From NCBI GenBank assembly GCA_015490995.1, contig WFWT01000011.1, forward strand, positions 1 through 54,181: a stretch of 54,181 nucleotides of DNA, in the 5' to 3' direction. This DNA is from Anaerolineae bacterium (GTDB lineage Bacteria; Chloroflexota; Anaerolineae; JAADDB01). The translations under genes were made by a program, and so were the position numbers. Of this stretch, positions 1 through 54,181 are shown piece after piece. Under the pieces are notes generated by a model that made no database searches, was not told where the DNA came from, and saw nothing but the letters and a program-made list of their open reading frames with translations. Every line of letters starts with the position of its first letter. Within the stretch, counting starts at the first letter, position 1.

Positions 1-336
1 CGTGGGAGTCGCGGGCAGGGTTCCCGCCTTGCCTCACGGCTATCGCGTTCCCCCTGACAACCTAGACTCCCTATCTGTTTCTGTTGGGTCAGGCCCGTAC
101 AGGGCATCACGCACACCGCAGGTACACTTGCACTATATCATAAACCGTGCCCCCGTGCAAGTGAAACAGGTGAACCGGAGACCAGGCTATCGGTGGCCTA
201 CCCTGAAGTGCTCAATCCATGGTCGCTTCGGTCGTTTTCCTCATTCGGCCCCTTACAGTAAGATGTAGGTGCGTTGCGAGCAGGAGAAAACGGGTGTTGC
301 CATGGCAGTTCGATGACCCACGAAAGGAGCGTAGCT
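1..336. other. Gene-poor window start with a 9-bp dyad
   Basis: No convincing gene lies here; an open frame over positions 2-268 has low-complexity composition and no ribosome binding site. A perfect inverted repeat, CACTTGCAC at 125-133 and GTGCAAGTG at 155-163, encloses an AT-richer 21-base centre. It could be an operator or a small RNA hairpin. A possible -10 for the next gene is TAAGAT at 259-264, without a good -35. Confidence 0.4.
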
Positions 337-789
337 GTGGAGGACCGGAAGGAGCAACAGCGCCCGCCGTTTCCAATAGATTACGAGTTGACGCCACCGG
401 ACCAACTGGCCGACCTGGACCTACCAGAAGAAACCACCCCACCGGTGATTGAACGGTTGGAGGTGTTTCCCTACCCTGACCTGACGCGTGTTTGGGTGCG
501 CATGCAGCTTTCGTACTTTAACCGATTGCCCAACTTGGAGTTGTACCTTTACGACCCCGATGGTCAGCTTCTGTCCGACATGTTGCTGGTGGAACACCGA
601 AACTTTTACGTCGACGTCACGCTTCACCTGCGTGCGTCCCCCCGTCCGGGTGAGCGGTATCGTCTCGAGGTGTTCCTCATCCGCGATGATGGGGTGCTGG
701 ACCACAAGGTACACGAGTTTGACCTGACCTTCGTGGACCCCCGCACCGGCACACCGTCCGATCCTACTGCCACGCGGGATACACCTTGA
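337..789 (+). CDS. Hypothetical beta-rich small protein
   Basis: No family is recognised. The protein is about 150 residues, soluble, without signal peptide or membrane segment. After a proline-rich acidic N-terminus, alternating hydrophobic stretches (around LTRVWVRMQLSYF, LELYLYDPDG and YRLEVFLIRDDG) suggest a beta-sandwich of about 100 residues, and the tail is polar. The GTG at 337 is chosen because AAAGGAG ends 7 bases before it; an in-frame ATG at 313 has no ribosome binding site. It is a single-gene unit ahead of rtcB with its own terminal gap, so context gives no function. The coding call is good; the function is unknown. Confidence 0.65.
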   Translation: MEDRKEQQRPPFPIDYELTPPDQLADLDLPEETTPPVIERLEVFPYPDLTRVWVRMQLSYFNRLPNLELYLYDPDGQLLSDMLLVEHRNFYVDVTLHLRASPRPGERYRLEVFLIRDDGVLDHKVHEFDLTFVDPRTGTPSDPTATRDTP

Positions 790-914
790 CGTATCTTCCC
801 GGGGCCGGTGCTTTTTCCTGTTAGACGGGCGTTATGTCGGAGACACGTGCCAACAGGGCGACGTCGCGCGCGGCCAGAGAGTGTGTGAACGTCCCGTACC
901 CCACCAATCTGGGG

Positions 915-920
915 TATAAT
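915..920 (+). promoter_or_regulatory. Candidate -10 element for rtcB
   Basis: A perfect TATAAT in the 277-base gap before rtcB. No recognisable -35 lies at 16-19 bases, so it may need an activator. It implies a leader of about 140 bases. Confidence 0.4.
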
Positions 921-1066
921 AGCTATGGAGAGCGTGAGGGGCAACGTTTTGTCGGTCAATTCGGCAGGAGGGTAAGGATTTAGGTAAGGGTTCACAGGTA
1001 CATACGTCGACTGTTGGGCCTGGACGTGCAGATGAACGGGTTAACGGATACATGGGGGGAGTGATG

Positions 1067-2518
1067 ATGGTCAGCAAAAGTGATTTGGTGAAGTTGGGAC
1101 CCTACCTCTACGAAATTCCCACGTCTTACCGGGCGGACATGCGGGTACCGGCGCGGTTTTATGCCAGCCACGAGCTTCTGGAGAAGGCCTTGCAAGATCG
1201 TTCCCTGGAGCAACTGGTTAACACCGCGACTTTGCCCGGCGTGGTCAAGTGGGCGCTGGCCATGCCAGACATTCATCAGGGATATGGGTTTCCCATCGGT
1301 GGCGTGGTGGCCACCAAGTTGCCCAACGGCATCATATCACCGGGAGGGGTCGGTTATGACATTAACTGCGGGGTCCGGTTGCTGGCCTCGGAGTTGACCG
1401 AGGAGGAGGTACGTCCCCATTTGGAAACGTTGGCCTCCACGCTGTATCACTATGTTCCCAGTGGGGTGGGTGTTAAAGGATTCGTCAAGCTCACCGACAA
1501 GGACTTGGATCGGGTGATGGTGGAGGGGGCCAGATGGGCCTTGGATAAGGGGTACGCCCGGCCGGAGGACCTCCGTCACACCGAGGAGGGAGGTGCGATG
1601 CCGGGGGCTGACCCGTCCAAGGTGAGCAAAAAGGCCCGCGAGCGCGGACGGGAGCAAATCGGCACGTTAGGGGCCGGCAATCACTTTTGTGAAGTGGACG
1701 TGGTGGATGAGGTGTTTGATGAAGAGGTGGCCCAGGCTTTTGGCCTTTGGCCGGGACAGGTGGTCGTGCAGATTCACTGTGGCAGCCGTGGGTTCGGCCA
1801 TCAGATCTGCACCGATTACGTGCAGCTTTTCCAGAAAGCGATTCACAAGTACGGCATCGTCCTTCCTGACCGTGAGCTGGTGTGCGCGCCCTTCGACACA
1901 CCGGAGGGCCAATCCTACTTCGCTGCCATGGTCGCGGCGGCCAATTTTGCTTGGACGAACCGCCAGTTGCTGACCCATCAAGTCCGGGAGGCCTTTGCCG
2001 AGGCCCTGGGAAGTAAGGTAGAGAACACCGACTTGCGGGTGGTGTACGATGTGGCCCACAACATTGCCAAGCGGGAGACGCATGACATCAACGGCAAGAA
2101 GGTCGAAGTCCTGGTCCATCGCAAGGGTGCAACCCGGTCCTTCCCACCGGGGCATCACGCCGTACCGGAGGATTACCGCCCTTATGGCCAGCCGGTGCTG
2201 GTGCCCGGCTCCATGGGCACTGCTTCGTGGGTGTTGGTGGGCACGCCTAGCGCGATGGAGGAGACGTTCGGTTCCTCGTGTCACGGAGCGGGCCGAATGA
2301 TGAGCCGGCGGGCGGCTACTAAGAAGGTGCACGGCCGGGAGTTAATTCAGGAACTGGGCCAACATGGCATTGTTGTGCGGGCAGGTAGCATGCGCGGTGT
2401 GGCGGAGGAAGCCCCGTTTGCTTACAAGGACGTGGACGTGGTAGTGGAGGTAGTCCAAGGTGCGGGCATTGCTCGCAAGGTGGCCCGCCTGCGTCCCATC
2501 GCCGTGGTCAAGGGGTGA
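1067..2518 (+). CDS. rtcB: RNA-splicing ligase RtcB
   Basis: RtcB joins RNA 2',3'-cyclic phosphate or 3'-phosphate ends to 5'-OH ends using GTP and Mn2+, in RNA repair or tRNA splicing. The product of about 483 residues is full length. Family landmarks appear in order: [13 protein letters not shown], the metal-binding [13 protein letters not shown] with its conserved Cys, [20 protein letters not shown], the HNIAKRE/HRKGATR segment, [10 protein letters not shown], and CHGAGR with the C-terminal histidine region where GMP attaches. GGGGGAG at 1055-1061 favours ATG 1067 (or 1064) over the earlier ATG at 1052. No archease or RtcA partner is adjacent. It is transcribed alone and ends at a strong terminator. 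Confidence 0.96.
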
Positions 2519-2550
2519 AGCTGACAGGCTAACGTTCCCAATCATCGTCT

Positions 2551-2593
2551 GACGCGGGCGAGGGGCACCTCCTAAGGTGCCCCTCGCGTCTTT
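2551..2593 (+). terminator. Rho-independent terminator of rtcB
   Basis: CGAGGGGCACCT (2559-2570) pairs perfectly with AGGTGCCCCTCG (2575-2586) around a 4-base loop, with GACG/CGTC extending the base and TTT after it. The minus side has no T tract, so it probably serves only the plus strand. Confidence 0.8.
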
Positions 2594-2635
2594 CCCATAT
2601 CCCAGATGGGATGGCGTTGTCGTTGTCAGGATACC

Positions 2636-3106
2636 TCAGTGGACATGGCCGTGGGCCAATTCTTCCGGCGTGGCTTCCCGAACTTCTACCACCCGCACCT
2701 GAAAGTGCAGCCGTTGACCGGCCAGAGGATGATTGGGGTCCAAGCGAGCCATGCCGTCGGCCACTTCGGTCACAAAGTAAGGGACCTGTTGACCGTCCGG
2801 TGTCTCGACCAGCAGGCCCATCCCTACCTCGGGCACAAGGCCGGGGGGAAATTCGCTAAGGGGCACTTGCAGGTCTTGCCCTTCAATGTATGGGCCGTAG
2901 GCTTCCTCCGGCTCTACCACGATTTCCCGCTCTTCACCGACGGCCATGCCTTCCATCTGGCGTTCGAGGCCGGGGATGATGTTGCCGTGACCGTGAAGAT
3001 AGGTCAACGGCTCTTGACCCTCGCTGGAATCCACCACCTCACCGTTCTCCAAACGCAACACGTAATCGAACGTCACAACACGATTGGGGCCAACTGTTAA
3101 GCTCAT
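2636..3106 (-). CDS. FKBP-type peptidyl-prolyl isomerase, SlyD-like
   Basis: This cytoplasmic isomerase and chaperone speeds cis-trans proline isomerisation. The 156-residue protein has the SlyD layout: an N-terminal FKBP half (VTFDYVLRLENGEVVDSS, then PLTYLHGHGNIIPGLE), an insert-in-flap domain in the middle (EEAYGPYIEGQDLQVPLSEFP), and the hallmark DPNHPLAGQRLHFQVRV strand near the end. The tail is short (HGHVH) rather than the long His/Cys metal-binding tail of E. coli SlyD, so strong nickel binding is not expected. It has its own promoter and a leader of about 180 bases, separate from the radical SAM gene upstream. Confidence 0.9.
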   Translation of the reverse strand: MSLTVGPNRVVTFDYVLRLENGEVVDSSEGQEPLTYLHGHGNIIPGLERQMEGMAVGEEREIVVEPEEAYGPYIEGQDLQVPLSEFPPGLVPEVGMGLLVETPDGQQVPYFVTEVADGMARLDPNHPLAGQRLHFQVRVVEVREATPEELAHGHVH

Positions 3107-3293
3107 AACGTCTAAACTCCATGTCTGTACCAGAGTGCCGAGCCTGTGTGTGGCAATGTGTCGGGAAGGGTGTACAGGCCCGCATCAACACACTTCTGCG
3201 TTCGGCGAGAACCGGGGAAAGAGAGGAGGGGAACACCCAAGGTGTTGACCGCCTACCACACTTATCCGGTTACTGCACACGAACGACAGGTGT

Positions 3294-3322
3294 ACTATAC
3301 CACAGCCACCGGGGGAGGCCAA
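3294..3322 (-). promoter_or_regulatory. Sigma70-type promoter for the FKBP gene
   Basis: On the minus strand TTGGCC (3322-3317), a 17-base spacer and TATAGT (3299-3294), with TGG just before the -10 (extended -10). Confidence 0.6.
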
Positions 3323-3351
3323 ATCGGAAGGCACAACACGCCGGGTCTCGG

Positions 3352-4446
3352 CTACTGCCAGATGCCCGGGATGACCGCCTGACATTGGGGACAGCGCCCT
3401 TCCAGGGTTAGCCGGTTCTGGCGCACGTGGAAGCCCCAGCGCTCAATGAGCAAGGCGTGGCATTGGGGGCAGTAAGTGTTCTCGTAAGGCCCTACCTGGC
3501 CGGGCAGGTTACCCGCGTACACGAAGTGCAGCCCTTCCTCGCGACCGATATCCGCGGCACGGATGAGCACCTGTGCCTGGGTTCGTGCCCTGTCGGTCAT
3601 CTTGTAGTCGGGGTGAAACGCGGTCACGTGCCAGGGAATGTCCGGTGACACCGAAGCGATGAACCGGGCCGCTTCCCGCAGTTCTGCCTCGCTGTCGTTC
3701 CATTGCGGCACGATGAGGGTGACCACCTCTACCCAGAAGCCCATCTCATGCGCGGCGCGGATGGTCTCCAGGACGCTTTCCAACTTGCCTCCCAGCAGCT
3801 TGTAATGCTTAGGATTCATGGTTTTGAGGTCCACCTTGTAGCCATCCAACCAGGGACGCAAGTATGACAGCACTTCCGGGGTCGCGTTGCCGTTGGACAC
3901 GTACAGGGTCTTGAGCCCGTGCTTGCGCGCGACCTGAAACACGGCCACAGCCCATTCGCTGGTGATGAGAGGCTCGTTGTATGAGCTGGCCACACAACGG
4001 GCGTTGTAGCGCAGCCCTAGCCGTACCATCTCTTCCGGCGTGATGCGCTGGGGCAGAATTCCGGCCGCCGGATCGCGCAGGGCCTGGGATGTGAGCCAGT
4101 TTTGGCAATACGAACATCGTAGGTCACACCCCAACATGCCGAAGGTCAACGTGTAAGAGCCGGGTAGCACGTGGAAGAATGGTTTCTTCTCCGTAGGGTC
4201 AACCTGCAAGGCGGCTACGTATCCCCATGGGACATACAAGGTGCCGTCCCGGTTGTAACGTACTTGACAGATGCCCCGTTGTCCCGCGTGCATACGGCAT
4301 CGATGCCCACACGCGTAACATTCGATGGCGTCGTTCACCCGTCGATAGAGTTCGCCCGGCCGGGACAGTTCGTCCAGCACCTCCTGCAAAGTACGGGCTC
4401 TCTGGTCCTTTCGTACGGCCAGGGAATCTTTCACCTGGGTGGCCAT
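3352..4446 (-). CDS. amrS: Radical SAM enzyme, AmmeMemoRadiSam (PflA-like) family
   Basis: The product of about 364 residues is a radical SAM protein related to pyruvate formate-lyase activating enzymes. The 4Fe-4S/SAM motif is CDLRCSYC (CxxxCxxC), preceded by TLTFGMLG and followed by QNW. An N-terminal cysteine group (CYACGHRCRMHAGQRGIC) and C-terminal zinc-ribbon pairs (CPQCHALL and CPQC) are typical of the AmmeMemoRadiSam branch. The AMMECR1 and Memo partner genes are not in this window, so the modification performed is unknown. ATG 4446 is preferred because GGAGGAGGG lies just upstream; the frame stays open 45 codons further to 4581, but that part looks like leader sequence. It has its own promoter. 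Confidence 0.9.
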   Translation of the reverse strand: MATQVKDSLAVRKDQRARTLQEVLDELSRPGELYRRVNDAIECYACGHRCRMHAGQRGICQVRYNRDGTLYVPWGYVAALQVDPTEKKPFFHVLPGSYTLTFGMLGCDLRCSYCQNWLTSQALRDPAAGILPQRITPEEMVRLGLRYNARCVASSYNEPLITSEWAVAVFQVARKHGLKTLYVSNGNATPEVLSYLRPWLDGYKVDLKTMNPKHYKLLGGKLESVLETIRAAHEMGFWVEVVTLIVPQWNDSEAELREAARFIASVSPDIPWHVTAFHPDYKMTDRARTQAQVLIRAADIGREEGLHFVYAGNLPGQVGPYENTYCPQCHALLIERWGFHVRQNRLTLEGRCPQCQAVIPGIWQ

Positions 4447-4495
4447 GTAGCCCTCCTCCAGGTGCCTGCTGTAGAATGCAACATGCCTCTCTTTC

Positions 4496-4524
4496 ATTTT
4501 ACGCACGTTGTCCAGGTGTGTCAC
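4496..4524 (-). promoter_or_regulatory. Candidate promoter for the radical SAM gene
   Basis: Minus strand GTGACA (4524-4519), 17-base spacer, TAAAAT (4501-4496). It predicts a start about 43 bases before the chosen ATG, which supports that start. Confidence 0.5.
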
Positions 4525-4614
4525 ATGCGGAACGCGGGCACCGGGTGAGACACCGGTTGCCGGATCCGGACAGTCGGCCATGTGTTGCCGGATGGTGGGT
4601 TCCGGCGATCGGGC

Positions 4615-5250
4615 TTACCGGGAGGCCATGGCTTCCTGGGAGCGCATTTCTCTGCCCCGTCGTGCAGCGAGGTACAGCAGCACCAGTGAAAGTACTACGG
4701 TGGAGAGGATGGCTTCTACCCGCATGGCAGGCAGGAGTCGGATGTCAGGTAACCCGGGGTGTAGGTTCCAGGGACCGTAGTCGGCCCAATCGTGGAGGAC
4801 GAACCACCCGATAATGGCCAATGTGCCGGCCCATCCCAGTCGAGTGTAATGAAGAAGGTACAGCCCTTCCAGGGCCATGACGGCGTGGGTAAAAGAGAGC
4901 ATGATACCCATCCAGCCCGGATTACCGCCCATGCGCCAGAAGAGATACCAATACACGACCGTCCAGACGCCGTATTTGATGTTGGCAAACGCTGCCAGTC
5001 CGTTTAACAAGGGCCAGCCCGGTTTACGGTACCGGATAAGCAAGTAGGCGGGTACAAAAAGCAATGCGCTGGTTGGGCTGTCGGGGATAAAAGGCCAAAA
5101 GTAGAGAGGGGCATTGGCCAGTTGCCACCCGTACCAGAAAGGGTAACCCACCAGCCCTCCGATGGTGTTGCCGATAACCATGGCCGCACCGATGAGGGGG
5201 TGCTCCATCAGACGAATAAACCCATGCCACACCCGGTGCCCAAGGCTCAT
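4615..5250 (-). CDS. DUF1405 (YpjA-like) integral membrane protein
   Basis: A 211-residue membrane protein with about six hydrophobic segments, including VIGNTIGGLVGYPFWYGWQL, the ALLFVPAYLLI stretch, IKYGVWTVVYWYLFW, LSFTHAVMALEGLYLL and ILSTVVLSLVLLYL. The NTIGGLVGYPFWYG start, the central GVWTVVYWY and the HD(W)ADYGPW segment resemble the DUF1405 family, whose Bacillus member YpjA sits beside menaquinol:cytochrome c reductase genes. The biochemical role is unknown. It follows the DUF302 gene on the same strand, with a terminator between them, so it probably depends on read-through or an internal promoter. A respiratory link is suggested only by the oxidase genes nearby. Confidence 0.75.
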   Translation of the reverse strand: MSLGHRVWHGFIRLMEHPLIGAAMVIGNTIGGLVGYPFWYGWQLANAPLYFWPFIPDSPTSALLFVPAYLLIRYRKPGWPLLNGLAAFANIKYGVWTVVYWYLFWRMGGNPGWMGIMLSFTHAVMALEGLYLLHYTRLGWAGTLAIIGWFVLHDWADYGPWNLHPGLPDIRLLPAMRVEAILSTVVLSLVLLYLAARRGREMRSQEAMASR

Positions 5251-5298
5251 AAGCGGTTGCCTCCGTGTGGAAGGGTGGTTGTCCTCTCGGAGAAAGGC

Positions 5299-5334
5299 AA
5301 AAAGAGAGCGGTGGGAGTTTTACCCCCACCGCTC
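5299..5334 (-). terminator. Terminator after the DUF302 gene
   Basis: Read on minus: GAGCGGTGGG (5334-5325), a short loop, CCCACCGCTC (5315-5306), then TCTTTTT. A perfect 10-bp stem with a T tract. Confidence 0.8.
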
Positions 5335-5353
5335 GGTGATTGTACCGTTAACT

Positions 5354-5767
5354 TTACTGGGCGACCAGTTCGCCTGCCAGCTGTTGCAGCGCGCGCTCTA
5401 GTCGCGTCCTTGCTTCCTGGGCCACCGCGTCCAGTTCGGGATTACCTACGATTTGCATCATGGCGATGGGGTCGGCCACTGCCACCACGCTGTGACCGTT
5501 CTCCTCGTACACAATGACGTTGCAGGGCAACAACAACCCGATTTCCTGTTCGGCCGTCAAAGCCCGATGGGCCAGTGGGGGATTACAAGCTCCCAGGATG
5601 ATGTACTTGCGGAAGTCCACGTCCAGCTTCTTCTTGAGGGTTTCCTTCACATCGATGGTGGTCAGAATGCCAAAACCCTGCTCTTTGAGGGCCGCCGTTA
5701 CCTTATCGACTGCTTCCTCGTAAGGAACGTTGAGCCGAATGCGCAGCCCGTATCGCGTGACCTCCAT
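5354..5767 (-). CDS. DUF302 domain protein
   Basis: This 137-residue soluble protein matches the DUF302 fold: an N-terminal strand-helix unit (YGLRIRLNVPYEEAVDKVTAAL, written here as its pieces YGLRIRLN and YEEAVDKVTAALKEQGFGIL), the TTIDVKETLKKKLDV segment, then the conserved YIILGACNPPLAHRAL loop, LLLPCNVIVYE and a DPIAMM stretch. Two cysteines (in GACNPP and LPCNV) are characteristic and could bind metal or heme, but the family function is not established. The start at 5767 follows AAAGGAGGT; earlier in-frame codons to 5830 lack a ribosome binding site. It has an extended -10 promoter and a terminator. Confidence 0.85.
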   Translation of the reverse strand: MEVTRYGLRIRLNVPYEEAVDKVTAALKEQGFGILTTIDVKETLKKKLDVDFRKYIILGACNPPLAHRALTAEQEIGLLLPCNVIVYEENGHSVVAVADPIAMMQIVGNPELDAVAQEARTRLERALQQLAGELVAQ

Positions 5768-5911
5768 GGCCTTACCTCCTTTCCGGTAATGCAGAATTGT
5801 GGACCAAATTGGGCATCTTATGGGATGCACCGACCACCGGTAAGGTTACATACCGTTTCCGTGGTACGCTCTTAGGACACCAGGGCCACCGTATGTCCTT
5901 TACCTGGCCTT

Positions 5912-5920
5912 ATTATAGCA
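5912..5920 (-). promoter_or_regulatory. Extended -10 promoter for the DUF302 gene
   Basis: Minus strand TGCTATAAT (5920-5912) is a perfect TGn-TATAAT element. No good -35 is present, which is tolerated by extended -10 promoters. It predicts a leader of about 140 bases. Confidence 0.55.
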
Positions 5921-5950
5921 TGTCCGGCAAGGGTCATTTGGCGGGGTGTA

Positions 5951-6778
5951 TCACCCCGGATACGTTTCGTACACCCCTCGATAAGGTTCCCGCTCCTCCA
6001 GCAGGCGGAAGAGGAGGGCCATCAGGGTGATGGCGTAAATGAACTCGCCGGGAATCCACATCACCGCTCCGCCCAGAGATTGGTCGGCCAGAGGGGAAAG
6101 TCCCCAGGGTGGGGATACCCTCTCGTAGAAGGAGTAAATGGGCTGGCGGATCAGGGTAAGGCCCACGCCCAGGATCTCGTTGTGAAGGTATGCCAGGATA
6201 ACGTACACCACCGGTAGTTGGCGTCGGCTGTGGCCATGCCATTGTGGGGGCGCGGCCGTCACCAACCACCAGTACAACACCGCGGTGAACCAGAGACTCA
6301 AGTGCTCAAGGCCATGGAGTAGTGGTACCCTCAGCGCGGTGTCATAAATGGGCGGGAGATGCCACAGAGTGACCACGGTGAGGTAGAGAGGTACGACCAC
6401 CCGTGGAGGGGTCAGCCTGCGGAGCCAGTAGCGGGCGCGCGTGTGCGGGGCCAACACACGAGTTGTTAGCACGTGCCGCCACCGGCGGGGCATCCCCCAT
6501 AACCAAAACGCCACCGGATGGGCCAGCCACAGGAAGGTAGGCGCTACCTCGATGAGTAACTCGTGTTGGATCATGTGGACGAAGAAGGAACGGTTTTCGT
6601 ACGTGGTAATCGGCGGCAGGAAGGCCAAAGCCAGAGTGCCAAAGGCCAGAATCGCCAAAGCGACTCGTTGCCAGTTGGCCAGCCGGTGGGCTCCCCGTTG
6701 GCGGAGCCGCCACCAGCCGTGCAGGTAAATCGCAGCTAAAATGCCCCACAAGGTTAAAAGAACTGCCCGTTCCACCAC
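5951..6778 (-). CDS. ctaG: Cytochrome c oxidase assembly protein, caa3-type CtaG family
   Basis: This 275-residue polytopic membrane protein belongs to the caa3_CtaG family, needed for copper delivery to or assembly of aa3/caa3 oxidases in Gram-positive-type systems; it is unrelated to the Cox11-type CtaG. About seven hydrophobic segments are visible. Conserved features are FFVHMIQHELLIEVAPTFLW with its paired histidines, the P-x-x-AFWLWGMPRRWR region, VVTLWHLPPIYD and HGLEHLSLWFTAVLYWW, which supply candidate metal-binding His residues. The start is GTG 6778, with AAGGTGG six bases upstream. It is the last gene of the oxidase block but is separated from it by a terminator and a structured leader. 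Confidence 0.9.
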   Translation of the reverse strand: MVERAVLLTLWGILAAIYLHGWWRLRQRGAHRLANWQRVALAILAFGTLALAFLPPITTYENRSFFVHMIQHELLIEVAPTFLWLAHPVAFWLWGMPRRWRHVLTTRVLAPHTRARYWLRRLTPPRVVVPLYLTVVTLWHLPPIYDTALRVPLLHGLEHLSLWFTAVLYWWLVTAAPPQWHGHSRRQLPVVYVILAYLHNEILGVGLTLIRQPIYSFYERVSPPWGLSPLADQSLGGAVMWIPGEFIYAITLMALLFRLLEEREPYRGVYETYPG

Positions 6779-6786
6779 ACACCACC

Positions 6787-6894
6787 TTATCTGTCCGGGA
6801 TATCCACCGTAGCGTGTCTGGCACCCGCATAGCGTGACAGATAACGCGTGCGCTCACTCCACGCGTATGCGATATTTTCACTCGTATTTTCGCA
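6787..6894 (-). other. Structured upstream region of ctaG
   Basis: TTATCTGTC (6787-6795) and GACAGATAA (6836-6844) form a perfect 9-bp inverted repeat, and TAGCGTG occurs twice between them. Further upstream, TGCGA (6868-6872) and TCGCA (6890-6894) bracket two copies of an ATATTTTC/GTATTTTC motif. It could be a leader structure just ahead of the ctaG ribosome binding site plus an operator. No clear promoter was identified. Confidence 0.4.
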
Positions 6895-6971
6895 TTTATT
6901 GGCCGGAAAGAAAAATTCGGACACGGTTGTAGCGGTGAGGTGCACAAAACACGTGAATTGCCTGCGGGAGG

Positions 6972-7004
6972 GAAAGCGAGGCGCCCGCCATCGCGGGCGC
7001 CTCG
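6972..7004 (-). terminator. Terminator after the cupredoxin gene
   Basis: A perfect 12-bp stem: CGAGGCGCCCGC (6977-6988), CATC loop, GCGGGCGCCTCG (6993-7004). On minus it is followed by CTTTCC. It ends the cox operon before ctaG. Confidence 0.7.
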
Positions 7005-7037
7005 TCACACGCATAGGGCGACCAAAGGGGTAATCGG

Positions 7038-7676
7038 TTACGGTTCAACGATCAGGATCCCTCGCATGCCATCATCATAGTGCAAGCCATCTTCCGCGAA
7101 GCAACCGAAAATCCACGTACCGACCTTATCGGGCGGCACAGTGAACTCGATCACCAGCTCCGACATGGGGTCCATCATCACCATGCTTCCATGGACTTCC
7201 ATCGCTTCCATGCCTTCCGCGTGGATGCCGGGGCCTGTAGGCACCTCGGCCATGCCCATGCCGCCCATCTCGCCCATACCCATGCCTTCCATGCCTTCCT
7301 CTTCGCCGAACCCCATAGGCATCGCGCTGCCCCGGATGACTTCCACCCGGACATCCATGATGCCCTCAAAGAAGTCCGGCTCCGGTGGTTCGCTGACGTC
7401 GCCCTCCAGCTTCACCTCTTTACCTGCCATAAACTCGTGGGTATGACGGCCCTCGTTGCGCAGACGAAGTCGAACGCGCTGCCCGGCTTTCAAGCGAATG
7501 ACGGAAGGCTTGAAGTTGAAGTCTTCCATCACGATCTCTATTTCGCCATCGGGACCAGGACGGGCGGCGAAAGGACGTTGCAGGGCAAAGGCGATGGTCT
7601 CCGCGTACAGAATAGCGAACAGGAGGCCACCAAAGATCACGGCAAGCAGAAACAGTACCGGTCCCGGTCGGTTCAT
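7038..7676 (-). CDS. Membrane-anchored cupredoxin with Met-rich insert
   Basis: The 212-residue protein has an N-terminal signal-anchor (residues about 7-30) and a blue-copper fold on the outer face. Strand FNFKPSVIRLKAGQRVRLRL leads to the first ligand His80 in RHTHEF; the C-terminal ligand loop is C192-x6-H199-x4-M204 (GCFAEDGLHYDDGM). Residues 107-171, between these parts, hold about 15 methionines in a GMGMGEMGGMGM-type tract, unusual for a cupredoxin and suggestive of copper binding. Its position behind coxC suggests electron donation to, or copper supply for, the oxidase. The start at ATG 7676 follows AAGGAGGTGAT, an almost complete match to the 16S anti-Shine-Dalgarno complement. Confidence 0.85.
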   Translation of the reverse strand: MNRPGPVLFLLAVIFGGLLFAILYAETIAFALQRPFAARPGPDGEIEIVMEDFNFKPSVIRLKAGQRVRLRLRNEGRHTHEFMAGKEVKLEGDVSEPPEPDFFEGIMDVRVEVIRGSAMPMGFGEEEGMEGMGMGEMGGMGMAEVPTGPGIHAEGMEAMEVHGSMVMMDPMSELVIEFTVPPDKVGTWIFGCFAEDGLHYDDGMRGILIVEP

Positions 7677-7712
7677 GGATATCACCTCCTTACACCCGCT
7701 GGGAGTTGGCTG

Positions 7713-8288
7713 TTACAGCACGTACAGGGATAGGAATACGCTCAGCCACACCACATCTACGAAGTGCCAGTAAAGGACGCCGGCCGTCACGCCCCAGTGA
7801 GATTCGGCGCTATACGCGCCTCGACGGGCCGCCAGGTACACCAGGGCCAGAATAACGATGCCGCTGAGAAGGTGTAGCACGTGGGTGCCTGTCGTGAGGA
7901 AGAAGATGGAGCCGAAGGGCGTAGACGGCGGGAAGTGGGCAAAGGCCACGCTCCACTCGTAGACCACCATCAGGACGAAGAACAGCCCTAAGCCCATGGT
8001 GATGAGCAAGTTGCGTTCCAGGCCCTTCTGGTCCCCGCGCGCGATCGCTTTTTCCGCTTGGCTGGCGAAGACGCTGCTGGCCAGCAGAATAGCCGTCAGG
8101 AAGAGGCCCAGGATAACGTTAACCCCTTCCGGCTTGTACGTGCCCAGGGCCAGGAAGCGGTAAAAGTGCAAGGCCAGGAACATGAACGCTTCTGAAATGA
8201 TGAAAAACCAGAGGCCCATCCGGTTAATTTGCAAACGGGTATAGCCGCCTTCATACACTGCTGCGTGTCCATGTCCATGTTCGCTCAT
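7713..8288 (-). CDS. coxC: Cytochrome c oxidase subunit III
   Basis: Subunit III of the aa3-type oxidase, 191 residues, the five-helix short form lacking the first two helices of mitochondrial subunit III. Visible landmarks are RMGLWFFIISEAFMFLALHF with the conserved Glu in ISEA, an E-rich loop after VFASQAEKAI, FFLTTGTHVLHLLSGI with the family histidine, and the final HWGVTAGVLYWHFVDVVWL. The N-terminus is His-rich (EHGHGHAA). The start is supported by GGGAGG 8 bases upstream. It is the third gene of coxB-coxA-coxC, preceded by an intercistronic hairpin. Confidence 0.95.
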   Translation of the reverse strand: MSEHGHGHAAVYEGGYTRLQINRMGLWFFIISEAFMFLALHFYRFLALGTYKPEGVNVILGLFLTAILLASSVFASQAEKAIARGDQKGLERNLLITMGLGLFFVLMVVYEWSVAFAHFPPSTPFGSIFFLTTGTHVLHLLSGIVILALVYLAARRGAYSAESHWGVTAGVLYWHFVDVVWLSVFLSLYVL

Positions 8289-8350
8289 CGGCCAACCTCC
8301 CTTTGCTGTCAGAATCCGCTTTTCGGGGCCTTAACCTAGCTTAACCTAAG

Positions 8351-8384
8351 GATGGCGGGGTGGGAGCCAGGCCACCCCGCCATC
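8351..8384 (-). other. Intercistronic hairpin between coxA and coxC
   Basis: GATGGCGGGGTGG (8351-8363) and CCACCCCGCCATC (8372-8384) give a perfect 13-bp stem with an 8-base loop. No T tract follows on minus; instead there is a direct repeat of TTAACCTA. It is more likely an mRNA stability or processing element than a full terminator, and may set the subunit I:III ratio. Confidence 0.6.
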
Positions 8385-8391
8385 GGCCATT

Positions 8392-10188
8392 TTATACTTT
8401 GGCGTGTACCGCGCCCGGAACGCCGTAATCATACGGGCCGCTGAGCACTTCAGGCACCCGCGGGAAGTTGTGCTCCGGCGGCGGCGAAGGTGTCGCCCAC
8501 TCCAGCGTTCGGGCCCCCCACGGATTCGCCTCGGCCACGGGCCCACGGATCCAGGACACCACCAAGTTGTAGACGAAGATGAGGAAGCTGGCCCCCAAAA
8601 TGAAGGCGGCCATGCTGACAAACATGTTCATGCCGGCCAGGTCCGGCGGATAGTCGCCAATGCGGCGATTCATGCCGTGCAGGCCCAGCCACGCCATGGG
8701 GAAGAAGGTCAGGTTGAAGAAGATGAACATCAGCCAGAAGTGGAGGCGTCCCAGCGCTTCGTTGTACATGCGGCCGGTCATCTTGGGGAACCAGTAGTAG
8801 ATGCCGGCGATCAACCCGAAGATGCCACCACCCAAAATCGTGTAATGGAAGTGGCTGACCACCCAGAACGTGTCATGCAGGTGCATGTCGGCCGGCAGGT
8901 CCGAGTTGAACACACCTGTCAGACCGCCGATTAAGAAGTTGAATAACATGCCCAACGCGAACAACATCGGTGTCTTAAAGCGCAGTTTGCCTCGCCAGAG
9001 GGTGCCCAACGCGGCCAGGAAGATCAACCCCGTCGGCACCGAGATAGCCTCGGTGGTCGCCATGAAGGGAACGTGGAGGGTTTCCGGCATGCCGCTGGTG
9101 AACATGTGGTGCGCCCACACGGTGAAGCTCAAGGCAGTGACTCCGGCCATACCCGCTACGGCCCAGCGGTAGGCGAAGAGCGGTTTGCGGGCAAAGTGGG
9201 CCAGGATCTCCAACATAATGCCCCACGAGGGCATGATCATCACGTAAACCGCCGGGTGGGAGTAAAACCAGAAGACGTGCTGATAAATTAGGGGGTATCC
9301 GCCACGGGCCGGGTCAAAGAACGCCGTCTGCGCTACCCGGTCCAGCACGGTCATGATCATGGCCACACCCACAAACTGCGTGGCCGTGAGGGACATGATG
9401 GAGGTCATGAAGATGGACCACACAAAGATGGGCACGCGGCCCCAGGTCATGCCCGGCGCGCGCATGGTGATGATGGTGGTCAGGAAGTTAACGGACCCCA
9501 CAACGGAGGAGAGACCACCGGTGAAGAACGCCAGGTTGTAGAACATCTGGCCGGGCTCATTGGTGATGGCCAGGGGCGGATAAGCCGTCCATCCACTGTC
9601 CCACCCACCGAAGAAGGGGCTGAGTAACAGGAGAATGGCTGCCGGCGGCCAAATCCAATAGCTCAACGCGTTCATGCGGGGAAAGGCCATGTCATCCGCG
9701 CCGATCATCAAGGGCACAAAATAGTTGCCGAACATGCCCGGCACGGCCGTCACGGCCACCAGCACCATCAGGAAGCCATGCATGCTCATTACCCGGTTGT
9801 AGGTGGCAAAGTCGAAGATGTCCCGACCGGGCCGCATGAGCTCGATGCGCATGGCCATGGCCAACAAGCCGGCGAGGAGGAACATGCCTATAAAGGTGAC
9901 GCCGTACTGAATGCCGATGACCTTGTGGTCCGTGTTAAACCCGAAGTAACGGCGCCACCCTTCCTCCTTGTACGGGCGAGGCTCCATGCCCAGGAATTCC
10001 CGCATCCACGTGTCCCAGACACCCACGCCCAGCAACCAGCCAGCCAGGCCAAACAGGTACCCGACGAAGAACAGCGGCCCGAACACCCACGGCTCCATCC
10101 CCAGCGCAATACGCACTAGCGCCGTGAGCAGCGCGCCGATAGCAAACCCGATAAGTCCCCACAAAAGGCCTCGAAATACCGGCAACAT
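8392..10188 (-). CDS. coxA: Cytochrome c oxidase subunit I (A2-type heme-copper oxidase)
   Basis: The catalytic subunit, about 598 residues, reduces O2 to water and pumps protons. Heme and copper ligands are visible: His137 (MSMHGF), His311 and Tyr315 (YSHPAVY; His-Tyr pair), His360-His361 (AHH), His446 and His448 (SHFHY). The D-channel glutamate of A1 oxidases (HPEVY) is Ala; the YSHPAV motif is the A2-type signature. The K-channel region HHMFTSGMP is normal. An N-terminal extension of about 80 residues carries two extra hydrophobic segments (8-30 and 35-56) before the canonical fold. ATG 10188 follows GGAGGAGGAG. It is cotranscribed with coxB, 57 bases upstream. Confidence 0.97.
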   Translation of the reverse strand: MLPVFRGLLWGLIGFAIGALLTALVRIALGMEPWVFGPLFFVGYLFGLAGWLLGVGVWDTWMREFLGMEPRPYKEEGWRRYFGFNTDHKVIGIQYGVTFIGMFLLAGLLAMAMRIELMRPGRDIFDFATYNRVMSMHGFLMVLVAVTAVPGMFGNYFVPLMIGADDMAFPRMNALSYWIWPPAAILLLLSPFFGGWDSGWTAYPPLAITNEPGQMFYNLAFFTGGLSSVVGSVNFLTTIITMRAPGMTWGRVPIFVWSIFMTSIMSLTATQFVGVAMIMTVLDRVAQTAFFDPARGGYPLIYQHVFWFYSHPAVYVMIMPSWGIMLEILAHFARKPLFAYRWAVAGMAGVTALSFTVWAHHMFTSGMPETLHVPFMATTEAISVPTGLIFLAALGTLWRGKLRFKTPMLFALGMLFNFLIGGLTGVFNSDLPADMHLHDTFWVVSHFHYTILGGGIFGLIAGIYYWFPKMTGRMYNEALGRLHFWLMFIFFNLTFFPMAWLGLHGMNRRIGDYPPDLAGMNMFVSMAAFILGASFLIFVYNLVVSWIRGPVAEANPWGARTLEWATPSPPPEHNFPRVPEVLSGPYDYGVPGAVHAKV

Positions 10189-10245
10189 GATACACTCCTC
10201 CTCCTTCAAAGTGTACCTGCCACGCTATCAAGAACTTCACAGCAA

Positions 10246-11049
10246 TTAGTGACCTTCCTCTTCCTCCTCCATCATACCGCCCATCTCTTGCATTTCCTTC
10301 TGTTCCTCAATCCACTTCTCAAACTCCTCGGGCTCCAGGATCACCACCGGCATGGTCATGCGGGGGTGCCCGGTGCCACAGAGCTCGGCACACTGTACCC
10401 GGAACACCGAGTTCTCCTCGTAAGAGCCCGTCTCTGTGACCGTCGTGTACATGGTGGTCACAATGCCCGGCACAGCGTCCACCTTCAATCGTAGGGCGGG
10501 GATCCAGAAGGAGTGAATTACATCATCTGAGGTGACTTCGAATTTCACTCGACGGCCTGCCGGCAGGGCGAGCACCTGATTCTCATCCATGCGCTCGAAG
10601 CCGATAGGCCGTGACTTGATGGTGAGGTCATACTGGGGATAGGTGACGTGCCAGTGCCACTGCGCTGCCGTGACCTGGATCACCAGGTCCGCGGTGGGGT
10701 TGGATTTGAGGAACTTCCACCCTACATATCCCGGGTTGTAGAAGAGGACGCCAGCCAGGACGGTGGTTAACACCAACCAGCTCACCGTGAAGGGCCGGTT
10801 AGTGTAGATAGGCGGCCCCTCCTCCCGTTCGTCTTCGGCCCGGAAACGCCAGATGCTGTAAACCATCATCACCACGACGAACATGAAGACGGGCGCCGCC
10901 AGCATCATGAGGATGCGGATGGCCTCGTCGATGTGCTCGGCCTCCACGCCCGCCCGCGGGGGATAGATGTCCCATGAAGCCGCGAAGAGGACCCCCAGAA
11001 CGGACAAAACAATCCAGATAACCGCCACCACTACCACATCTCGACGCAT
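10246..11049 (-). CDS. coxB: Cytochrome c oxidase subunit II
   Basis: Subunit II, 267 residues, accepts electrons at the CuA centre. There is an N-terminal signal or first hydrophobic helix (4-24), two membrane helices (about 45-67 and 87-103) and a periplasmic cupredoxin domain. CuA ligands are His179 (VIHSFW), Cys220, Glu222, Cys224, His228 and Met231 in CAELCGTGHPRM. AQWHWHVTYP holds the aromatic electron-entry patch. There is no fused cytochrome c domain, so an external donor such as a soluble cytochrome or the nearby cupredoxin is needed. The C-terminus is Met/Glu-rich (EMQEMGGMMEEEEEGH). It is the first gene of the cox operon, with a dyad at its promoter. Confidence 0.97.
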   Translation of the reverse strand: MRRDVVVVAVIWIVLSVLGVLFAASWDIYPPRAGVEAEHIDEAIRILMMLAAPVFMFVVVMMVYSIWRFRAEDEREEGPPIYTNRPFTVSWLVLTTVLAGVLFYNPGYVGWKFLKSNPTADLVIQVTAAQWHWHVTYPQYDLTIKSRPIGFERMDENQVLALPAGRRVKFEVTSDDVIHSFWIPALRLKVDAVPGIVTTMYTTVTETGSYEENSVFRVQCAELCGTGHPRMTMPVVILEPEEFEKWIEEQKEMQEMGGMMEEEEEGH

Positions 11050-11163
11050 GGCATCTCTCCGTCCTTAAAATGTGGAATGGTTGGAATAAGCGCGCTACCT
11101 GAAGGCGAAGATAACACCACACGGTACACGTAGGTGCACTGATTACCGAATAACCGATACTCT

Positions 11164-11215
11164 ATATCCGGAATTCCGATATTCCATTCTAGAGGATGGA
11201 TTAGGCCACTGTCTA
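11164..11215 (-). promoter_or_regulatory. Candidate cox operon promoter with palindrome at the start site
   Basis: Minus strand TAGACA (11215-11210), 18-base spacer, TAGAAT (11191-11186). The predicted start near 11179 falls inside ATATCCGGAATTCCGATAT (11164-11182), a near-perfect dyad. On plus, ACCGAATAACCGATA follows in the leader as two similar half-sites. It looks like an operator for a dimeric regulator, plausibly one of the adjacent NarL-type proteins. Confidence 0.45.
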
Positions 11216-11290
11216 TTACCTGAAAGGTGGATTCGTGGGCCAAATCAGGAGGGGGTGTGGTTTACATCTAAGGGTTGAGATGGCGTGGCC

Positions 11291-11986
11291 TCACACCAGC
11301 TGGCGCCGTAAAGCCCACGCGGCCAGCTCCGCCCGGTTGTGCACCCCGATCTTGCGTAGCATGTTGTGGACGTGGGTTTTCACGGTGCTTTCGGAGATGA
11401 TCAATCGCTGGGCGATTTGACGGTTGGTGTATCCCTGGGCGAGCAGGCGCAAAATGTCCCATTCCCGTGGGGTAAAGGGGGGCGATGCGTCTCCCTCGGC
11501 CGGCATCAGGTCCACCCGCGCCGTGCTGGTTGCCGGGGGCACCAACGCGGTGGGCATGACGGTGTACCCGTGGGCTACGAGGTACAGGGTCTGAACCAGC
11601 ACCTCCGGTGGGATGTTCTTCAACAAGTAACCGCGCACCCCCGCGTGCAGGGCGTACAGGGTTTTGGCACATTCTTCCATCTCGCAAAACAGCAAGATGG
11701 GGACATTCGGGTACGCCTCTTGGAGCGCGGCTACCGCCGCCACTTTATCCTGCACCGTAGACACGTCAAAGAGGATCACGTCAGGCCGATCCGCCGTGGA
11801 AAGAGGGGCTTCCGGTACGTGGGCAACTTCGCCGATAATGGTGATCAACATGCACTCGGTGAGGACGTCGTGCAGTGCCCGCCGGAGCAAAGGCTGTTCT
11901 TCGACAATGAGCACTTTGATGCGTGGGGTGTGTCCGTTGTTGCTAAACATGCAACAGCACGTGGGGGACGTCTCAGGCATGATCAT
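11291..11986 (-). CDS. LuxR/NarL-family response regulator
   Basis: A transcription factor of about 231 residues. The N-terminal receiver contains IKVLIVEEQPLL (acidic pair as Glu-Glu), the phospho-acceptor Asp in VILFDVSTV and the conserved Lys in GYLLKNIP, followed by a C-terminal LuxR helix-turn-helix (FTPREWDILRLLAQGYTNRQ, then ESTVKTHVHNMLRKI). A cysteine-rich N-terminal lead (TSPTCCCMFSNN) is odd and may bind metal or sense redox. ATG 11986 is a choice among several in-frame starts up to 12037, with a weak GGGGTGA site. It lies between the sensor kinase and the cox operon on the same strand, so control of cox genes is likely but inferred. Confidence 0.85.
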   Translation of the reverse strand: MIMPETSPTCCCMFSNNGHTPRIKVLIVEEQPLLRRALHDVLTECMLITIIGEVAHVPEAPLSTADRPDVILFDVSTVQDKVAAVAALQEAYPNVPILLFCEMEECAKTLYALHAGVRGYLLKNIPPEVLVQTLYLVAHGYTVMPTALVPPATSTARVDLMPAEGDASPPFTPREWDILRLLAQGYTNRQIAQRLIISESTVKTHVHNMLRKIGVHNRAELAAWALRRQLV

Positions 11987-12126
11987 GGCTTCACCCCTGA
12001 TGTACGTCATGCTCCCGGTGCCCAGAACGCACCACACCCATGACTTCCATCATCTCCTACCAGTGCTCGAGAGGCCGTGGTGGGCCTCGAACCTGGCAGT
12101 GGGGGATGAGGAGACACTCTAAGGAT

Positions 12127-12144
12127 GAGGGGTTTCGTCCCCTC
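12127..12144 (-). other. Hairpin in the regulator leader
   Basis: GAGGGG (12127-12132) and CCCCTC (12139-12144) enclose TTTCGT. It lies downstream of the promoter at 12164-12191 and about 140 bases before the regulator start, with no T tract on minus. Confidence 0.35.
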
Positions 12145-12163
12145 CAACGTTATGTTTAGTCCT

Positions 12164-12191
12164 ATTGTAGTACATTTGAGAAGGATGCCAA
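12164..12191 (-). promoter_or_regulatory. Promoter for the second response regulator
   Basis: Minus strand TTGGCA (12191-12186), 16-base spacer, TACAAT (12169-12164). It lies just past the sensor kinase stop, so the second regulator can be transcribed apart from the kinase. Confidence 0.6.
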
Positions 12192-12218
12192 GGGCTATTT
12201 GGCGGGGAGGAATCCCCG

Positions 12219-13919
12219 CTATTTGGCGGGGGCCCCTCCCTCGCCCGGGGAGGTATCCCTCTCCAAAGGGGGAGGAAGTTCAACGGTGATCCGGGTGCCT
12301 CGTCCAGGAGCAGAGTGGATGTGGAGGTGGGCGCCGACGCTCTGGGCCCGTTCCACCATGTTCATGAGTCCCAGGTGCCCGGCTTGTACCAGCGCGGTGA
12401 GTTCTCGGGGCACCTGAAAGCCCACACCGTTATCCCACACGTCCAGCCGGATGTGCGATGAGGTAAACGTGAGGGTAAGGGTGATCTTGCTGGCCTGCGC
12501 GTGACGACGGGCGTTGTTGAGCGCCTCTTGGGCAATGCGAAACAGGGCCAGCTCCACGTCTGGAGGAAGACGCCGTGGCGTCCCTTGTACTTGAAATTGG
12601 GCTCCCGCCTCCCGGGCCAACATTTCCAGGGCGGAGATCAACCCCACTTCCTCCAGGTAAAGGGGACGCAGGTCCCGGATCAGGCGTCGCAGGTTTTCCA
12701 CAGCTTGCACCACGGTGCTCTGCAAGCGGGCCAGGCGGGCGTCCGCCTGTTGTGGGTCGGTCGCCAGGGCGCGACGGGCGAGCTGAATTTGTTGTACCAC
12801 CGCGATGAGGGTCTGAACCGTATCGTCGTGAATCTCGCGCGCCAGACGGGTACGCTCCTCTTCCTGGGCACGGGCCAGGAGGTGCAAGTAATGACGCTGG
12901 GCCGCCTGGTATTGGCGTACCTGCTGGGCCATCCGGTGCAAGGCACGCCGCAGCTCTTCAATTTCTTCCACCCCGCCGACCGGCTGCGCCGCGGCGGTGA
13001 AGTCTCCCTGGCCGATGCGTTCCGCCATGTGGCTTAACCGGCGAAGGGGCAGGGACACGTAACGCAGGCCGAAGAAGAGGGCCAGCACGGAGATGATCAC
13101 CGTTGCTCCCAGGATAAAGGGCAAGATCCGGCTTAACTGCGGGAGGGGCGCGAGCAGGGCACTCCACGATTCTTGCAGGATAACGGTCCACTGGGTCCCC
13201 GGTACCCGCACGTAAGCTATGACCAGCTCTCCCATGGGGGTTGTGTGGTAGAACACGTCGCTCTCCTGGCTGACCAGAGCGTACAGGTGGGACCACGCTT
13301 CAAAGGGAGGAGAAGGGTCCCATTGGGTACTGGCCACAAGTCGGCCGTAGGTGTCAAAGAGGGCCACGTATCCGGCCTGGCTGCGGTATTCCGCCTGGAT
13401 CAGCTGTGCGATGGGCAAACGTTCCTGGGGAATGCCGGCCACGAACCAGCCGTCCTGGCGGGGCAGCCACCACAATACATACGCGACATGGTTCACGTAT
13501 GCAGTGCTGATGGCCTGACCCGGCACGGGGAGAAAGGAGAAGGCAAATGGCCACGGGACTGCCGCGCGCACCCTGCTGCTGCGATCCACCAGCACCAGGA
13601 CGATCTCCTCGGGGGGGATGTTGTTCTCGGCCAGCTGTTCCCGGAGCTGGGGGAGGGTCTCGGGGGTAGCCGAGGCTGCGACCAACTGAAAACGCCCCGT
13701 GTACCGGTTTAACAATGTGGAGATATTTCCGGCCAGTAGGCGGGCCAGACCCTGGTCCCGTTCCAGTACGAGCATTCGCATGGACTGCTGGTGACTGCGT
13801 ATGCCGATGAAGGCCACGACGAAGAGGAGGCTCAGCAGAGGAAGGATGACCCACAGGACCAGCTGAACCTGCAAGCGCCGCAGTAAGGGGGGAATGCGGT
13901 ACAACCAGCGCACGTTCAT
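12219..13919 (-). CDS. Membrane sensor histidine kinase, NarX/DesK type (HisKA_3)
   Basis: About 566 residues. A first membrane helix (about 17-40) and a second (near FILGATVIISVLALFFGL) enclose an external sensing region of about 240 residues with a Cache/PAS-like look. A HAMP linker (LPLRRLSHMAERIGQGDF), a HisKA_3 dimerisation helix with phospho-acceptor His in LAREIHDDTVQTL, and an HATPase_c domain (NNARRHAQA; DNGVGF; LGLMNM) follow. The start is uncertain: ATG 13919 fits the first helix, and GTG 13964 adds 15 residues. It lies 120 bases after one NarL-type regulator and before another, an arrangement suggesting one kinase feeding two regulators. Confidence 0.92.
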   Translation of the reverse strand: MNVRWLYRIPPLLRRLQVQLVLWVILPLLSLLFVVAFIGIRSHQQSMRMLVLERDQGLARLLAGNISTLLNRYTGRFQLVAASATPETLPQLREQLAENNIPPEEIVLVLVDRSSRVRAAVPWPFAFSFLPVPGQAISTAYVNHVAYVLWWLPRQDGWFVAGIPQERLPIAQLIQAEYRSQAGYVALFDTYGRLVASTQWDPSPPFEAWSHLYALVSQESDVFYHTTPMGELVIAYVRVPGTQWTVILQESWSALLAPLPQLSRILPFILGATVIISVLALFFGLRYVSLPLRRLSHMAERIGQGDFTAAAQPVGGVEEIEELRRALHRMAQQVRQYQAAQRHYLHLLARAQEEERTRLAREIHDDTVQTLIAVVQQIQLARRALATDPQQADARLARLQSTVVQAVENLRRLIRDLRPLYLEEVGLISALEMLAREAGAQFQVQGTPRRLPPDVELALFRIAQEALNNARRHAQASKITLTLTFTSSHIRLDVWDNGVGFQVPRELTALVQAGHLGLMNMVERAQSVGAHLHIHSAPGRGTRITVELPPPLERDTSPGEGGAPAK

Positions 13920-14039
13920 CGCTCCGCGCCTACAACGTTCCGCGGGTAAGGTCGGCACACGCACCGGTGTGGGGAAGCGGGGTGAGGTTTGGATGGGATC
14001 GCCGGTCGAGGAGTGCGCGGTCGACCATGGGTTCTCCCT

Positions 14040-14693
14040 CTACACTTCATCTGGCAGATCGATGAAGCCCAGCTGAAGGGCCTTGGTAACCGCTTCGGTG
14101 CGGCTGTTCACTTGCAGTTTTTCGTAAATGTTGGCCAGGTGGCCCTGCACAGTTCGATCGCTGATACCCAGGCGTCGGCCAATCGCGCGGTTGGTCAACC
14201 CCTGTGCTACCAGTTGCAGTACCTCACGCTCACGCGGGGTCAAGGGTTCGATAGCTGCAGGGGCTGCCCGCCCTGTCAGCCGCCGCAGCAGCTTCTGAGC
14301 GATGGCCGTATCTAAGGCGGATTGTCCCCGGTACACGGCCCGCACCGCTGCAATGAGCTCTTCCGGAGTCGCCGTCTTAAGGACATATCCGTTGGCTCCT
14401 GCTTCCAGCGCGGCCACTATATAAGGATCGTCATCGTAAGCGGAGAGGATGAGCACCCCCATCTCGGGAAAGAAACGACGTATCCACCGGGTGACTTCTA
14501 TCCCCGTGGCTTTAGGCATGCGCAGGTCGAGGATGACCACGTTGGGGTGCTGTCTGTGGATCAACTCCTTCACGGCTTCCCCGTCGGCAGCCTCCCCAAC
14601 TACGTGGATGTCCGGGGCTTCTTCCAGGAATTCCCGAATGCCCTTGCGGACAACAGCATGGTCGTCGGCCAGCACCACACGAATGGCCGTCAT
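14040..14693 (-). CDS. NarL/FixJ-family response regulator
   Basis: This 217-residue regulator has a canonical receiver domain: VVLADDHAVVRKGI acidic pair, phospho-acceptor Asp in VVILDLRMPKATG, Ser/Thr switch in LILSAYDDD, Lys in GYVLKTA. The C-terminal LuxR helix-turn-helix is LTPREREVLQLVAQGLTNRA with GISDRTVQGHLANIYEKL. It is the first gene of the regulatory block and the most likely direct partner of the downstream kinase. AGAGGAGAA supports the start. A promoter with a palindrome over the -35 lies about 115 bases upstream. Confidence 0.95.
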   Translation of the reverse strand: MTAIRVVLADDHAVVRKGIREFLEEAPDIHVVGEAADGEAVKELIHRQHPNVVILDLRMPKATGIEVTRWIRRFFPEMGVLILSAYDDDPYIVAALEAGANGYVLKTATPEELIAAVRAVYRGQSALDTAIAQKLLRRLTGRAAPAAIEPLTPREREVLQLVAQGLTNRAIGRRLGISDRTVQGHLANIYEKLQVNSRTEAVTKALQLGFIDLPDEV

Positions 14694-14809
14694 CGGTGGT
14701 TCTCCTCTGCCCGAACAGGCTTTGGGTGTCCCCTGAGATCGCGGGCACGTGATCCATGGGATGACGTTGCACGCTCGTGTTGCGGACAGCCGTCACGCGC
14801 CGGAATGTT

Positions 14810-14840
14810 ATTATCCCTTACACTCCCCCCTTTGGCCAAA
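14810..14840 (-). promoter_or_regulatory. Promoter and dyad for the first response regulator
   Basis: Minus strand TTGGCC (14839-14834), 18-base spacer, GATAAT (14815-14810). The -35 is embedded in the perfect 10-bp palindrome TTTGGCCAAA (14831-14840), a likely repressor or autoregulatory site. Confidence 0.5.
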
Positions 14841-15082
14841 CGGCCATGCCACTTTCAGGCCAGCGCGCGGCCTCAAGGGCAGGCGTCGTGTTGTCTCATG
14901 TCCTTTGATTCACACGTTATCCGTTCACAGGCCGGTTGGGGAAGGCGGTCCGTACGGTCACCTTCCCGGGGGGCGGTCAGACACTCTCATTGTAATGTAA
15001 ATTCGTCGCGGGGACCACGTCAGGGCATAAGATCACCCGCAGGACATGCACGTCCATTGACCCCGGTCTAAGTGGTGTCTCT

Positions 15083-15111
15083 TTGCCCTTTGGGAGAGGA
15101 TGGGGTAGGAT
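15083..15111 (+). promoter_or_regulatory. Candidate promoter for the DUF2007 gene
   Basis: TTGCCC (15083-15088), 17-base spacer, TAGGAT (15106-15111); predicted start about 50 bases before the ATG. Confidence 0.45.
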
Positions 15112-15169
15112 CCGGGACACATAACAGGTGTGAATGGTTGATGTGGAGGTGACGGACGAGGAGGTGGGT

Positions 15170-15517
15170 ATGGTAGGGGCATTGTGGCGATGGTGGAGTG
15201 CGTGGTGGCGGGAAGCAGAGAGCTCCCCCGATGAGGCGTCCCAGGTGAAGGCAGGGGTGACCACAGGCGGGGGGGATGATGAAGTGCGATGGGTCCCTGT
15301 GTACGTCGCGGCGAACCGCTTGGAAGCGGAGGTCGTGCGTGGCCGTCTCGAGAGTGAGGAGATTCCCGCGGTGTTGCGGGGCGAGGCCCTTGGTTCTGTT
15401 TACGGGTTGACCCACGGACCACTGGCTCAGGTGGAGGTGTTGGTGCCGGAAGAGTTATTGGAGCGAGCCGAACAGGTGTTGGACACCGTGGCCGTGGAAG
15501 ATGGTGATGAAGCATGA
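15170..15517 (+). CDS. DUF2007-like putative signal-transducing protein
   Basis: A 115-residue soluble protein. The C-terminal 75 residues fit the DUF2007 domain: WVPVYVAANRLEAEVVRGRL, then ESEEIPAVLRGEALGSVYG and VEVLVPEELLERAEQVL, an alpha-beta fold often appended to small regulatory or zinc-ribbon proteins. The N-terminus is Trp-rich (LWRWWSAWW) and could associate with membranes, followed by an acidic linker. ATG 15170 follows GGAGGTG; the earlier ATG at 15134 would add 12 acidic residues. The biochemical function of the domain is not known. Confidence 0.75.
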   Translation: MVGALWRWWSAWWREAESSPDEASQVKAGVTTGGGDDEVRWVPVYVAANRLEAEVVRGRLESEEIPAVLRGEALGSVYGLTHGPLAQVEVLVPEELLERAEQVLDTVAVEDGDEA

Positions 15518-15526
15518 CCCGCGTCA

Positions 15527-15555
15527 TAGCCAGGAGGCCCCTGCTGACGTATAAC
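15527..15555 (+). promoter_or_regulatory. Possible promoter for the cytochrome/ccm operon
   Basis: TAGCCA (15527-15532), 17-base spacer, TATAAC (15550-15555), just after the DUF2007 stop. It would transcribe the uncertain reading frame at 15597 and the cytochrome and ccm genes. Confidence 0.35.
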
Positions 15556-15596
15556 GTGGGCGAAGTCCATGCGAACGTGCTGGAGGAGGGGCCTTC

Positions 15597-15968
15597 ATGG
15601 CAGGACCCGTGTCCCCGGGGAGGGTGGTTTACCTTCTAGGAGCCCCCTTGCCGAAATGGCCTCGACCATTGCGCCCCACGGGTGAGGGGGATGTTTGTGC
15701 CCTCGTGATGTACCGGGGGATGACGGCCGGTATCGCGGTGCCTGACCGCACGGTTGCAGGCCTGTCTTTACCGCCGGTCCGGAGTGTGGACAATGCCTCG
15801 CGTGTGGCCGGTCGGTGTCCGGTGTCTGTCCGGGCATGGTATGGTGGGCTCCTCGCAGTTGCCTCCACGTCGGCGGGGATAGCACGCGTGCGCGTTTCCG
15901 AGGTGCACCGCGAGAAGAAGGTGCCCTTACTCCAGGGGCCGAGGAAGGAACACCCCCGAGGGATATAG
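15597..15968 (+). CDS. Doubtful small reading frame before the cytochrome gene
   Basis: No family is recognised and the 123-residue product (Pro/Arg/Val-rich, no clear fold pattern) is not convincing as a protein. In its favour: GGAGGAGGGG lies ahead of the ATG, a possible promoter precedes it, and its TAG stop is part of the TAGGAG ribosome binding site of the cytochrome gene, a normal operon junction. Against it: composition is typical of chance frames in GC-rich DNA. If it is not a gene, 15518-15978 is an empty 460-base leader. Confidence 0.25.
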   Translation: MAGPVSPGRVVYLLGAPLPKWPRPLRPTGEGDVCALVMYRGMTAGIAVPDRTVAGLSLPPVRSVDNASRVAGRCPVSVRAWYGGLLAVASTSAGIARVRVSEVHREKKVPLLQGPRKEHPRGI

Positions 15969-15978
15969 GAGCAGCATA

Positions 15979-17907
15979 ATGCGATGGCGCGGGTGGGCCG
16001 GCGGTGTGGTGTTGGGGTTACTGTTGTGGATGGTGTGGCCGGTAGGAGTGCATGCCACCCCTGTACGTGAGGATCCCCCCCCGGATCTTCCTGAAGCCAT
16101 GGACGTGTCAGAGGCCATCCCTGAACGTCCCTCTGCCGCGGCCGGTGAGCCGGTATACATGCAGGGATGTGCTCCCTGTCATGGCAAGGGGGGAGAGGGT
16201 AACGGCCCCGCTTCGCAAGGCCTGTCTACTGCTCCCACTGCGTTTAGCGAGACAGCATCGTTACGTGCCCTATCGCCTCGTCAGGTGTTCGACGTCATTC
16301 GCCGGGGTCGGATAGAACGAGGTATGCCGGCGTGGGCCAATCGGCTCAGCACGGCAGCCACATGGTCCCTGGTCGCGTATCTCTTCGATCTCACCCTTTC
16401 GGTTGAGACATACCGGGCCGGTCAGGCGATTTATCGCGAGCACTGTGCCCCCTGTCACGACGAACGGGGTACAGGCGACGGGCCTGCCGCCGCATCGTTG
16501 GACGTGCCTGATCTCACCCGTTGGTCCGATTGGGTGGACGTTTCCAACGTGGCGTGGGTACATCGGTTGCTACAGGATCCGGTGCACCTTCCGGTCACCG
16601 GGGAGCTTTCGCGGGTTGAGTTAGATCAGGCGGTGGCTTACGTGCGCACCTTAAGTTACAGTTCCACGCGTGCTCCCCTTAGTGGTTCGGGCGAGATCGC
16701 GGGTAAGGTGATCATGATGACGGCCGACGAGAAGGCGGACTTCGCGGGTCTGGAAGTGACCTTGTTCGGCTTTCGGGGGAGCATGGCGCCCCAGCTGGTG
16801 TTGACCACCACCGTTACACCCTCCCACACGTTTCGCTTTGAAGGGCTGAGTACGGAGCCGGATGTGGTGTACTCCGTCTCTACCTCCTGGGAAGGGGTCT
16901 TATATACCTCCGGTGCCGTGATGTTCGCCCCGGGGGAGCCTCGCATCACGGTGACGTTGCCGGTGGCGGCGACCACGGAGGTTGACCCTGGCTTGCGGGC
17001 GGACCAGGTCTACTGGTTTGTGGACGTTCAGGGGGATCAGGTGGTGGTGGGGGAGCTGGTGAGCCTCACCAATCCCGGCGACAGGACGTACGTGGGGCTA
17101 CCGGTAGCCACCCATGAGGGTAAACGGGCCGCCGTGCGATGGGCGTTACCCGCTGCCGCGCGCCAGGTGACGGTGGAGGGAGGGCGCCTGGGTGAACGCT
17201 TCCTGCTGGTGGACGACACGCTGGTGGACACCGTACCGGTTACACCTGGGGCGGATACCCGTCGGTTGCTCTTCCGCTACACGTTGCCCTTGGTACAGGG
17301 TCGGGCCGAGTTAAGGCATCCCCTGTCCTTGCCGGTTCGCTTTCTCAGTCTGTTCATTGCGGAGCGGGGTCAGGCTGTGGAGGTGCCCGATTTCATGGTC
17401 AAGGGACAGGTGCAGCGGGTGGGTAACGTAACATTCCAGGCGTACATGGCCAGCTATCTTGAGGCAGGCACGGTAATAACCGTCACCTTGCGCGAGGTGC
17501 CGGCGCGCTCGGGCGATGTCGCTGCGCTCCAGCCGGTGAGCGGAAGGACGACGCGAGTGGTTGGGCTTGTTCTGGTCGGGGTGTTCGGTGTGGGGCTGTT
17601 GGGCAGTGTGATATACGCGACGCGTCATCGGGCCACTATCCGTGTCCAGAGCGCGTGGCGGGCACGCCGTGATGTGCTGTTGCGGGACATTGCGGCGTTG
17701 GACGCTCAATTTGCGGCCGGCGGGATAGATGAGGCCACGTATCGGGCTGCTCGAGATGTGCGCATGGCGGAGGCAGTCCACCTGACCCGTCTCTTGGAGC
17801 AGCACACCGCGACGGGCGCGCAAGGCCCTGAAACGGTCGCTCACGCCGGCTCGTGTGAGGACACGCCCTCTTCCGGTGATACAATACACGGCGGGCACGA
17901 CGCATGA
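15979..17907 (+). CDS. Membrane-anchored diheme cytochrome c with CcmI-like tail
   Basis: A 642-residue exported protein. A signal peptide (1-26) is followed by two cytochrome c domains: C64-A-P-C67-H68 with distal Met in GMPAW (about 116), and C156-A-P-C159-H160, which has no GMP-type Met afterwards, so its second axial ligand is unclear. A beta-rich extracytoplasmic region (about 240-515) follows, its first part like a carboxypeptidase-regulatory/transthyretin fold. A membrane helix (about 525-550) leads to a cytoplasmic tail with RDIAALDAQFAAGGIDEATY, like the motif in CcmI-type proteins, and a His/Asp-rich end. It is immediately upstream of ccmABCD, so it may be a substrate or part of the assembly machinery. 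Confidence 0.85.
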   Translation: MRWRGWAGGVVLGLLLWMVWPVGVHATPVREDPPPDLPEAMDVSEAIPERPSAAAGEPVYMQGCAPCHGKGGEGNGPASQGLSTAPTAFSETASLRALSPRQVFDVIRRGRIERGMPAWANRLSTAATWSLVAYLFDLTLSVETYRAGQAIYREHCAPCHDERGTGDGPAAASLDVPDLTRWSDWVDVSNVAWVHRLLQDPVHLPVTGELSRVELDQAVAYVRTLSYSSTRAPLSGSGEIAGKVIMMTADEKADFAGLEVTLFGFRGSMAPQLVLTTTVTPSHTFRFEGLSTEPDVVYSVSTSWEGVLYTSGAVMFAPGEPRITVTLPVAATTEVDPGLRADQVYWFVDVQGDQVVVGELVSLTNPGDRTYVGLPVATHEGKRAAVRWALPAAARQVTVEGGRLGERFLLVDDTLVDTVPVTPGADTRRLLFRYTLPLVQGRAELRHPLSLPVRFLSLFIAERGQAVEVPDFMVKGQVQRVGNVTFQAYMASYLEAGTVITVTLREVPARSGDVAALQPVSGRTTRVVGLVLVGVFGVGLLGSVIYATRHRATIRVQSAWRARRDVLLRDIAALDAQFAAGGIDEATYRAARDVRMAEAVHLTRLLEQHTATGAQGPETVAHAGSCEDTPSSGDTIHGGHDA

Positions 17908-17911
17908 CCGG

Positions 17912-17937
17912 TGCCATCGCTGGTTCAGGCGATGGCA
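17912..17937 (+). other. Hairpin between cytochrome and ccmA
   Basis: TGCCATCGC (17912-17920) and GCGATGGCA (17929-17937) form a perfect 9-bp stem with an 8-base loop. No T tract follows; it is probably a processing or attenuation element inside the operon. Confidence 0.45.
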
Positions 17938-18005
17938 GGAAGTGTAATGGCCATGTCGGGAGGCGTCGTTTCGCTACACCGGGACATTGAAGGAGCTAAA
18001 AGCCG

Positions 18006-18713
18006 ATGATTGAGGTACGTGGGCTGATCAAGCGCTTTGGGTACACCGTAGTTTTGGGTGGGGTTTCGCTAACGGTGCCTACTGGCCAGACGGTGGTGCT
18101 GTTAGGGCCCAACGGCGCCGGTAAGACAACGCTGTTGCGCATCCTGGCCACCTTGTTGCGCCCTACGATGGGGGAAGTGTACATTCACGGCGAGGACGCG
18201 GTGCGTCGTCCGGAACGGGTACGCCACTTGCTGGGATACGTGAGTCATCAGGCTCTGGTGTACCCGGATCTCACGGCTATGGAAAATCTGCATTTCTATG
18301 CCCGTTTGTACGGTCTGCCCGAGGCGTCCCGCCGGGTGCAAGAGATGCTGGAGGTGGTGGGACTGGCCCGGCGTGCCCATGACCTGGTGCGAACCTTCAG
18401 TCGTGGCATGGTACAGCGGTTGACCATTGCTCGCGCGCTGCTGCACAATCCACCGGTGTTGCTGCTGGACGAGCCGGATACCGGGCTAGATCCTCAGGCG
18501 GCTGCCATGTTGGTAAAGCTGTTACGGGAGGTCGCCCAGGCAGGACGGACGGTGCTCTTCACCACACACAATTTAACGCGCGGGGTGGATTTTGCCGATC
18601 GGGTACTCATCCTGGCCGGGGGCCGGATTGTTGTGGACCGGCCGGCAACGTCCCTGGACGTGGCACAGCTTTCCCGCCTTTACGCCCGCGCGGCAGCTCA
18701 GGAGGGCGCATGA
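18006..18713 (+). CDS. ccmA: Heme/cytochrome c maturation ABC transporter ATPase CcmA
   Basis: The 235-residue ATPase of the CcmABCD complex, which releases holo-CcmE loaded with heme in system I cytochrome c maturation. Walker A is GPNGAGKTT, the signature is FSRGMVQRLTIARAL, a CcmA/DrrA-like variant of LSGGQ, Walker B is VLLLDEPDTGLD, and the H-loop is FTTHN. The start ATG has AAGGAGC upstream. Its last codons overlap ccmB by four bases (ATGA), indicating translational coupling. Without context it could be any ABC ATPase; the ccmB-ccmC-ccmD genes after it fix the assignment. Confidence 0.92.
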   Translation: MIEVRGLIKRFGYTVVLGGVSLTVPTGQTVVLLGPNGAGKTTLLRILATLLRPTMGEVYIHGEDAVRRPERVRHLLGYVSHQALVYPDLTAMENLHFYARLYGLPEASRRVQEMLEVVGLARRAHDLVRTFSRGMVQRLTIARALLHNPPVLLLDEPDTGLDPQAAAMLVKLLREVAQAGRTVLFTTHNLTRGVDFADRVLILAGGRIVVDRPATSLDVAQLSRLYARAAAQEGA

Positions 18714-19381
18714 AGTTCTGGCAGGCGGTGTGGGCTATTTTCTGGAAGGATGTGCGGGCTGAGTTTCGCACAAAGGACATTTTCACCGGCATGTTTGTCT
18801 TTGCTTTGTTGGCGGTGTTGATCTTTAACTTCGCGTTTGAGTTGCGGGTGAGCAACGTGCGCCAGGTATTACCTGGGGTCATCTGGGTGGCCGTGGTGTT
18901 TGCCGGCATGCTGGGCTTGAACCGATCCTTTATCCTGGAGGTAGACCGGGGCAACATTGAAGGTTTGCTTCTCGCTCCGCTCGATCGCAGTGCCATTTAC
19001 TTCGGCAAGATGTTGGGCAACCTGGTCTTCATGCTGGCAGTGGAAGTGGTGTTGTTGCCTATCCTGGTCGTCCTTTTCAACGTAAACGTCTTGCAACCGG
19101 CTATTCTCCTTGTGGTCGGGCTGGGCACTCTGGGTTTTGCCATAGTGGGCACCGTCTTCGCGGCCATCGCGGTGAACACGCGCGCGCGGGAGGTGTTGTT
19201 GCCTGTGTTGTTGCTGCCCGTGATGGTACCGGTGTTGGTGTCCGCGGTGAAGGCCTCGGCAAACCTCCTGGACGGTGCGCCTCTGGCAGAACAGGCCATG
19301 TGGTTGCGCCTGCTGGTGGTCTTCGATATCATCTTCCTGGCTGTGTCTTACATGACGTTCGATTACGTTCTGGAGGAGTAA
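18710..19381 (+). CDS. ccmB: Heme exporter membrane protein CcmB
   Basis: A 223-residue membrane permease with six hydrophobic segments. It matches CcmB: an N-terminal cytoplasmic FWKDVRAEFRTKD segment, the first helix FTGMFVFALLAVLIFNFAF, a conserved WVAVVFAGMLGLNRSF region, then EGLLLAPLDRSAIYFGKMLGN, and paired helices ending in LLVVFDIIFLAVSYMTFDYVLEE. CcmA and CcmB form the ATP-driven part of the complex that frees heme-loaded CcmE. Start and stop are clear; the ATG overlaps the ccmA stop. A 200-base gap with a palindromic repeat separates it from ccmC. Confidence 0.93.
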   Translation: MKFWQAVWAIFWKDVRAEFRTKDIFTGMFVFALLAVLIFNFAFELRVSNVRQVLPGVIWVAVVFAGMLGLNRSFILEVDRGNIEGLLLAPLDRSAIYFGKMLGNLVFMLAVEVVLLPILVVLFNVNVLQPAILLVVGLGTLGFAIVGTVFAAIAVNTRAREVLLPVLLLPVMVPVLVSAVKASANLLDGAPLAEQAMWLRLLVVFDIIFLAVSYMTFDYVLEE

Positions 19382-19383
19382 TG

Positions 19384-19446
19384 GAGAGCGTTCGGAAATT
19401 CATGGCCTGTGAGGGCTGAAAGGCTGGCCACTTTCCGCACGCTTTC
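19384..19446. repeat. REP-like palindromic element, copy X
   Basis: GAGAGCGTTCGGAAA (19384-19398) and TTTCCGCACGCTTTC (19432-19446) are inverted copies matching at 13 of 15 positions around a 33-base centre. Related arms occur at 21116-21265 and 22112-22129. Confidence 0.55.
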
Positions 19447-19582
19447 GAATGAAAGAAAACACCCTGCGCGGGTGTTCACGTATCCCTTGTAAACCTGACC
19501 ATCCGCTGCCCTGGGAGAAAACCGCCGGACCGGGCAAGCGTAGGGGGCTTGAGGGATATTCCGTCGAGGAAGGGGGGATGAG

Positions 19583-20341
19583 ATGTCACGACGAATAGGC
19601 TTGTTGGAAGGGCTTACGGTGCTTATCGCGGTGTTGACGGTGGCCAACTTGTACATGGGATTGGTCTATGCGCGGGATCCGGTGAACCTGCAAACGGAAG
19701 TCACGCGCAAGGCGCAACACATTTTCTACTATCACATGGGGATGAACGTGATGGCCGGGCTGGGCCTCACGACCAACTTTGTGGCGGGCATTTTGTACCT
19801 GATCACCCGTCGCCGTTTTTGGGATGTGGTGGCTCGTTCGGCCGCGGAGATCGGTGTTATCTTTGGCGTGGCGGTCCTGGCTACCGGTTCCCTCTGGGCA
19901 CGGCCTACCTGGAACACCTGGTGGACCTGGGACCCTCGCCTGACGACGGCCACGATCACGGTGTTGCTTTACGTTGCCTATCACATGTTGCGCAACGCGG
20001 TGGAGGATCCTAATCGTCGTGCTCGGTTTGCCGCGGTGTACGGGACCTTTGCCTACATCAGTGTGCCCATTACCTTTATGTCTATCCGGTGGTGGCGATC
20101 CATCCACCCGACGGTCTTCGGGAATAACCCCGACGCGCAGGGTGGTTTCGCCCTAGGTCCTACCATCCGGACGGCGTTTTTCTTCTCCATGGGCACCTTT
20201 GTTGTGGTCTTTATCACTTTCTTACTTTTGCGCGTGCGTTTGGGCCTGACGGAGGAACGCCTCGCGGAGGTGCGCGAAGCGGTGATGGTTCGCCTGAGCC
20301 GTGGCGCGGAAGTAGAACCTGTGCGCGAAGGAGGCGTGTAA
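19583..20341 (+). CDS. ccmC: Heme-handling protein CcmC
   Basis: A 252-residue membrane protein of the heme-handling family. Six hydrophobic segments are visible, and the external tryptophan-rich WWD motif (TWNTWWTWDPRLTTATI) binds heme and presents it to CcmE. Histidines in IFYYHMGMN and YVAYHMLR fit the two axial ligands flanking the WWD domain. AGGGGGGATGAG supports the ATG. The stop shares a base with the ccmD start (TAATG). ccmE, ccmF and ccmH are not in the window, so the pathway is completed elsewhere. Confidence 0.94.
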   Translation: MSRRIGLLEGLTVLIAVLTVANLYMGLVYARDPVNLQTEVTRKAQHIFYYHMGMNVMAGLGLTTNFVAGILYLITRRRFWDVVARSAAEIGVIFGVAVLATGSLWARPTWNTWWTWDPRLTTATITVLLYVAYHMLRNAVEDPNRRARFAAVYGTFAYISVPITFMSIRWWRSIHPTVFGNNPDAQGGFALGPTIRTAFFFSMGTFVVVFITFLLLRVRLGLTEERLAEVREAVMVRLSRGAEVEPVREGGV

Positions 20342-20484
20342 TGGTTTTTCTGGCTGCTGCGTTGTCCGTTATTTGGCTGTTGACGTTCGGTTACATGCTG
20401 TACCTGGTTCAGCGAACCCGTCGTTTGGAGCAGGAGGTAGCCATGTTGGCCGACCTCCTGCGGGAACAGGAAAGTAAGCGCTGA
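20341..20484 (+). CDS. ccmD: CcmD-like small membrane protein
   Basis: A 47-residue gene overlapping the ccmC stop by one base. It encodes one membrane helix (FLAAALSVIWLLTFGYMLYL) followed by a basic turn (QRTRR) and a short amphipathic helix (LEQEVAMLADLLREQ). This is the size and topology of CcmD, which stabilises the CcmABC-CcmE complex. Sequence conservation in CcmD is weak, so the assignment rests on topology, size and its place directly behind ccmC. Confidence 0.8.
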   Translation: MVFLAAALSVIWLLTFGYMLYLVQRTRRLEQEVAMLADLLREQESKR

Positions 20485-20502
20485 GACTACCCTTTATTTT
20501 TA

Positions 20503-20565
20503 GGAACAACCGGTACGTCGGCGCTATGGCCTACGGGGTCGTGGCGCCGACGTATGCTTGTTCTC
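20503..20565 (+). terminator. Long stem-loop ending the ccm operon
   Basis: TACGTCGGCGC (20514-20524) pairs perfectly with GCGCCGACGTA (20544-20554), and GGAACAA (from 20503) can pair with TTGTTC (from 20559). The loop is 19 bases and the T tract poor. Probably a terminator or a 3' stabilising structure. Confidence 0.5.
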
Positions 20566-20582
20566 CAGAGACAGGGGTGAAT

Positions 20583-20611
20583 TTGGCTTTTTCGGTTACC
20601 TTTAATACAAT
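20583..20611 (+). promoter_or_regulatory. rpsT promoter
   Basis: TTGGCT (20583-20588), 17-base spacer, TACAAT (20606-20611). Predicted transcription start about 20618. Confidence 0.7.
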
Positions 20612-20616
20612 CCCTT

Positions 20617-20646
20617 CTCGGCGATGACAGGAGGGTCATCGCCGAG
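20617..20646 (+). promoter_or_regulatory. 5'-terminal hairpin of rpsT mRNA with GGAGG-bearing loop
   Basis: CTCGGCGATGAC (20617-20628) and GTCATCGCCGAG (20635-20646) form a perfect 12-bp stem whose 6-base loop is AGGAGG. The predicted transcript begins at the base of this stem. The initiation codon is 36 bases further on and has its own GGAGG site. Confidence 0.7.
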
Positions 20647-20682
20647 CGGGAGAATCAAAACACTGGTGGTGGAGGGTGAGCC

Positions 20683-20964
20683 TTGCCGAACACACGATCT
20701 GCAGCCAAGCGAGCGCGACAAAGTGAGAAGCGGCGCCTGCGCAACCGGATGCACAAGGGGCGGGCGCGCACTTATGTGAAGAAAGCGCTAGCCTTAATTG
20801 AGGAAGGGCGTCTGGACGAGGCGGAGGAGATGGTTCGCCTGGCCATCAGCGCGTTGGACCGCGCCTGGGAGCGTGGGGTGCTTCACAAGAACACGGTAGC
20901 CCGCAAGAAGTCGCGCTTGATGAAACGGTTGAACGATGCCAAGCGCGCCGCCGGGCTGTTGTGA
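20683..20964 (+). CDS. rpsT: 30S ribosomal protein S20
   Basis: S20, 93 residues, binds 16S rRNA early in small-subunit assembly. The family pattern is clear: MPNTRSAAKRARQSEKRRLRN, then ARTYVKKALALIEEG, and LHKNTVARKKSRLMKRLN near the C-terminus; three basic helices are expected. The start codon is TTG, as in E. coli rpsT, with GGTGGAGGGTGAG ahead. Autoregulation is known for E. coli S20; here a 5'-terminal hairpin may play a part. It is a monocistronic unit with its own promoter and terminator. Confidence 0.96.
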   Translation: MPNTRSAAKRARQSEKRRLRNRMHKGRARTYVKKALALIEEGRLDEAEEMVRLAISALDRAWERGVLHKNTVARKKSRLMKRLNDAKRAAGLL

Positions 20965-21021
20965 CGGACGCCATATTGGCAGTTGACGTGAGGATATGAC
21001 CATAAGATAACGTGATGCATG

Positions 21022-21051
21022 AAGTGCGACTTATCATGTCGCACTTTTTTT
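21022..21051 (+). terminator. rpsT terminator
   Basis: AAGTGCGAC (21022-21030), loop TTATCAT, GTCGCACTT (21038-21046), then an uninterrupted T run to 21051. Confidence 0.9.
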
Positions 21052-21115
21052 GTTTAAGGATCAAGCCCTTTGGGACCCGTGCGGCAGGGGCGCCGTCGGC
21101 CGTTTAGGTTTCGTG

Positions 21116-21265
21116 GAGAGGGTTCGGAAACTTACCCTGTTGACCTTTTGGCCCTCACCTCCATCTCTCGCAGACGGGTAGAAGAGGAGGTAGATCCGTT
21201 ACCCCTCCCAAATTGGGATAAAGGGGGGGTGAGGGCATGAAAAACACGGGTTTTCGAACGTTCTC
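21116..21265. repeat. Palindromic intergenic element, copy Y
   Basis: GAGAGGGTTCGGAAA (21116-21130) and TTTTCGAACGTTCTC (21251-21265) are inverted arms (12 of 15). Inside are GACCTTTTGGCCCTCACC and CTCCCAAATTGGG followed by GGGGTGAGGG. It fills most of the 302-base gap between rpsT and pyrH; nothing else was seen there. Confidence 0.5.
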
Positions 21266-21266
21266 T

Positions 21267-22129
<863 letters not shown>

Positions 22130-22146
22130 AGGCATAATACAGGCAT

Positions 22147-22177
22147 AAAAGAAGGGGCGACCCAACGGCCGCCCCTT
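22147..22177 (-). terminator. Terminator after tsf
   Basis: Minus strand AAGGGGCG (22177-22170), loop, CGCCCCTT (22159-22152), then CTTTTATG. It may limit transcription into pyrH. Confidence 0.75.
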
Positions 22178-22182
22178 GGGGG

Positions 22183-22782
22183 TTACTCGCCGATTTCAAA
22201 TCGTGCGAAACGTCGCACAACGATGTTTTCGCCGAGTTTGGCAATGTACTCCTGGATCAATTCCCCTACGGTTTTATCCTCATCCCGGATAAAGGGCTGT
22301 TCGAGGAGGCAAACCTCCTCAAACCATTTGTTGAGTTTCCCTTCGATGATGCGCTCGATGATCTCGGCCGGTTTGTCCGAATCGGCCAGTTGGGCGCGCA
22401 GGATGGCCTTTTCCCGCTCGATGACCTCGTCGGGAATGTCCTCGCGTTGGACGTACTCCGGCCGGGCCGCGACGACCTGCATTGCCAGGTCTTTGGCCAG
22501 CTGTTGGAACTCTGGCGTGCGGGCCACGAAGTCTGTTTCACAGTTAACCTCCACGATGGCAGCCATTTTGCCTCCCATGTGGACGTAGGCGCCGATGATT
22601 CCTTCCCGGGCCTCACGCCCCATCTTCTTGGCTGCCTTGGCGATCCCCCATTCCCGCAGGAGCTCGGCGGCCCGTTCCAGGTCGCCGTCCGCTTCCTCCA
22701 GGGCTTTGCGGCAGTCCAGAACGCCCGCGCCGGTGGCCTGGCGCAGCTGTTTAACCATGTCGGTGGTGATTTTGGTGGCCAT
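22183..22782 (-). CDS. tsf: Elongation factor Ts
   Basis: EF-Ts, 199 residues, exchanges GDP for GTP on EF-Tu. The N-terminal UBA-like domain ([20 protein letters not shown]) is followed by the core with the hallmark [10 protein letters not shown]. The length matches the short Thermus-type EF-Ts lacking the coiled-coil and second core subdomain of E. coli. It starts one base inside the rpsB stop (TAATG), so translation is coupled to S2. A terminator follows. Confidence 0.97.
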
Positions 22783-23684
22783 TATTCCTCTTCCTCTTCC
22801 TCCTCTTCCACGAATTCTTCCGCATATTCCTCATAAGGCTCCGGTTCTTCCCCGAACTCAAGTGCAGGCCCCGCCACCTCCGGTATGTCTTCAAACTTTT
22901 CAAAGTCCTCTTCGGTGTAGAGGACCTCTTCCTCTTCGGTGGTGGGAACCACTTCGCTTTCTTCCGGCGGTCCGGCCATGGTTTCTTCTTCGATGGCCTT
23001 GCGCATGTGGAGGCCTTCTTCCACTGCTTCTGTGATCTTGCCCACAATTAATTTAATGGAGCGAATGGCATCGTCGTTCGCCGGGATGACAAGGTCGATC
23101 AGATCCGGGTCGCCGTTGGAGTCCACCATCGCGATGATGGGGATGCCGAGCCGGTTAGCCTCTTTGACGGCCAACTCCTCCCGTTTGACATCGACGATGA
23201 ACACCAGGGACGGAAGGTCGTGCAGGTTCCGCAACCCGCCTACCCGATACTCGAGCTTTTCGATCAGGCGGGAGAGCTTTAAGGCCTCCTTCTTGGGGAG
23301 ACGGTCGAAAAATCCCTCTTCCCGCTGGCGTTCCAGTTCCAAAAGGTAATCGACCCGACTGCGGATGGTCTGGAAATTGGTAAGGGTGCCTCCTAGCCAG
23401 CGGTTGACCACATAAGGCATGCCCACGCGCTCGGCGTTTTCCCGGATGGTTTGCTGGGCTTGACGCTTGGTCCCTACATAGAGGATAGTGCCCCCATCAC
23501 GGATGGTATCGCGGACTAAGTTATAGGCTTTGCCCAGCTGTTTGATAGTTTGCTGAAGGTCCAGGATGTGGATGCCGTTACGCTCGGTGAAGATGTAGGG
23601 TTTCATCTTGGGGTTCCACCGGCGGGTGCGGTGGCCGAAATGAACACCGGCTTCCAGCAGCTGTTTCATTGAAACAATAGCCAT
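22782..23684 (-). CDS. rpsB: 30S ribosomal protein S2 with long acidic tail
   Basis: S2, 300 residues. The conserved body (1-about 228) includes [53 protein letters not shown] and the [17 protein letters not shown] end. The last 70 residues are a strongly acidic tail ending in VEEEEEEEE, longer than in most bacteria and without known function, though acidic S2 extensions recur in Chloroflexota. AGGAGGGAGAA supports the ATG. First gene of rpsB-tsf-pyrH. Confidence 0.97.
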
Positions 23685-23801
23685 AGTTCTCCCTCCTCGG
23701 TCGTTATACCTCCGTCCCGGCCGGGCTTACCCCTCTTGGGGCACGACCGATACCCCGGGACGTGCGTAATGGGGTGTGGACGTACTCACACCCGGCCGGG
23801 G

Positions 23802-23830
23802 AGTATAACACACGGTCGGGGGGGAGGCAA
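23802..23830 (-). promoter_or_regulatory. rpsB operon promoter
   Basis: Minus strand TTGCCT (23830-23825), 17-base spacer, TATACT (23807-23802) with TGT directly before the -10. The 110-base leader contains CCCGGCCGGG twice, which could form alternative pairings and serve S2 autoregulation. Confidence 0.65.
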
Positions 23831-23914
23831 GTTCCTTCGGGGCTTGCGCCAAGGGCACATGGTCGGGATGGGGCGGAAGGACGGCCACATGGTAGTCCCC
23901 TTTGTGGTTGCCTC

Positions 23915-26900
23915 TCACGCGCGGCCGAGGGTCACCCACCGCAGGCGGCGGAGGCGTGCTCCGGCGAAGAAGGGGAGCAGGTCAGGGTGCCGGAAGGTGC
24001 CCAGGAGGATAAGAGAGACGCCGTAGGCCACCCATCCCAGGATGACCGCAAGCAGTATGTGGACTGACCACAGTAGCGCCATGACTCCGGCCATGGTCAA
24101 CGCAGCCAGCAACGGACGCCAGTAGAGGTCTAGCCAGGGCAAAGGGGCAATGTACCGCCGTACCCCGTAGTAGAAGGGGATTAGGAGCGCGATCTCGCTC
24201 AGAATGGTGGTAAACGCAGCGGCCTGAAATCCATAGCGCGGGATCAGGAGGAGGTTGCTGCCCAGGTTGAAGGCAACGCCGATAAGAAACGCGCGTGTGA
24301 GAAAGCGTTGCTGGTTTACAGCAATGAGCGCGTACTGGGTTAGGCTGTTCACAAACCCAAAAGGAATGGAGAGAATAAGCAGCCGAAGGGCCCACGCGGA
24401 ATAGGGCAGAAATGCCGCCCCTCCCAGGATCTGAATGAGCGGCTCGGCCACAAAGAGCACGAACACCACTATCGGCAACGCGACCAGAATCAGTAGCCGA
24501 AGGGAAACCCGATACGCCCGTGCTAACGCCCCCTGAGCGTCCTGGGCATACCGGGACATGAGCGGGAATAAGGCCAGGGAAAAATACGCGGGGATCACAT
24601 TTAAACCGTCCAGGTACTTGTATGCGGCAGAATACCACCCTACTTCCCTTTCCCCGCGCACCGGGCGGAGGATCCACATGTCAATGCGGAAGAAGATGGT
24701 GGCCAGGAGGTGGTTTAACATAAGAGGCCCGGCCTCACCCAACATCCACCGTTGCAAGCGCCAGTCCACTTCCAGGTGCGGGGGGAAAAGGGTGCGGCGT
24801 ACCAGCCAGAAGAGCCATAGGGTTTGTACCATGTTCATGAATAGGGCCACTCCGGCCAATCCCACAAATCCACCGCCCAACAAGAGGACCAACGTGCCCA
24901 GGGCCACTTTCAGCCAGGCAATGGCCGAGGCAATGCCTGCCGGGTATTCCATTTTTTCCCAGGCGTAAAACAGGGCAGAGATGGCGTCCGCATAGGAAGC
25001 GAAGAGTAGCGCGATGGCGAACAAGCCGATGGTGTACACTTCCTCCAGGCTCAGGCCCCCATACCGGAGATACGCCCACACAATGGCACCCTGCACAGGG
25101 AGCGATACGAGCCACAGGAGCGTGCGTAAAACGATCGCGTTGCTCAGGTACCGGTTAGCACGCGCTTTGTCCTGAGCCACATCCCGGGTGATGAGCGCGC
25201 CCAGACCAAATCGCACCAAGATCTCAAAGAACCCGTAAAACGCGATGGCAAACGCGTACGCACCCTCACCCCCCGGGCTTAAAATGCGCAGCCGTAGCAT
25301 CGCGAAGGCAAAATCGATAAACCGGTTTAGGATGTTCATCATCATCGGGATCAGCGAGTTTTTAGCTACAACCTTCACTTCTTCGGCTGCGGTAGGTTCT
25401 CGATAATATTTGCCCCACGTCCAGAATCCCAGGAGCAGGAAAGCGGCCACTCCGCTTAAGAAGGAGAGATACAACCCCAGCTTGAAGGACATGGGCGAAT
25501 ATCGGAAGCGCACCTCCCATTGACCGGGGGGCAATGCCACCGCCCGGAAGTTCCCATAGGCCCGCCATATCGGCAAGGACATGTCCGTCTGGTCTGAGGA
25601 GGTGAGGGACCGGGCCCAGGCGGTCCATCCTGGAAAATACGCGTCCGTTACCACCAACCACCCGCGCGCAGACAGGGTGGTCCGCACACGCACGGTGTTG
25701 TTGGTGTACTCGAGGATCTCCGCTGGCCCGCGCGTGCATTTTCGGTACGTCCGCTGCTCGACGGGAATGGTGCCTTCCAGGCGTTCCAGGGGAAGGGTGG
25801 TGAGCAACGTCTCCGAAGGTGTGGAGGCCTCGGTCTCGGACACGCGGTCACACACCAGGGTGAAGGCTCGCGGCAACGCGCGGGTGTTCTCATAAATGTA
25901 CACTTCGTTGGCGTACACTAAGCGGTATTCAGGGATTGCCAGCGGCACCTCCGTGACCACGTAGCGCACGCCCAGTAAGTGGGTCCGTTCGTCCGTTAAG
26001 GAATCGAGATCGTAGAAGGGGCTGATGCGGTTGTACAACAATTGTCCCTGGGGCTCAATCGCGTTCATGTACGCCACGTATTGGCGTAAAATGATGGAAT
26101 CGTAGCCCCGCACATCTTGCAAGCCGTACCACCAGCCAGCATTTGCGTTGAGCGTTTTGGTTGTCCGGCCGGCCACTTCGAAGGTGGTAAAACGCCACGG
26201 ATCGCGCGGGTCCAGTTGTTCCTGGAGAAACTGCACCGCCGGTGGGGTAAAGGAGAGAAGGCGGGGGTCCACCGCAGGGTTGAAACGGCCACCGATAAGC
26301 CACAGATCTACCAGGAGCAGGAAGGGCATGGCTCCCATCACCCGGACGGCAACGGTGGAGCGGCGAAAACGAAGCGCCCAAAGGGCGAGCACCACGGTGG
26401 CAAAGCCTACGGCCAGCTTGGCCAGGTTCCCCCACTGATAGGCCCAAAAAGCCCGGCCGTGCGGAAAAGCTCGACGAGCAAGGTCCGACATCGCCAGCAC
26501 ACGCTCTCCCAGGGCGATGAAAGGGGCGGGCAGGAGAAGCGTGGCTATCAGGACCCCTATCACCCCTAGCAGAGCAGCCGTTGAAACCCATCGCAGGAGC
26601 GGGATCTCCCAAGGCCGACGGCCGCGGGTGAGGTACCCGTGCAGGATGTCCATCCCGTACGCGGCCATGAGTACCATGCTTAACGTAAAAGGCCACACCC
26701 ACCGGAACGGGGAATGGAGCTGTTTGTAACCCGGCAACAGGTAATACAGCACCGCGTACGTCGGCAGGCCAAAAGCAAAGGACAGGGAAAGCACCGCCAA
26801 GCCGATGACAAATGTCAGCATGGAGCGCGGGATCGGGAGGGCAGTCTCGGCTGCGGGGGCACCCCGCCGTGTGGCTAGGATCCATCGTGCCCACGCGATG

Positions 26901-28045
26901 ACCGTGACCACCGCCAACATCCAGGTGAGAATGCCCAGGTAATTCCCCCCCTCCACGTAGTTTTTAATCCCCCAAAAGGGGGTGGTGATAGGTTCTCCCA
27001 ACGCGTTTTGCGTGATGGGCACAAAGCGCCAATCCCACGGGTCAAAAATGCGATGGTGGGCCGGATTTCCGAAGATGTCGGGGATGAGGAAAGTGAGCAG
27101 GTGGCGTTTAGGCCAGGCCCACCCTAGGACCTGGGAAAGGGACGCGGAACCCTCCCGGAAGTTGCGTTGGACCAGTTCGTACAGGGGGAGGAACTGGACG
27201 CTCCCCATGCCCAAGCCTAGCACCGTGCCCACCACGAGCCAGAGGCCGGTGCGCAGGGCCGGCCATAGCGCGCCCACCGTTCGCCAAGTTAAGAGGAACT
27301 CCCATACCCCCAGCAGGAAGAGCACAATCAACGTGTTGTACAATATCTCCACATGGCCCGCCAGAACGGTGAGAGCCAGTCCCACCGCATAGGCGATCAC
27401 GTAGGGGGTGGGGTTGAAGGGGGCATTCTGTTTCGCCCGTTGTTTGGCAAAGACCAGGTGCATGAGAGCCATCAGCAAGGGGAGCCATGTGGCCGCTGCG
27501 ATGATCATGGGAAAGACGACGCTGACAATGAAGAACCCGGAGAAGGCGTAGGCCACACCGGCAAAGAGGGCAGCACGACGGCTGCGGCGAAGGATGCGGG
27601 CGCAGAGGTACATGCTGCTCCCTGCCAGGGCCAGCTGGAGCCATGTAAACACACCGTAGGCCAGCGGCAGAGGTAGCACGTAATACACCAGACTCAACGG
27701 ATACAGGCCCGAGTGTTGCCCCCCGGCCAAAAAGGGCATGCCGGTGAAGATGTACGGGTTCCAGAGGGGGAGCTCTCCCCGGCTTAGACTTTCCCGGAGA
27801 AAGGTTTTCCAGGCGTAATTTTGCAAAATAAGGTCCGAGAGCAATTCATTGTGAGGGACGGTGATCCCCACCTGGGCGGCAAACGCTTTCCACGGTTGGA
27901 ATGTATACAGGTTATCCGCGGGGAGAAGGGTCTTGCCCCCAACGATGACCGGCCAGAACCAGAGGAAGGGCAACAAAAAGAGCACGCCAATAGCCAGTGC
28001 ATCCCGGCTCCAGGGGTGATGTATCAGGCGAGTTCGAAAGCTCAT
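23915..28045 (-). CDS. YfhO-like membrane protein fused to a polysaccharide flippase
   Basis: One continuous frame of 1376 residues. Residues 1 to about 880 match the YfhO family: N-terminal helices, DNLYTFQPWKAF, LWNPYIFTGMPFL, about a dozen membrane helices, then a beta-rich external domain with ARGWLVVTDAYFPGWTAW and a closing helix. In B. subtilis YfhO is linked to glycosylation of lipoteichoic acid. From about 890 (VVAKNSLIPMMMNILNRFID) to the end it is a 12-14-helix Wzx/MATE-type lipid-linked oligosaccharide flippase, with RFGLGALITRDVAQDK and NQQRFLTRAFLIGVAFNLGSN. It starts 12 bases after the GT2 gene stop with no clear ribosome binding site, suggesting coupling. Confidence 0.9.
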   Translation of the reverse strand: MSFRTRLIHHPWSRDALAIGVLFLLPFLWFWPVIVGGKTLLPADNLYTFQPWKAFAAQVGITVPHNELLSDLILQNYAWKTFLRESLSRGELPLWNPYIFTGMPFLAGGQHSGLYPLSLVYYVLPLPLAYGVFTWLQLALAGSSMYLCARILRRSRRAALFAGVAYAFSGFFIVSVVFPMIIAAATWLPLLMALMHLVFAKQRAKQNAPFNPTPYVIAYAVGLALTVLAGHVEILYNTLIVLFLLGVWEFLLTWRTVGALWPALRTGLWLVVGTVLGLGMGSVQFLPLYELVQRNFREGSASLSQVLGWAWPKRHLLTFLIPDIFGNPAHHRIFDPWDWRFVPITQNALGEPITTPFWGIKNYVEGGNYLGILTWMLAVVTVIAWARWILATRRGAPAAETALPIPRSMLTFVIGLAVLSLSFAFGLPTYAVLYYLLPGYKQLHSPFRWVWPFTLSMVLMAAYGMDILHGYLTRGRRPWEIPLLRWVSTAALLGVIGVLIATLLLPAPFIALGERVLAMSDLARRAFPHGRAFWAYQWGNLAKLAVGFATVVLALWALRFRRSTVAVRVMGAMPFLLLVDLWLIGGRFNPAVDPRLLSFTPPAVQFLQEQLDPRDPWRFTTFEVAGRTTKTLNANAGWWYGLQDVRGYDSIILRQYVAYMNAIEPQGQLLYNRISPFYDLDSLTDERTHLLGVRYVVTEVPLAIPEYRLVYANEVYIYENTRALPRAFTLVCDRVSETEASTPSETLLTTLPLERLEGTIPVEQRTYRKCTRGPAEILEYTNNTVRVRTTLSARGWLVVTDAYFPGWTAWARSLTSSDQTDMSLPIWRAYGNFRAVALPPGQWEVRFRYSPMSFKLGLYLSFLSGVAAFLLLGFWTWGKYYREPTAAEEVKVVAKNSLIPMMMNILNRFIDFAFAMLRLRILSPGGEGAYAFAIAFYGFFEILVRFGLGALITRDVAQDKARANRYLSNAIVLRTLLWLVSLPVQGAIVWAYLRYGGLSLEEVYTIGLFAIALLFASYADAISALFYAWEKMEYPAGIASAIAWLKVALGTLVLLLGGGFVGLAGVALFMNMVQTLWLFWLVRRTLFPPHLEVDWRLQRWMLGEAGPLMLNHLLATIFFRIDMWILRPVRGEREVGWYSAAYKYLDGLNVIPAYFSLALFPLMSRYAQDAQGALARAYRVSLRLLILVALPIVVFVLFVAEPLIQILGGAAFLPYSAWALRLLILSIPFGFVNSLTQYALIAVNQQRFLTRAFLIGVAFNLGSNLLLIPRYGFQAAAFTTILSEIALLIPFYYGVRRYIAPLPWLDLYWRPLLAALTMAGVMALLWSVHILLAVILGWVAYGVSLILLGTFRHPDLLPFFAGARLRRLRWVTLGRA

Positions 28046-28057
28046 CGCGCGTTCGCT

Positions 28058-28837
28058 TTATTCCACGGGTGGAATGTGCTTTCCCCACGGCCGGTATGAG
28101 ATTAGCCGATCCTCCCGGCGTAGGTGGCGGTACCGCCAACGGATTTGCCACACCCGCCAAACGGCCTCGAGCTTCACACCGGTGGTCATCTTGGATGAAC
28201 CGTCGCTCCGTTCCCGGAAGTAGATGGGGATTTCCAGGATGCGATACCCTAGCTTCTCGGTAATGTATGTCATTTCTACCTGGAAAACATAGCCGTTGGA
28301 ACGGACCCGGTCAAGGTCAATGCCTTCCAGTGTGGTCCGGCGCCACGCTTTAAACCCCGCGGTCACATCTCGGACGTGGGTGTCCAGGAACAGACGCACA
28401 TAAATGGAATTGGCCCACCACGAAAGGAACTTACGCCACCAGGGCCAACGTTCGTCCAGCCGGCCGCCGGGCACATATCGCGATCCGATCACCAGGTCAT
28501 ATTCCCGCAGGGCGGCCAGCATCTCCGGTACATAGCGAGGTTGATGGGAAAAGTCCGCGTCCATCTGTACGATGGCTTCCGCGCCGAAATCCAGAGCATA
28601 CCGAAAACCTGTGATGTACGCTGTGCCCAGCCCGCGTTGCCCGTGACGGTGAATGACGTGCATGTGGCCCGGATATCGAGCCCGCAGAGATTCCGCGATC
28701 TCGCCCGTGCCGTCGGGAGAGTCGTCATCCACGATGAGCACGTGCAGGTCGGGAACACGGAGGGCAAAGAGGGCCGCTGTGATGTCGGCCACGTTGTCCG
28801 CTTCATTGTACGTGGGTATGACCACCATGACACACAT
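28058..28837 (-). CDS. GT2 polyprenol-phosphate mannosyltransferase-like enzyme
   Basis: A family 2 glycosyltransferase of 259 residues, like dolichol-phosphate mannose synthase DPM1, transferring a sugar from a nucleotide donor to polyprenyl phosphate at the inner membrane face. Motifs: [26 protein letters not shown] (metal and nucleotide), [10 protein letters not shown] (DxD-type), [22 protein letters not shown], and [15 protein letters not shown]. There is no C-terminal membrane domain, as in soluble DPM1. ATG 28837 follows GAGGAG; the frame stays open upstream to 29167 but that stretch overlaps the promoter. It likely supplies the lipid-linked sugar used by the neighbouring membrane glycosyltransferases. 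Confidence 0.93.
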
Positions 28838-28900
28838 GCGCCGCTCCTCGCTTCCCGACTCGCCAGGCACCATACGGTAGCCGACGGGTGTAGCCAGCCG

Positions 28901-28930
28901 ATTATAATGCCGTAACGCCCGGGCCTTGAA
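28901..28930 (-). promoter_or_regulatory. Promoter of the GT2-flippase operon
   Basis: Minus strand TTCAAG (28930-28925), 18-base spacer, perfect TATAAT (28906-28901); start about 57 bases before the chosen ATG. Confidence 0.55.
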
Positions 28931-28968
28931 ATCGACCGGTGCTCCTAGACATGTTGGCTCCCCCACAC

Positions 28969-28998
28969 TTGGATCGGCAAGTACGCGTGTGCTAAAAT
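28969..28998 (+). promoter_or_regulatory. Promoter of the methyltransferase gene
   Basis: TTGGAT (28969-28974), 18-base spacer, TGC-TAAAAT (extended -10; hexamer 28993-28998). Divergent from the GT2 promoter 40 bases away. Confidence 0.6.
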
Positions 28999-29074
28999 GA
29001 ACCGGCTCTCTTACGCCACAAGGATCAAGCAGGACCGCAAACCGAACGCGGCGACAAGCAGGTGACCAAGACCT

Positions 29075-29839
29075 ATGCAACCCGATTTTGAGCAATTTGC
29101 CCCATTTTATGACGCCGAGTTTGCCCACTATGATGCGGATATTCCCCTCTTTCTGAACTTTGCCCATCGTACCGGTGAGCCTATCTTAGAGGTTGGCTGT
29201 GGTACCGGGCGGGTGCTCCTTCCCTTGGCAGAAGCCGGTTTTCGGGTCACCGGAATTGACGTGGCCGCGGGCATGCTGGCCCGGGCGCGAGCCCGCCTTC
29301 AGGCGGCCGGATGTGCTCAGCAGGTCCGGCTTGTGCAAGGGGATGTGCGGGCCCTCCCCCTGTGGACTCAACACGCGTTGATCTTCATGGCCGCCAATAC
29401 CTTCCTCCACCACGCGTCCTTGCACGAGCAACGGCAGGTATTGACCACCCTGCGGGACCACCTGCGTCCCGGCGGCATTCTCCTTTTAGATGTGTTCAAC
29501 CCTGACCTGCGTACACTCTTGGAAGCCGATGGCCGCTTGGAATGCGTCGCTACGTGGAAAGAACCTGACACCGGCGCGACGGTGGTGAAATGTCAGCGCA
29601 CCCTCGTGTCCCCCACCACACAAGTGTTGGACATCCTTTACATCTACGACCGGTGCTTCCCTGACGGTCGGGTGCAGCGGACCTTGGCCCCTCTGCGGTT
29701 ACGCTACCTGTGGCCCCAAGAGGCACAGCTCTTGGTAGAGGCGGCCGGGTTGATCCTGGAAGCCTTATATGGGAGTTATGACTTGGATCCCGTGACCGAC
29801 GACGCGGAGCGCCTTATTATTGTGGCGCGGCGGCCGTGA
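29075..29839 (+). CDS. Class I SAM-dependent methyltransferase
   Basis: A 254-residue soluble methyltransferase. Motif I is [19 protein letters not shown], followed by [18 protein letters not shown] (acidic loop binding the ribose), [10 protein letters not shown] (motif II), LFMAANTF-type motif IV as [13 protein letters not shown], and [15 protein letters not shown] (motif VI). The C-terminal half ([39 protein letters not shown]) fits the Methyltransf_25 group. The substrate is not evident; a small molecule or sugar-lipid is possible from the neighbours. The start has AGGTGACC upstream and is close to a good promoter. Confidence 0.9.
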
Positions 29840-29877
29840 GGGGCAATTCGGGAACCGTCCGGGCCGGTATGGCGTCC

Positions 29878-29900
29878 TTTTAGTGGCCAGATCACTAAAA
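29878..29900 (+). promoter_or_regulatory. 8-bp dyad before the DUF4139 gene
   Basis: TTTTAGTG (29878-29885), GCCAGAT, CACTAAAA (29893-29900): a perfect palindrome 88 bases before the start codon. No T tract follows; an operator is as likely as a hairpin. Confidence 0.4.
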
Positions 29901-29987
29901 CAGCGCGCTTTGGGGAGGGCTTTGTCCTCCTGGCACGTATTCACACGTATTCACATGAAGGTACGAACCGGAAAGGAGGTAGTCCAC

Positions 29988-31424
29988 ATGCGTTCGCGAG
30001 TGATGGCCAGCCTGGCGGTCATCGCGGTGGTGTTAGGCCTGGGCTTTGCAGTAAACCGGCCTCTCACGACCACGGTAGCCGCGCCTACGGGGCCAGAGAT
30101 TACGGTGTATAACAGTAACCTGGCCTTGATTAGGGAGCAGCGCACAATGCCCCTCCAACAAGGCTTAAACGTGGTACGCATCGACGGGGTGCCTGCCCGT
30201 ATCGACCCCACCAGTGTGTATTTCCGTAGTCTCACCGACCCGGAGGGTACCGTTGTCCTGGAACAGAACTTCGAATATGACCTGGTGAACACCCAGAAAG
30301 TGCTGCAGAAATACCTGGGTGAAGAGGTGCGCATCACGGCCACGGATGGGAGCGTGTACGTGGGCCGACTGTTGTCGGCCGGTGGGGATGTGATGTTGGC
30401 TCGTGAGGGAGAGGATCTTGTCATTCTTCGGTACGACCAGATCCAGAAATTCGAGCTCTCCGCGTTGCCTTCCGGGCTTGTCTTGACGCCGACCCTTGCC
30501 TGGCTCATCCAGGCCGGGCAGGAAGGTGAGCACCAGGTGGAGATGGCGTATCTCACCGAGGGGATGAACTGGCAGGCTTATTACACGTTCCGCCTGGCAC
30601 CCGATGCCGAAAGCCTGGACATCAACGGGTGGGTGACGGTGGAGAACCGCTCGGGAGCGACGTATGAGAACGCCAAGCTCAAACTGGTGGCCGGGGCTAT
30701 CAGCCGCGTTGCCCCTGCCCAGGTCCTGGTGCGGATGGAGAAGGCTGTCGAAGCTCCTGCCCCATCTCCCGAAGTGGAGGAGCGCGCCTTTTTCGAGTAT
30801 TACCTGTACGAAATTCAACGGCCGGTCACGTTGTTAAATAATCAAACCAAACAGGTAGAATTCATCACGGCTACCGCTGTCCCTGCCCGTAAACGGTATA
30901 TCCTTGACCTGGTGCGTTCTCCCTATCGGGGTGAAATTATTGGGGATCCCGAAGTCGCCTCCCGGGTACGGGGAAACCCGGACGTGTACATTGAGTTCCA
31001 GACCGGTCCGCAAAGCGGCCTTGAGGCCCCTCTCCCAGCGGGCGTGGTTCGCCTGTACCAAGAGGATGTCGATGGTGCCCCGCTGCTCATCGGCGAGACG
31101 ACCATCGACCATACACCGGTTGGCGAACGGGTAAAGTTGCAAGTAGGCAAGGCCTTCGACGTGGTAGGGGAACGAACGCAAACCGACTTTGTCAAGCTAG
31201 GCCCACGGGCTCTTGAGGAGACGTATGAGGTGGTTATCCGCAACCGCAAGGCAACTCCTGTGACCGTCCAGGTTGTGGAACGCCTCTTCCGGTCCGGGGA
31301 CTGGGAAATCGCCGAAGCATCCCACCCGTACACCAAGGCAGATGCTCAGACGGTGCACTTTACCGTCGAAGTACCTGCGGAGGATGAAGTCACGATCACT
31401 TATACCGTCCGATATCGCTGGTAA
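29988..31424 (+). CDS. Secreted DUF4139 domain protein
   Basis: A 478-residue exported protein with a signal peptide (about 1-31). The N-terminal part (ITVYNSNLALIREQRTMPLQ, GLNVVRIDGVPARIDPTSVYF) is typical of DUF4139/DUF4140 mucoidy-inhibitor-like proteins; the C-terminal half continues with WQAYYTFRLAPDAESLDINGW, TLLNNQTKQVEFI and YEVVIRNRKATPVTVQVVERL, beta-sandwich repeats of the same family. No catalytic residues are known. ATG 29988 is chosen by GAAAGGAGGT nine bases before it; the open frame continues upstream without support. Probably a cell-surface protein; function unknown. Confidence 0.85.
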   Translation: MRSRVMASLAVIAVVLGLGFAVNRPLTTTVAAPTGPEITVYNSNLALIREQRTMPLQQGLNVVRIDGVPARIDPTSVYFRSLTDPEGTVVLEQNFEYDLVNTQKVLQKYLGEEVRITATDGSVYVGRLLSAGGDVMLAREGEDLVILRYDQIQKFELSALPSGLVLTPTLAWLIQAGQEGEHQVEMAYLTEGMNWQAYYTFRLAPDAESLDINGWVTVENRSGATYENAKLKLVAGAISRVAPAQVLVRMEKAVEAPAPSPEVEERAFFEYYLYEIQRPVTLLNNQTKQVEFITATAVPARKRYILDLVRSPYRGEIIGDPEVASRVRGNPDVYIEFQTGPQSGLEAPLPAGVVRLYQEDVDGAPLLIGETTIDHTPVGERVKLQVGKAFDVVGERTQTDFVKLGPRALEETYEVVIRNRKATPVTVQVVERLFRSGDWEIAEASHPYTKADAQTVHFTVEVPAEDEVTITYTVRYRW

Positions 31425-31451
31425 GGGAGGAGAACGGGCAACGTCCCAGGT

Positions 31452-31481
31452 TTGGCGTGCACTTTGGGCGCGGGCTATACT
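31452..31481 (+). promoter_or_regulatory. Promoter of the GNAT gene
   Basis: TTGGCG (31452-31457), 18-base spacer, TATACT (31476-31481). Confidence 0.55.
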
Positions 31482-31519
31482 CGAAAAGGCAACCGGGGGA
31501 TGAAAGGAGATGATCCCTC

Positions 31520-32002
31520 ATGGCCACACCGCAGTCCGCGCCCGCCGTCTATCTGCGTCCATTCCGTCCGGAGGATGAGCCAGCGCTCATTGACATTTAC
31601 ATGGCCGCCTACCGGGAACATCCCGAGTACGGTGAACCCACCCCCCAACAGGCGAGGCGGTACTTGCAATGGTTGATGCGCCATCACACGCTCTTCACCG
31701 TCGCCGAGGTAGACGGGCAACCGGTCGGGTTCATCGTCGTGGACGCCACCTGGCTGGACCGTAGCAGGCGGCGAGTGGGCGAAATCCACGAGCTGGCGGT
31801 ACACCCGGCATACTGGGGAAAAGGGATTGCCCGTCGCTTGTTGGAGGCGGGGTTGGCACACATTCGAACACGGGGATTGACCTGCGCGGGGTTGTGGGTG
31901 GGCGAGCATAACGAGCGTGCTCAGGCATTCTACCGGCGGCTGGGATTCCGTCCGACCCAAAAGGGGTGGGGGGAGTGGCTGAGAATGGTGAAAAGGGTGT
32001 AG
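31520..32002 (+). CDS. GNAT-family N-acetyltransferase
   Basis: A 160-residue single-domain acetyltransferase. Strand-helix elements of the GNAT fold are in order: VYLRPFRPEDEPALIDIYMA, FTVAEVDGQPVGFIVVDATW, GEIHELAVHPAYWGKGIARR with the acetyl-CoA loop (Q/R-x-x-G-x-G/A as WGKGIARRLL), and LWVGEHNERAQAFYRRLGF near the end, where Asn and Tyr are the usual motif B residues. The acceptor is unknown. GAAAGGAGATGATCC precedes the ATG. The last 73 bases overlap the 3' end of the convergent M20 gene. Confidence 0.9.
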   Translation: MATPQSAPAVYLRPFRPEDEPALIDIYMAAYREHPEYGEPTPQQARRYLQWLMRHHTLFTVAEVDGQPVGFIVVDATWLDRSRRRVGEIHELAVHPAYWGKGIARRLLEAGLAHIRTRGLTCAGLWVGEHNERAQAFYRRLGFRPTQKGWGEWLRMVKRV

Positions 32003-33042
32003 AGCACCCGTGCGGTCCAGACCAGCTCATTCACAGTAATGTATTCCTCATCGCTGTGGGCGCGAGCGAGGTCGCCAAACCCAAAGATGACACAGGCGGC
32101 ACCTACCTTGACAAAGTTCGCCGCATCGGTCCATGAGGGGATGCTATCAAAGGTCGGGGTAACGCCCACTGCCTGTTGATAGGCTTTGGCGAGGACCTCC
32201 ACTCCCGGGTGGTGACCAAAGTCGATGGGATTTTCGCTGTCCACGCGGCGGTATTGTACGTGTTCGTGATATGGTGGACGGCGTATTAGGGCCTGTAATT
32301 GTCTTTCCACCTGTTCCCATGTCTCCCCTGGTTCCAGAATGACCTCCGCTAACAACCGCGCATGACGGGGGGTCGCGTAGTGTTCCCATCCGCCCTGGAA
32401 GAGCAAGACGTTTACCGGGCGCTGGAGGGCGGTCTCCGTGGCGTGCAAAAGGGATACCAGGAGGCGAATGGGATGGGGGACTTCATGAAAGAGTGCCGCG
32501 TGGCGCGGTGTACTGTAAGCGTGCCACTCAAACTCCAGGGAGCCAGCTTGCCGGGTGCATATGCGCCCCTGGGTGGGCTCAAGCACAAGCACGTAGTTTG
32601 TGGGCGCGAGCAAGGAGGCGAGCGTGGCCGACCCGGCAGCAGTGGTACTTTCCTCGTCGACGGTGAGCGCGAGGGACACGGGAACGGTCCCGTGATCGTG
32701 ATAAAAGGCCTCCACGGCCACAATCAGCGCGGCCAGGAGTCCTTTCGTGTCTACGGCTCCGCGCCCGAACAAGCGGTCTTCCTTCAGTCGGGGCGTAAAC
32801 GGCTCAGGCATGCCCAGAGGAGGGACCGTGTCCACATGGGTGTTGATCACAAATGGGCGCTCTGGCGATAGTGTGTGGAGGTTAAACTGTGGGCGCCCTT
32901 GAACGGTTTTCCCCACCTCCTGGCGCTGCCAAGGCAGGAAGGGCAGACGCTCCGCCAGGTACGTTTGTATGGACGTGCAATCTTCGTGCGAGGGGATGGC
33001 AATCAGACGGCGTGCTTCTTCCACAAGTGCCTGCGGGTCCAT
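31930..33042 (-). CDS. M20-family amidohydrolase/peptidase
   Basis: A 370-residue dizinc hydrolase of the M20 (ArgE/DapE/LysK-like) family. Metal and catalytic residues: His in INTHVDTVPP, Asp in GRGAVDTKG, the Glu pair in TVDEESTTAAG, Glu in LVLEPTQ and the C-terminal His in RAHSDEEYI. The lid domain (about 170-275) is interrupted by GWEHYATPRHARLLAEVIL. The substrate could be an acylated amino acid or dipeptide; no biosynthetic neighbours decide. The C-terminus overlaps the GNAT gene on the other strand by 73 bases; its last 24 residues (HSPHPFWVGRNPSRR end) are encoded there. Confidence 0.9.
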   Translation of the reverse strand: MDPQALVEEARRLIAIPSHEDCTSIQTYLAERLPFLPWQRQEVGKTVQGRPQFNLHTLSPERPFVINTHVDTVPPLGMPEPFTPRLKEDRLFGRGAVDTKGLLAALIVAVEAFYHDHGTVPVSLALTVDEESTTAAGSATLASLLAPTNYVLVLEPTQGRICTRQAGSLEFEWHAYSTPRHAALFHEVPHPIRLLVSLLHATETALQRPVNVLLFQGGWEHYATPRHARLLAEVILEPGETWEQVERQLQALIRRPPYHEHVQYRRVDSENPIDFGHHPGVEVLAKAYQQAVGVTPTFDSIPSWTDAANFVKVGAACVIFGFGDLARAHSDEEYITVNELVWTARVLYTLFTILSHSPHPFWVGRNPSRR

Positions 33043-33398
33043 TGCTCGCTCCTGCAGCCAGGGTTTCCTCCATTTTAACCTGGACGGCCGAGGACTCCCC
33101 CCGCTGTTTCGGACTTTCGGTGCCTCCCATCCCGGTGTTCCGGTTGGCCGTTCCGGCGGAGCACGTTCCGGCGTTAATACAGCGATGAATTGTACCCTAC
33201 TTCCCCAGGTCTCGAAATTCCCGTTCCCCGGTCAGGTACATCGGGGCTTAAGGGCCGGGTGCCGGAAGGTAGGGTCAGGCGTCCGATACAGCTTCGCACC
33301 ACCGGGGGCGGCAAGTTGGTGAGGAGACCGTTTGTCGTTACAATGACAGGCGTTGTAGAAAGAGGCGTTGTTTATCCCGGGCCAAGGGGGGACGCGTT
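33043..33398. other. Divergent gap with a promoter for the GT-C gene
   Basis: Between the M20 gene and the large glycosyltransferase. TTGGTG (33316-33321), 17-base spacer, TACAAT (33339-33344) is a good plus-strand promoter. On minus, TACAAT (33194-33189) could serve the M20 gene, but its -35 is weak. No gene is supported. Confidence 0.5.
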
Positions 33399-36300
33399 AT
33401 GCGGCGTCTGACGTGGCTGCTGTTGGCCGTGGCCCTCGCCCTCACCGCGGAAACGACCGTACGGAAAGACCCTTCTACTCTGCGGGATGTGCTGCTCATT
33501 TACGCCGTTGCGTGCGCTCTTTTCCTTTTTAATGTGCGCCCGCCCGAGCCGTGGCCTTCTCTGGGGCCACGGCTTCCCTGGCGTCGATCCGCTCTTTACC
33601 TGACGCTGACAGGTGTGCTATTGGGGCTTGCCGCGTGGGTGGGTTTCTGGCAGCGTCCCGATGTCTACACCGGCTGGCCCTTTGTGTTTTGGCTGTTAGG
33701 AACTGCTCTCCTGCTGGTGGGTGCCTGGTGGGATGGGCGTGGGCGTCCACTCGAGAACCCTTTCCCCCCTCGTCCTACTTACGGTCTTCGAGCCCCTCTC
33801 TCCCGCCGTACGGAGTGGGGTCTGCTCGCGCTGATTGTGTTGGTGGGTCTCTTCCTGCGCACCTGGCAACTGGATCAGATTCCCTACGGATGCCAGTCGG
33901 ATGAGTGTAATAATGCTATGGATGCCTTGCGGTGGCTCCAGGGAGAGCCTTATCAACCTTTTGTGGGGACAAACGAGGGGCAAGCCACGCTGTTTACCTA
34001 TCTGATTGCCGCCCTGTTCGCTCTGCTGGGGCCGGATATGCTCTCCCTCCGGCTGGCACCTGCTCTGGTGGGTACTCTGACGTTGCCTGCTTTTTACTTG
34101 CTGGCCCGCTGGCGCTTTGACAGCCCGCGCCTTGCCCTGATTCTCACCGGGCTGCTGGCCGCCTCGCGCTGGCATATCACGTTTAGCCGCATCGTGTACG
34201 AGCTGATAATGGTGCCCCTGGTGGTCAGCTTGTTGCTCCTGGTGCTCCTGCGCGCGCTGCGCCACGGGCGGCGCCATGATTGGGCCTTGGTGGGTTTTTT
34301 CCTCGCCCTGGGCCTGAACACCTACACCGCCTTCCGGGTGGTTCCCTTTTGGATGGCCCTTTTCTTCCTGTACTGGCTGATCGGTGATTGGGTGCACCCG
34401 ATGCGCCGGGCACAGCTTCGCCGGGATGTAGAGGGCATGGTCCTGGCCGTGGGAACGTTTGTCCTCGCGTTGGGCCCTCTGGGCGTGTACATGATCCGGA
34501 ACTGGGATCAGTTCACCGCCCGCATTCGTCACATTTCGGTGATGAACGATGTCGCACGCGTCGGTTCCTACGAGCCGGTGTGGCAGAACTTACGCAAAGC
34601 CTTGTTGATGTTCAACGTCCAGGGGGATATGGCCCCGATCAACAACTTGCCCGGCGCGCCTTTACTGGACGTGGTTACCGGTGCGCTGCTGGTGTTGGGC
34701 ATGGCTTATGCCTTGCGTTACTTTAACCGTCCCTTGCCTTTTCTGTACGTGACCGGCATGGTGTTGCAGCTCACCCTGGTCGTGTTAACCGTGGCCCACG
34801 AGGCGCCCAGCGCGCGACGGCCCATTGCCGCGCTGGTGTTGATTTACTTGCTGGTTGGTGAGGTGCTGGCCCAGGTGTGGACAGCCTTTGATCGGGCGTG
34901 GCGGGCTCAAGGGCAACGCGCATGGCAGGTTGCCATGGCGGTTGTGGTGGCGTGGGCCCTGGTGACCAACGGCCACACGTATTTTAACGTCCAGGCGCAA
35001 CGGCTCGATGTCCAACTCGCCTTCAGCCCGAACGAGTTCGCGGTCGGCAAGTACATTCGCACCCTGCCGGATGACGTGTTGGTGTACGTCACCCGGGCGT
35101 ATTTCCACCACTCCGCCGTGCGCTTCGTCGGAGGGCGGGAGGTCATCCCCCTAAACCTTGCCCGACATGTCCCCCTGCGGGAACAGGTGGCTCGGGATGT
35201 GGTTTATATCTTGGATCCCCCCCTGGAACGGGTGATTCCATTTTTGCAAAAGGTGTATCCGGAAGGTGAAGCGAAAGTCCATCGGGGCCCGGGCGAGGTG
35301 CCTTTGTTTATTAGTTTTCGCGTACCGGCAGAGAGTATGGCCAACATTCGCGGGCTCCGCGCCATTTACACCCCGGGCTTAGATCCTACCCGTCCCCCCG
35401 CGCTGGAGGAGCTCACTTCACGGTTGGACTTGGATTTCCGGGAGAACTCTCCCCTGGCTCCGCCGTGGACGGTCACTTTTGTGGGCGCGGTTTTGGTTCC
35501 GCAGGTTGGGGAATACACCTTCCGGGTGGAGGTGGATGGCGAGGCCAGCCTTTACCTGGACAACCGTGAGGTGCTGCGGGTAACGGACGGCACTGCGGAA
35601 GTGCGATACACCACCGTTGCCGGGTTCTTGCCCTTCCGCCTGGTGTATCAGGCGACCTCAGCCCCGGGTTATGTGCGGGTCATGTGGGGGCTAGCGGGGC
35701 AGTCGCTCCAGGTGCTCAGTGTGCCGGACATTTATGCCATCGACATCGGTCCCAACGGGCTTATCGGCTATTATTATCCCAACCCCGATTGGTCCGGCCC
35801 GCCCAGTTATGTCTCGCGCGATTTCTTCATTTTGCCCAACAACATCTTGCGTGAACCCTACAGCATTCGTTGGCGAGGCAAGATCGCCATTCCGGTAACA
35901 GGCACCTACCGGTTTGCCACGCTCTCCGATGACGGGTCGTACGTTTACATTAATGGACAGTTGGTGGTGGATAACGGCGGCGTGCACGGGCTCCAGCGCC
36001 GGGAGGGAAGCATTTTCCTGGAAGCAGGTTTCCATGACCTGGAGGTGCGCTACTTCCAACAGATAGGGGCCAGCGCGATGACCTTCCTGTGGACTCCACC
36101 CGGGGGCAGGGAGGAGATCGTGCCGTTGGAGTATCTCTATCCCTATGAGGACGAGGTTCCCACCACGGTTCCTGTACCCTCCATTTCTCCGCCGGTCTCG
36201 CCCCCAGAAGAGACGCCACCGGTAGGTGGTCCATTGTCGGACCTAGGCCTGGTCCCCCGGTGGACCGTGGGGGAGTGTGGGGTAGGGGAAGGCGCGTTCC

Positions 36301-37064
36301 GCCAACCGCGGGGTATTGCCGCCGCCCCGGACGGCCGGTTGTTCGTGGCGGACACAGGCAACCAGCGTATCGTTGTCCTGGGGCCTGATGGCAGCTTTGT
36401 AAAGGCTTGGGGAGAGGCCGGAGAAGGACCCGGCCAGTTTGTGGAGCCGGTGGCCGTGGCTGTCGCGCCGGATGGAACGGTGTGGGTGCTGGATGCCGTC
36501 CGTCAGGTGTTGTTGCGTTTCTCCCCGGACGGCCAATTCCGCGGGGAAGTGATCCCGGAGAGCCCCTGGTACCGTCCACGTGGGTTTACCTTGGCTCCGG
36601 ATGGGAGCATTTATGTCGCGGATACCGGTGGCGCGCGCATCACCCGTATCGCTGTGGATGGGCGCCTGTTGGCCCAGATTGGAGGGCCTCAAGAGGTCAT
36701 CGGTCCGGGGCAACCCACAGACGTCGCACTGGCCCCTGATGGGACGTTGTACGTTGTAGAGGCCGCTACCGGCACCGTATGGCACCTGGACGCTGAGGGG
36801 CAACCGTTACAGCGTTGGTTTATCGCGGAAGCGAGCACGGTGGACGGTCCCCATCTGGCCGTGACCTCTTCTGGCGAAGTGCTGGTCACCAGCCCGGCCA
36901 CACAAGCGGTACATTGGTACACCGCGACGGGTGGCCCGATAGGGCGTTGGGGGAGTCCAGAGTGGATGTCTTTGCCCGTGGGTATTGCCCTGACCCCCTC
37001 AGGACAGCAGGTTCTCGTTGTTGACAGTGGGGGCTGTCGTGTGCTGGCCTATGACCTTCCGTAA
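33399..37064 (+). CDS. GT-C membrane glycosyltransferase with two PA14 domains and an NHL propeller
   Basis: 1221 residues in one frame. The N-terminal 560 or so residues are an ArnT/PMT-like GT-C transferase with about a dozen helices; an acidic catalytic-type loop follows the third helix (GCQSDECNNAMDALRW). Such enzymes use polyprenyl-phosphate sugars on the outer face. At about 650-770 and 784-910 are two PA14-like domains (GEYTFRVEVDGEASLYLDN; GTYRFATLSDDGSYVYINGQ), commonly sugar-binding. A Pro-rich linker leads to an NHL beta-propeller (about 954-1221) with at least five blades, e.g. PRGIAAAPDGRLFVADTGNQ. The GT2 and YfhO-flippase genes upstream could supply its donor. The ATG is near the predicted promoter; its ribosome binding site (GGGGGGAC) is modest. 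Confidence 0.9.
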   Translation: MRRLTWLLLAVALALTAETTVRKDPSTLRDVLLIYAVACALFLFNVRPPEPWPSLGPRLPWRRSALYLTLTGVLLGLAAWVGFWQRPDVYTGWPFVFWLLGTALLLVGAWWDGRGRPLENPFPPRPTYGLRAPLSRRTEWGLLALIVLVGLFLRTWQLDQIPYGCQSDECNNAMDALRWLQGEPYQPFVGTNEGQATLFTYLIAALFALLGPDMLSLRLAPALVGTLTLPAFYLLARWRFDSPRLALILTGLLAASRWHITFSRIVYELIMVPLVVSLLLLVLLRALRHGRRHDWALVGFFLALGLNTYTAFRVVPFWMALFFLYWLIGDWVHPMRRAQLRRDVEGMVLAVGTFVLALGPLGVYMIRNWDQFTARIRHISVMNDVARVGSYEPVWQNLRKALLMFNVQGDMAPINNLPGAPLLDVVTGALLVLGMAYALRYFNRPLPFLYVTGMVLQLTLVVLTVAHEAPSARRPIAALVLIYLLVGEVLAQVWTAFDRAWRAQGQRAWQVAMAVVVAWALVTNGHTYFNVQAQRLDVQLAFSPNEFAVGKYIRTLPDDVLVYVTRAYFHHSAVRFVGGREVIPLNLARHVPLREQVARDVVYILDPPLERVIPFLQKVYPEGEAKVHRGPGEVPLFISFRVPAESMANIRGLRAIYTPGLDPTRPPALEELTSRLDLDFRENSPLAPPWTVTFVGAVLVPQVGEYTFRVEVDGEASLYLDNREVLRVTDGTAEVRYTTVAGFLPFRLVYQATSAPGYVRVMWGLAGQSLQVLSVPDIYAIDIGPNGLIGYYYPNPDWSGPPSYVSRDFFILPNNILREPYSIRWRGKIAIPVTGTYRFATLSDDGSYVYINGQLVVDNGGVHGLQRREGSIFLEAGFHDLEVRYFQQIGASAMTFLWTPPGGREEIVPLEYLYPYEDEVPTTVPVPSISPPVSPPEETPPVGGPLSDLGLVPRWTVGECGVGEGAFRQPRGIAAAPDGRLFVADTGNQRIVVLGPDGSFVKAWGEAGEGPGQFVEPVAVAVAPDGTVWVLDAVRQVLLRFSPDGQFRGEVIPESPWYRPRGFTLAPDGSIYVADTGGARITRIAVDGRLLAQIGGPQEVIGPGQPTDVALAPDGTLYVVEAATGTVWHLDAEGQPLQRWFIAEASTVDGPHLAVTSSGEVLVTSPATQAVHWYTATGGPIGRWGSPEWMSLPVGIALTPSGQQVLVVDSGGCRVLAYDLP

Positions 37065-37085
37065 TGCCCTGATCTTCACCCACAC

Positions 37086-37154
37086 GCGAGCGTCTGGTCT
37101 AATGGATAAACCTGTTGTGTCTCTCCCAAATTTGGCAGAGGAGGGGATGAGGGA
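37086..37154. repeat. Diverged copy of the intergenic repeat (copy B)
   Basis: GCGAGCGTCTGG, then CTCTCCCAAATTTGG and GAGGGGATGAGGG in the same order as in copy Y at 21116-21265. It lies right after the GT-C gene. Confidence 0.35.
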
Positions 37155-37181
37155 CATATCCGGACGTGATCCAAATACGCC

Positions 37182-37231
37182 AATAACCCCTGAGGCGCGC
37201 CTGCCGTCCGTTGACAGGCGCGCCTCAGGGG
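37182..37231 (-). terminator. Terminator of csoR-copZ with 17-bp perfect stem
   Basis: CCCCTGAGGCGCGCCTG (37187-37203) and CAGGCGCGCCTCAGGGG (37215-37231) pair perfectly around 11 bases; on minus TTATT follows. It may also stop plus-strand transcripts of the GT-C gene. Confidence 0.75.
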
Positions 37232-37250
37232 CGAGGAGAGAAAGCACGAT

Positions 37251-37472
37251 TTAAGCCAAGGAAACCTCCGGCGCGGGTGGATAGCCAATCTCCTTCAGGG
37301 TTGCCTCCACCTGCGGCAACACATCGTCATCAGACACTTCTACCACCACCCGCTTGGTGGAGAGGTCGGCCTGAACCGACACCACACCTTCCAGGGCCTT
37401 CAGTTCTCTCTCGATGGCCATCACGCAGTGGTCACATGACATGTCCGGGCACAGGTAGGTTTTGGTGGCCAT
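37251..37472 (-). CDS. copZ: Copper chaperone CopZ (HMA domain)
   Basis: A 73-residue ferredoxin-like metallochaperone. The metal site is M-S-C-D-H-C in YLCPDMSCDHCVMAI; an additional Cys just before the motif is unusual. The remainder (LKALEGVVSVQADLSTKRVV, VEATLKEIGYPP) is a standard HMA domain. It binds Cu(I) and passes it to efflux ATPases or to copper sites. ATG 37472 follows AAGGAGGG; the frame opens 13 codons earlier without support. It starts 16 bases after csoR in the same operon. No CopA ATPase is adjacent. Confidence 0.93.
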   Translation of the reverse strand: MATKTYLCPDMSCDHCVMAIERELKALEGVVSVQADLSTKRVVVEVSDDDVLPQVEATLKEIGYPPAPEVSLA

Positions 37473-37488
37473 AACGTTCCCTCCTTCG

Positions 37489-37767
37489 CTACAGTTTACC
37501 TGTTTCCTCAAATACGCTGACGATCTCCTTCATGACCCGGTCCCGTTCGCCGGGGTCTTCGCTACACACAGCAGTGGCAACACAGGTGTTTAGGTGATTC
37601 TCCAAAATGCGGGCGTTGACCCGTTCGAGGGCCTTTTGCACTGCGTGAATTTGGCGCATGATGTCGATGCAATACGCGTCTTCCTCGACCATGCGGGCGA
37701 TACCGCGCACATGCCCCTCGATGCTTCGTAAGCGTTTCAACACGTCCTGTTTAATTGCCGGGTTCAT
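37489..37767 (-). CDS. csoR: Copper-sensing repressor CsoR
   Basis: A 92-residue all-helical DUF156 repressor that leaves DNA when Cu(I) binds. The Cu ligands of the family are present: Cys in DAYCIDIM, then His and Cys in ENHLNTCV (C-x-n-H-x3-C). IKQDVLKRLRSIEGHVRGIARM is the DNA-contact helix region. An extra Cys lies in AVCSED. AAGGAGC is 8 bases before the ATG. A GC-rich palindrome overlaps its transcription start, so autoregulation of csoR-copZ by copper is strongly suggested. Confidence 0.94.
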   Translation of the reverse strand: MNPAIKQDVLKRLRSIEGHVRGIARMVEEDAYCIDIMRQIHAVQKALERVNARILENHLNTCVATAVCSEDPGERDRVMKEIVSVFEETGKL

Positions 37768-37790
37768 CGGCTTTTGCTCCTTGCCTGTGC

Positions 37791-37851
37791 CCCCTCCCCG
37801 GGGGAGGGGTAAATCACGCTAAATATACACGACGGGGTGAGGGGATGTCAA
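37791..37851 (-). promoter_or_regulatory. csoR-copZ promoter and CsoR operator
   Basis: Minus strand consensus TTGACA (37851-37846), 18-base spacer, TATATT (37827-37822). Immediately downstream is CCCCTCCCC-G-GGGGAGGGG (37791-37809), a 19-bp perfect palindrome of the C-tract/G-tract type CsoR proteins bind, covering the region from about +6 onward. Confidence 0.75.
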
Positions 37852-37908
37852 ACCTATGTGCTGCGCTGCGCCCTTATATTTACCTCAGACTCGACAGTTG
37901 CCATGTCG

Positions 37909-37939
37909 ATTTGCCAATTTGGGCAAATTTGACTATACT
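37909..37939 (+). promoter_or_regulatory. cstA promoter with overlapping dyad
   Basis: TTGCCA (37911-37916), 17-base spacer, TATACT (37934-37939). ATTTGCC (37909-37915) and GGCAAAT (37922-37928) form a dyad over the -35 and spacer, a likely repressor site. The leader is about 195 bases and contains no known riboswitch that I recognise. Confidence 0.65.
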
Positions 37940-38141
37940 AGAGTGGACACCTCGCACCCACCAGAAGGCCTTGGAGCTGGGTTATACCCTCACGCAGTAG
38001 GTGAGGTCATCCTCCACGAAGGGAGGTGGGAGCAGAAGCACGAGGCAGTGAGGCGGTGGGCTGTTCTTCTCCTGCGCGGTTCATGTGTCACATCCCCCAA
38101 CTGTCCTTATCCGGCATGGTTGTTCACAGGAGGAGGGCGTC

Positions 38142-39899
38142 ATGTCGGGTGGTATTGCCATTCTTATAGCCATTGTGTTGTCCGTCCTGGGATATCGGCT
38201 TTATTCCAAGCGGGTGGATCGGGAGATTATCCAAGCGGATCCTAAGCGGGCAACGCCGGCCGTGATGTACCAGGACGGGGTGGATTTCATGCCGGCCAGT
38301 GGGAGTGTGCTCTTCGGGTATCAGTTCAAGTCCATCGCTGCCCTGGGACCGATCGTGGGCCCGATTACGGCGGCCCAGTGGGGGTGGTTACCGGGGCTGC
38401 TCTGGCTGTTGTTGGGCGTGCTGTTCATCGGTTGGGTGCAGGACTATGCCGCGGCCATGATGGCCATGCGGAACGAAGGCATGACCATGGGAGGGCTTTC
38501 CTACAAGTTTATCTCCCCGCGGGCCCGGAATATTCTTCTGGCTTTTATGTACTTCTATCTCCTCCTCATCATGGGGGCCTTTGGTTTCGTGGTAGCCGGG
38601 TTGCTGGCGGACCCGCGTGTTCCCATCGGGTTTGCTATCCTGGCCCTTTCGGGCGTGTTGGCCGGGTACATGACGTATAAGCTTAAGCGGGACCTGATCT
38701 TCACCACGGTGGTGACGGTGCTCCTGGCCTTTGTGGGGGTTTGGATCGGCCAAACGGCGCCGGCTCAGAGCATCATCAAGGCCATTAACGGTGGGCCGGA
38801 GTCGTTTGTACTGTACCAGACACCCTATGGGCCGATGAAGTTCTCCGTGTGGTTGTGGGGCATCATTGCCCTAGGTTTCTGTTACCTGGGGTCGGTGTTG
38901 CCCATCTGGCAGTTCGCCCAGCCGATTAACTACACCTCTTTCTGGCTGGTCCTCTTCGGCATCGTGGGTTCGATTGTGGGCATCATCTTGGCCAGCATGG
39001 GCATGGGGGGCGTGAACGCGGCGTACTCGGCCATGCCCGCTTTTGTGGCCTTCAACATTCACCTGGGTCCCCTGTGGCCTATCCTGTTTGTGACCATTTC
39101 GTGCGGGGCCATTTCCGGCTGGCACAGCTTGGTGTCCACGTCAGGCACGGCTCGCCAGCTGGAAAAGGAGACGGACGCGCTCCCGGTCGGGGGTGGCGCC
39201 ATGTACATGGAAGCAGTCCTGGGGGTGCTGTCCCTTACCTTCGCGGCCACGTCCGTCGGGCTGTATGATCCGGCGCAGAACTTCAAGTTGACCGCCGGGG
39301 CCGGGGCGGTTTTCGCTCGCGGCATGGCCACCTTCTTGAGCGTTCTGGGCATCCCGCAGGACTTTGGCGCGGCCTTCGGCTCCATCTTCCTGGCCGTAAT
39401 GGCGCTCACGGTGATGCAGCTGGTGTTGCGCTTCATGCGCATTGCCAGCGCTGAGCTGTTGGGGGAGCGCATTCCGGCCTTTAAGAACCCGCACTTTGGC
39501 TCCATAGTGGCCATTCTGTTCACCCTGCTCATCCTGTGGACGGCCTTCTGGCAGCAAATCTGGGTGCTCTTCGGCGGCTCGAACCAGCTGTTCGCGGGCC
39601 TAGCGCTGTTGCTGATCACCATTTGGCTGGCGCGGGACGGCAAACCGCACGGCTGGACGCTCTGGCCTGGCCTGTTCATGTACTTCACCACGGTGGCAGC
39701 GTTGCTGTACACCGCGTACGACATCTTCTTCCGGAAGATCCCACAGGCACAGGCGAAGGGAGCTGCCTTTGTGATCGGCAACGGCGTCGCCGGGTTGATC
39801 GCGCTCTTCCTGGTGTTGGCCGCCGTGGTTCTGCTGGCCGATGGCTGGCGGTCCTTGCAGGCGGCCGAGCGTGGTGTTCCGGCGTCAGGCGGCGAATAG
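38142..39899 (+). CDS. cstA: Carbon starvation protein CstA, peptide/pyruvate transporter family
   Basis: About 585 residues with some 15-16 membrane helices. The CstA signature is at the start (YSKRVDREIIQADPKRATPA, YQDGVDFMPASGSVLFGYQF, SIAALGPIVGPITAAQWGWL) and in the middle (WQFAQPINYTSFWLVLFG; CGAISGWHSLVSTSGTARQL). Members import peptides or pyruvate during carbon limitation. The protein is shorter than E. coli CstA (701) and lacks part of its C-terminus, as in many Gram-positive-type homologues. ATG 38142 follows AGGAGGAGGG. No BtsSR-like sensor is nearby; a dyad at the promoter implies a repressor. Confidence 0.95.
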   Translation: MSGGIAILIAIVLSVLGYRLYSKRVDREIIQADPKRATPAVMYQDGVDFMPASGSVLFGYQFKSIAALGPIVGPITAAQWGWLPGLLWLLLGVLFIGWVQDYAAAMMAMRNEGMTMGGLSYKFISPRARNILLAFMYFYLLLIMGAFGFVVAGLLADPRVPIGFAILALSGVLAGYMTYKLKRDLIFTTVVTVLLAFVGVWIGQTAPAQSIIKAINGGPESFVLYQTPYGPMKFSVWLWGIIALGFCYLGSVLPIWQFAQPINYTSFWLVLFGIVGSIVGIILASMGMGGVNAAYSAMPAFVAFNIHLGPLWPILFVTISCGAISGWHSLVSTSGTARQLEKETDALPVGGGAMYMEAVLGVLSLTFAATSVGLYDPAQNFKLTAGAGAVFARGMATFLSVLGIPQDFGAAFGSIFLAVMALTVMQLVLRFMRIASAELLGERIPAFKNPHFGSIVAILFTLLILWTAFWQQIWVLFGGSNQLFAGLALLLITIWLARDGKPHGWTLWPGLFMYFTTVAALLYTAYDIFFRKIPQAQAKGAAFVIGNGVAGLIALFLVLAAVVLLADGWRSLQAAERGVPASGGE

Positions 39900-39909
39900 C
39901 CGACATCGC

Positions 39910-39942
39910 ACGGGGCGGGGACGCCCCCGCCCCGTTATTCTA
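39910..39942 (+). terminator. cstA terminator
   Basis: CGGGGCGGGG (39911-39920) pairs with CCCCGCCCCG (39925-39934), followed by TTATTCT. Confidence 0.8.
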
Positions 39943-39964
39943 TCCTGCCCGAGGATTACGATCG

Positions 39965-40378
39965 ATGACGTATGCTGTCGACATCACGGTGGTAACACGA
40001 GCGCTGGAGAGCATGCAACACTGCACCCACTGTCAGGTCTTCATCGAGGAGGCCGGCGTGGGACCACAGGTCCATGCCGAGGCCTTCCGGAGTTATCCCC
40101 CGGACATCCGCGAGGAATACGCGCGCGTTTCCGCCATGATTGCGGAAGTGTTGGCGCGGTTCGGTGACCGGGTGAACGTGCGTGTGGTGAATGCCTTCTC
40201 CCCGGAGGGCCTGTGGTTGGCACTGCGGCGCGGGGCTCGACAGTATCCTACATGGTTGGTTGGACGTCAAAAAATAGTAGGATATAATATGCCAGAAGTG
40301 ATCGCTGCTGTTCAAGCTGCGTTGGGAAGCACCAGGCCGCCGGAACATCCTGCCCCAGCCTCTTCTTCCACCAAGTGA
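39965..40378 (+). CDS. Thioredoxin-like fold protein with CTHC motif
   Basis: A 137-residue cytoplasmic protein. ITVVTRALESMQHCTHCQVF places a CxxC pair (C-T-H-C) at the start of a helix after a strand, and RQYPTWLVGRQKIVGY supplies the cis-proline loop of the thioredoxin fold, followed by a closing helix. The middle helix (YARVSAMIAEVLARF) is longer than in thioredoxin. It could be a thiol-disulfide or metal-handling protein. GAGGAT precedes the ATG. It is the first gene after the cstA terminator and heads the cluster ending in the two ArsA-like ATPases. Confidence 0.7.
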   Translation: MTYAVDITVVTRALESMQHCTHCQVFIEEAGVGPQVHAEAFRSYPPDIREEYARVSAMIAEVLARFGDRVNVRVVNAFSPEGLWLALRRGARQYPTWLVGRQKIVGYNMPEVIAAVQAALGSTRPPEHPAPASSSTK

Positions 40379-40492
40379 CGGTTCCGGCACCTATACGCCC
40401 AACGGGCTGAACACCGTAACATGGACGTGTGCCTTCCCATCGCACGGGGTACAGGCGGTGTGCACAACCTTACATCGCTGGAGGGGGAGTAG

Positions 40493-40783
40493 ATGGCCGA
40501 GGCACAGCTTCGAGAGGAAAAGCGCACCTTTTGGGAACGGGTCAAGGGAGTTGTTGCGGACTTCATTTATGGGATGGCCACCCATGAAATGGCCCGGCAA
40601 GCCCTGAAAACGCGGGGCAGTATGGAACACCTGTTCATTCTCATCACTATGGGTGACTTATTGGGCATACCGATCCTGCCCCCGTACTATTCCCTGCGCC
40701 TGCTCCCGTACGTGGTGCCCCAGATTTCCACGTGGAAGCGGCGCATGCTCCGGGAACGGGATCTCACCGACGCCCTGGCATAG
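40493..40783 (+). CDS. Small membrane-associated hypothetical protein
   Basis: No family recognised. 96 residues: a charged N-terminal helix (AEAQLREEKRTFWERVKGVV), a central hydrophobic but kinked part (MEHLFILITMGDLLGIPILP, PPYYSLRLLPYVVP), and a basic C-terminus (WKRRMLRERD). It could be a peripheral or hairpin membrane protein. GGAGGGGGAG is a strong ribosome binding site. It lies between the thioredoxin-like gene and the lipoprotein gene on the same strand, within the ArsA-like cluster, and could be a client or partner of the ATPases. Confidence 0.7.
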   Translation: MAEAQLREEKRTFWERVKGVVADFIYGMATHEMARQALKTRGSMEHLFILITMGDLLGIPILPPYYSLRLLPYVVPQISTWKRRMLRERDLTDALA

Positions 40784-40845
40784 CGCGGCTGGGGAGTAAC
40801 CCTGTGATACCGGTCGGACAGGCATGTGAAGAAAGGAGGTTCTTC

Positions 40846-41853
40846 ATGTTTTCCCGGCGTCGCACGTTCACCCTGGTTCTTATCCTAGTGGCAATCGTAC
40901 TTGCCGGATGCGCGCCAGCTGCGCCCTCGATGGATAAAGCTGTCTCAGAACTGGCCGCCTATGCCGAGTCCAGTAATCGCTTTGCCCTGAAGTTACCACG
41001 CCTGTATGTCCAATATGACAATAACGGCGTTCTCGGTGTGGCCGGCATTACCACCAATGACGTGTATCGGTGGTTCGGGATCGACCTCCGGATGATGAAC
41101 TTGCAACCTTGGGTGATCCAGAACCTGGTACGGGCAAATATCCAGCACATTGAGATCACCGAAAGTGCCGACGGCCTGGCCATCTACGTTAACGGTGAGC
41201 CCCTGCCCTACATCGCGTGGGATGGGGAATCCCTGGCCAACCTGGGGCAGATCTTACCTGGCCTTGGTGTTCCCTACGGTGAGATTGTGGGCAAGGTGTT
41301 GCCCCTTATCCGTTTTACCCAGCTCAGCCTGGTGGTGCAATTCCCGGTCGCACCGGGCCGGGAGCTGATCCCCTTCCGCGATCCCAATGCCCCTCCGGTG
41401 GTGGCCCCACGGGCCCGCATGGTGGAGGAACCACCGGCCGTTGTGCGCCTGGAGATCGCGTACGACGAGGAGGGGATGCCTTCCATCCTGGGCATTAACG
41501 CACGTACCCTTATGGCGCTGGGAGTAGATGTCCGTCCGCTGGCGTTGAACCGAGCCTTGATTCGTTCCCTGATGCAGGCCAACGTCCAACACGTGCACTT
41601 TGTCAACCGCCCCGATGGGATTCACATCTTTGTGAACAACCAGCCTATTCCCTACGTGGCATGGGATGACGAGCACGTCAACACCGCCTTGGAATTGTAT
41701 GCCCAGGTATCCGGCCTGGGGAACTCGCCGGTGGTGCGCCTGCTCACGCAACTCCTGCCCATGATGCGGGCCTCGGAGATTGACGTGTTGCTCCGCTTCC
41801 CCGTACCGGAGGGCGCCCAACCTATCCCTGTCCTGGAAGCGCCAGCCCAATAA
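40846..41853 (+). CDS. Lipoprotein with a tandemly duplicated domain
   Basis: No known family. The 335-residue precursor has a lipoprotein signal (RRRTFTLVLILVAIVLAGC, lipidated Cys in LAGC). Two homologous halves of about 125 residues follow. The first has LRMMNLQPWVIQNLVRANIQ, HIEITESADGLAIYVNGEPL and PYIAWDGES; the second repeats these as LALNRALIRSLMQANVQHVH, HIFVNNQPIPYVAWDDEH. Each ends in a helix and a strand LLxRFPV/VVQFPV. Such a duplication suggests a two-fold binding surface outside the membrane. ATG 40846 follows GAAAGGAGGT. It precedes the ArsA-like pair. Confidence 0.8.
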   Translation: MFSRRRTFTLVLILVAIVLAGCAPAAPSMDKAVSELAAYAESSNRFALKLPRLYVQYDNNGVLGVAGITTNDVYRWFGIDLRMMNLQPWVIQNLVRANIQHIEITESADGLAIYVNGEPLPYIAWDGESLANLGQILPGLGVPYGEIVGKVLPLIRFTQLSLVVQFPVAPGRELIPFRDPNAPPVVAPRARMVEEPPAVVRLEIAYDEEGMPSILGINARTLMALGVDVRPLALNRALIRSLMQANVQHVHFVNRPDGIHIFVNNQPIPYVAWDDEHVNTALELYAQVSGLGNSPVVRLLTQLLPMMRASEIDVLLRFPVPEGAQPIPVLEAPAQ

Positions 41854-41887
41854 CGGAAACACGCCATAGGAGACACAGGAGGACCCG

Positions 41888-42217
41888 GTGAAACAACAAT
41901 TCATTGTGCTGCGGATCGTATCCTTGTTGTTCAAGGTCGGGGCTACCCTGATGCTCCTCCTTGGGCTGGCGTCATTGGCCTTTGGCCTGGGTCGATTGAT
42001 CGCGGTTACCGGTGGGAACGGGGGTATTGTCGGGTGGGTCCAGGTGGGAGCCGCTCTAGTCGTGGCCGTGTGGAGCACCGTACAATTTATGGTGCTATAC
42101 GCGGTGGGCGAGAGCCTTAACGTGTTGATGGCCATTGAGGAAAACACGCGCGCTACTAGCATGCGCATCGTCCGTCTGTTAGCCCTCCTTTCGGAGGAGG
42201 AAAAAGCTGCCGGCTGA
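41888..42217 (+). CDS. Small two-helix membrane protein
   Basis: No family recognised. 109 residues with GTG start and AGGAGGACC upstream. Two membrane helices (about 8-36 and 47-73) are followed by a cytoplasmic amphipathic helix (GESLNVLMAIEENTRATSMR, then RIVRLLALLSEEE). The pattern of short membrane anchor plus coiled C-terminus is common in partner proteins. It ends 130 bases before the first ArsA-like gene, with a terminator hairpin between. Confidence 0.7.
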   Translation: MKQQFIVLRIVSLLFKVGATLMLLLGLASLAFGLGRLIAVTGGNGGIVGWVQVGAALVVAVWSTVQFMVLYAVGESLNVLMAIEENTRATSMRIVRLLALLSEEEKAAG

Positions 42218-42244
42218 GGCCGGCGCCTCTCCTGCTGAGAGGCC

Positions 42245-42284
42245 GAGGCTTGTGGGTGGGCCTGCCCATCTGCAAGCCTCTTTC
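42245..42284 (+). terminator. Terminator or attenuator before the ArsA-like genes
   Basis: GAGGCTTG (42245-42252) and CAAGCCTC (42273-42280) with an inner GGGC-CT-GCCC stem, then TTTCTC. No new promoter was seen before the ATPase genes, so read-through may control them. Confidence 0.65.
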
Positions 42285-42347
42285 TCGGTCCGAGGTGCGT
42301 CGGTATCACCGCCGGGGGCCATCCCGGCCGCGCAAGGGAGGTGAGTC

Positions 42348-43322
42348 ATTTCCCTGGCAAAGGTCTTTCGAGAGCATCCGGAACGCCGCTACGTGATGTA
42401 CGGCGGCAAAGGGGGGCTGGGTAAAACCACGTTCTCGGCCGCGACCGGGTACTGGTTGGCCCAGCAGGGATACAAAGTCCTGGTCTTCTCCGTCGACCCA
42501 CAGGCGTCCCTGTCCGATATCTTCCAGAAAGATATCTTCGGCAAGGGTGCAGTCCAAATTATGCACAACCTCTACGCCCAGGAAATCGATGCCGACCGCC
42601 GCATTAAAGAATACCAGGAGGAAATTCGCCAGAAAATCTTCGACATGTATGGTCTGGACAGGATCCCAGACGAGATCGAGCAGTACATCCAGGCCGCGGC
42701 CGCGGAACCGGCTATGGAGGAAAGCGCTATCTTTGATGCGGTGGTCGACATTATTGTGGGGGGAGAGTACGACTATTACATCTACGACCTCGTCCCCCTG
42801 GGCCACGCGCTCTACTACTTGAGCATGGCCAAGGTATACGACGAATGGATCGAACGCATTACTAAACTGCGAGAGGAAATGCGCGAATACGAGGAGATGG
42901 CAGCCCGCGTGCGGCGGGAGGAACTGCAGGAGGACGAAATCCTGCGAGAACTCCTGTACATCAAAAACCGTATCAACACCGCGTCCTCCATCCTCACGGA
43001 TAAGGAGCGCACGGCGTTCTTCTTCGTTCTCATCCCGGAAGAGATGGTGATTCGAGACACATTGAAAGCCCGGGACTTATTCGTCAAGTTCGACGTGCCC
43101 ATCAGCGGTTACATCGTTAACCGTGTCTTGCCCGATTATTTAATTCAGGAAGATGTTCCCCCCTATATCAAGCACCGGTACGAAATGCAACAGGAGTACA
43201 TTCAGCGCATCAAGGAGACGTTTGGCCACGAGGTGTTGGGCTGGGTACCGGAGTTCGAGCGGGATGTCTCCGGTCTCGACATGATCGCGCGTGTGGCCGA
43301 AGTGATGTTTGAGGAGGGATAG
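42348..43322 (+). CDS. ArsA/Get3-like ATPase, subunit 1 (probable ATT start)
   Basis: About 324 residues of the deviant Walker A (ArsA/GET3) family. The P-loop is GGKGGLGKTT with the signature Lys; switch I keeps the catalytic Asp (SVDPQASLSD, about residue 50); switch II is degenerate, DLVPLGHALYYL instead of DTAPTGHTLR. The rest is helical, with ILTDKERTAFFFVLIPEEMVI and ISGYIVNRVLP. The first ATG/GTG (42393-42396) would remove strand one and has no ribosome binding site. GGAGG (42337-42341) sits six bases before ATT 42348, giving an N-terminus (FREHPERRYV) that aligns with the paralogue. It ends 2 bases before subunit 2. Confidence 0.85.
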   Translation: MSLAKVFREHPERRYVMYGGKGGLGKTTFSAATGYWLAQQGYKVLVFSVDPQASLSDIFQKDIFGKGAVQIMHNLYAQEIDADRRIKEYQEEIRQKIFDMYGLDRIPDEIEQYIQAAAAEPAMEESAIFDAVVDIIVGGEYDYYIYDLVPLGHALYYLSMAKVYDEWIERITKLREEMREYEEMAARVRREELQEDEILRELLYIKNRINTASSILTDKERTAFFFVLIPEEMVIRDTLKARDLFVKFDVPISGYIVNRVLPDYLIQEDVPPYIKHRYEMQQEYIQRIKETFGHEVLGWVPEFERDVSGLDMIARVAEVMFEEG

Positions 43323-43324
43323 CG

Positions 43325-44311
43325 GTGCGCATCGAGAAGAGCTTCCGTCAGTTTGTGGAAGAACATCCCAACCTGAAATACACCTTTTTCGGGGGCAAAG
43401 GTGGCGTGGGCAAGACCGTGTTGGCCGGCGCGGCGGCCGTGGGCTTCGCCCGCCTAGGTAAGCGCACGCTGCTGGCGTCAACAAACCCTGTCCATTCCCT
43501 CTCCAGCTTGCTGGATCAGGATGTCTTCGGCAAGCCCACCCCTGTGGAAGGCATTCCCAACCTGTGGGCTTACGAGATCGACACCCGGGACACGATCGAA
43601 CGTTCGAAGCGTGAGATCAAGGAGAAGATCGAATGGTTCCTCCGCTTTGCGGAGATCCGCACCAAGGCCGACGAGTTTGTGGAGTCGGCCACCATGAACC
43701 CCGCCTTCGAAGAGTCGGCCATGTTTGAAAACATGATCGACATTATGTTCAAGGACGAATACGAGGTGTACGTCTTCGATACCGCGCCCACGGCCAATGC
43801 CCGTCGGTTGCTGGGGATGTCCTCGGTGTATTCCCTGTGGGTGGACAAGATGATCAAAAGCCGTCAGGAGGCCCAATCATTGCGCAAGTTGCTTTCTTAT
43901 TCCAAGGACAAGGAAGAGAAGGACCCCCTCATGGAGTACTTGGTCAACTTCCGCGATAGGATGATGCGGGCAAAGGCGCTTTTGACCGACGACGAGAAGA
44001 CGGCCTTTTTCTTCGTCACCCTCCCCGAGGCGTTACCCATTGCGGTGATCCGACGGTTTATAAACTGGTTCACCGACTTTGGTATACCCATCGGCGGGGT
44101 GGTGGTCAACATGCTTATTCGAGAGGAGGAAGTGGGGGAAGGCGCGGCGGAATTTATCCGCAACCGCCTGACCATGCAACAGAGGTACATGCAGGAGATC
44201 GAGGAGCTCTTCGACGGGCTGGTGCGAGCGTTGATTCCCCTCTACGAGACGGAAGTGCGGGGCGTGAACATGCTCTCTCGGGCTGCTGAAGACCTGTTCG
44301 CCTCGCCGTAA
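43325..44311 (+). CDS. ArsA/Get3-like ATPase, subunit 2
   Basis: A 328-residue paralogue of the preceding gene (GTG start, 2 bases after its stop; GAGGAGGG upstream). The P-loop is GGKGGVGKT (signature Lys 25, Lys 30). Switch I is STNPVHSLSS: the catalytic Asp of ArsA (DPxHSLS) is Asn54. Switch II is intact in its first half, DTAPTANARRLL. The helical insert (about 90-230) replaces the ArsA metal site; no CxC or arsenite cysteines are present. ArsA-like pairs occur in Chloroflexi and Chlorobi but their cargo is unknown. A heterodimer with subunit 1 is likely, since each keeps a switch the other has lost. Confidence 0.9.
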   Translation: MRIEKSFRQFVEEHPNLKYTFFGGKGGVGKTVLAGAAAVGFARLGKRTLLASTNPVHSLSSLLDQDVFGKPTPVEGIPNLWAYEIDTRDTIERSKREIKEKIEWFLRFAEIRTKADEFVESATMNPAFEESAMFENMIDIMFKDEYEVYVFDTAPTANARRLLGMSSVYSLWVDKMIKSRQEAQSLRKLLSYSKDKEEKDPLMEYLVNFRDRMMRAKALLTDDEKTAFFFVTLPEALPIAVIRRFINWFTDFGIPIGGVVVNMLIREEEVGEGAAEFIRNRLTMQQRYMQEIEELFDGLVRALIPLYETEVRGVNMLSRAAEDLFASP

Positions 44312-44336
44312 GCCGTAGGTCATCCCCTGGTACGGG

Positions 44337-44366
44337 AAACGGGCGCCCCGTCGTGGGCGCCCGTTT
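44337..44366. terminator. Bidirectional terminator hairpin
   Basis: AAACGGGCGCCC (44337-44348) and GGGCGCCCGTTT (44355-44366), 12-bp perfect stem between convergent genes; T tracts are short on both sides. Confidence 0.6.
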
Positions 44367-44388
44367 GTCATTCCCGTCAGGGCAGAAC

Positions 44389-45036
44389 CTATTGCCCGCG
44401 CCCGGATCGCACCGGTATTTGCGCCAGCAGAGCAAACAAACGTTCCACTGCTTGGACGTCGGGCAAATCGCGGAGAGGAATGACAAGGGAAATGTGAGGG
44501 GCCTTGCGGCGGAGGGTCAATTGGTATAAATGTGGCACGTGATGGGCTAACTTCTCCAGGAATTGGGTCATGGCCGAGCTGGGTTCACCGTGTACGTACA
44601 ACGGCCCCCGCCACGGTGAGGTGGCCACACGATGCCATGCTGTTCCCTCCTCTTGTGTGGGATGCTCCGCGTGTGCCCCGGCCCGCACTTCCTGCACCGG
44701 GGGTCGCAGCAGTGTCACGTGCAAATACAGCCGATCCCCACGCCCTCGTAGGCGGTTCACCAGCCAGTAAAACAAAAATTCACGAGGCTGTACAAATAAC
44801 AAGGCGTCGATCTTGCGAAATGGCCGTTTGGCCTTTGGCACTAAAATGTGATATCCTGAGGTGCCAAGACGACGTGCACTGGCCTTATCCGCATATTGCA
44901 GGAGTGGGCCACGCAAACGAGCTAAATACTCTTCCAGCAGTCGACGGTTACGCACGGTTCCGACGATAAATCCGACCACTACGATGGCGGTAACGATCAG
45001 AACAGCGGTAAACCCGGGATCACGCCACCAATCCAT
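44389..45036 (-). CDS. Membrane-anchored hypothetical protein
   Basis: No family recognised. 215 residues: one N-terminal membrane helix (about 8-27, FTAVLIVTAIVVVGFIVGTV), a basic stop-transfer (RNRR), then a soluble cytoplasmic domain of about 185 residues with mixed alpha-beta character (FYWLVNRLRGRGDRLYLHVT, HISLVIPLRDLPDVQAVERL). It looks like a single-pass protein with a globular body. It converges on the ArsA-like pair and could belong to that neighbourhood, but on the opposite strand. No clear promoter; AGAATA around 45052 may be a -10. Confidence 0.65.
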   Translation of the reverse strand: MDWWRDPGFTAVLIVTAIVVVGFIVGTVRNRRLLEEYLARLRGPLLQYADKASARRLGTSGYHILVPKAKRPFRKIDALLFVQPREFLFYWLVNRLRGRGDRLYLHVTLLRPPVQEVRAGAHAEHPTQEEGTAWHRVATSPWRGPLYVHGEPSSAMTQFLEKLAHHVPHLYQLTLRRKAPHISLVIPLRDLPDVQAVERLFALLAQIPVRSGRGQ

Positions 45037-45392
45037 GGCTTGGTCCTTTGGTAGAATACATTTATTACCTTCTGGTGGTCCGCTGTTACCGGTGGTGCAT
45101 TAGTACGGCGGTTTCTAATCTTACCGTGAAAGTTGCCATGTCGCCAAAGGCATGGCACGATCAGGTGGCACGTTGTACATCGTTAACGTGACAAAATCAT
45201 CATCCCCCAATTGAGGGCCAAACCGGCTTACCGGCAGATATGCGCGCGGGCGAGGCAACTGACGCCGACTTCTCCCGACAGGGAGGGACACAGGATTACG
45301 GGGAACCCGTCCCCCTCCCCGTGGGGATGGGTATACATGGACCACAGCGATGATGGCTGTTCAGGGCCCCAAAGCACGTAGGAGGAGCGCTT
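45037..45392. other. Divergent gap of 356 bases
   Basis: Contains TGCCATG (45134-45140) and CATGGCA (45151-45157), an inverted repeat with a 10-base loop, and G/C-tract dyads around 45290-45325. No gene and no strong promoter could be assigned to either side. Confidence 0.4.
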
Positions 45393-45827
45393 ATGTCGGA
45401 AGGGACGAGGGAACCGCTTATCCTTATCATTGAGGATCAACCGGACATTGTTGACCTGATTGACTTGATCCTACAACGGGGTGGTTATCGGGTCATGCGG
45501 GCCTACAACGGTACCGAGGGGCTCGAATTGACCAGGAAACACAAGCCGGACGTGGTTTTGCTGGATGTAATGGTGCCCGGCCTGGATGGCTGGGAATATC
45601 ATGCTGCCTTGCGTGAGGACCCGGAGTTGCGTCACATTCCGGTAATTTACGTCACTGCACGGGCCAGCGCGGAAGAGCGGCTGCGCGCGTTGAACGAGGA
45701 AGGTGCGGCGGCGTACATTATTAAACCTTTCAGCCCCCGGGAACTTCTGCGCACCATCGAGTACGTGTTACGACACCCTGACCGCCAAATCCGCTCGCCG
45801 GAAGAACTGGAAGATCTGGAAGAGTAA
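45393..45827 (+). CDS. CheY-like response regulator
   Basis: A stand-alone receiver domain, 144 residues. Acidic pair in LILIIEDQPDIVDL, phospho-acceptor Asp in VVLLDVMVPGLDGWEY, Thr in VIYVTARAS, Lys in AYIIKPFSPREL. After the receiver there is a short acidic tail (SPEELEDLEE) and no output domain. AGGAGGAGCG supports the ATG. The next gene, a membrane protein, begins 12 bases after its stop, so they form an operon; no kinase is adjacent. The output is therefore unknown, by protein contact rather than DNA binding. Confidence 0.93.
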   Translation: MSEGTREPLILIIEDQPDIVDLIDLILQRGGYRVMRAYNGTEGLELTRKHKPDVVLLDVMVPGLDGWEYHAALREDPELRHIPVIYVTARASAEERLRALNEEGAAAYIIKPFSPRELLRTIEYVLRHPDRQIRSPEELEDLEE

Positions 45828-45839
45828 CTGGACCCCACA

Positions 45840-46388
45840 ATGTTTCACGTGACCGTACGGGTGGGCCTGCTTGGGGCCATTGGGGGTGTGTTCATCGCAT
45901 TGGTTTCCCTCGTCCCCTTGGTCGGGTTGTTCCTGGCCCTTCTCCTTAACGGTGTGTTGTGGTGTGCTCTGGGCATATTGCTCGCCCGCTGGCGTCCCCC
46001 TCAGGCGGCGCCCGAGCACCTGGTGGGAGCAGCGCTGTTGGTTGGGGAGCTCAGCGCGCTGGCCGGTGGGTTGATGACGGTACTCCTGGCTCCGGTGGGG
46101 TTGTTGCTTCTGGGGGGACCCTACGGCGCGCTTCAACTGCTGCCGACCACCCTTGTACGCTTCTACGAGGGGCTTGGTATCCCTCCCAACGCTGTTGTTT
46201 CACCGACCGGCGTTTTGTTGGGAGCCTCCCTGTTCTGTGGGGTCCAGATCTTTGCCGCGCCCCCAATTACGGCCCTGACGGCCGCCGTTGCGGACCGATG
46301 GTGGGGTCCTGCTACGTGGGACCTGTGGGAAGAAGGCCCCACGCTGTACATGCTGGACGACGGTCGTTGGCTGGTGGACCGTTCATGA
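45840..46388 (+). CDS. Hypothetical membrane protein
   Basis: No family recognised. 182 residues with about four hydrophobic helices (LLGAIGGVFIALVSLVPLVG; LFLALLLNGVLWCALGILL; the Ala/Leu-rich stretch ending LLAPVGLLLLGG; GVLLGASLFCGVQIFAAPPI). The C-terminus is soluble and acidic (WDLWEEGPTLYMLDDGRWLV). No signal for a transporter family. Being in an operon with the CheY-like regulator, it may be the regulated target, an inference from position only. Confidence 0.65.
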   Translation: MFHVTVRVGLLGAIGGVFIALVSLVPLVGLFLALLLNGVLWCALGILLARWRPPQAAPEHLVGAALLVGELSALAGGLMTVLLAPVGLLLLGGPYGALQLLPTTLVRFYEGLGIPPNAVVSPTGVLLGASLFCGVQIFAAPPITALTAAVADRWWGPATWDLWEEGPTLYMLDDGRWLVDRS

Positions 46389-46443
46389 CCCCGGCGCTGT
46401 TGGGGCGTCCGTCCCCATAAACTCAAATACAGGAGGCATGTAC

Positions 46444-46929
46444 ATGACAATCATCGCTCAACCTCAGGGCCTGTATTTCGAGGATTTTCAGGTCGGCGAT
46501 ACCATCGAGACCATGGGACGCACGGTTACCGAGGCGGATATTGTGAACTTCGCCGGCATTAGTGGTGATTTTTACCGCCTCCACACCGACGAGGAATACG
46601 CCAAGACCACCATGTTCGGTACACGCGTCGCACATGGTTTGCTGGTGCTCTCCATCGCCACCGGGTTGGCCATGCGTTTGGGTTTCATGGAAGGGACGGT
46701 AGAGGCCTTTATGGGCCTGGAGTGGCAGTTTCGCCGGCCGGTTTTCATCGGGGACACCGTCCGTGTGCACGCGGAGGTGGCCGAAAAGAAGCCCATGAAG
46801 CGCCTGGGCGGCGGACTGGTCACCTTGCGTGTCAAGGTGTTGAACCAGAAAGGGGAAACGGTCCAGCGGGGAACGTGGACGGTGCTCGTGCGTTCTAAGG
46901 ACGCGTCCACGTCCCCGTCGGCAGGCTGA
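46444..46929 (+). CDS. MaoC-like (R)-specific enoyl-CoA hydratase
   Basis: A 161-residue hot-dog fold hydratase. The family motif is intact: ADIVNFAGISGDFYRLHTDE contains the catalytic Asp and His (GDxxxLH), followed by FGTRVAHGLLVLSIATGLAM; later strands MGLEWQFRRPVFIGDTVRV and GGGLVTLRVKVLNQKGE complete the fold. It would hydrate 2-enoyl-CoA, for example in fatty acid or PHA-type metabolism. ATG 46444 is chosen because AGGAGG (46431-46436) is seven bases away, while ATG 46438 is only one base away. It converges with the thiolase gene, which may share a pathway. Confidence 0.92.
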   Translation: MTIIAQPQGLYFEDFQVGDTIETMGRTVTEADIVNFAGISGDFYRLHTDEEYAKTTMFGTRVAHGLLVLSIATGLAMRLGFMEGTVEAFMGLEWQFRRPVFIGDTVRVHAEVAEKKPMKRLGGGLVTLRVKVLNQKGETVQRGTWTVLVRSKDASTSPSAG

Positions 46930-46997
46930 GCGGCGTCCGGGAAACTCCCAGGGCCGGGTATGTGAGGCATTGTCCATCGCGGCGGTTCCCAGGACGG

Positions 46998-48146
46998 TTA
47001 CTCATCCCGAGCGAAGATGTGGGTGAGCACGGTGGCGGCTGCGCCGCCCACGCTCTGAAGCATGGCCACGCGCGCGTCGGGGATTTGATTGGGACCCGCG
47101 CGCCCGGTCAGTTGGAGCACGATCTCCACGGTCTGATAGATGGCAGTTGCACCGATGGGGTGTCCGCGTGCTTTCAGACCGCCCATGGTGGCAATAGGGA
47201 TACGCCCTTCTCGAAAGATTTCTCCCTCCACGGCCAGCCGCCATCCCTGCCCGCGGGGTGCGAAACCACAGGCCTCCAGTAGCAGGCACGCCATGATGGA
47301 AAACGCGTCGTGTACCTCGAAAAGGTCGACGTCCTTTCGGTGTACGTTGGCGCGACGCATGGCTTTCATCACGGAGAGACGGGCCGCGCGTACGGAGAGC
47401 GGGTCGGGTCGGTCCTCCACGCGAAAGTGGTCGGTAGCGACAGACGACGCAAGGATCCGCACAGGGGTATCGGTGAAGGCCCGAGCTTGATCCGAAGGGG
47501 CCAGCACTACGGCTGCCGCACCGTCACAGATGGGCGAGCAGTCGTACAGCCGAATAGGGGGATTCACCGGCCGTGAGGTGAGGATCTCCTCTGCCGTCAC
47601 TTCCTTGTGAAACAGGGCATAGGGGTTGGTCAGTGCGTTACGGTGGGCGTTAATGGCAAAGTTCACAAAAGCGTCGTATGGCACGTTGTACTGGTCCATG
47701 TACATTTGCATGAGACGGGCATTCTGGCTGATGAGGGTCGCTCCTGTGGGGACCTCCTTTTCCGCGTCCAGCGCTTTGGCCAGGGCCGGTGTGGCCGGTG
47801 CGGTGCTCATCTTTTCCACCCCGACCGCGATGGCTAAATCGGCCTCCCCACTGGCGACAGCGAAGTAGGCCATGCGCAGTGCAGCCGCGCCGGTAGCGGT
47901 GGCCGCGCGGACCTGCAAGGCTTCTATGCCCACCAGGCCCGCCTCGCTGGCCAACAACGTGGCGATGTGTTTTTGGCCTTGCAGCTCGTCTGCCAGCATG
48001 TTGCCCGCGTACAGCGCGTCGACCCTGTCCACGCCCGCGCTCTCCATGGCCATGTGAATAACCTGAACACCCATCTCGCGTAGAGAGAGGTCGTACTGTT
48101 TTTTGACCGGGATCATGCTTATTCCCACGATGCTCACGTCACGCAT
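46998..48146 (-). CDS. Thiolase-like protein (SCPx type) with Thr at the nucleophile position
   Basis: A thiolase-superfamily protein of 382 residues resembling the archaeal/SCP2-type acetyl-CoA acetyltransferases. The fold and other active-site parts are recognisable: FEVHDAFSIMACLLLEACGF, GGLKARGHPIGATAIYQT (catalytic His). The nucleophile segment is LQVRAATATGAAALRMAY, where the family has an A-C-A-S-G type sequence: the catalytic Cys is Thr (about residue 83; codon ACC). It may be non-condensing, or act as a partner like DUF35-associated thiolases, though no DUF35 gene is adjacent. ATG 48146 follows ACGGAGG. It is convergent with the MaoC gene. Confidence 0.85.
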   Translation of the reverse strand: MRDVSIVGISMIPVKKQYDLSLREMGVQVIHMAMESAGVDRVDALYAGNMLADELQGQKHIATLLASEAGLVGIEALQVRAATATGAAALRMAYFAVASGEADLAIAVGVEKMSTAPATPALAKALDAEKEVPTGATLISQNARLMQMYMDQYNVPYDAFVNFAINAHRNALTNPYALFHKEVTAEEILTSRPVNPPIRLYDCSPICDGAAAVVLAPSDQARAFTDTPVRILASSVATDHFRVEDRPDPLSVRAARLSVMKAMRRANVHRKDVDLFEVHDAFSIMACLLLEACGFAPRGQGWRLAVEGEIFREGRIPIATMGGLKARGHPIGATAIYQTVEIVLQLTGRAGPNQIPDARVAMLQSVGGAAATVLTHIFARDE

Positions 48147-48333
48147 AGCGCCTCCGTTGTTCTCCACCAGGATGTTTCCTAAATGTCACCGACGCCGTAC
48201 CTTGTACCGAAGGGCGGGCACACGCGCGTCAGGCCTGCGCGAGCACAGGTTCCCACGGGGCACTGTGACGGGAACGGCACGGGAGAGGCCTCGCAGGCCT
48301 CCCCCGTCGCACCGGGTTTGGCTCTTCTTTCCT

Positions 48334-49743
<1,410 letters not shown>

Positions 49744-49880
49744 GCCCTTCCCTCCTTGTATCATTCGCGCGTGTGGGATACAGGTTGCCGGTCAGGCTGC
49801 TCACCGACGCCGGGATCCTGCCTCACCGGGTCGCTCCTGCCTTACGCGCGTTGGGGATGCCGGCCGTATCCTTGAGAAGT

Positions 49881-49909
49881 ATTCTAACGCGGGGAGCGCT
49901 CTCTGGCTA
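49881..49909 (-). promoter_or_regulatory. Candidate gnd promoter
   Basis: Minus strand TAGCCA (49909-49904), 17-base spacer, TAGAAT (49886-49881); leader about 130 bases. The rest of the 405-base gap between gnd and the DedA gene holds only this and the plus-strand promoter. Confidence 0.45.
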
Positions 49910-49959
49910 CTGGCAGCTCACTGTTGTCGGGCGAGAAGGCTGACGCGGGGGAATCGGAC

Positions 49960-49988
49960 TTGGTTGCTTATCCCCCCGGGGGTAAACT
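49960..49988 (+). promoter_or_regulatory. Promoter of the DedA-GT4 operon with a CCCCCGGGGG dyad in the spacer
   Basis: TTGGTT (49960-49965), 17-base spacer, TAAACT (49983-49988). The palindrome CCCCCGGGGG (49973-49982) flanked by TATC and TAAA lies between the boxes and resembles CsoR-family operators. Confidence 0.5.
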
Positions 49989-50148
49989 ATCCTTGTCTTT
50001 CCCACGTTTTCTGGATTCTGTCCACCCGGCAGTAACACGTTGTGGGCTGTAACGAGTACGCGCTTCGCCGCCTCTTACCGGTGATAGAAATCCGGCCAAC
50101 ACGGGGTGGTGATGTGTATCCTTGCTACCAGGTGTGGGGAGGCTTCCC

Positions 50149-50802
50149 TTGGACGCGCTAATAAGCCTTCTGCAGCAGGTAAACGATCAAAATGTTATGG
50201 CCCTGCAAGCCGGACCAACGGAATGGGCCTACATCGCCCTGGCTGTGCTGGTCTTTGTGGAAGGGCCTATGGTGACGCTGCTGGGGGCGGTTGCTGCCGC
50301 GTCCGGGTGGTTGGACCCGTATGGGGTCTTTGCTGCCGCCGCGATCGGCAATTTTGCCGCGGATAACGCGTGGTATTTGCTGGGGTATGTGGGCAAGGTA
50401 GAGTGGGTGCTCCGCTACGGGCGTTGGTTCGGCGTGCGGCCTCAGCACCTGCGCCGCTTGCGAGCTGAGATCCACGCGCACGCGATACCCATGTTGCTAT
50501 TGGCAAAGGTGACGGCTTCATTGGCCATCCCCGCGTTGGTAACGGCGGGCCTGATGAGGGTGCCGTGGCGGCGTACCTTTCTTGCCGTGTTCATTGGGGA
50601 ATGCCTGTGGACCGGAATGCTGGTTTTCCTGGGGTATCATTTCGCTGCGTCCCTCCGGCGGCTGCAGTGGGGGCTGCAGCTCATATCCCTGATGGCAGCC
50701 GTTATCGTGCTCTTTCTGCTCCTCCGTTACCTTCACCGTTTTTGGTGGCGTCGCTGGTCTGCACCTCTGGATTCATCTAATCCCTCACCGGAGGAACGGT
50801 AA
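50149..50802 (+). CDS. DedA-family membrane protein
   Basis: A 217-residue DedA/SNARE-associated protein; relatives (UptA, DedA) act in undecaprenyl-phosphate or phospholipid flipping. Five or six hydrophobic segments. The family core is visible: FVEGPMVTLLGAVAAASGWL, GNFAADNAWYLLGYVG (the G-x-x-x-D-x-x-W/Y-Y-x-x-G motif), KVTASLAIPALVTAGLMRVPWRRTF, and GECLWTGMLVFLGYHF. The canonical basic residue before the KVT helix is replaced by histidine-rich HAHAIP. The start is TTG 50149, 6 bases after GGGGAGG; ATG 50122 lacks a site. It is 2 bases from the GT4 gene, so recycling of a lipid carrier for glycosylation fits. Confidence 0.88.
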   Translation: MDALISLLQQVNDQNVMALQAGPTEWAYIALAVLVFVEGPMVTLLGAVAAASGWLDPYGVFAAAAIGNFAADNAWYLLGYVGKVEWVLRYGRWFGVRPQHLRRLRAEIHAHAIPMLLLAKVTASLAIPALVTAGLMRVPWRRTFLAVFIGECLWTGMLVFLGYHFAASLRRLQWGLQLISLMAAVIVLFLLLRYLHRFWWRRWSAPLDSSNPSPEER

Positions 50803-50804
50803 TC

Positions 50805-52004
50805 ATGCGCATCCTGATAGCCACCCAGACGTATTTCCCCACCACTAACGGCCAGGCCGTGTTCACCACTAATTTAGCGGAAGGTCTGGCCCGTCGCGGA
50901 CACGAGGTCGCAGTTGTTACCCCGGCGGACGATCTCCACTCTTATCACGCGGAGCGAAATGGGGTATACATCGAGTACGTCGCGGCGGTGCCCATCGTGC
51001 GGGGAGTAGGGGATGTACGGCTAACGCCGTTCCCGCAAATTCACGCGCCCCGCATTGTAGAACGGTTCGCTCCCCATCTGGTACACATTCAGGATCATTA
51101 CCCCCTGTGCCGCAGTGTCGTCCAAGCAGCCCGCAAACGGGGCCATCCCGTCATCGGCACAAACCACTTTCTGCCCGAGAACATCATGCGCAACATGCCC
51201 GGTCCGCTGCGGGACAGCGAGCACATCAAACGGCTTCTGTGGTGGACCATGTTGGACCTCTTCAACGAACTGGACTATGTGACCACCCCCTCACAGACGG
51301 CCGCGCGCATTTTGCAGGAGCAGGCGTTACAACCTCCGGTCAAAGCCATCTCTTGCGGTGTGGACGTGCAACGCTTTCGACCGTTGGCACACATGGACCG
51401 TAAGGCCGTGCGCCGGGAGTTTGGCCTGGCGCCGGAGCACATCATCTTCCTGTACGTCGGCCGCGTGGATCACGAAAAACGCCTGGACGTGGCCATCCAG
51501 GCCCTTTACCTTCTGAAGCGTCCTGATGTCCAGCTGGCCATCGGGGGCCAGGGATTCCACCTCCAAGACCTTCAGACCCTTGCGCGAACGTTGCACTTAG
51601 AGGAGCAGGTGAAATTTCTGGGGCCGATCACCCCTGAAGGCCATCTCCGCCTCTTGAACGCGGCGGACGTGTTCATCATGCCCAGCGAAGCGGAGCTTCT
51701 GAGCATTGCTACCCTGGAAGCGATGGCCTGTGGCCTGCCGGTCCTTGCGGCAAACGCCCGCGCCCTGCCCGAGTTGGTGACCCATGGGGTAAACGGTTAC
51801 CTGTTCCGCGCCGGGGACCCGGAGGATGCTGCCTTCTGGATGGGCAAATTGATCGCGGAGCGGACCCGTTGGCCGGCCATGGCCCAAGCCGCGCGCGCGA
51901 CGGCTGAAAAGCATGACCTCCAGCGGGTTATTGAGGCTTACGAGGGGCTCTACCACCATTTGGTGGAAAAGGTCGCCTCTTCCCACCTGAAGCGGACGAT
52001 TTGA
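50805..52004 (+). CDS. GT4-family glycosyltransferase
   Basis: A GT-B fold transferase of 399 residues. N-terminal domain: MRILIATQTYFPTTNGQAVF, GLARRGHEVAVVTPADD. C-terminal domain: IIFLYVGRVDHEKRLDVAIQ, PDVQLAIGGQGFHLQDLQ, and the nucleotide-sugar EX7E-like motif in FIMPSEAELLSIATLEAMAC (E-x7-E). Closest in character to glycolipid or phosphatidylinositol mannosyltransferases (PimB/SqdX-like). It may glycosylate a lipid. Translation follows the DedA stop by 2 bases with GGAGG upstream. Its stop codon is inside the -35 of the next promoter. Confidence 0.93.
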   Translation: MRILIATQTYFPTTNGQAVFTTNLAEGLARRGHEVAVVTPADDLHSYHAERNGVYIEYVAAVPIVRGVGDVRLTPFPQIHAPRIVERFAPHLVHIQDHYPLCRSVVQAARKRGHPVIGTNHFLPENIMRNMPGPLRDSEHIKRLLWWTMLDLFNELDYVTTPSQTAARILQEQALQPPVKAISCGVDVQRFRPLAHMDRKAVRREFGLAPEHIIFLYVGRVDHEKRLDVAIQALYLLKRPDVQLAIGGQGFHLQDLQTLARTLHLEEQVKFLGPITPEGHLRLLNAADVFIMPSEAELLSIATLEAMACGLPVLAANARALPELVTHGVNGYLFRAGDPEDAAFWMGKLIAERTRWPAMAQAARATAEKHDLQRVIEAYEGLYHHLVEKVASSHLKRTI

Positions 52005-52029
52005 CGTTTCGTTTTACACCCCTTATAAT
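52001..52029 (+). promoter_or_regulatory. Near-consensus promoter of the Fur-ATPase operon
   Basis: TTGACG (52001-52006), 17-base spacer, TATAAT (52024-52029). The -35 overlaps the GT4 stop codon. Downstream AT-rich TTATAATTTGG and GATTCTAAAG segments could be part of a Fur/PerR box over the start site. Confidence 0.8.
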
Positions 52030-52086
52030 TTGGACTGATTCTAAAGTATCGGGTGATAATCCCTTGTTGGGACGGAGGAACGGTCA

Positions 52087-52557
52087 ATGAGCCGTGTGGA
52101 GGAGCGATTACAGCGCTGGCGTCAGGTGCTGGCAACTCATGGGGTGCGGATGACCCCTCAGCGAGAGGCAGTGTTACATTATCTGGCCGAAACGCGCACG
52201 CACCCGACGGCCGCCGAAGTGTACGCGGCCGTAAAACGTCGCGCGCCGCGGGTGTCGCGTGCGACGGTGTACAACACGCTTAACCTGCTGGCCCGGTTGG
52301 GGCTTATTGTCGAGCTGCGCCGGCAGGAGGGGGCCGTGCGCTATGAAACGAACCTGGACCCTCATGTGAACCTGATTTGCTTGCGGTGCGGCCAGGTGTT
52401 TGACGTGGAGACGTCGTTCTCCCTTTCCTTGCCGGACCATTTGCCCTTCATGGTACACCACGTGCGTGTTGATGCGTACGGTGTGTGTGCTCGTTGTCGC
52501 CATGCGATGTCTTCCAGCCCTATGCCATCTCCAAGTGAGGAGGTAAAGAGTTCATGA
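52087..52557 (+). CDS. Fur-family regulator, PerR/Zur-like
   Basis: A metal-dependent regulator of 156 residues. The winged helix-turn-helix is GVRMTPQREAVLHYLAETRT, HPTAAEVYAAVKRR, SRATVYNTLNLLARLGLIVE. Metal residues: YETNLDPHVNLICLRCGQVFD gives His and one CxxC; VCARCRHA near the end gives the second CxxC (structural zinc). The His-rich end of classical Fur is missing, so PerR or Zur type is more likely than iron Fur. GGACGGAGG precedes the ATG. The ATPase gene begins inside its stop (ATGA), so it probably controls that ATPase and itself. Confidence 0.92.
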   Translation: MSRVEERLQRWRQVLATHGVRMTPQREAVLHYLAETRTHPTAAEVYAAVKRRAPRVSRATVYNTLNLLARLGLIVELRRQEGAVRYETNLDPHVNLICLRCGQVFDVETSFSLSLPDHLPFMVHHVRVDAYGVCARCRHAMSSSPMPSPSEEVKSS

Positions 52558-54181
52558 GTGTACGAAAGTCCACACGTCACGTTGCGCGTGAACATACCGA
52601 GCATATTCCGCTGGTTATGCGTCCGGAGGACCCGGAAGACCAGCGATGTGCTGCTCTACTGGTGAGCACACTGAAGGAGCACCCCGGCGTCCTGGCAGTC
52701 CACTGGGACCCTGAGCGTTACGAGGTGGTGCTTCGGTACGATCCCAAACGGATTAGCCTGGAAACCATCCGAGGCTTGGCCCGCGATTTGGGCCTGGGTC
52801 TCCGACGTCAGCACGAGGTGTGCGTGTTGCACGTGGATCCGGCCCGATGTCGGGATTGTACGGCTTTGTTGGAAGAGCGTTTGCAGGCGTTGCCCGGTGT
52901 CGTGGACGCGGCGGCTAACGTGCCCGGTGGCACGGTTCGGGTGGAATATGAACCTGAAAGTCCCCTTACGGTTGAGATTATCCAGGAAGTGGTGCGCGAG
53001 GAGGGGTTTCAGGTCCGGGAACGTGTACGGGCTACCTGGGAACGCGCGCAGACGATTGTGCACATTTGGTGGCAAAACCGGGAGCTGGTGTTGGCCACCT
53101 TCGCGTTGCTCTTTCTGTTGGCCGGGCTGTTTGTGGAGCACATCACCGGGTGGCCGAAGGGAGTGGCCATCGGTCTGTATGTGCTTTCGTATGTAGCCGG
53201 TGGCTATGAAGGGGCTATCTCCGCTGCCCGCATGTTACGCCGTGGGGTGCTGGACATTGACTTTCTCATGATCGTGGCCGCGTTGGGCGCAGCTTATCTG
53301 GGAGAATGGTCTGAGGGAGCCATCCTCCTGTTCCTCTTCTCTCTTAGCGGGGCGCTGGAAACCTTTGCTATGGACCGTACCCGCCGTGCTATTGAGAAGC
53401 TGATGGCCCTACGCCCACCGGTGGCCACGGTCCGGCGCAACGGCCAGGAAGTGGAGGTGCCGGTTGAGGAGGTCCACATCGGCGAAGAGGTCATTGTCCG
53501 GCCGGGTGAAGCCATTCCCCTGGACGGTGTGGTCAAGGATGGTGTTTCGGCCGTGGACCAGTCCCCCATTACGGGTGAATCCATACCCGTGACGAAGAAG
53601 AAAGGGGATAAAGTGTTCGCGGGGACCATTAACACCGAGGGCAGCTTGGTTATCGAGGTAACCAAAAAAGCAGAGGAGTCCACACTGGCCCGTATTATCG
53701 CCCTGGTGGAGGAAGCCCAAAGCGAACGGGCACCCCTCCAGCGATTTATTGACCGCTTTAGTCAGCCCTACGCGACCAGTGTGGTTCTCTTTGTGGTGGC
53801 CTATTTCGGTATTGGGTGGCAGATCTTAGGCTGGCCTTTGGCAGATGTCCTGTACCGATCGATGACGTTATTGGTGGTGGCCTCACCCTGCGCGTTGGTC
53901 ATTTCTACGCCGGCCTCCTTCCTTTCGGCTATTGCTGCCGGTGCCCGTAACGGCATCCTTTTCAAGGGAGGCGTGCACTTGGAGAACCTGGCAAAGGTTC
54001 GGGTGATGGCCTTTGACAAAACGGGCACACTGACCGTGGGCAAGCCTACGGTCACTGATGTGGTGCCGGCGCCGGGGCACACCGAGGCAGACCTGTTGTA
54101 CCTGGCCGCTTCTGTCGAACGGCGGTCCGAGCATCCCATCGCGCGGGCCATCGTGCGTTATGCCCAGGAGCGCCATCTCAC
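52554..54181 (+). CDS. P1B-type metal-transporting ATPase (partial, 3' end outside window)
   Basis: 542 residues are visible, with no stop before the window edge. N-terminus: about 150 residues with a degenerate HMA-like domain ending in C99-R-D-C102. Membrane helices begin about residue 175. T340-G-E-S starts the actuator motif, VASPCALVISTPA gives S444-P-C446, the metal-translocation motif, D488-K-T-G-T is the phosphorylated Asp, and SEHPIARAI the HP motif. Zn/Cd ATPases have CPC; SPC marks the P1B-4 group, which exports Co2+, Zn2+ or Fe2+ (B. subtilis PfeT is a PerR-controlled Fe2+ exporter). Its four-base overlap with the Fur-family gene supports a metal/peroxide-responsive efflux pair. 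Confidence 0.92.
   Translation, partial: MSVRKSTRHVAREHTEHIPLVMRPEDPEDQRCAALLVSTLKEHPGVLAVHWDPERYEVVLRYDPKRISLETIRGLARDLGLGLRRQHEVCVLHVDPARCRDCTALLEERLQALPGVVDAAANVPGGTVRVEYEPESPLTVEIIQEVVREEGFQVRERVRATWERAQTIVHIWWQNRELVLATFALLFLLAGLFVEHITGWPKGVAIGLYVLSYVAGGYEGAISAARMLRRGVLDIDFLMIVAALGAAYLGEWSEGAILLFLFSLSGALETFAMDRTRRAIEKLMALRPPVATVRRNGQEVEVPVEEVHIGEEVIVRPGEAIPLDGVVKDGVSAVDQSPITGESIPVTKKKGDKVFAGTINTEGSLVIEVTKKAEESTLARIIALVEEAQSERAPLQRFIDRFSQPYATSVVLFVVAYFGIGWQILGWPLADVLYRSMTLLVVASPCALVISTPASFLSAIAAGARNGILFKGGVHLENLAKVRVMAFDKTGTLTVGKPTVTDVVPAPGHTEADLLYLAASVERRSEHPIARAIVRYAQERHL

Follow-up and report, generated by a model that had tools for sequence, protein, structure and literature searches.

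A Chloroflexota locus of the CstA-CstX-ArsA type with two Get3-family ATPases that differ by a fixed Asp/Asn substitution

Homologues of ArsA of about 330 aa were described by Castillo and Saier in 2010 in operons with cstA and cstX, the latter encoding a protein of about 90 aa (PMC2963123). The link between CstA, CstX and ArsA was derived independently from their coevolving trees. A further gene, cstY, whose product has about 210 aa and one membrane helix, was reported in the same study from five archaea only, and adjacent pairs of ArsA genes were noted in Symbiobacterium thermophilum and Pyrobaculum arsenaticum (cluster 15; PMC2963123). In the literature we found no biochemical evidence for any CstA-linked ArsA and no experimental follow-up of the 2010 prediction. 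Escherichia coli CstA works with an unrelated small protein, YbdD (PMC5847655), and the two genes are neighbors (cstA-ybdD); the CstA-family protein BtsT, annotated as a pyruvate:H+ symporter, is encoded next to yjiX, followed by yjiA, a P-loop NTPase annotated as a GTPase. Because neither E. coli CstA nor BtsT has an adjoining ATPase of the ArsA/Get3 family, ATP is not needed for CstA transport in general.

We analyzed a stretch of 54,181 nucleotides from an Anaerolineae bacterium (contig WFWT01000011.1), here called the window, and identified in it the CstA-CstX-CstY-ArsA system in the version that Chloroflexota have (Table 1). A preliminary description, made from the sequence alone, had listed six plus-strand open reading frames at 39965-44311, all of which are present, with short gaps of 2-130 bases and only 2 bases between the two ATPase genes, and had proposed that they form an undescribed membrane-linked system beginning after the cstA terminator. 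The system cannot be called undescribed, because the combination of CstA, CstX, CstY and an ArsA homologue was already predicted in 2010 (PMC2963123). Nor does the terminator mark its edge: cstA is the most constant partner of the ATPase pair, and the conserved gene set extends further on both sides, to cstA and to the candidate cstY on the minus strand, while omitting two of the six genes. Like cluster 15 of Castillo and Saier, the window combines CstA, a CstX of about 90 aa and an adjacent pair of single-domain ArsA proteins of about 330 aa; unlike cluster 15, it adds a CstY candidate and a thioredoxin-fold protein. Upstream of cstA, divergent and on the minus strand, 37251-37767 encodes a metal repressor of the CsoR/RcnR type and an HMA protein that binds heavy metals.

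Table 1. Features of the locus, in window coordinates
Feature	Position	Strand	Remarks
CstA-family transporter gene cstA	38085..39899, likely ATG start 38142	+	Pfam CstA E 7e-112
Terminator-like hairpin 3' of cstA	39910..39935	+	GC-rich stem, 11 pairs, 10 of them GC
Predicted thioredoxin-fold CxxC protein, frequent cassette member	39965..40378	+	
CstX, 96 residues, b-type paralogue	40493..40783	+	Profile match and co-occurrence
Two-domain lipoprotein, inserted module	40846..41853	+	Absent from 37/37 other cassette loci
109-aa two-helix protein, partner of the lipoprotein	41888..42217	+	
ATPase 1 (A1), 324 aa	about 42348..43322	+	Switch I SVDPQA, Switch II DLVP, no zinc CxxC
ATPase 2 (A2), 328 aa	43325..44311	+	Switch I STNPVH, Switch II DTAP, no zinc CxxC
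CstY candidate, 215 residues, one N-terminal membrane helix and a globular domain	44389..45036	-	

We searched 400 Chloroflexota genomes with A2. Its orthologs formed one sharply separated group (E below 1e-78), found in 37 of the genomes and always as an adjacent pair wherever both ends were assembled. Besides the window's own locus, we compared 37 loci from 36 other genomes (one with two loci), in which CstA, the CxxC protein and the 215-residue protein recurred as neighbors, together with the 96-residue protein in one to three copies. CstA was present in 39 of the 400 genomes and the 96-residue family in 37. Among the 37 pair genomes, 36 contain CstA and 36 contain the 96-residue family; these counts and the associated Fisher tests ignore relatedness, and the genomes span 18 families. 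Contig ends account for some of the absences; for example, only the first 50 residues of A1 remain in one genome (G126). CstA without both the pair and the 96-residue family was seen only in G078 and G167. In at least three genomes both CstA and the pair are present at a distance or on separate contigs (on one contig in G205; also G189 and G269). Because the relation is close to one-to-one even where the genes are unlinked, we count cstA as a member of the system. The CstY candidate was found in 33 of 40 CstA/pair genomes against 0 of 40 controls, and is missing from 4 of the 37 pair genomes. At two loci (G205:C1:1674172-1678173 and G269:C78:92008-96002), the cstY candidate is grouped with a third cstX, apart from cstA and the ATPase pair. 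The conserved system consists of cstA, cstX, A1, A2 and the cstY candidate, with the CxxC protein as a frequent member.

The cassette reaches well beyond this phylum. A scan of GTDB genomes with A2 recovered it in Bathyarchaeota, Pyrobaculum, Methanoperedens and Symbiobacterium, and in Deltaproteobacteria, Gemmatimonadota, Acidobacteriota and Acetobacteraceae. The loci of Symbiobacterium thermophilum (L086) and Pyrobaculum (L079) have the same gene order. Plasmid searches gave no match with CstX and only distant ArsA proteins with A2, including two haloarchaeal plasmid ArsA neighborhoods without CstA.

Two of the six genes do not belong to this set. The lipoprotein was correctly described as having two homologous domains: it carries the lipobox LAGC, and its halves align at 32.6% over 129 aa (E 6.6e-26). 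The 109-residue protein has the two hydrophobic segments expected of a two-helix protein. Homologues of either were found at 0 of the 37 other cassette loci examined in Chloroflexota, but in 8 of 8 relatives examined the two genes occur together, with the cassette beside them in none. A genome of the same genus (G400) has the two-gene unit and lacks an ATPase pair of the cassette kind. The lipoprotein and 109-residue genes are a separate two-gene module inserted into the cassette here, rather than clients or partners of the ATPases as had been suggested. This module (40846-42217) is conserved in the class, and its neighbor in two of the three loci read (L174 and L176) is pyrG, the CTP synthase gene.

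The view that 39965-44311 is a single new operon and system draws on the shared strand of its genes and the short gaps between them. It is refuted for the two module genes, which are missing from 37 of 37 other cassette loci and paired alone elsewhere, and it leaves out the members cstA and candidate cstY; as a whole we give it almost no credence. What stands of it is that the ATPase pair is part of a membrane-linked system and that the CxxC and 96-residue proteins belong with the pair: in most genomes the ATPase pair occurs without the lipoprotein and 109-residue genes, and this does not hold for the 96-residue and CxxC genes.

The 96-residue protein matches the CstX profile of single-ATPase systems (99.5%, E 5e-23). 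Because that profile represents the small protein whose gene separates cstA from arsA in Bacillaceae, Halomonas and haloarchaea, which are groups of the sort listed in the 2010 study (PMC2963123), we identify the protein as CstX. Described earlier as membrane-associated, the protein has one borderline hydrophobic stretch. The YbdD family (PF04328), the usual partner of CstA, has no member in any of the 400 Chloroflexota genomes, and CstX may for this reason fill the place of YbdD. The E. coli operons resemble the window in combining a transporter of the same family with an adjoining small protein, and the btsT operon also has a P-loop NTPase (YjiA); however, YbdD and YjiX are not homologous to CstX by profile and YjiA carries a GTPase annotation, so that only the arrangement is alike. 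We also considered CstX as a divergent YbdD/YjiX (PF04328) and rejected this, with hhalign probabilities of 1-3% in two profile comparisons. Elsewhere in the window's genome, an a-type CstX paralogue is encoded alone and away from the cassette (L060:5512-5802; G000:C47, about 9511-9801), and two more weak CstX-like matches occur (C90 and C34).

CstX differs between the two kinds of system in its C-terminus, which ends in Cys-Cys at 29 of 38 single-ATPase loci versus 0 of 44 paired-type copies. The NCBIfam cory-CC-star protein appears to represent CstX in those CstA systems that have a single ATPase (L105-L157). Its model NF041419 gives the 96-residue protein 34.8 bits, under the threshold of 80, and the 96-residue protein has no Cys-Cys tail. 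The tail of the cory-CC-star protein resembles that of the unrelated YbdD/YjiX. Homologues of the CxxC protein were found at 23 of 38 Chloroflexota loci, the gene being missing from about a third, and C20, C23 and P95 are invariant among them. As the preliminary description had anticipated, its predicted model has a thioredoxin fold (thioredoxin matches with probability 1.0, E about 3e-3). Such a thioredoxin-fold protein occurs at 12 of 29 paired loci and at 0 single-ATPase loci, and our guess is that it replaces the Cys-Cys tail of the single-type CstX.

The two adjacent ATPases are full-length and ArsA/Get3-like as reported, with Pfam ArsA_ATPase matches of E 1.5e-71 (A1) and 3.5e-68 (A2) and scores above the cutoff of TIGR00345, the Get3 family. 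Their separation from arsenic was also well judged. Each has a single domain and zero cysteines, arsenite cysteines included, and no arsenic permease or ArsR-type gene is present among the open reading frames examined at 37.2-45 kb. We rejected identity with the ArsA arsenite pump, which has a double domain, since scores against TIGR04291 were 89 and 107 bits for a cutoff of 650. A known parallel is BagA/BagB (Rv3679/Rv3680), which are also two Get3-like paralogues and were solved in one structure (PDB 6bs3). Identity with these was rejected too, as A1 scored 47 bits against a cutoff of 400 and 35 against 521 in the NCBIfam equivalog models. We know of no CstA context for BagA/BagB.

A tree of 137 ATPases places A1 in one clade (support 99) and A2 in another (99), with the two as mutual sisters (99) beside a clade of CstA-linked single ATPases; archaea and bacteria occur in both clades. 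The paired form is the product of a single old duplication spread across Bacteria and Archaea. The catalytic position of Switch I is Asp in 44 of 44 A1 and Asn in 44 of 44 A2, compared with Asp in 35 of 35 single ATPases. This fixed Asp/Asn split is new, being absent from the 2010 description. Switch II reads DLVP, DMPP or DMMP in A1 versus DTAP or DTSP in single ATPases, while A1, A2 and single proteins all retain the signature lysine. The zinc CxxC of Get3 was found in none of the 88 A1 and A2 rows listed and is absent in the single type too. Relative to archaeal Get3, the segment of the client groove is reduced in length and, to some extent, in hydrophobicity. In Get3/TRC40, the mutation D57N impairs hydrolysis, leaves nucleotide binding unimpaired and traps clients (PMC6633398). 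The pair is like Get3/TRC40 in its ATPase family, and A2 naturally has the residue of the D57N/D74N trap mutants; it is unlike Get3/TRC40 in lacking the zinc CxxC, in consisting of two paralogues and in being tied to one transporter. If one member of a Get3-family pair invariably has Asn in place of Asp, this would amount to a naturally fixed trap state.

The 215-residue protein fits CstY in size, one-helix topology and co-occurrence, and its Bathyarchaeal homologue adjoins CstA; we regard it as the candidate CstY. Its structure was predicted with pLDDT 86 and pTM 0.80. The best two PDB matches to this model by Foldseek were both CCDC47 (7tm3_4, E 2.2e-7, TM 0.66; 6w6l_7, E 4.2e-4, TM 0.50), with no other PDB match below E 1e-2. 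CCDC47 belongs to the PAT complex and is a subunit of the multipass translocon of eukaryotes; prokaryotes reportedly have no PAT components (PMC9630114). In both CCDC47 and CstY a single membrane helix precedes the same fold, which is predicted for CstY (TM 0.66, E 2.2e-7), but sequence similarity between them is not significant: PF07946 gave no match up to E 10, and hhalign gave 0.6%, the CCDC47 stretch compared being identical to 6w6l_7. We therefore describe a shared fold, set aside kinship by sequence and do not claim homology. If bacteria and archaea do have a CCDC47-like fold, this would have implications for the origin of the eukaryotic multipass translocon.

How the components might act together can be set out as follows. 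CstA is a transporter of the pyruvate/peptide type, and at the membrane A1 and A2 would assemble into an asymmetric heterodimer, in which A1 could hydrolyse ATP while A2 would bind ATP and barely hydrolyse it, serving as the fixed or regulatory half. CstX and the one-helix CstY would hold this dimer beside CstA, whose activation or maintenance in a working form would depend on the ATP cycle of the dimer. The thioredoxin-fold protein may contribute a dithiol, for which single-ATPase systems may have the Cys-Cys tail of CstX instead. That an asymmetric A1-A2 heterodimer acts on CstA through CstX and CstY is the reading we consider probable. The 4 of 37 pair genomes that have no CstY, and the third or so of loci that have no thioredoxin-like gene, count against it.

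The strict tie to one transporter is compatible with energizing, regulating or assembling CstA. According to the 2010 proposal, the ArsA-like ATPase energizes CstA directly, making a pump of a secondary carrier by way of CstX. The coevolution of ArsA, CstA and CstX (PMC2963123) and their near-obligate co-occurrence agree with this; however, its main precedent is ArsA-ArsB, the catalytic Asp is missing from one half of the pair in every case, and BtsT, of the same family, carries the annotation of a proton symporter. We judge direct energizing improbable. A somewhat better case, although still an unlikely one in our estimate, can be made for a dedicated machine for CstA biogenesis or maintenance, in which the Get3-family pair and a CCDC47-like CstY would chaperone the insertion and folding of the many-helix CstA instead of powering or regulating its transport. 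The family of the ATPases, the strict tie of the cassette to a single multipass client and a possible folding role for the thioredoxin-like protein all suit such a machine, and the predicted fold of CstY, that of a multipass-translocon subunit, speaks for it. Yet the zinc CxxC that holds the Get3 dimer is lost in A1, A2 and the single type alike; together with the partial loss of the hydrophobic groove, this speaks against tail-anchor delivery. Moreover, a general chaperone is unlikely to track one transporter, and the resemblance of CstY to CCDC47 does not extend to significant sequence similarity.

A bolder version joins these elements: CstY as a prokaryotic counterpart of CCDC47 and a Get3-family heterodimer with a natural trap subunit could together make a dedicated complex for membrane-protein assembly or quality control that serves a single transporter, a prokaryotic forerunner or analogue of parts of the GET and PAT machinery of eukaryotes. 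We think this doubtful. The 2010 prediction is now directly testable, given a large comparative set in both domains with a clean split between single and paired systems, and it has gained new handles in one residue that tells the ATPases apart and a fifth component.

The beginning of the A1 gene deserves comment. The conserved N-terminus of A1 is without ATG, GTG or TTG, and judging by its relatives the protein starts upstream of 42393, probably at ATT 42348 or CTG 42354. This putative rare start codon lies just 3' of a strong ribosome-binding site, GGAGGTGA.
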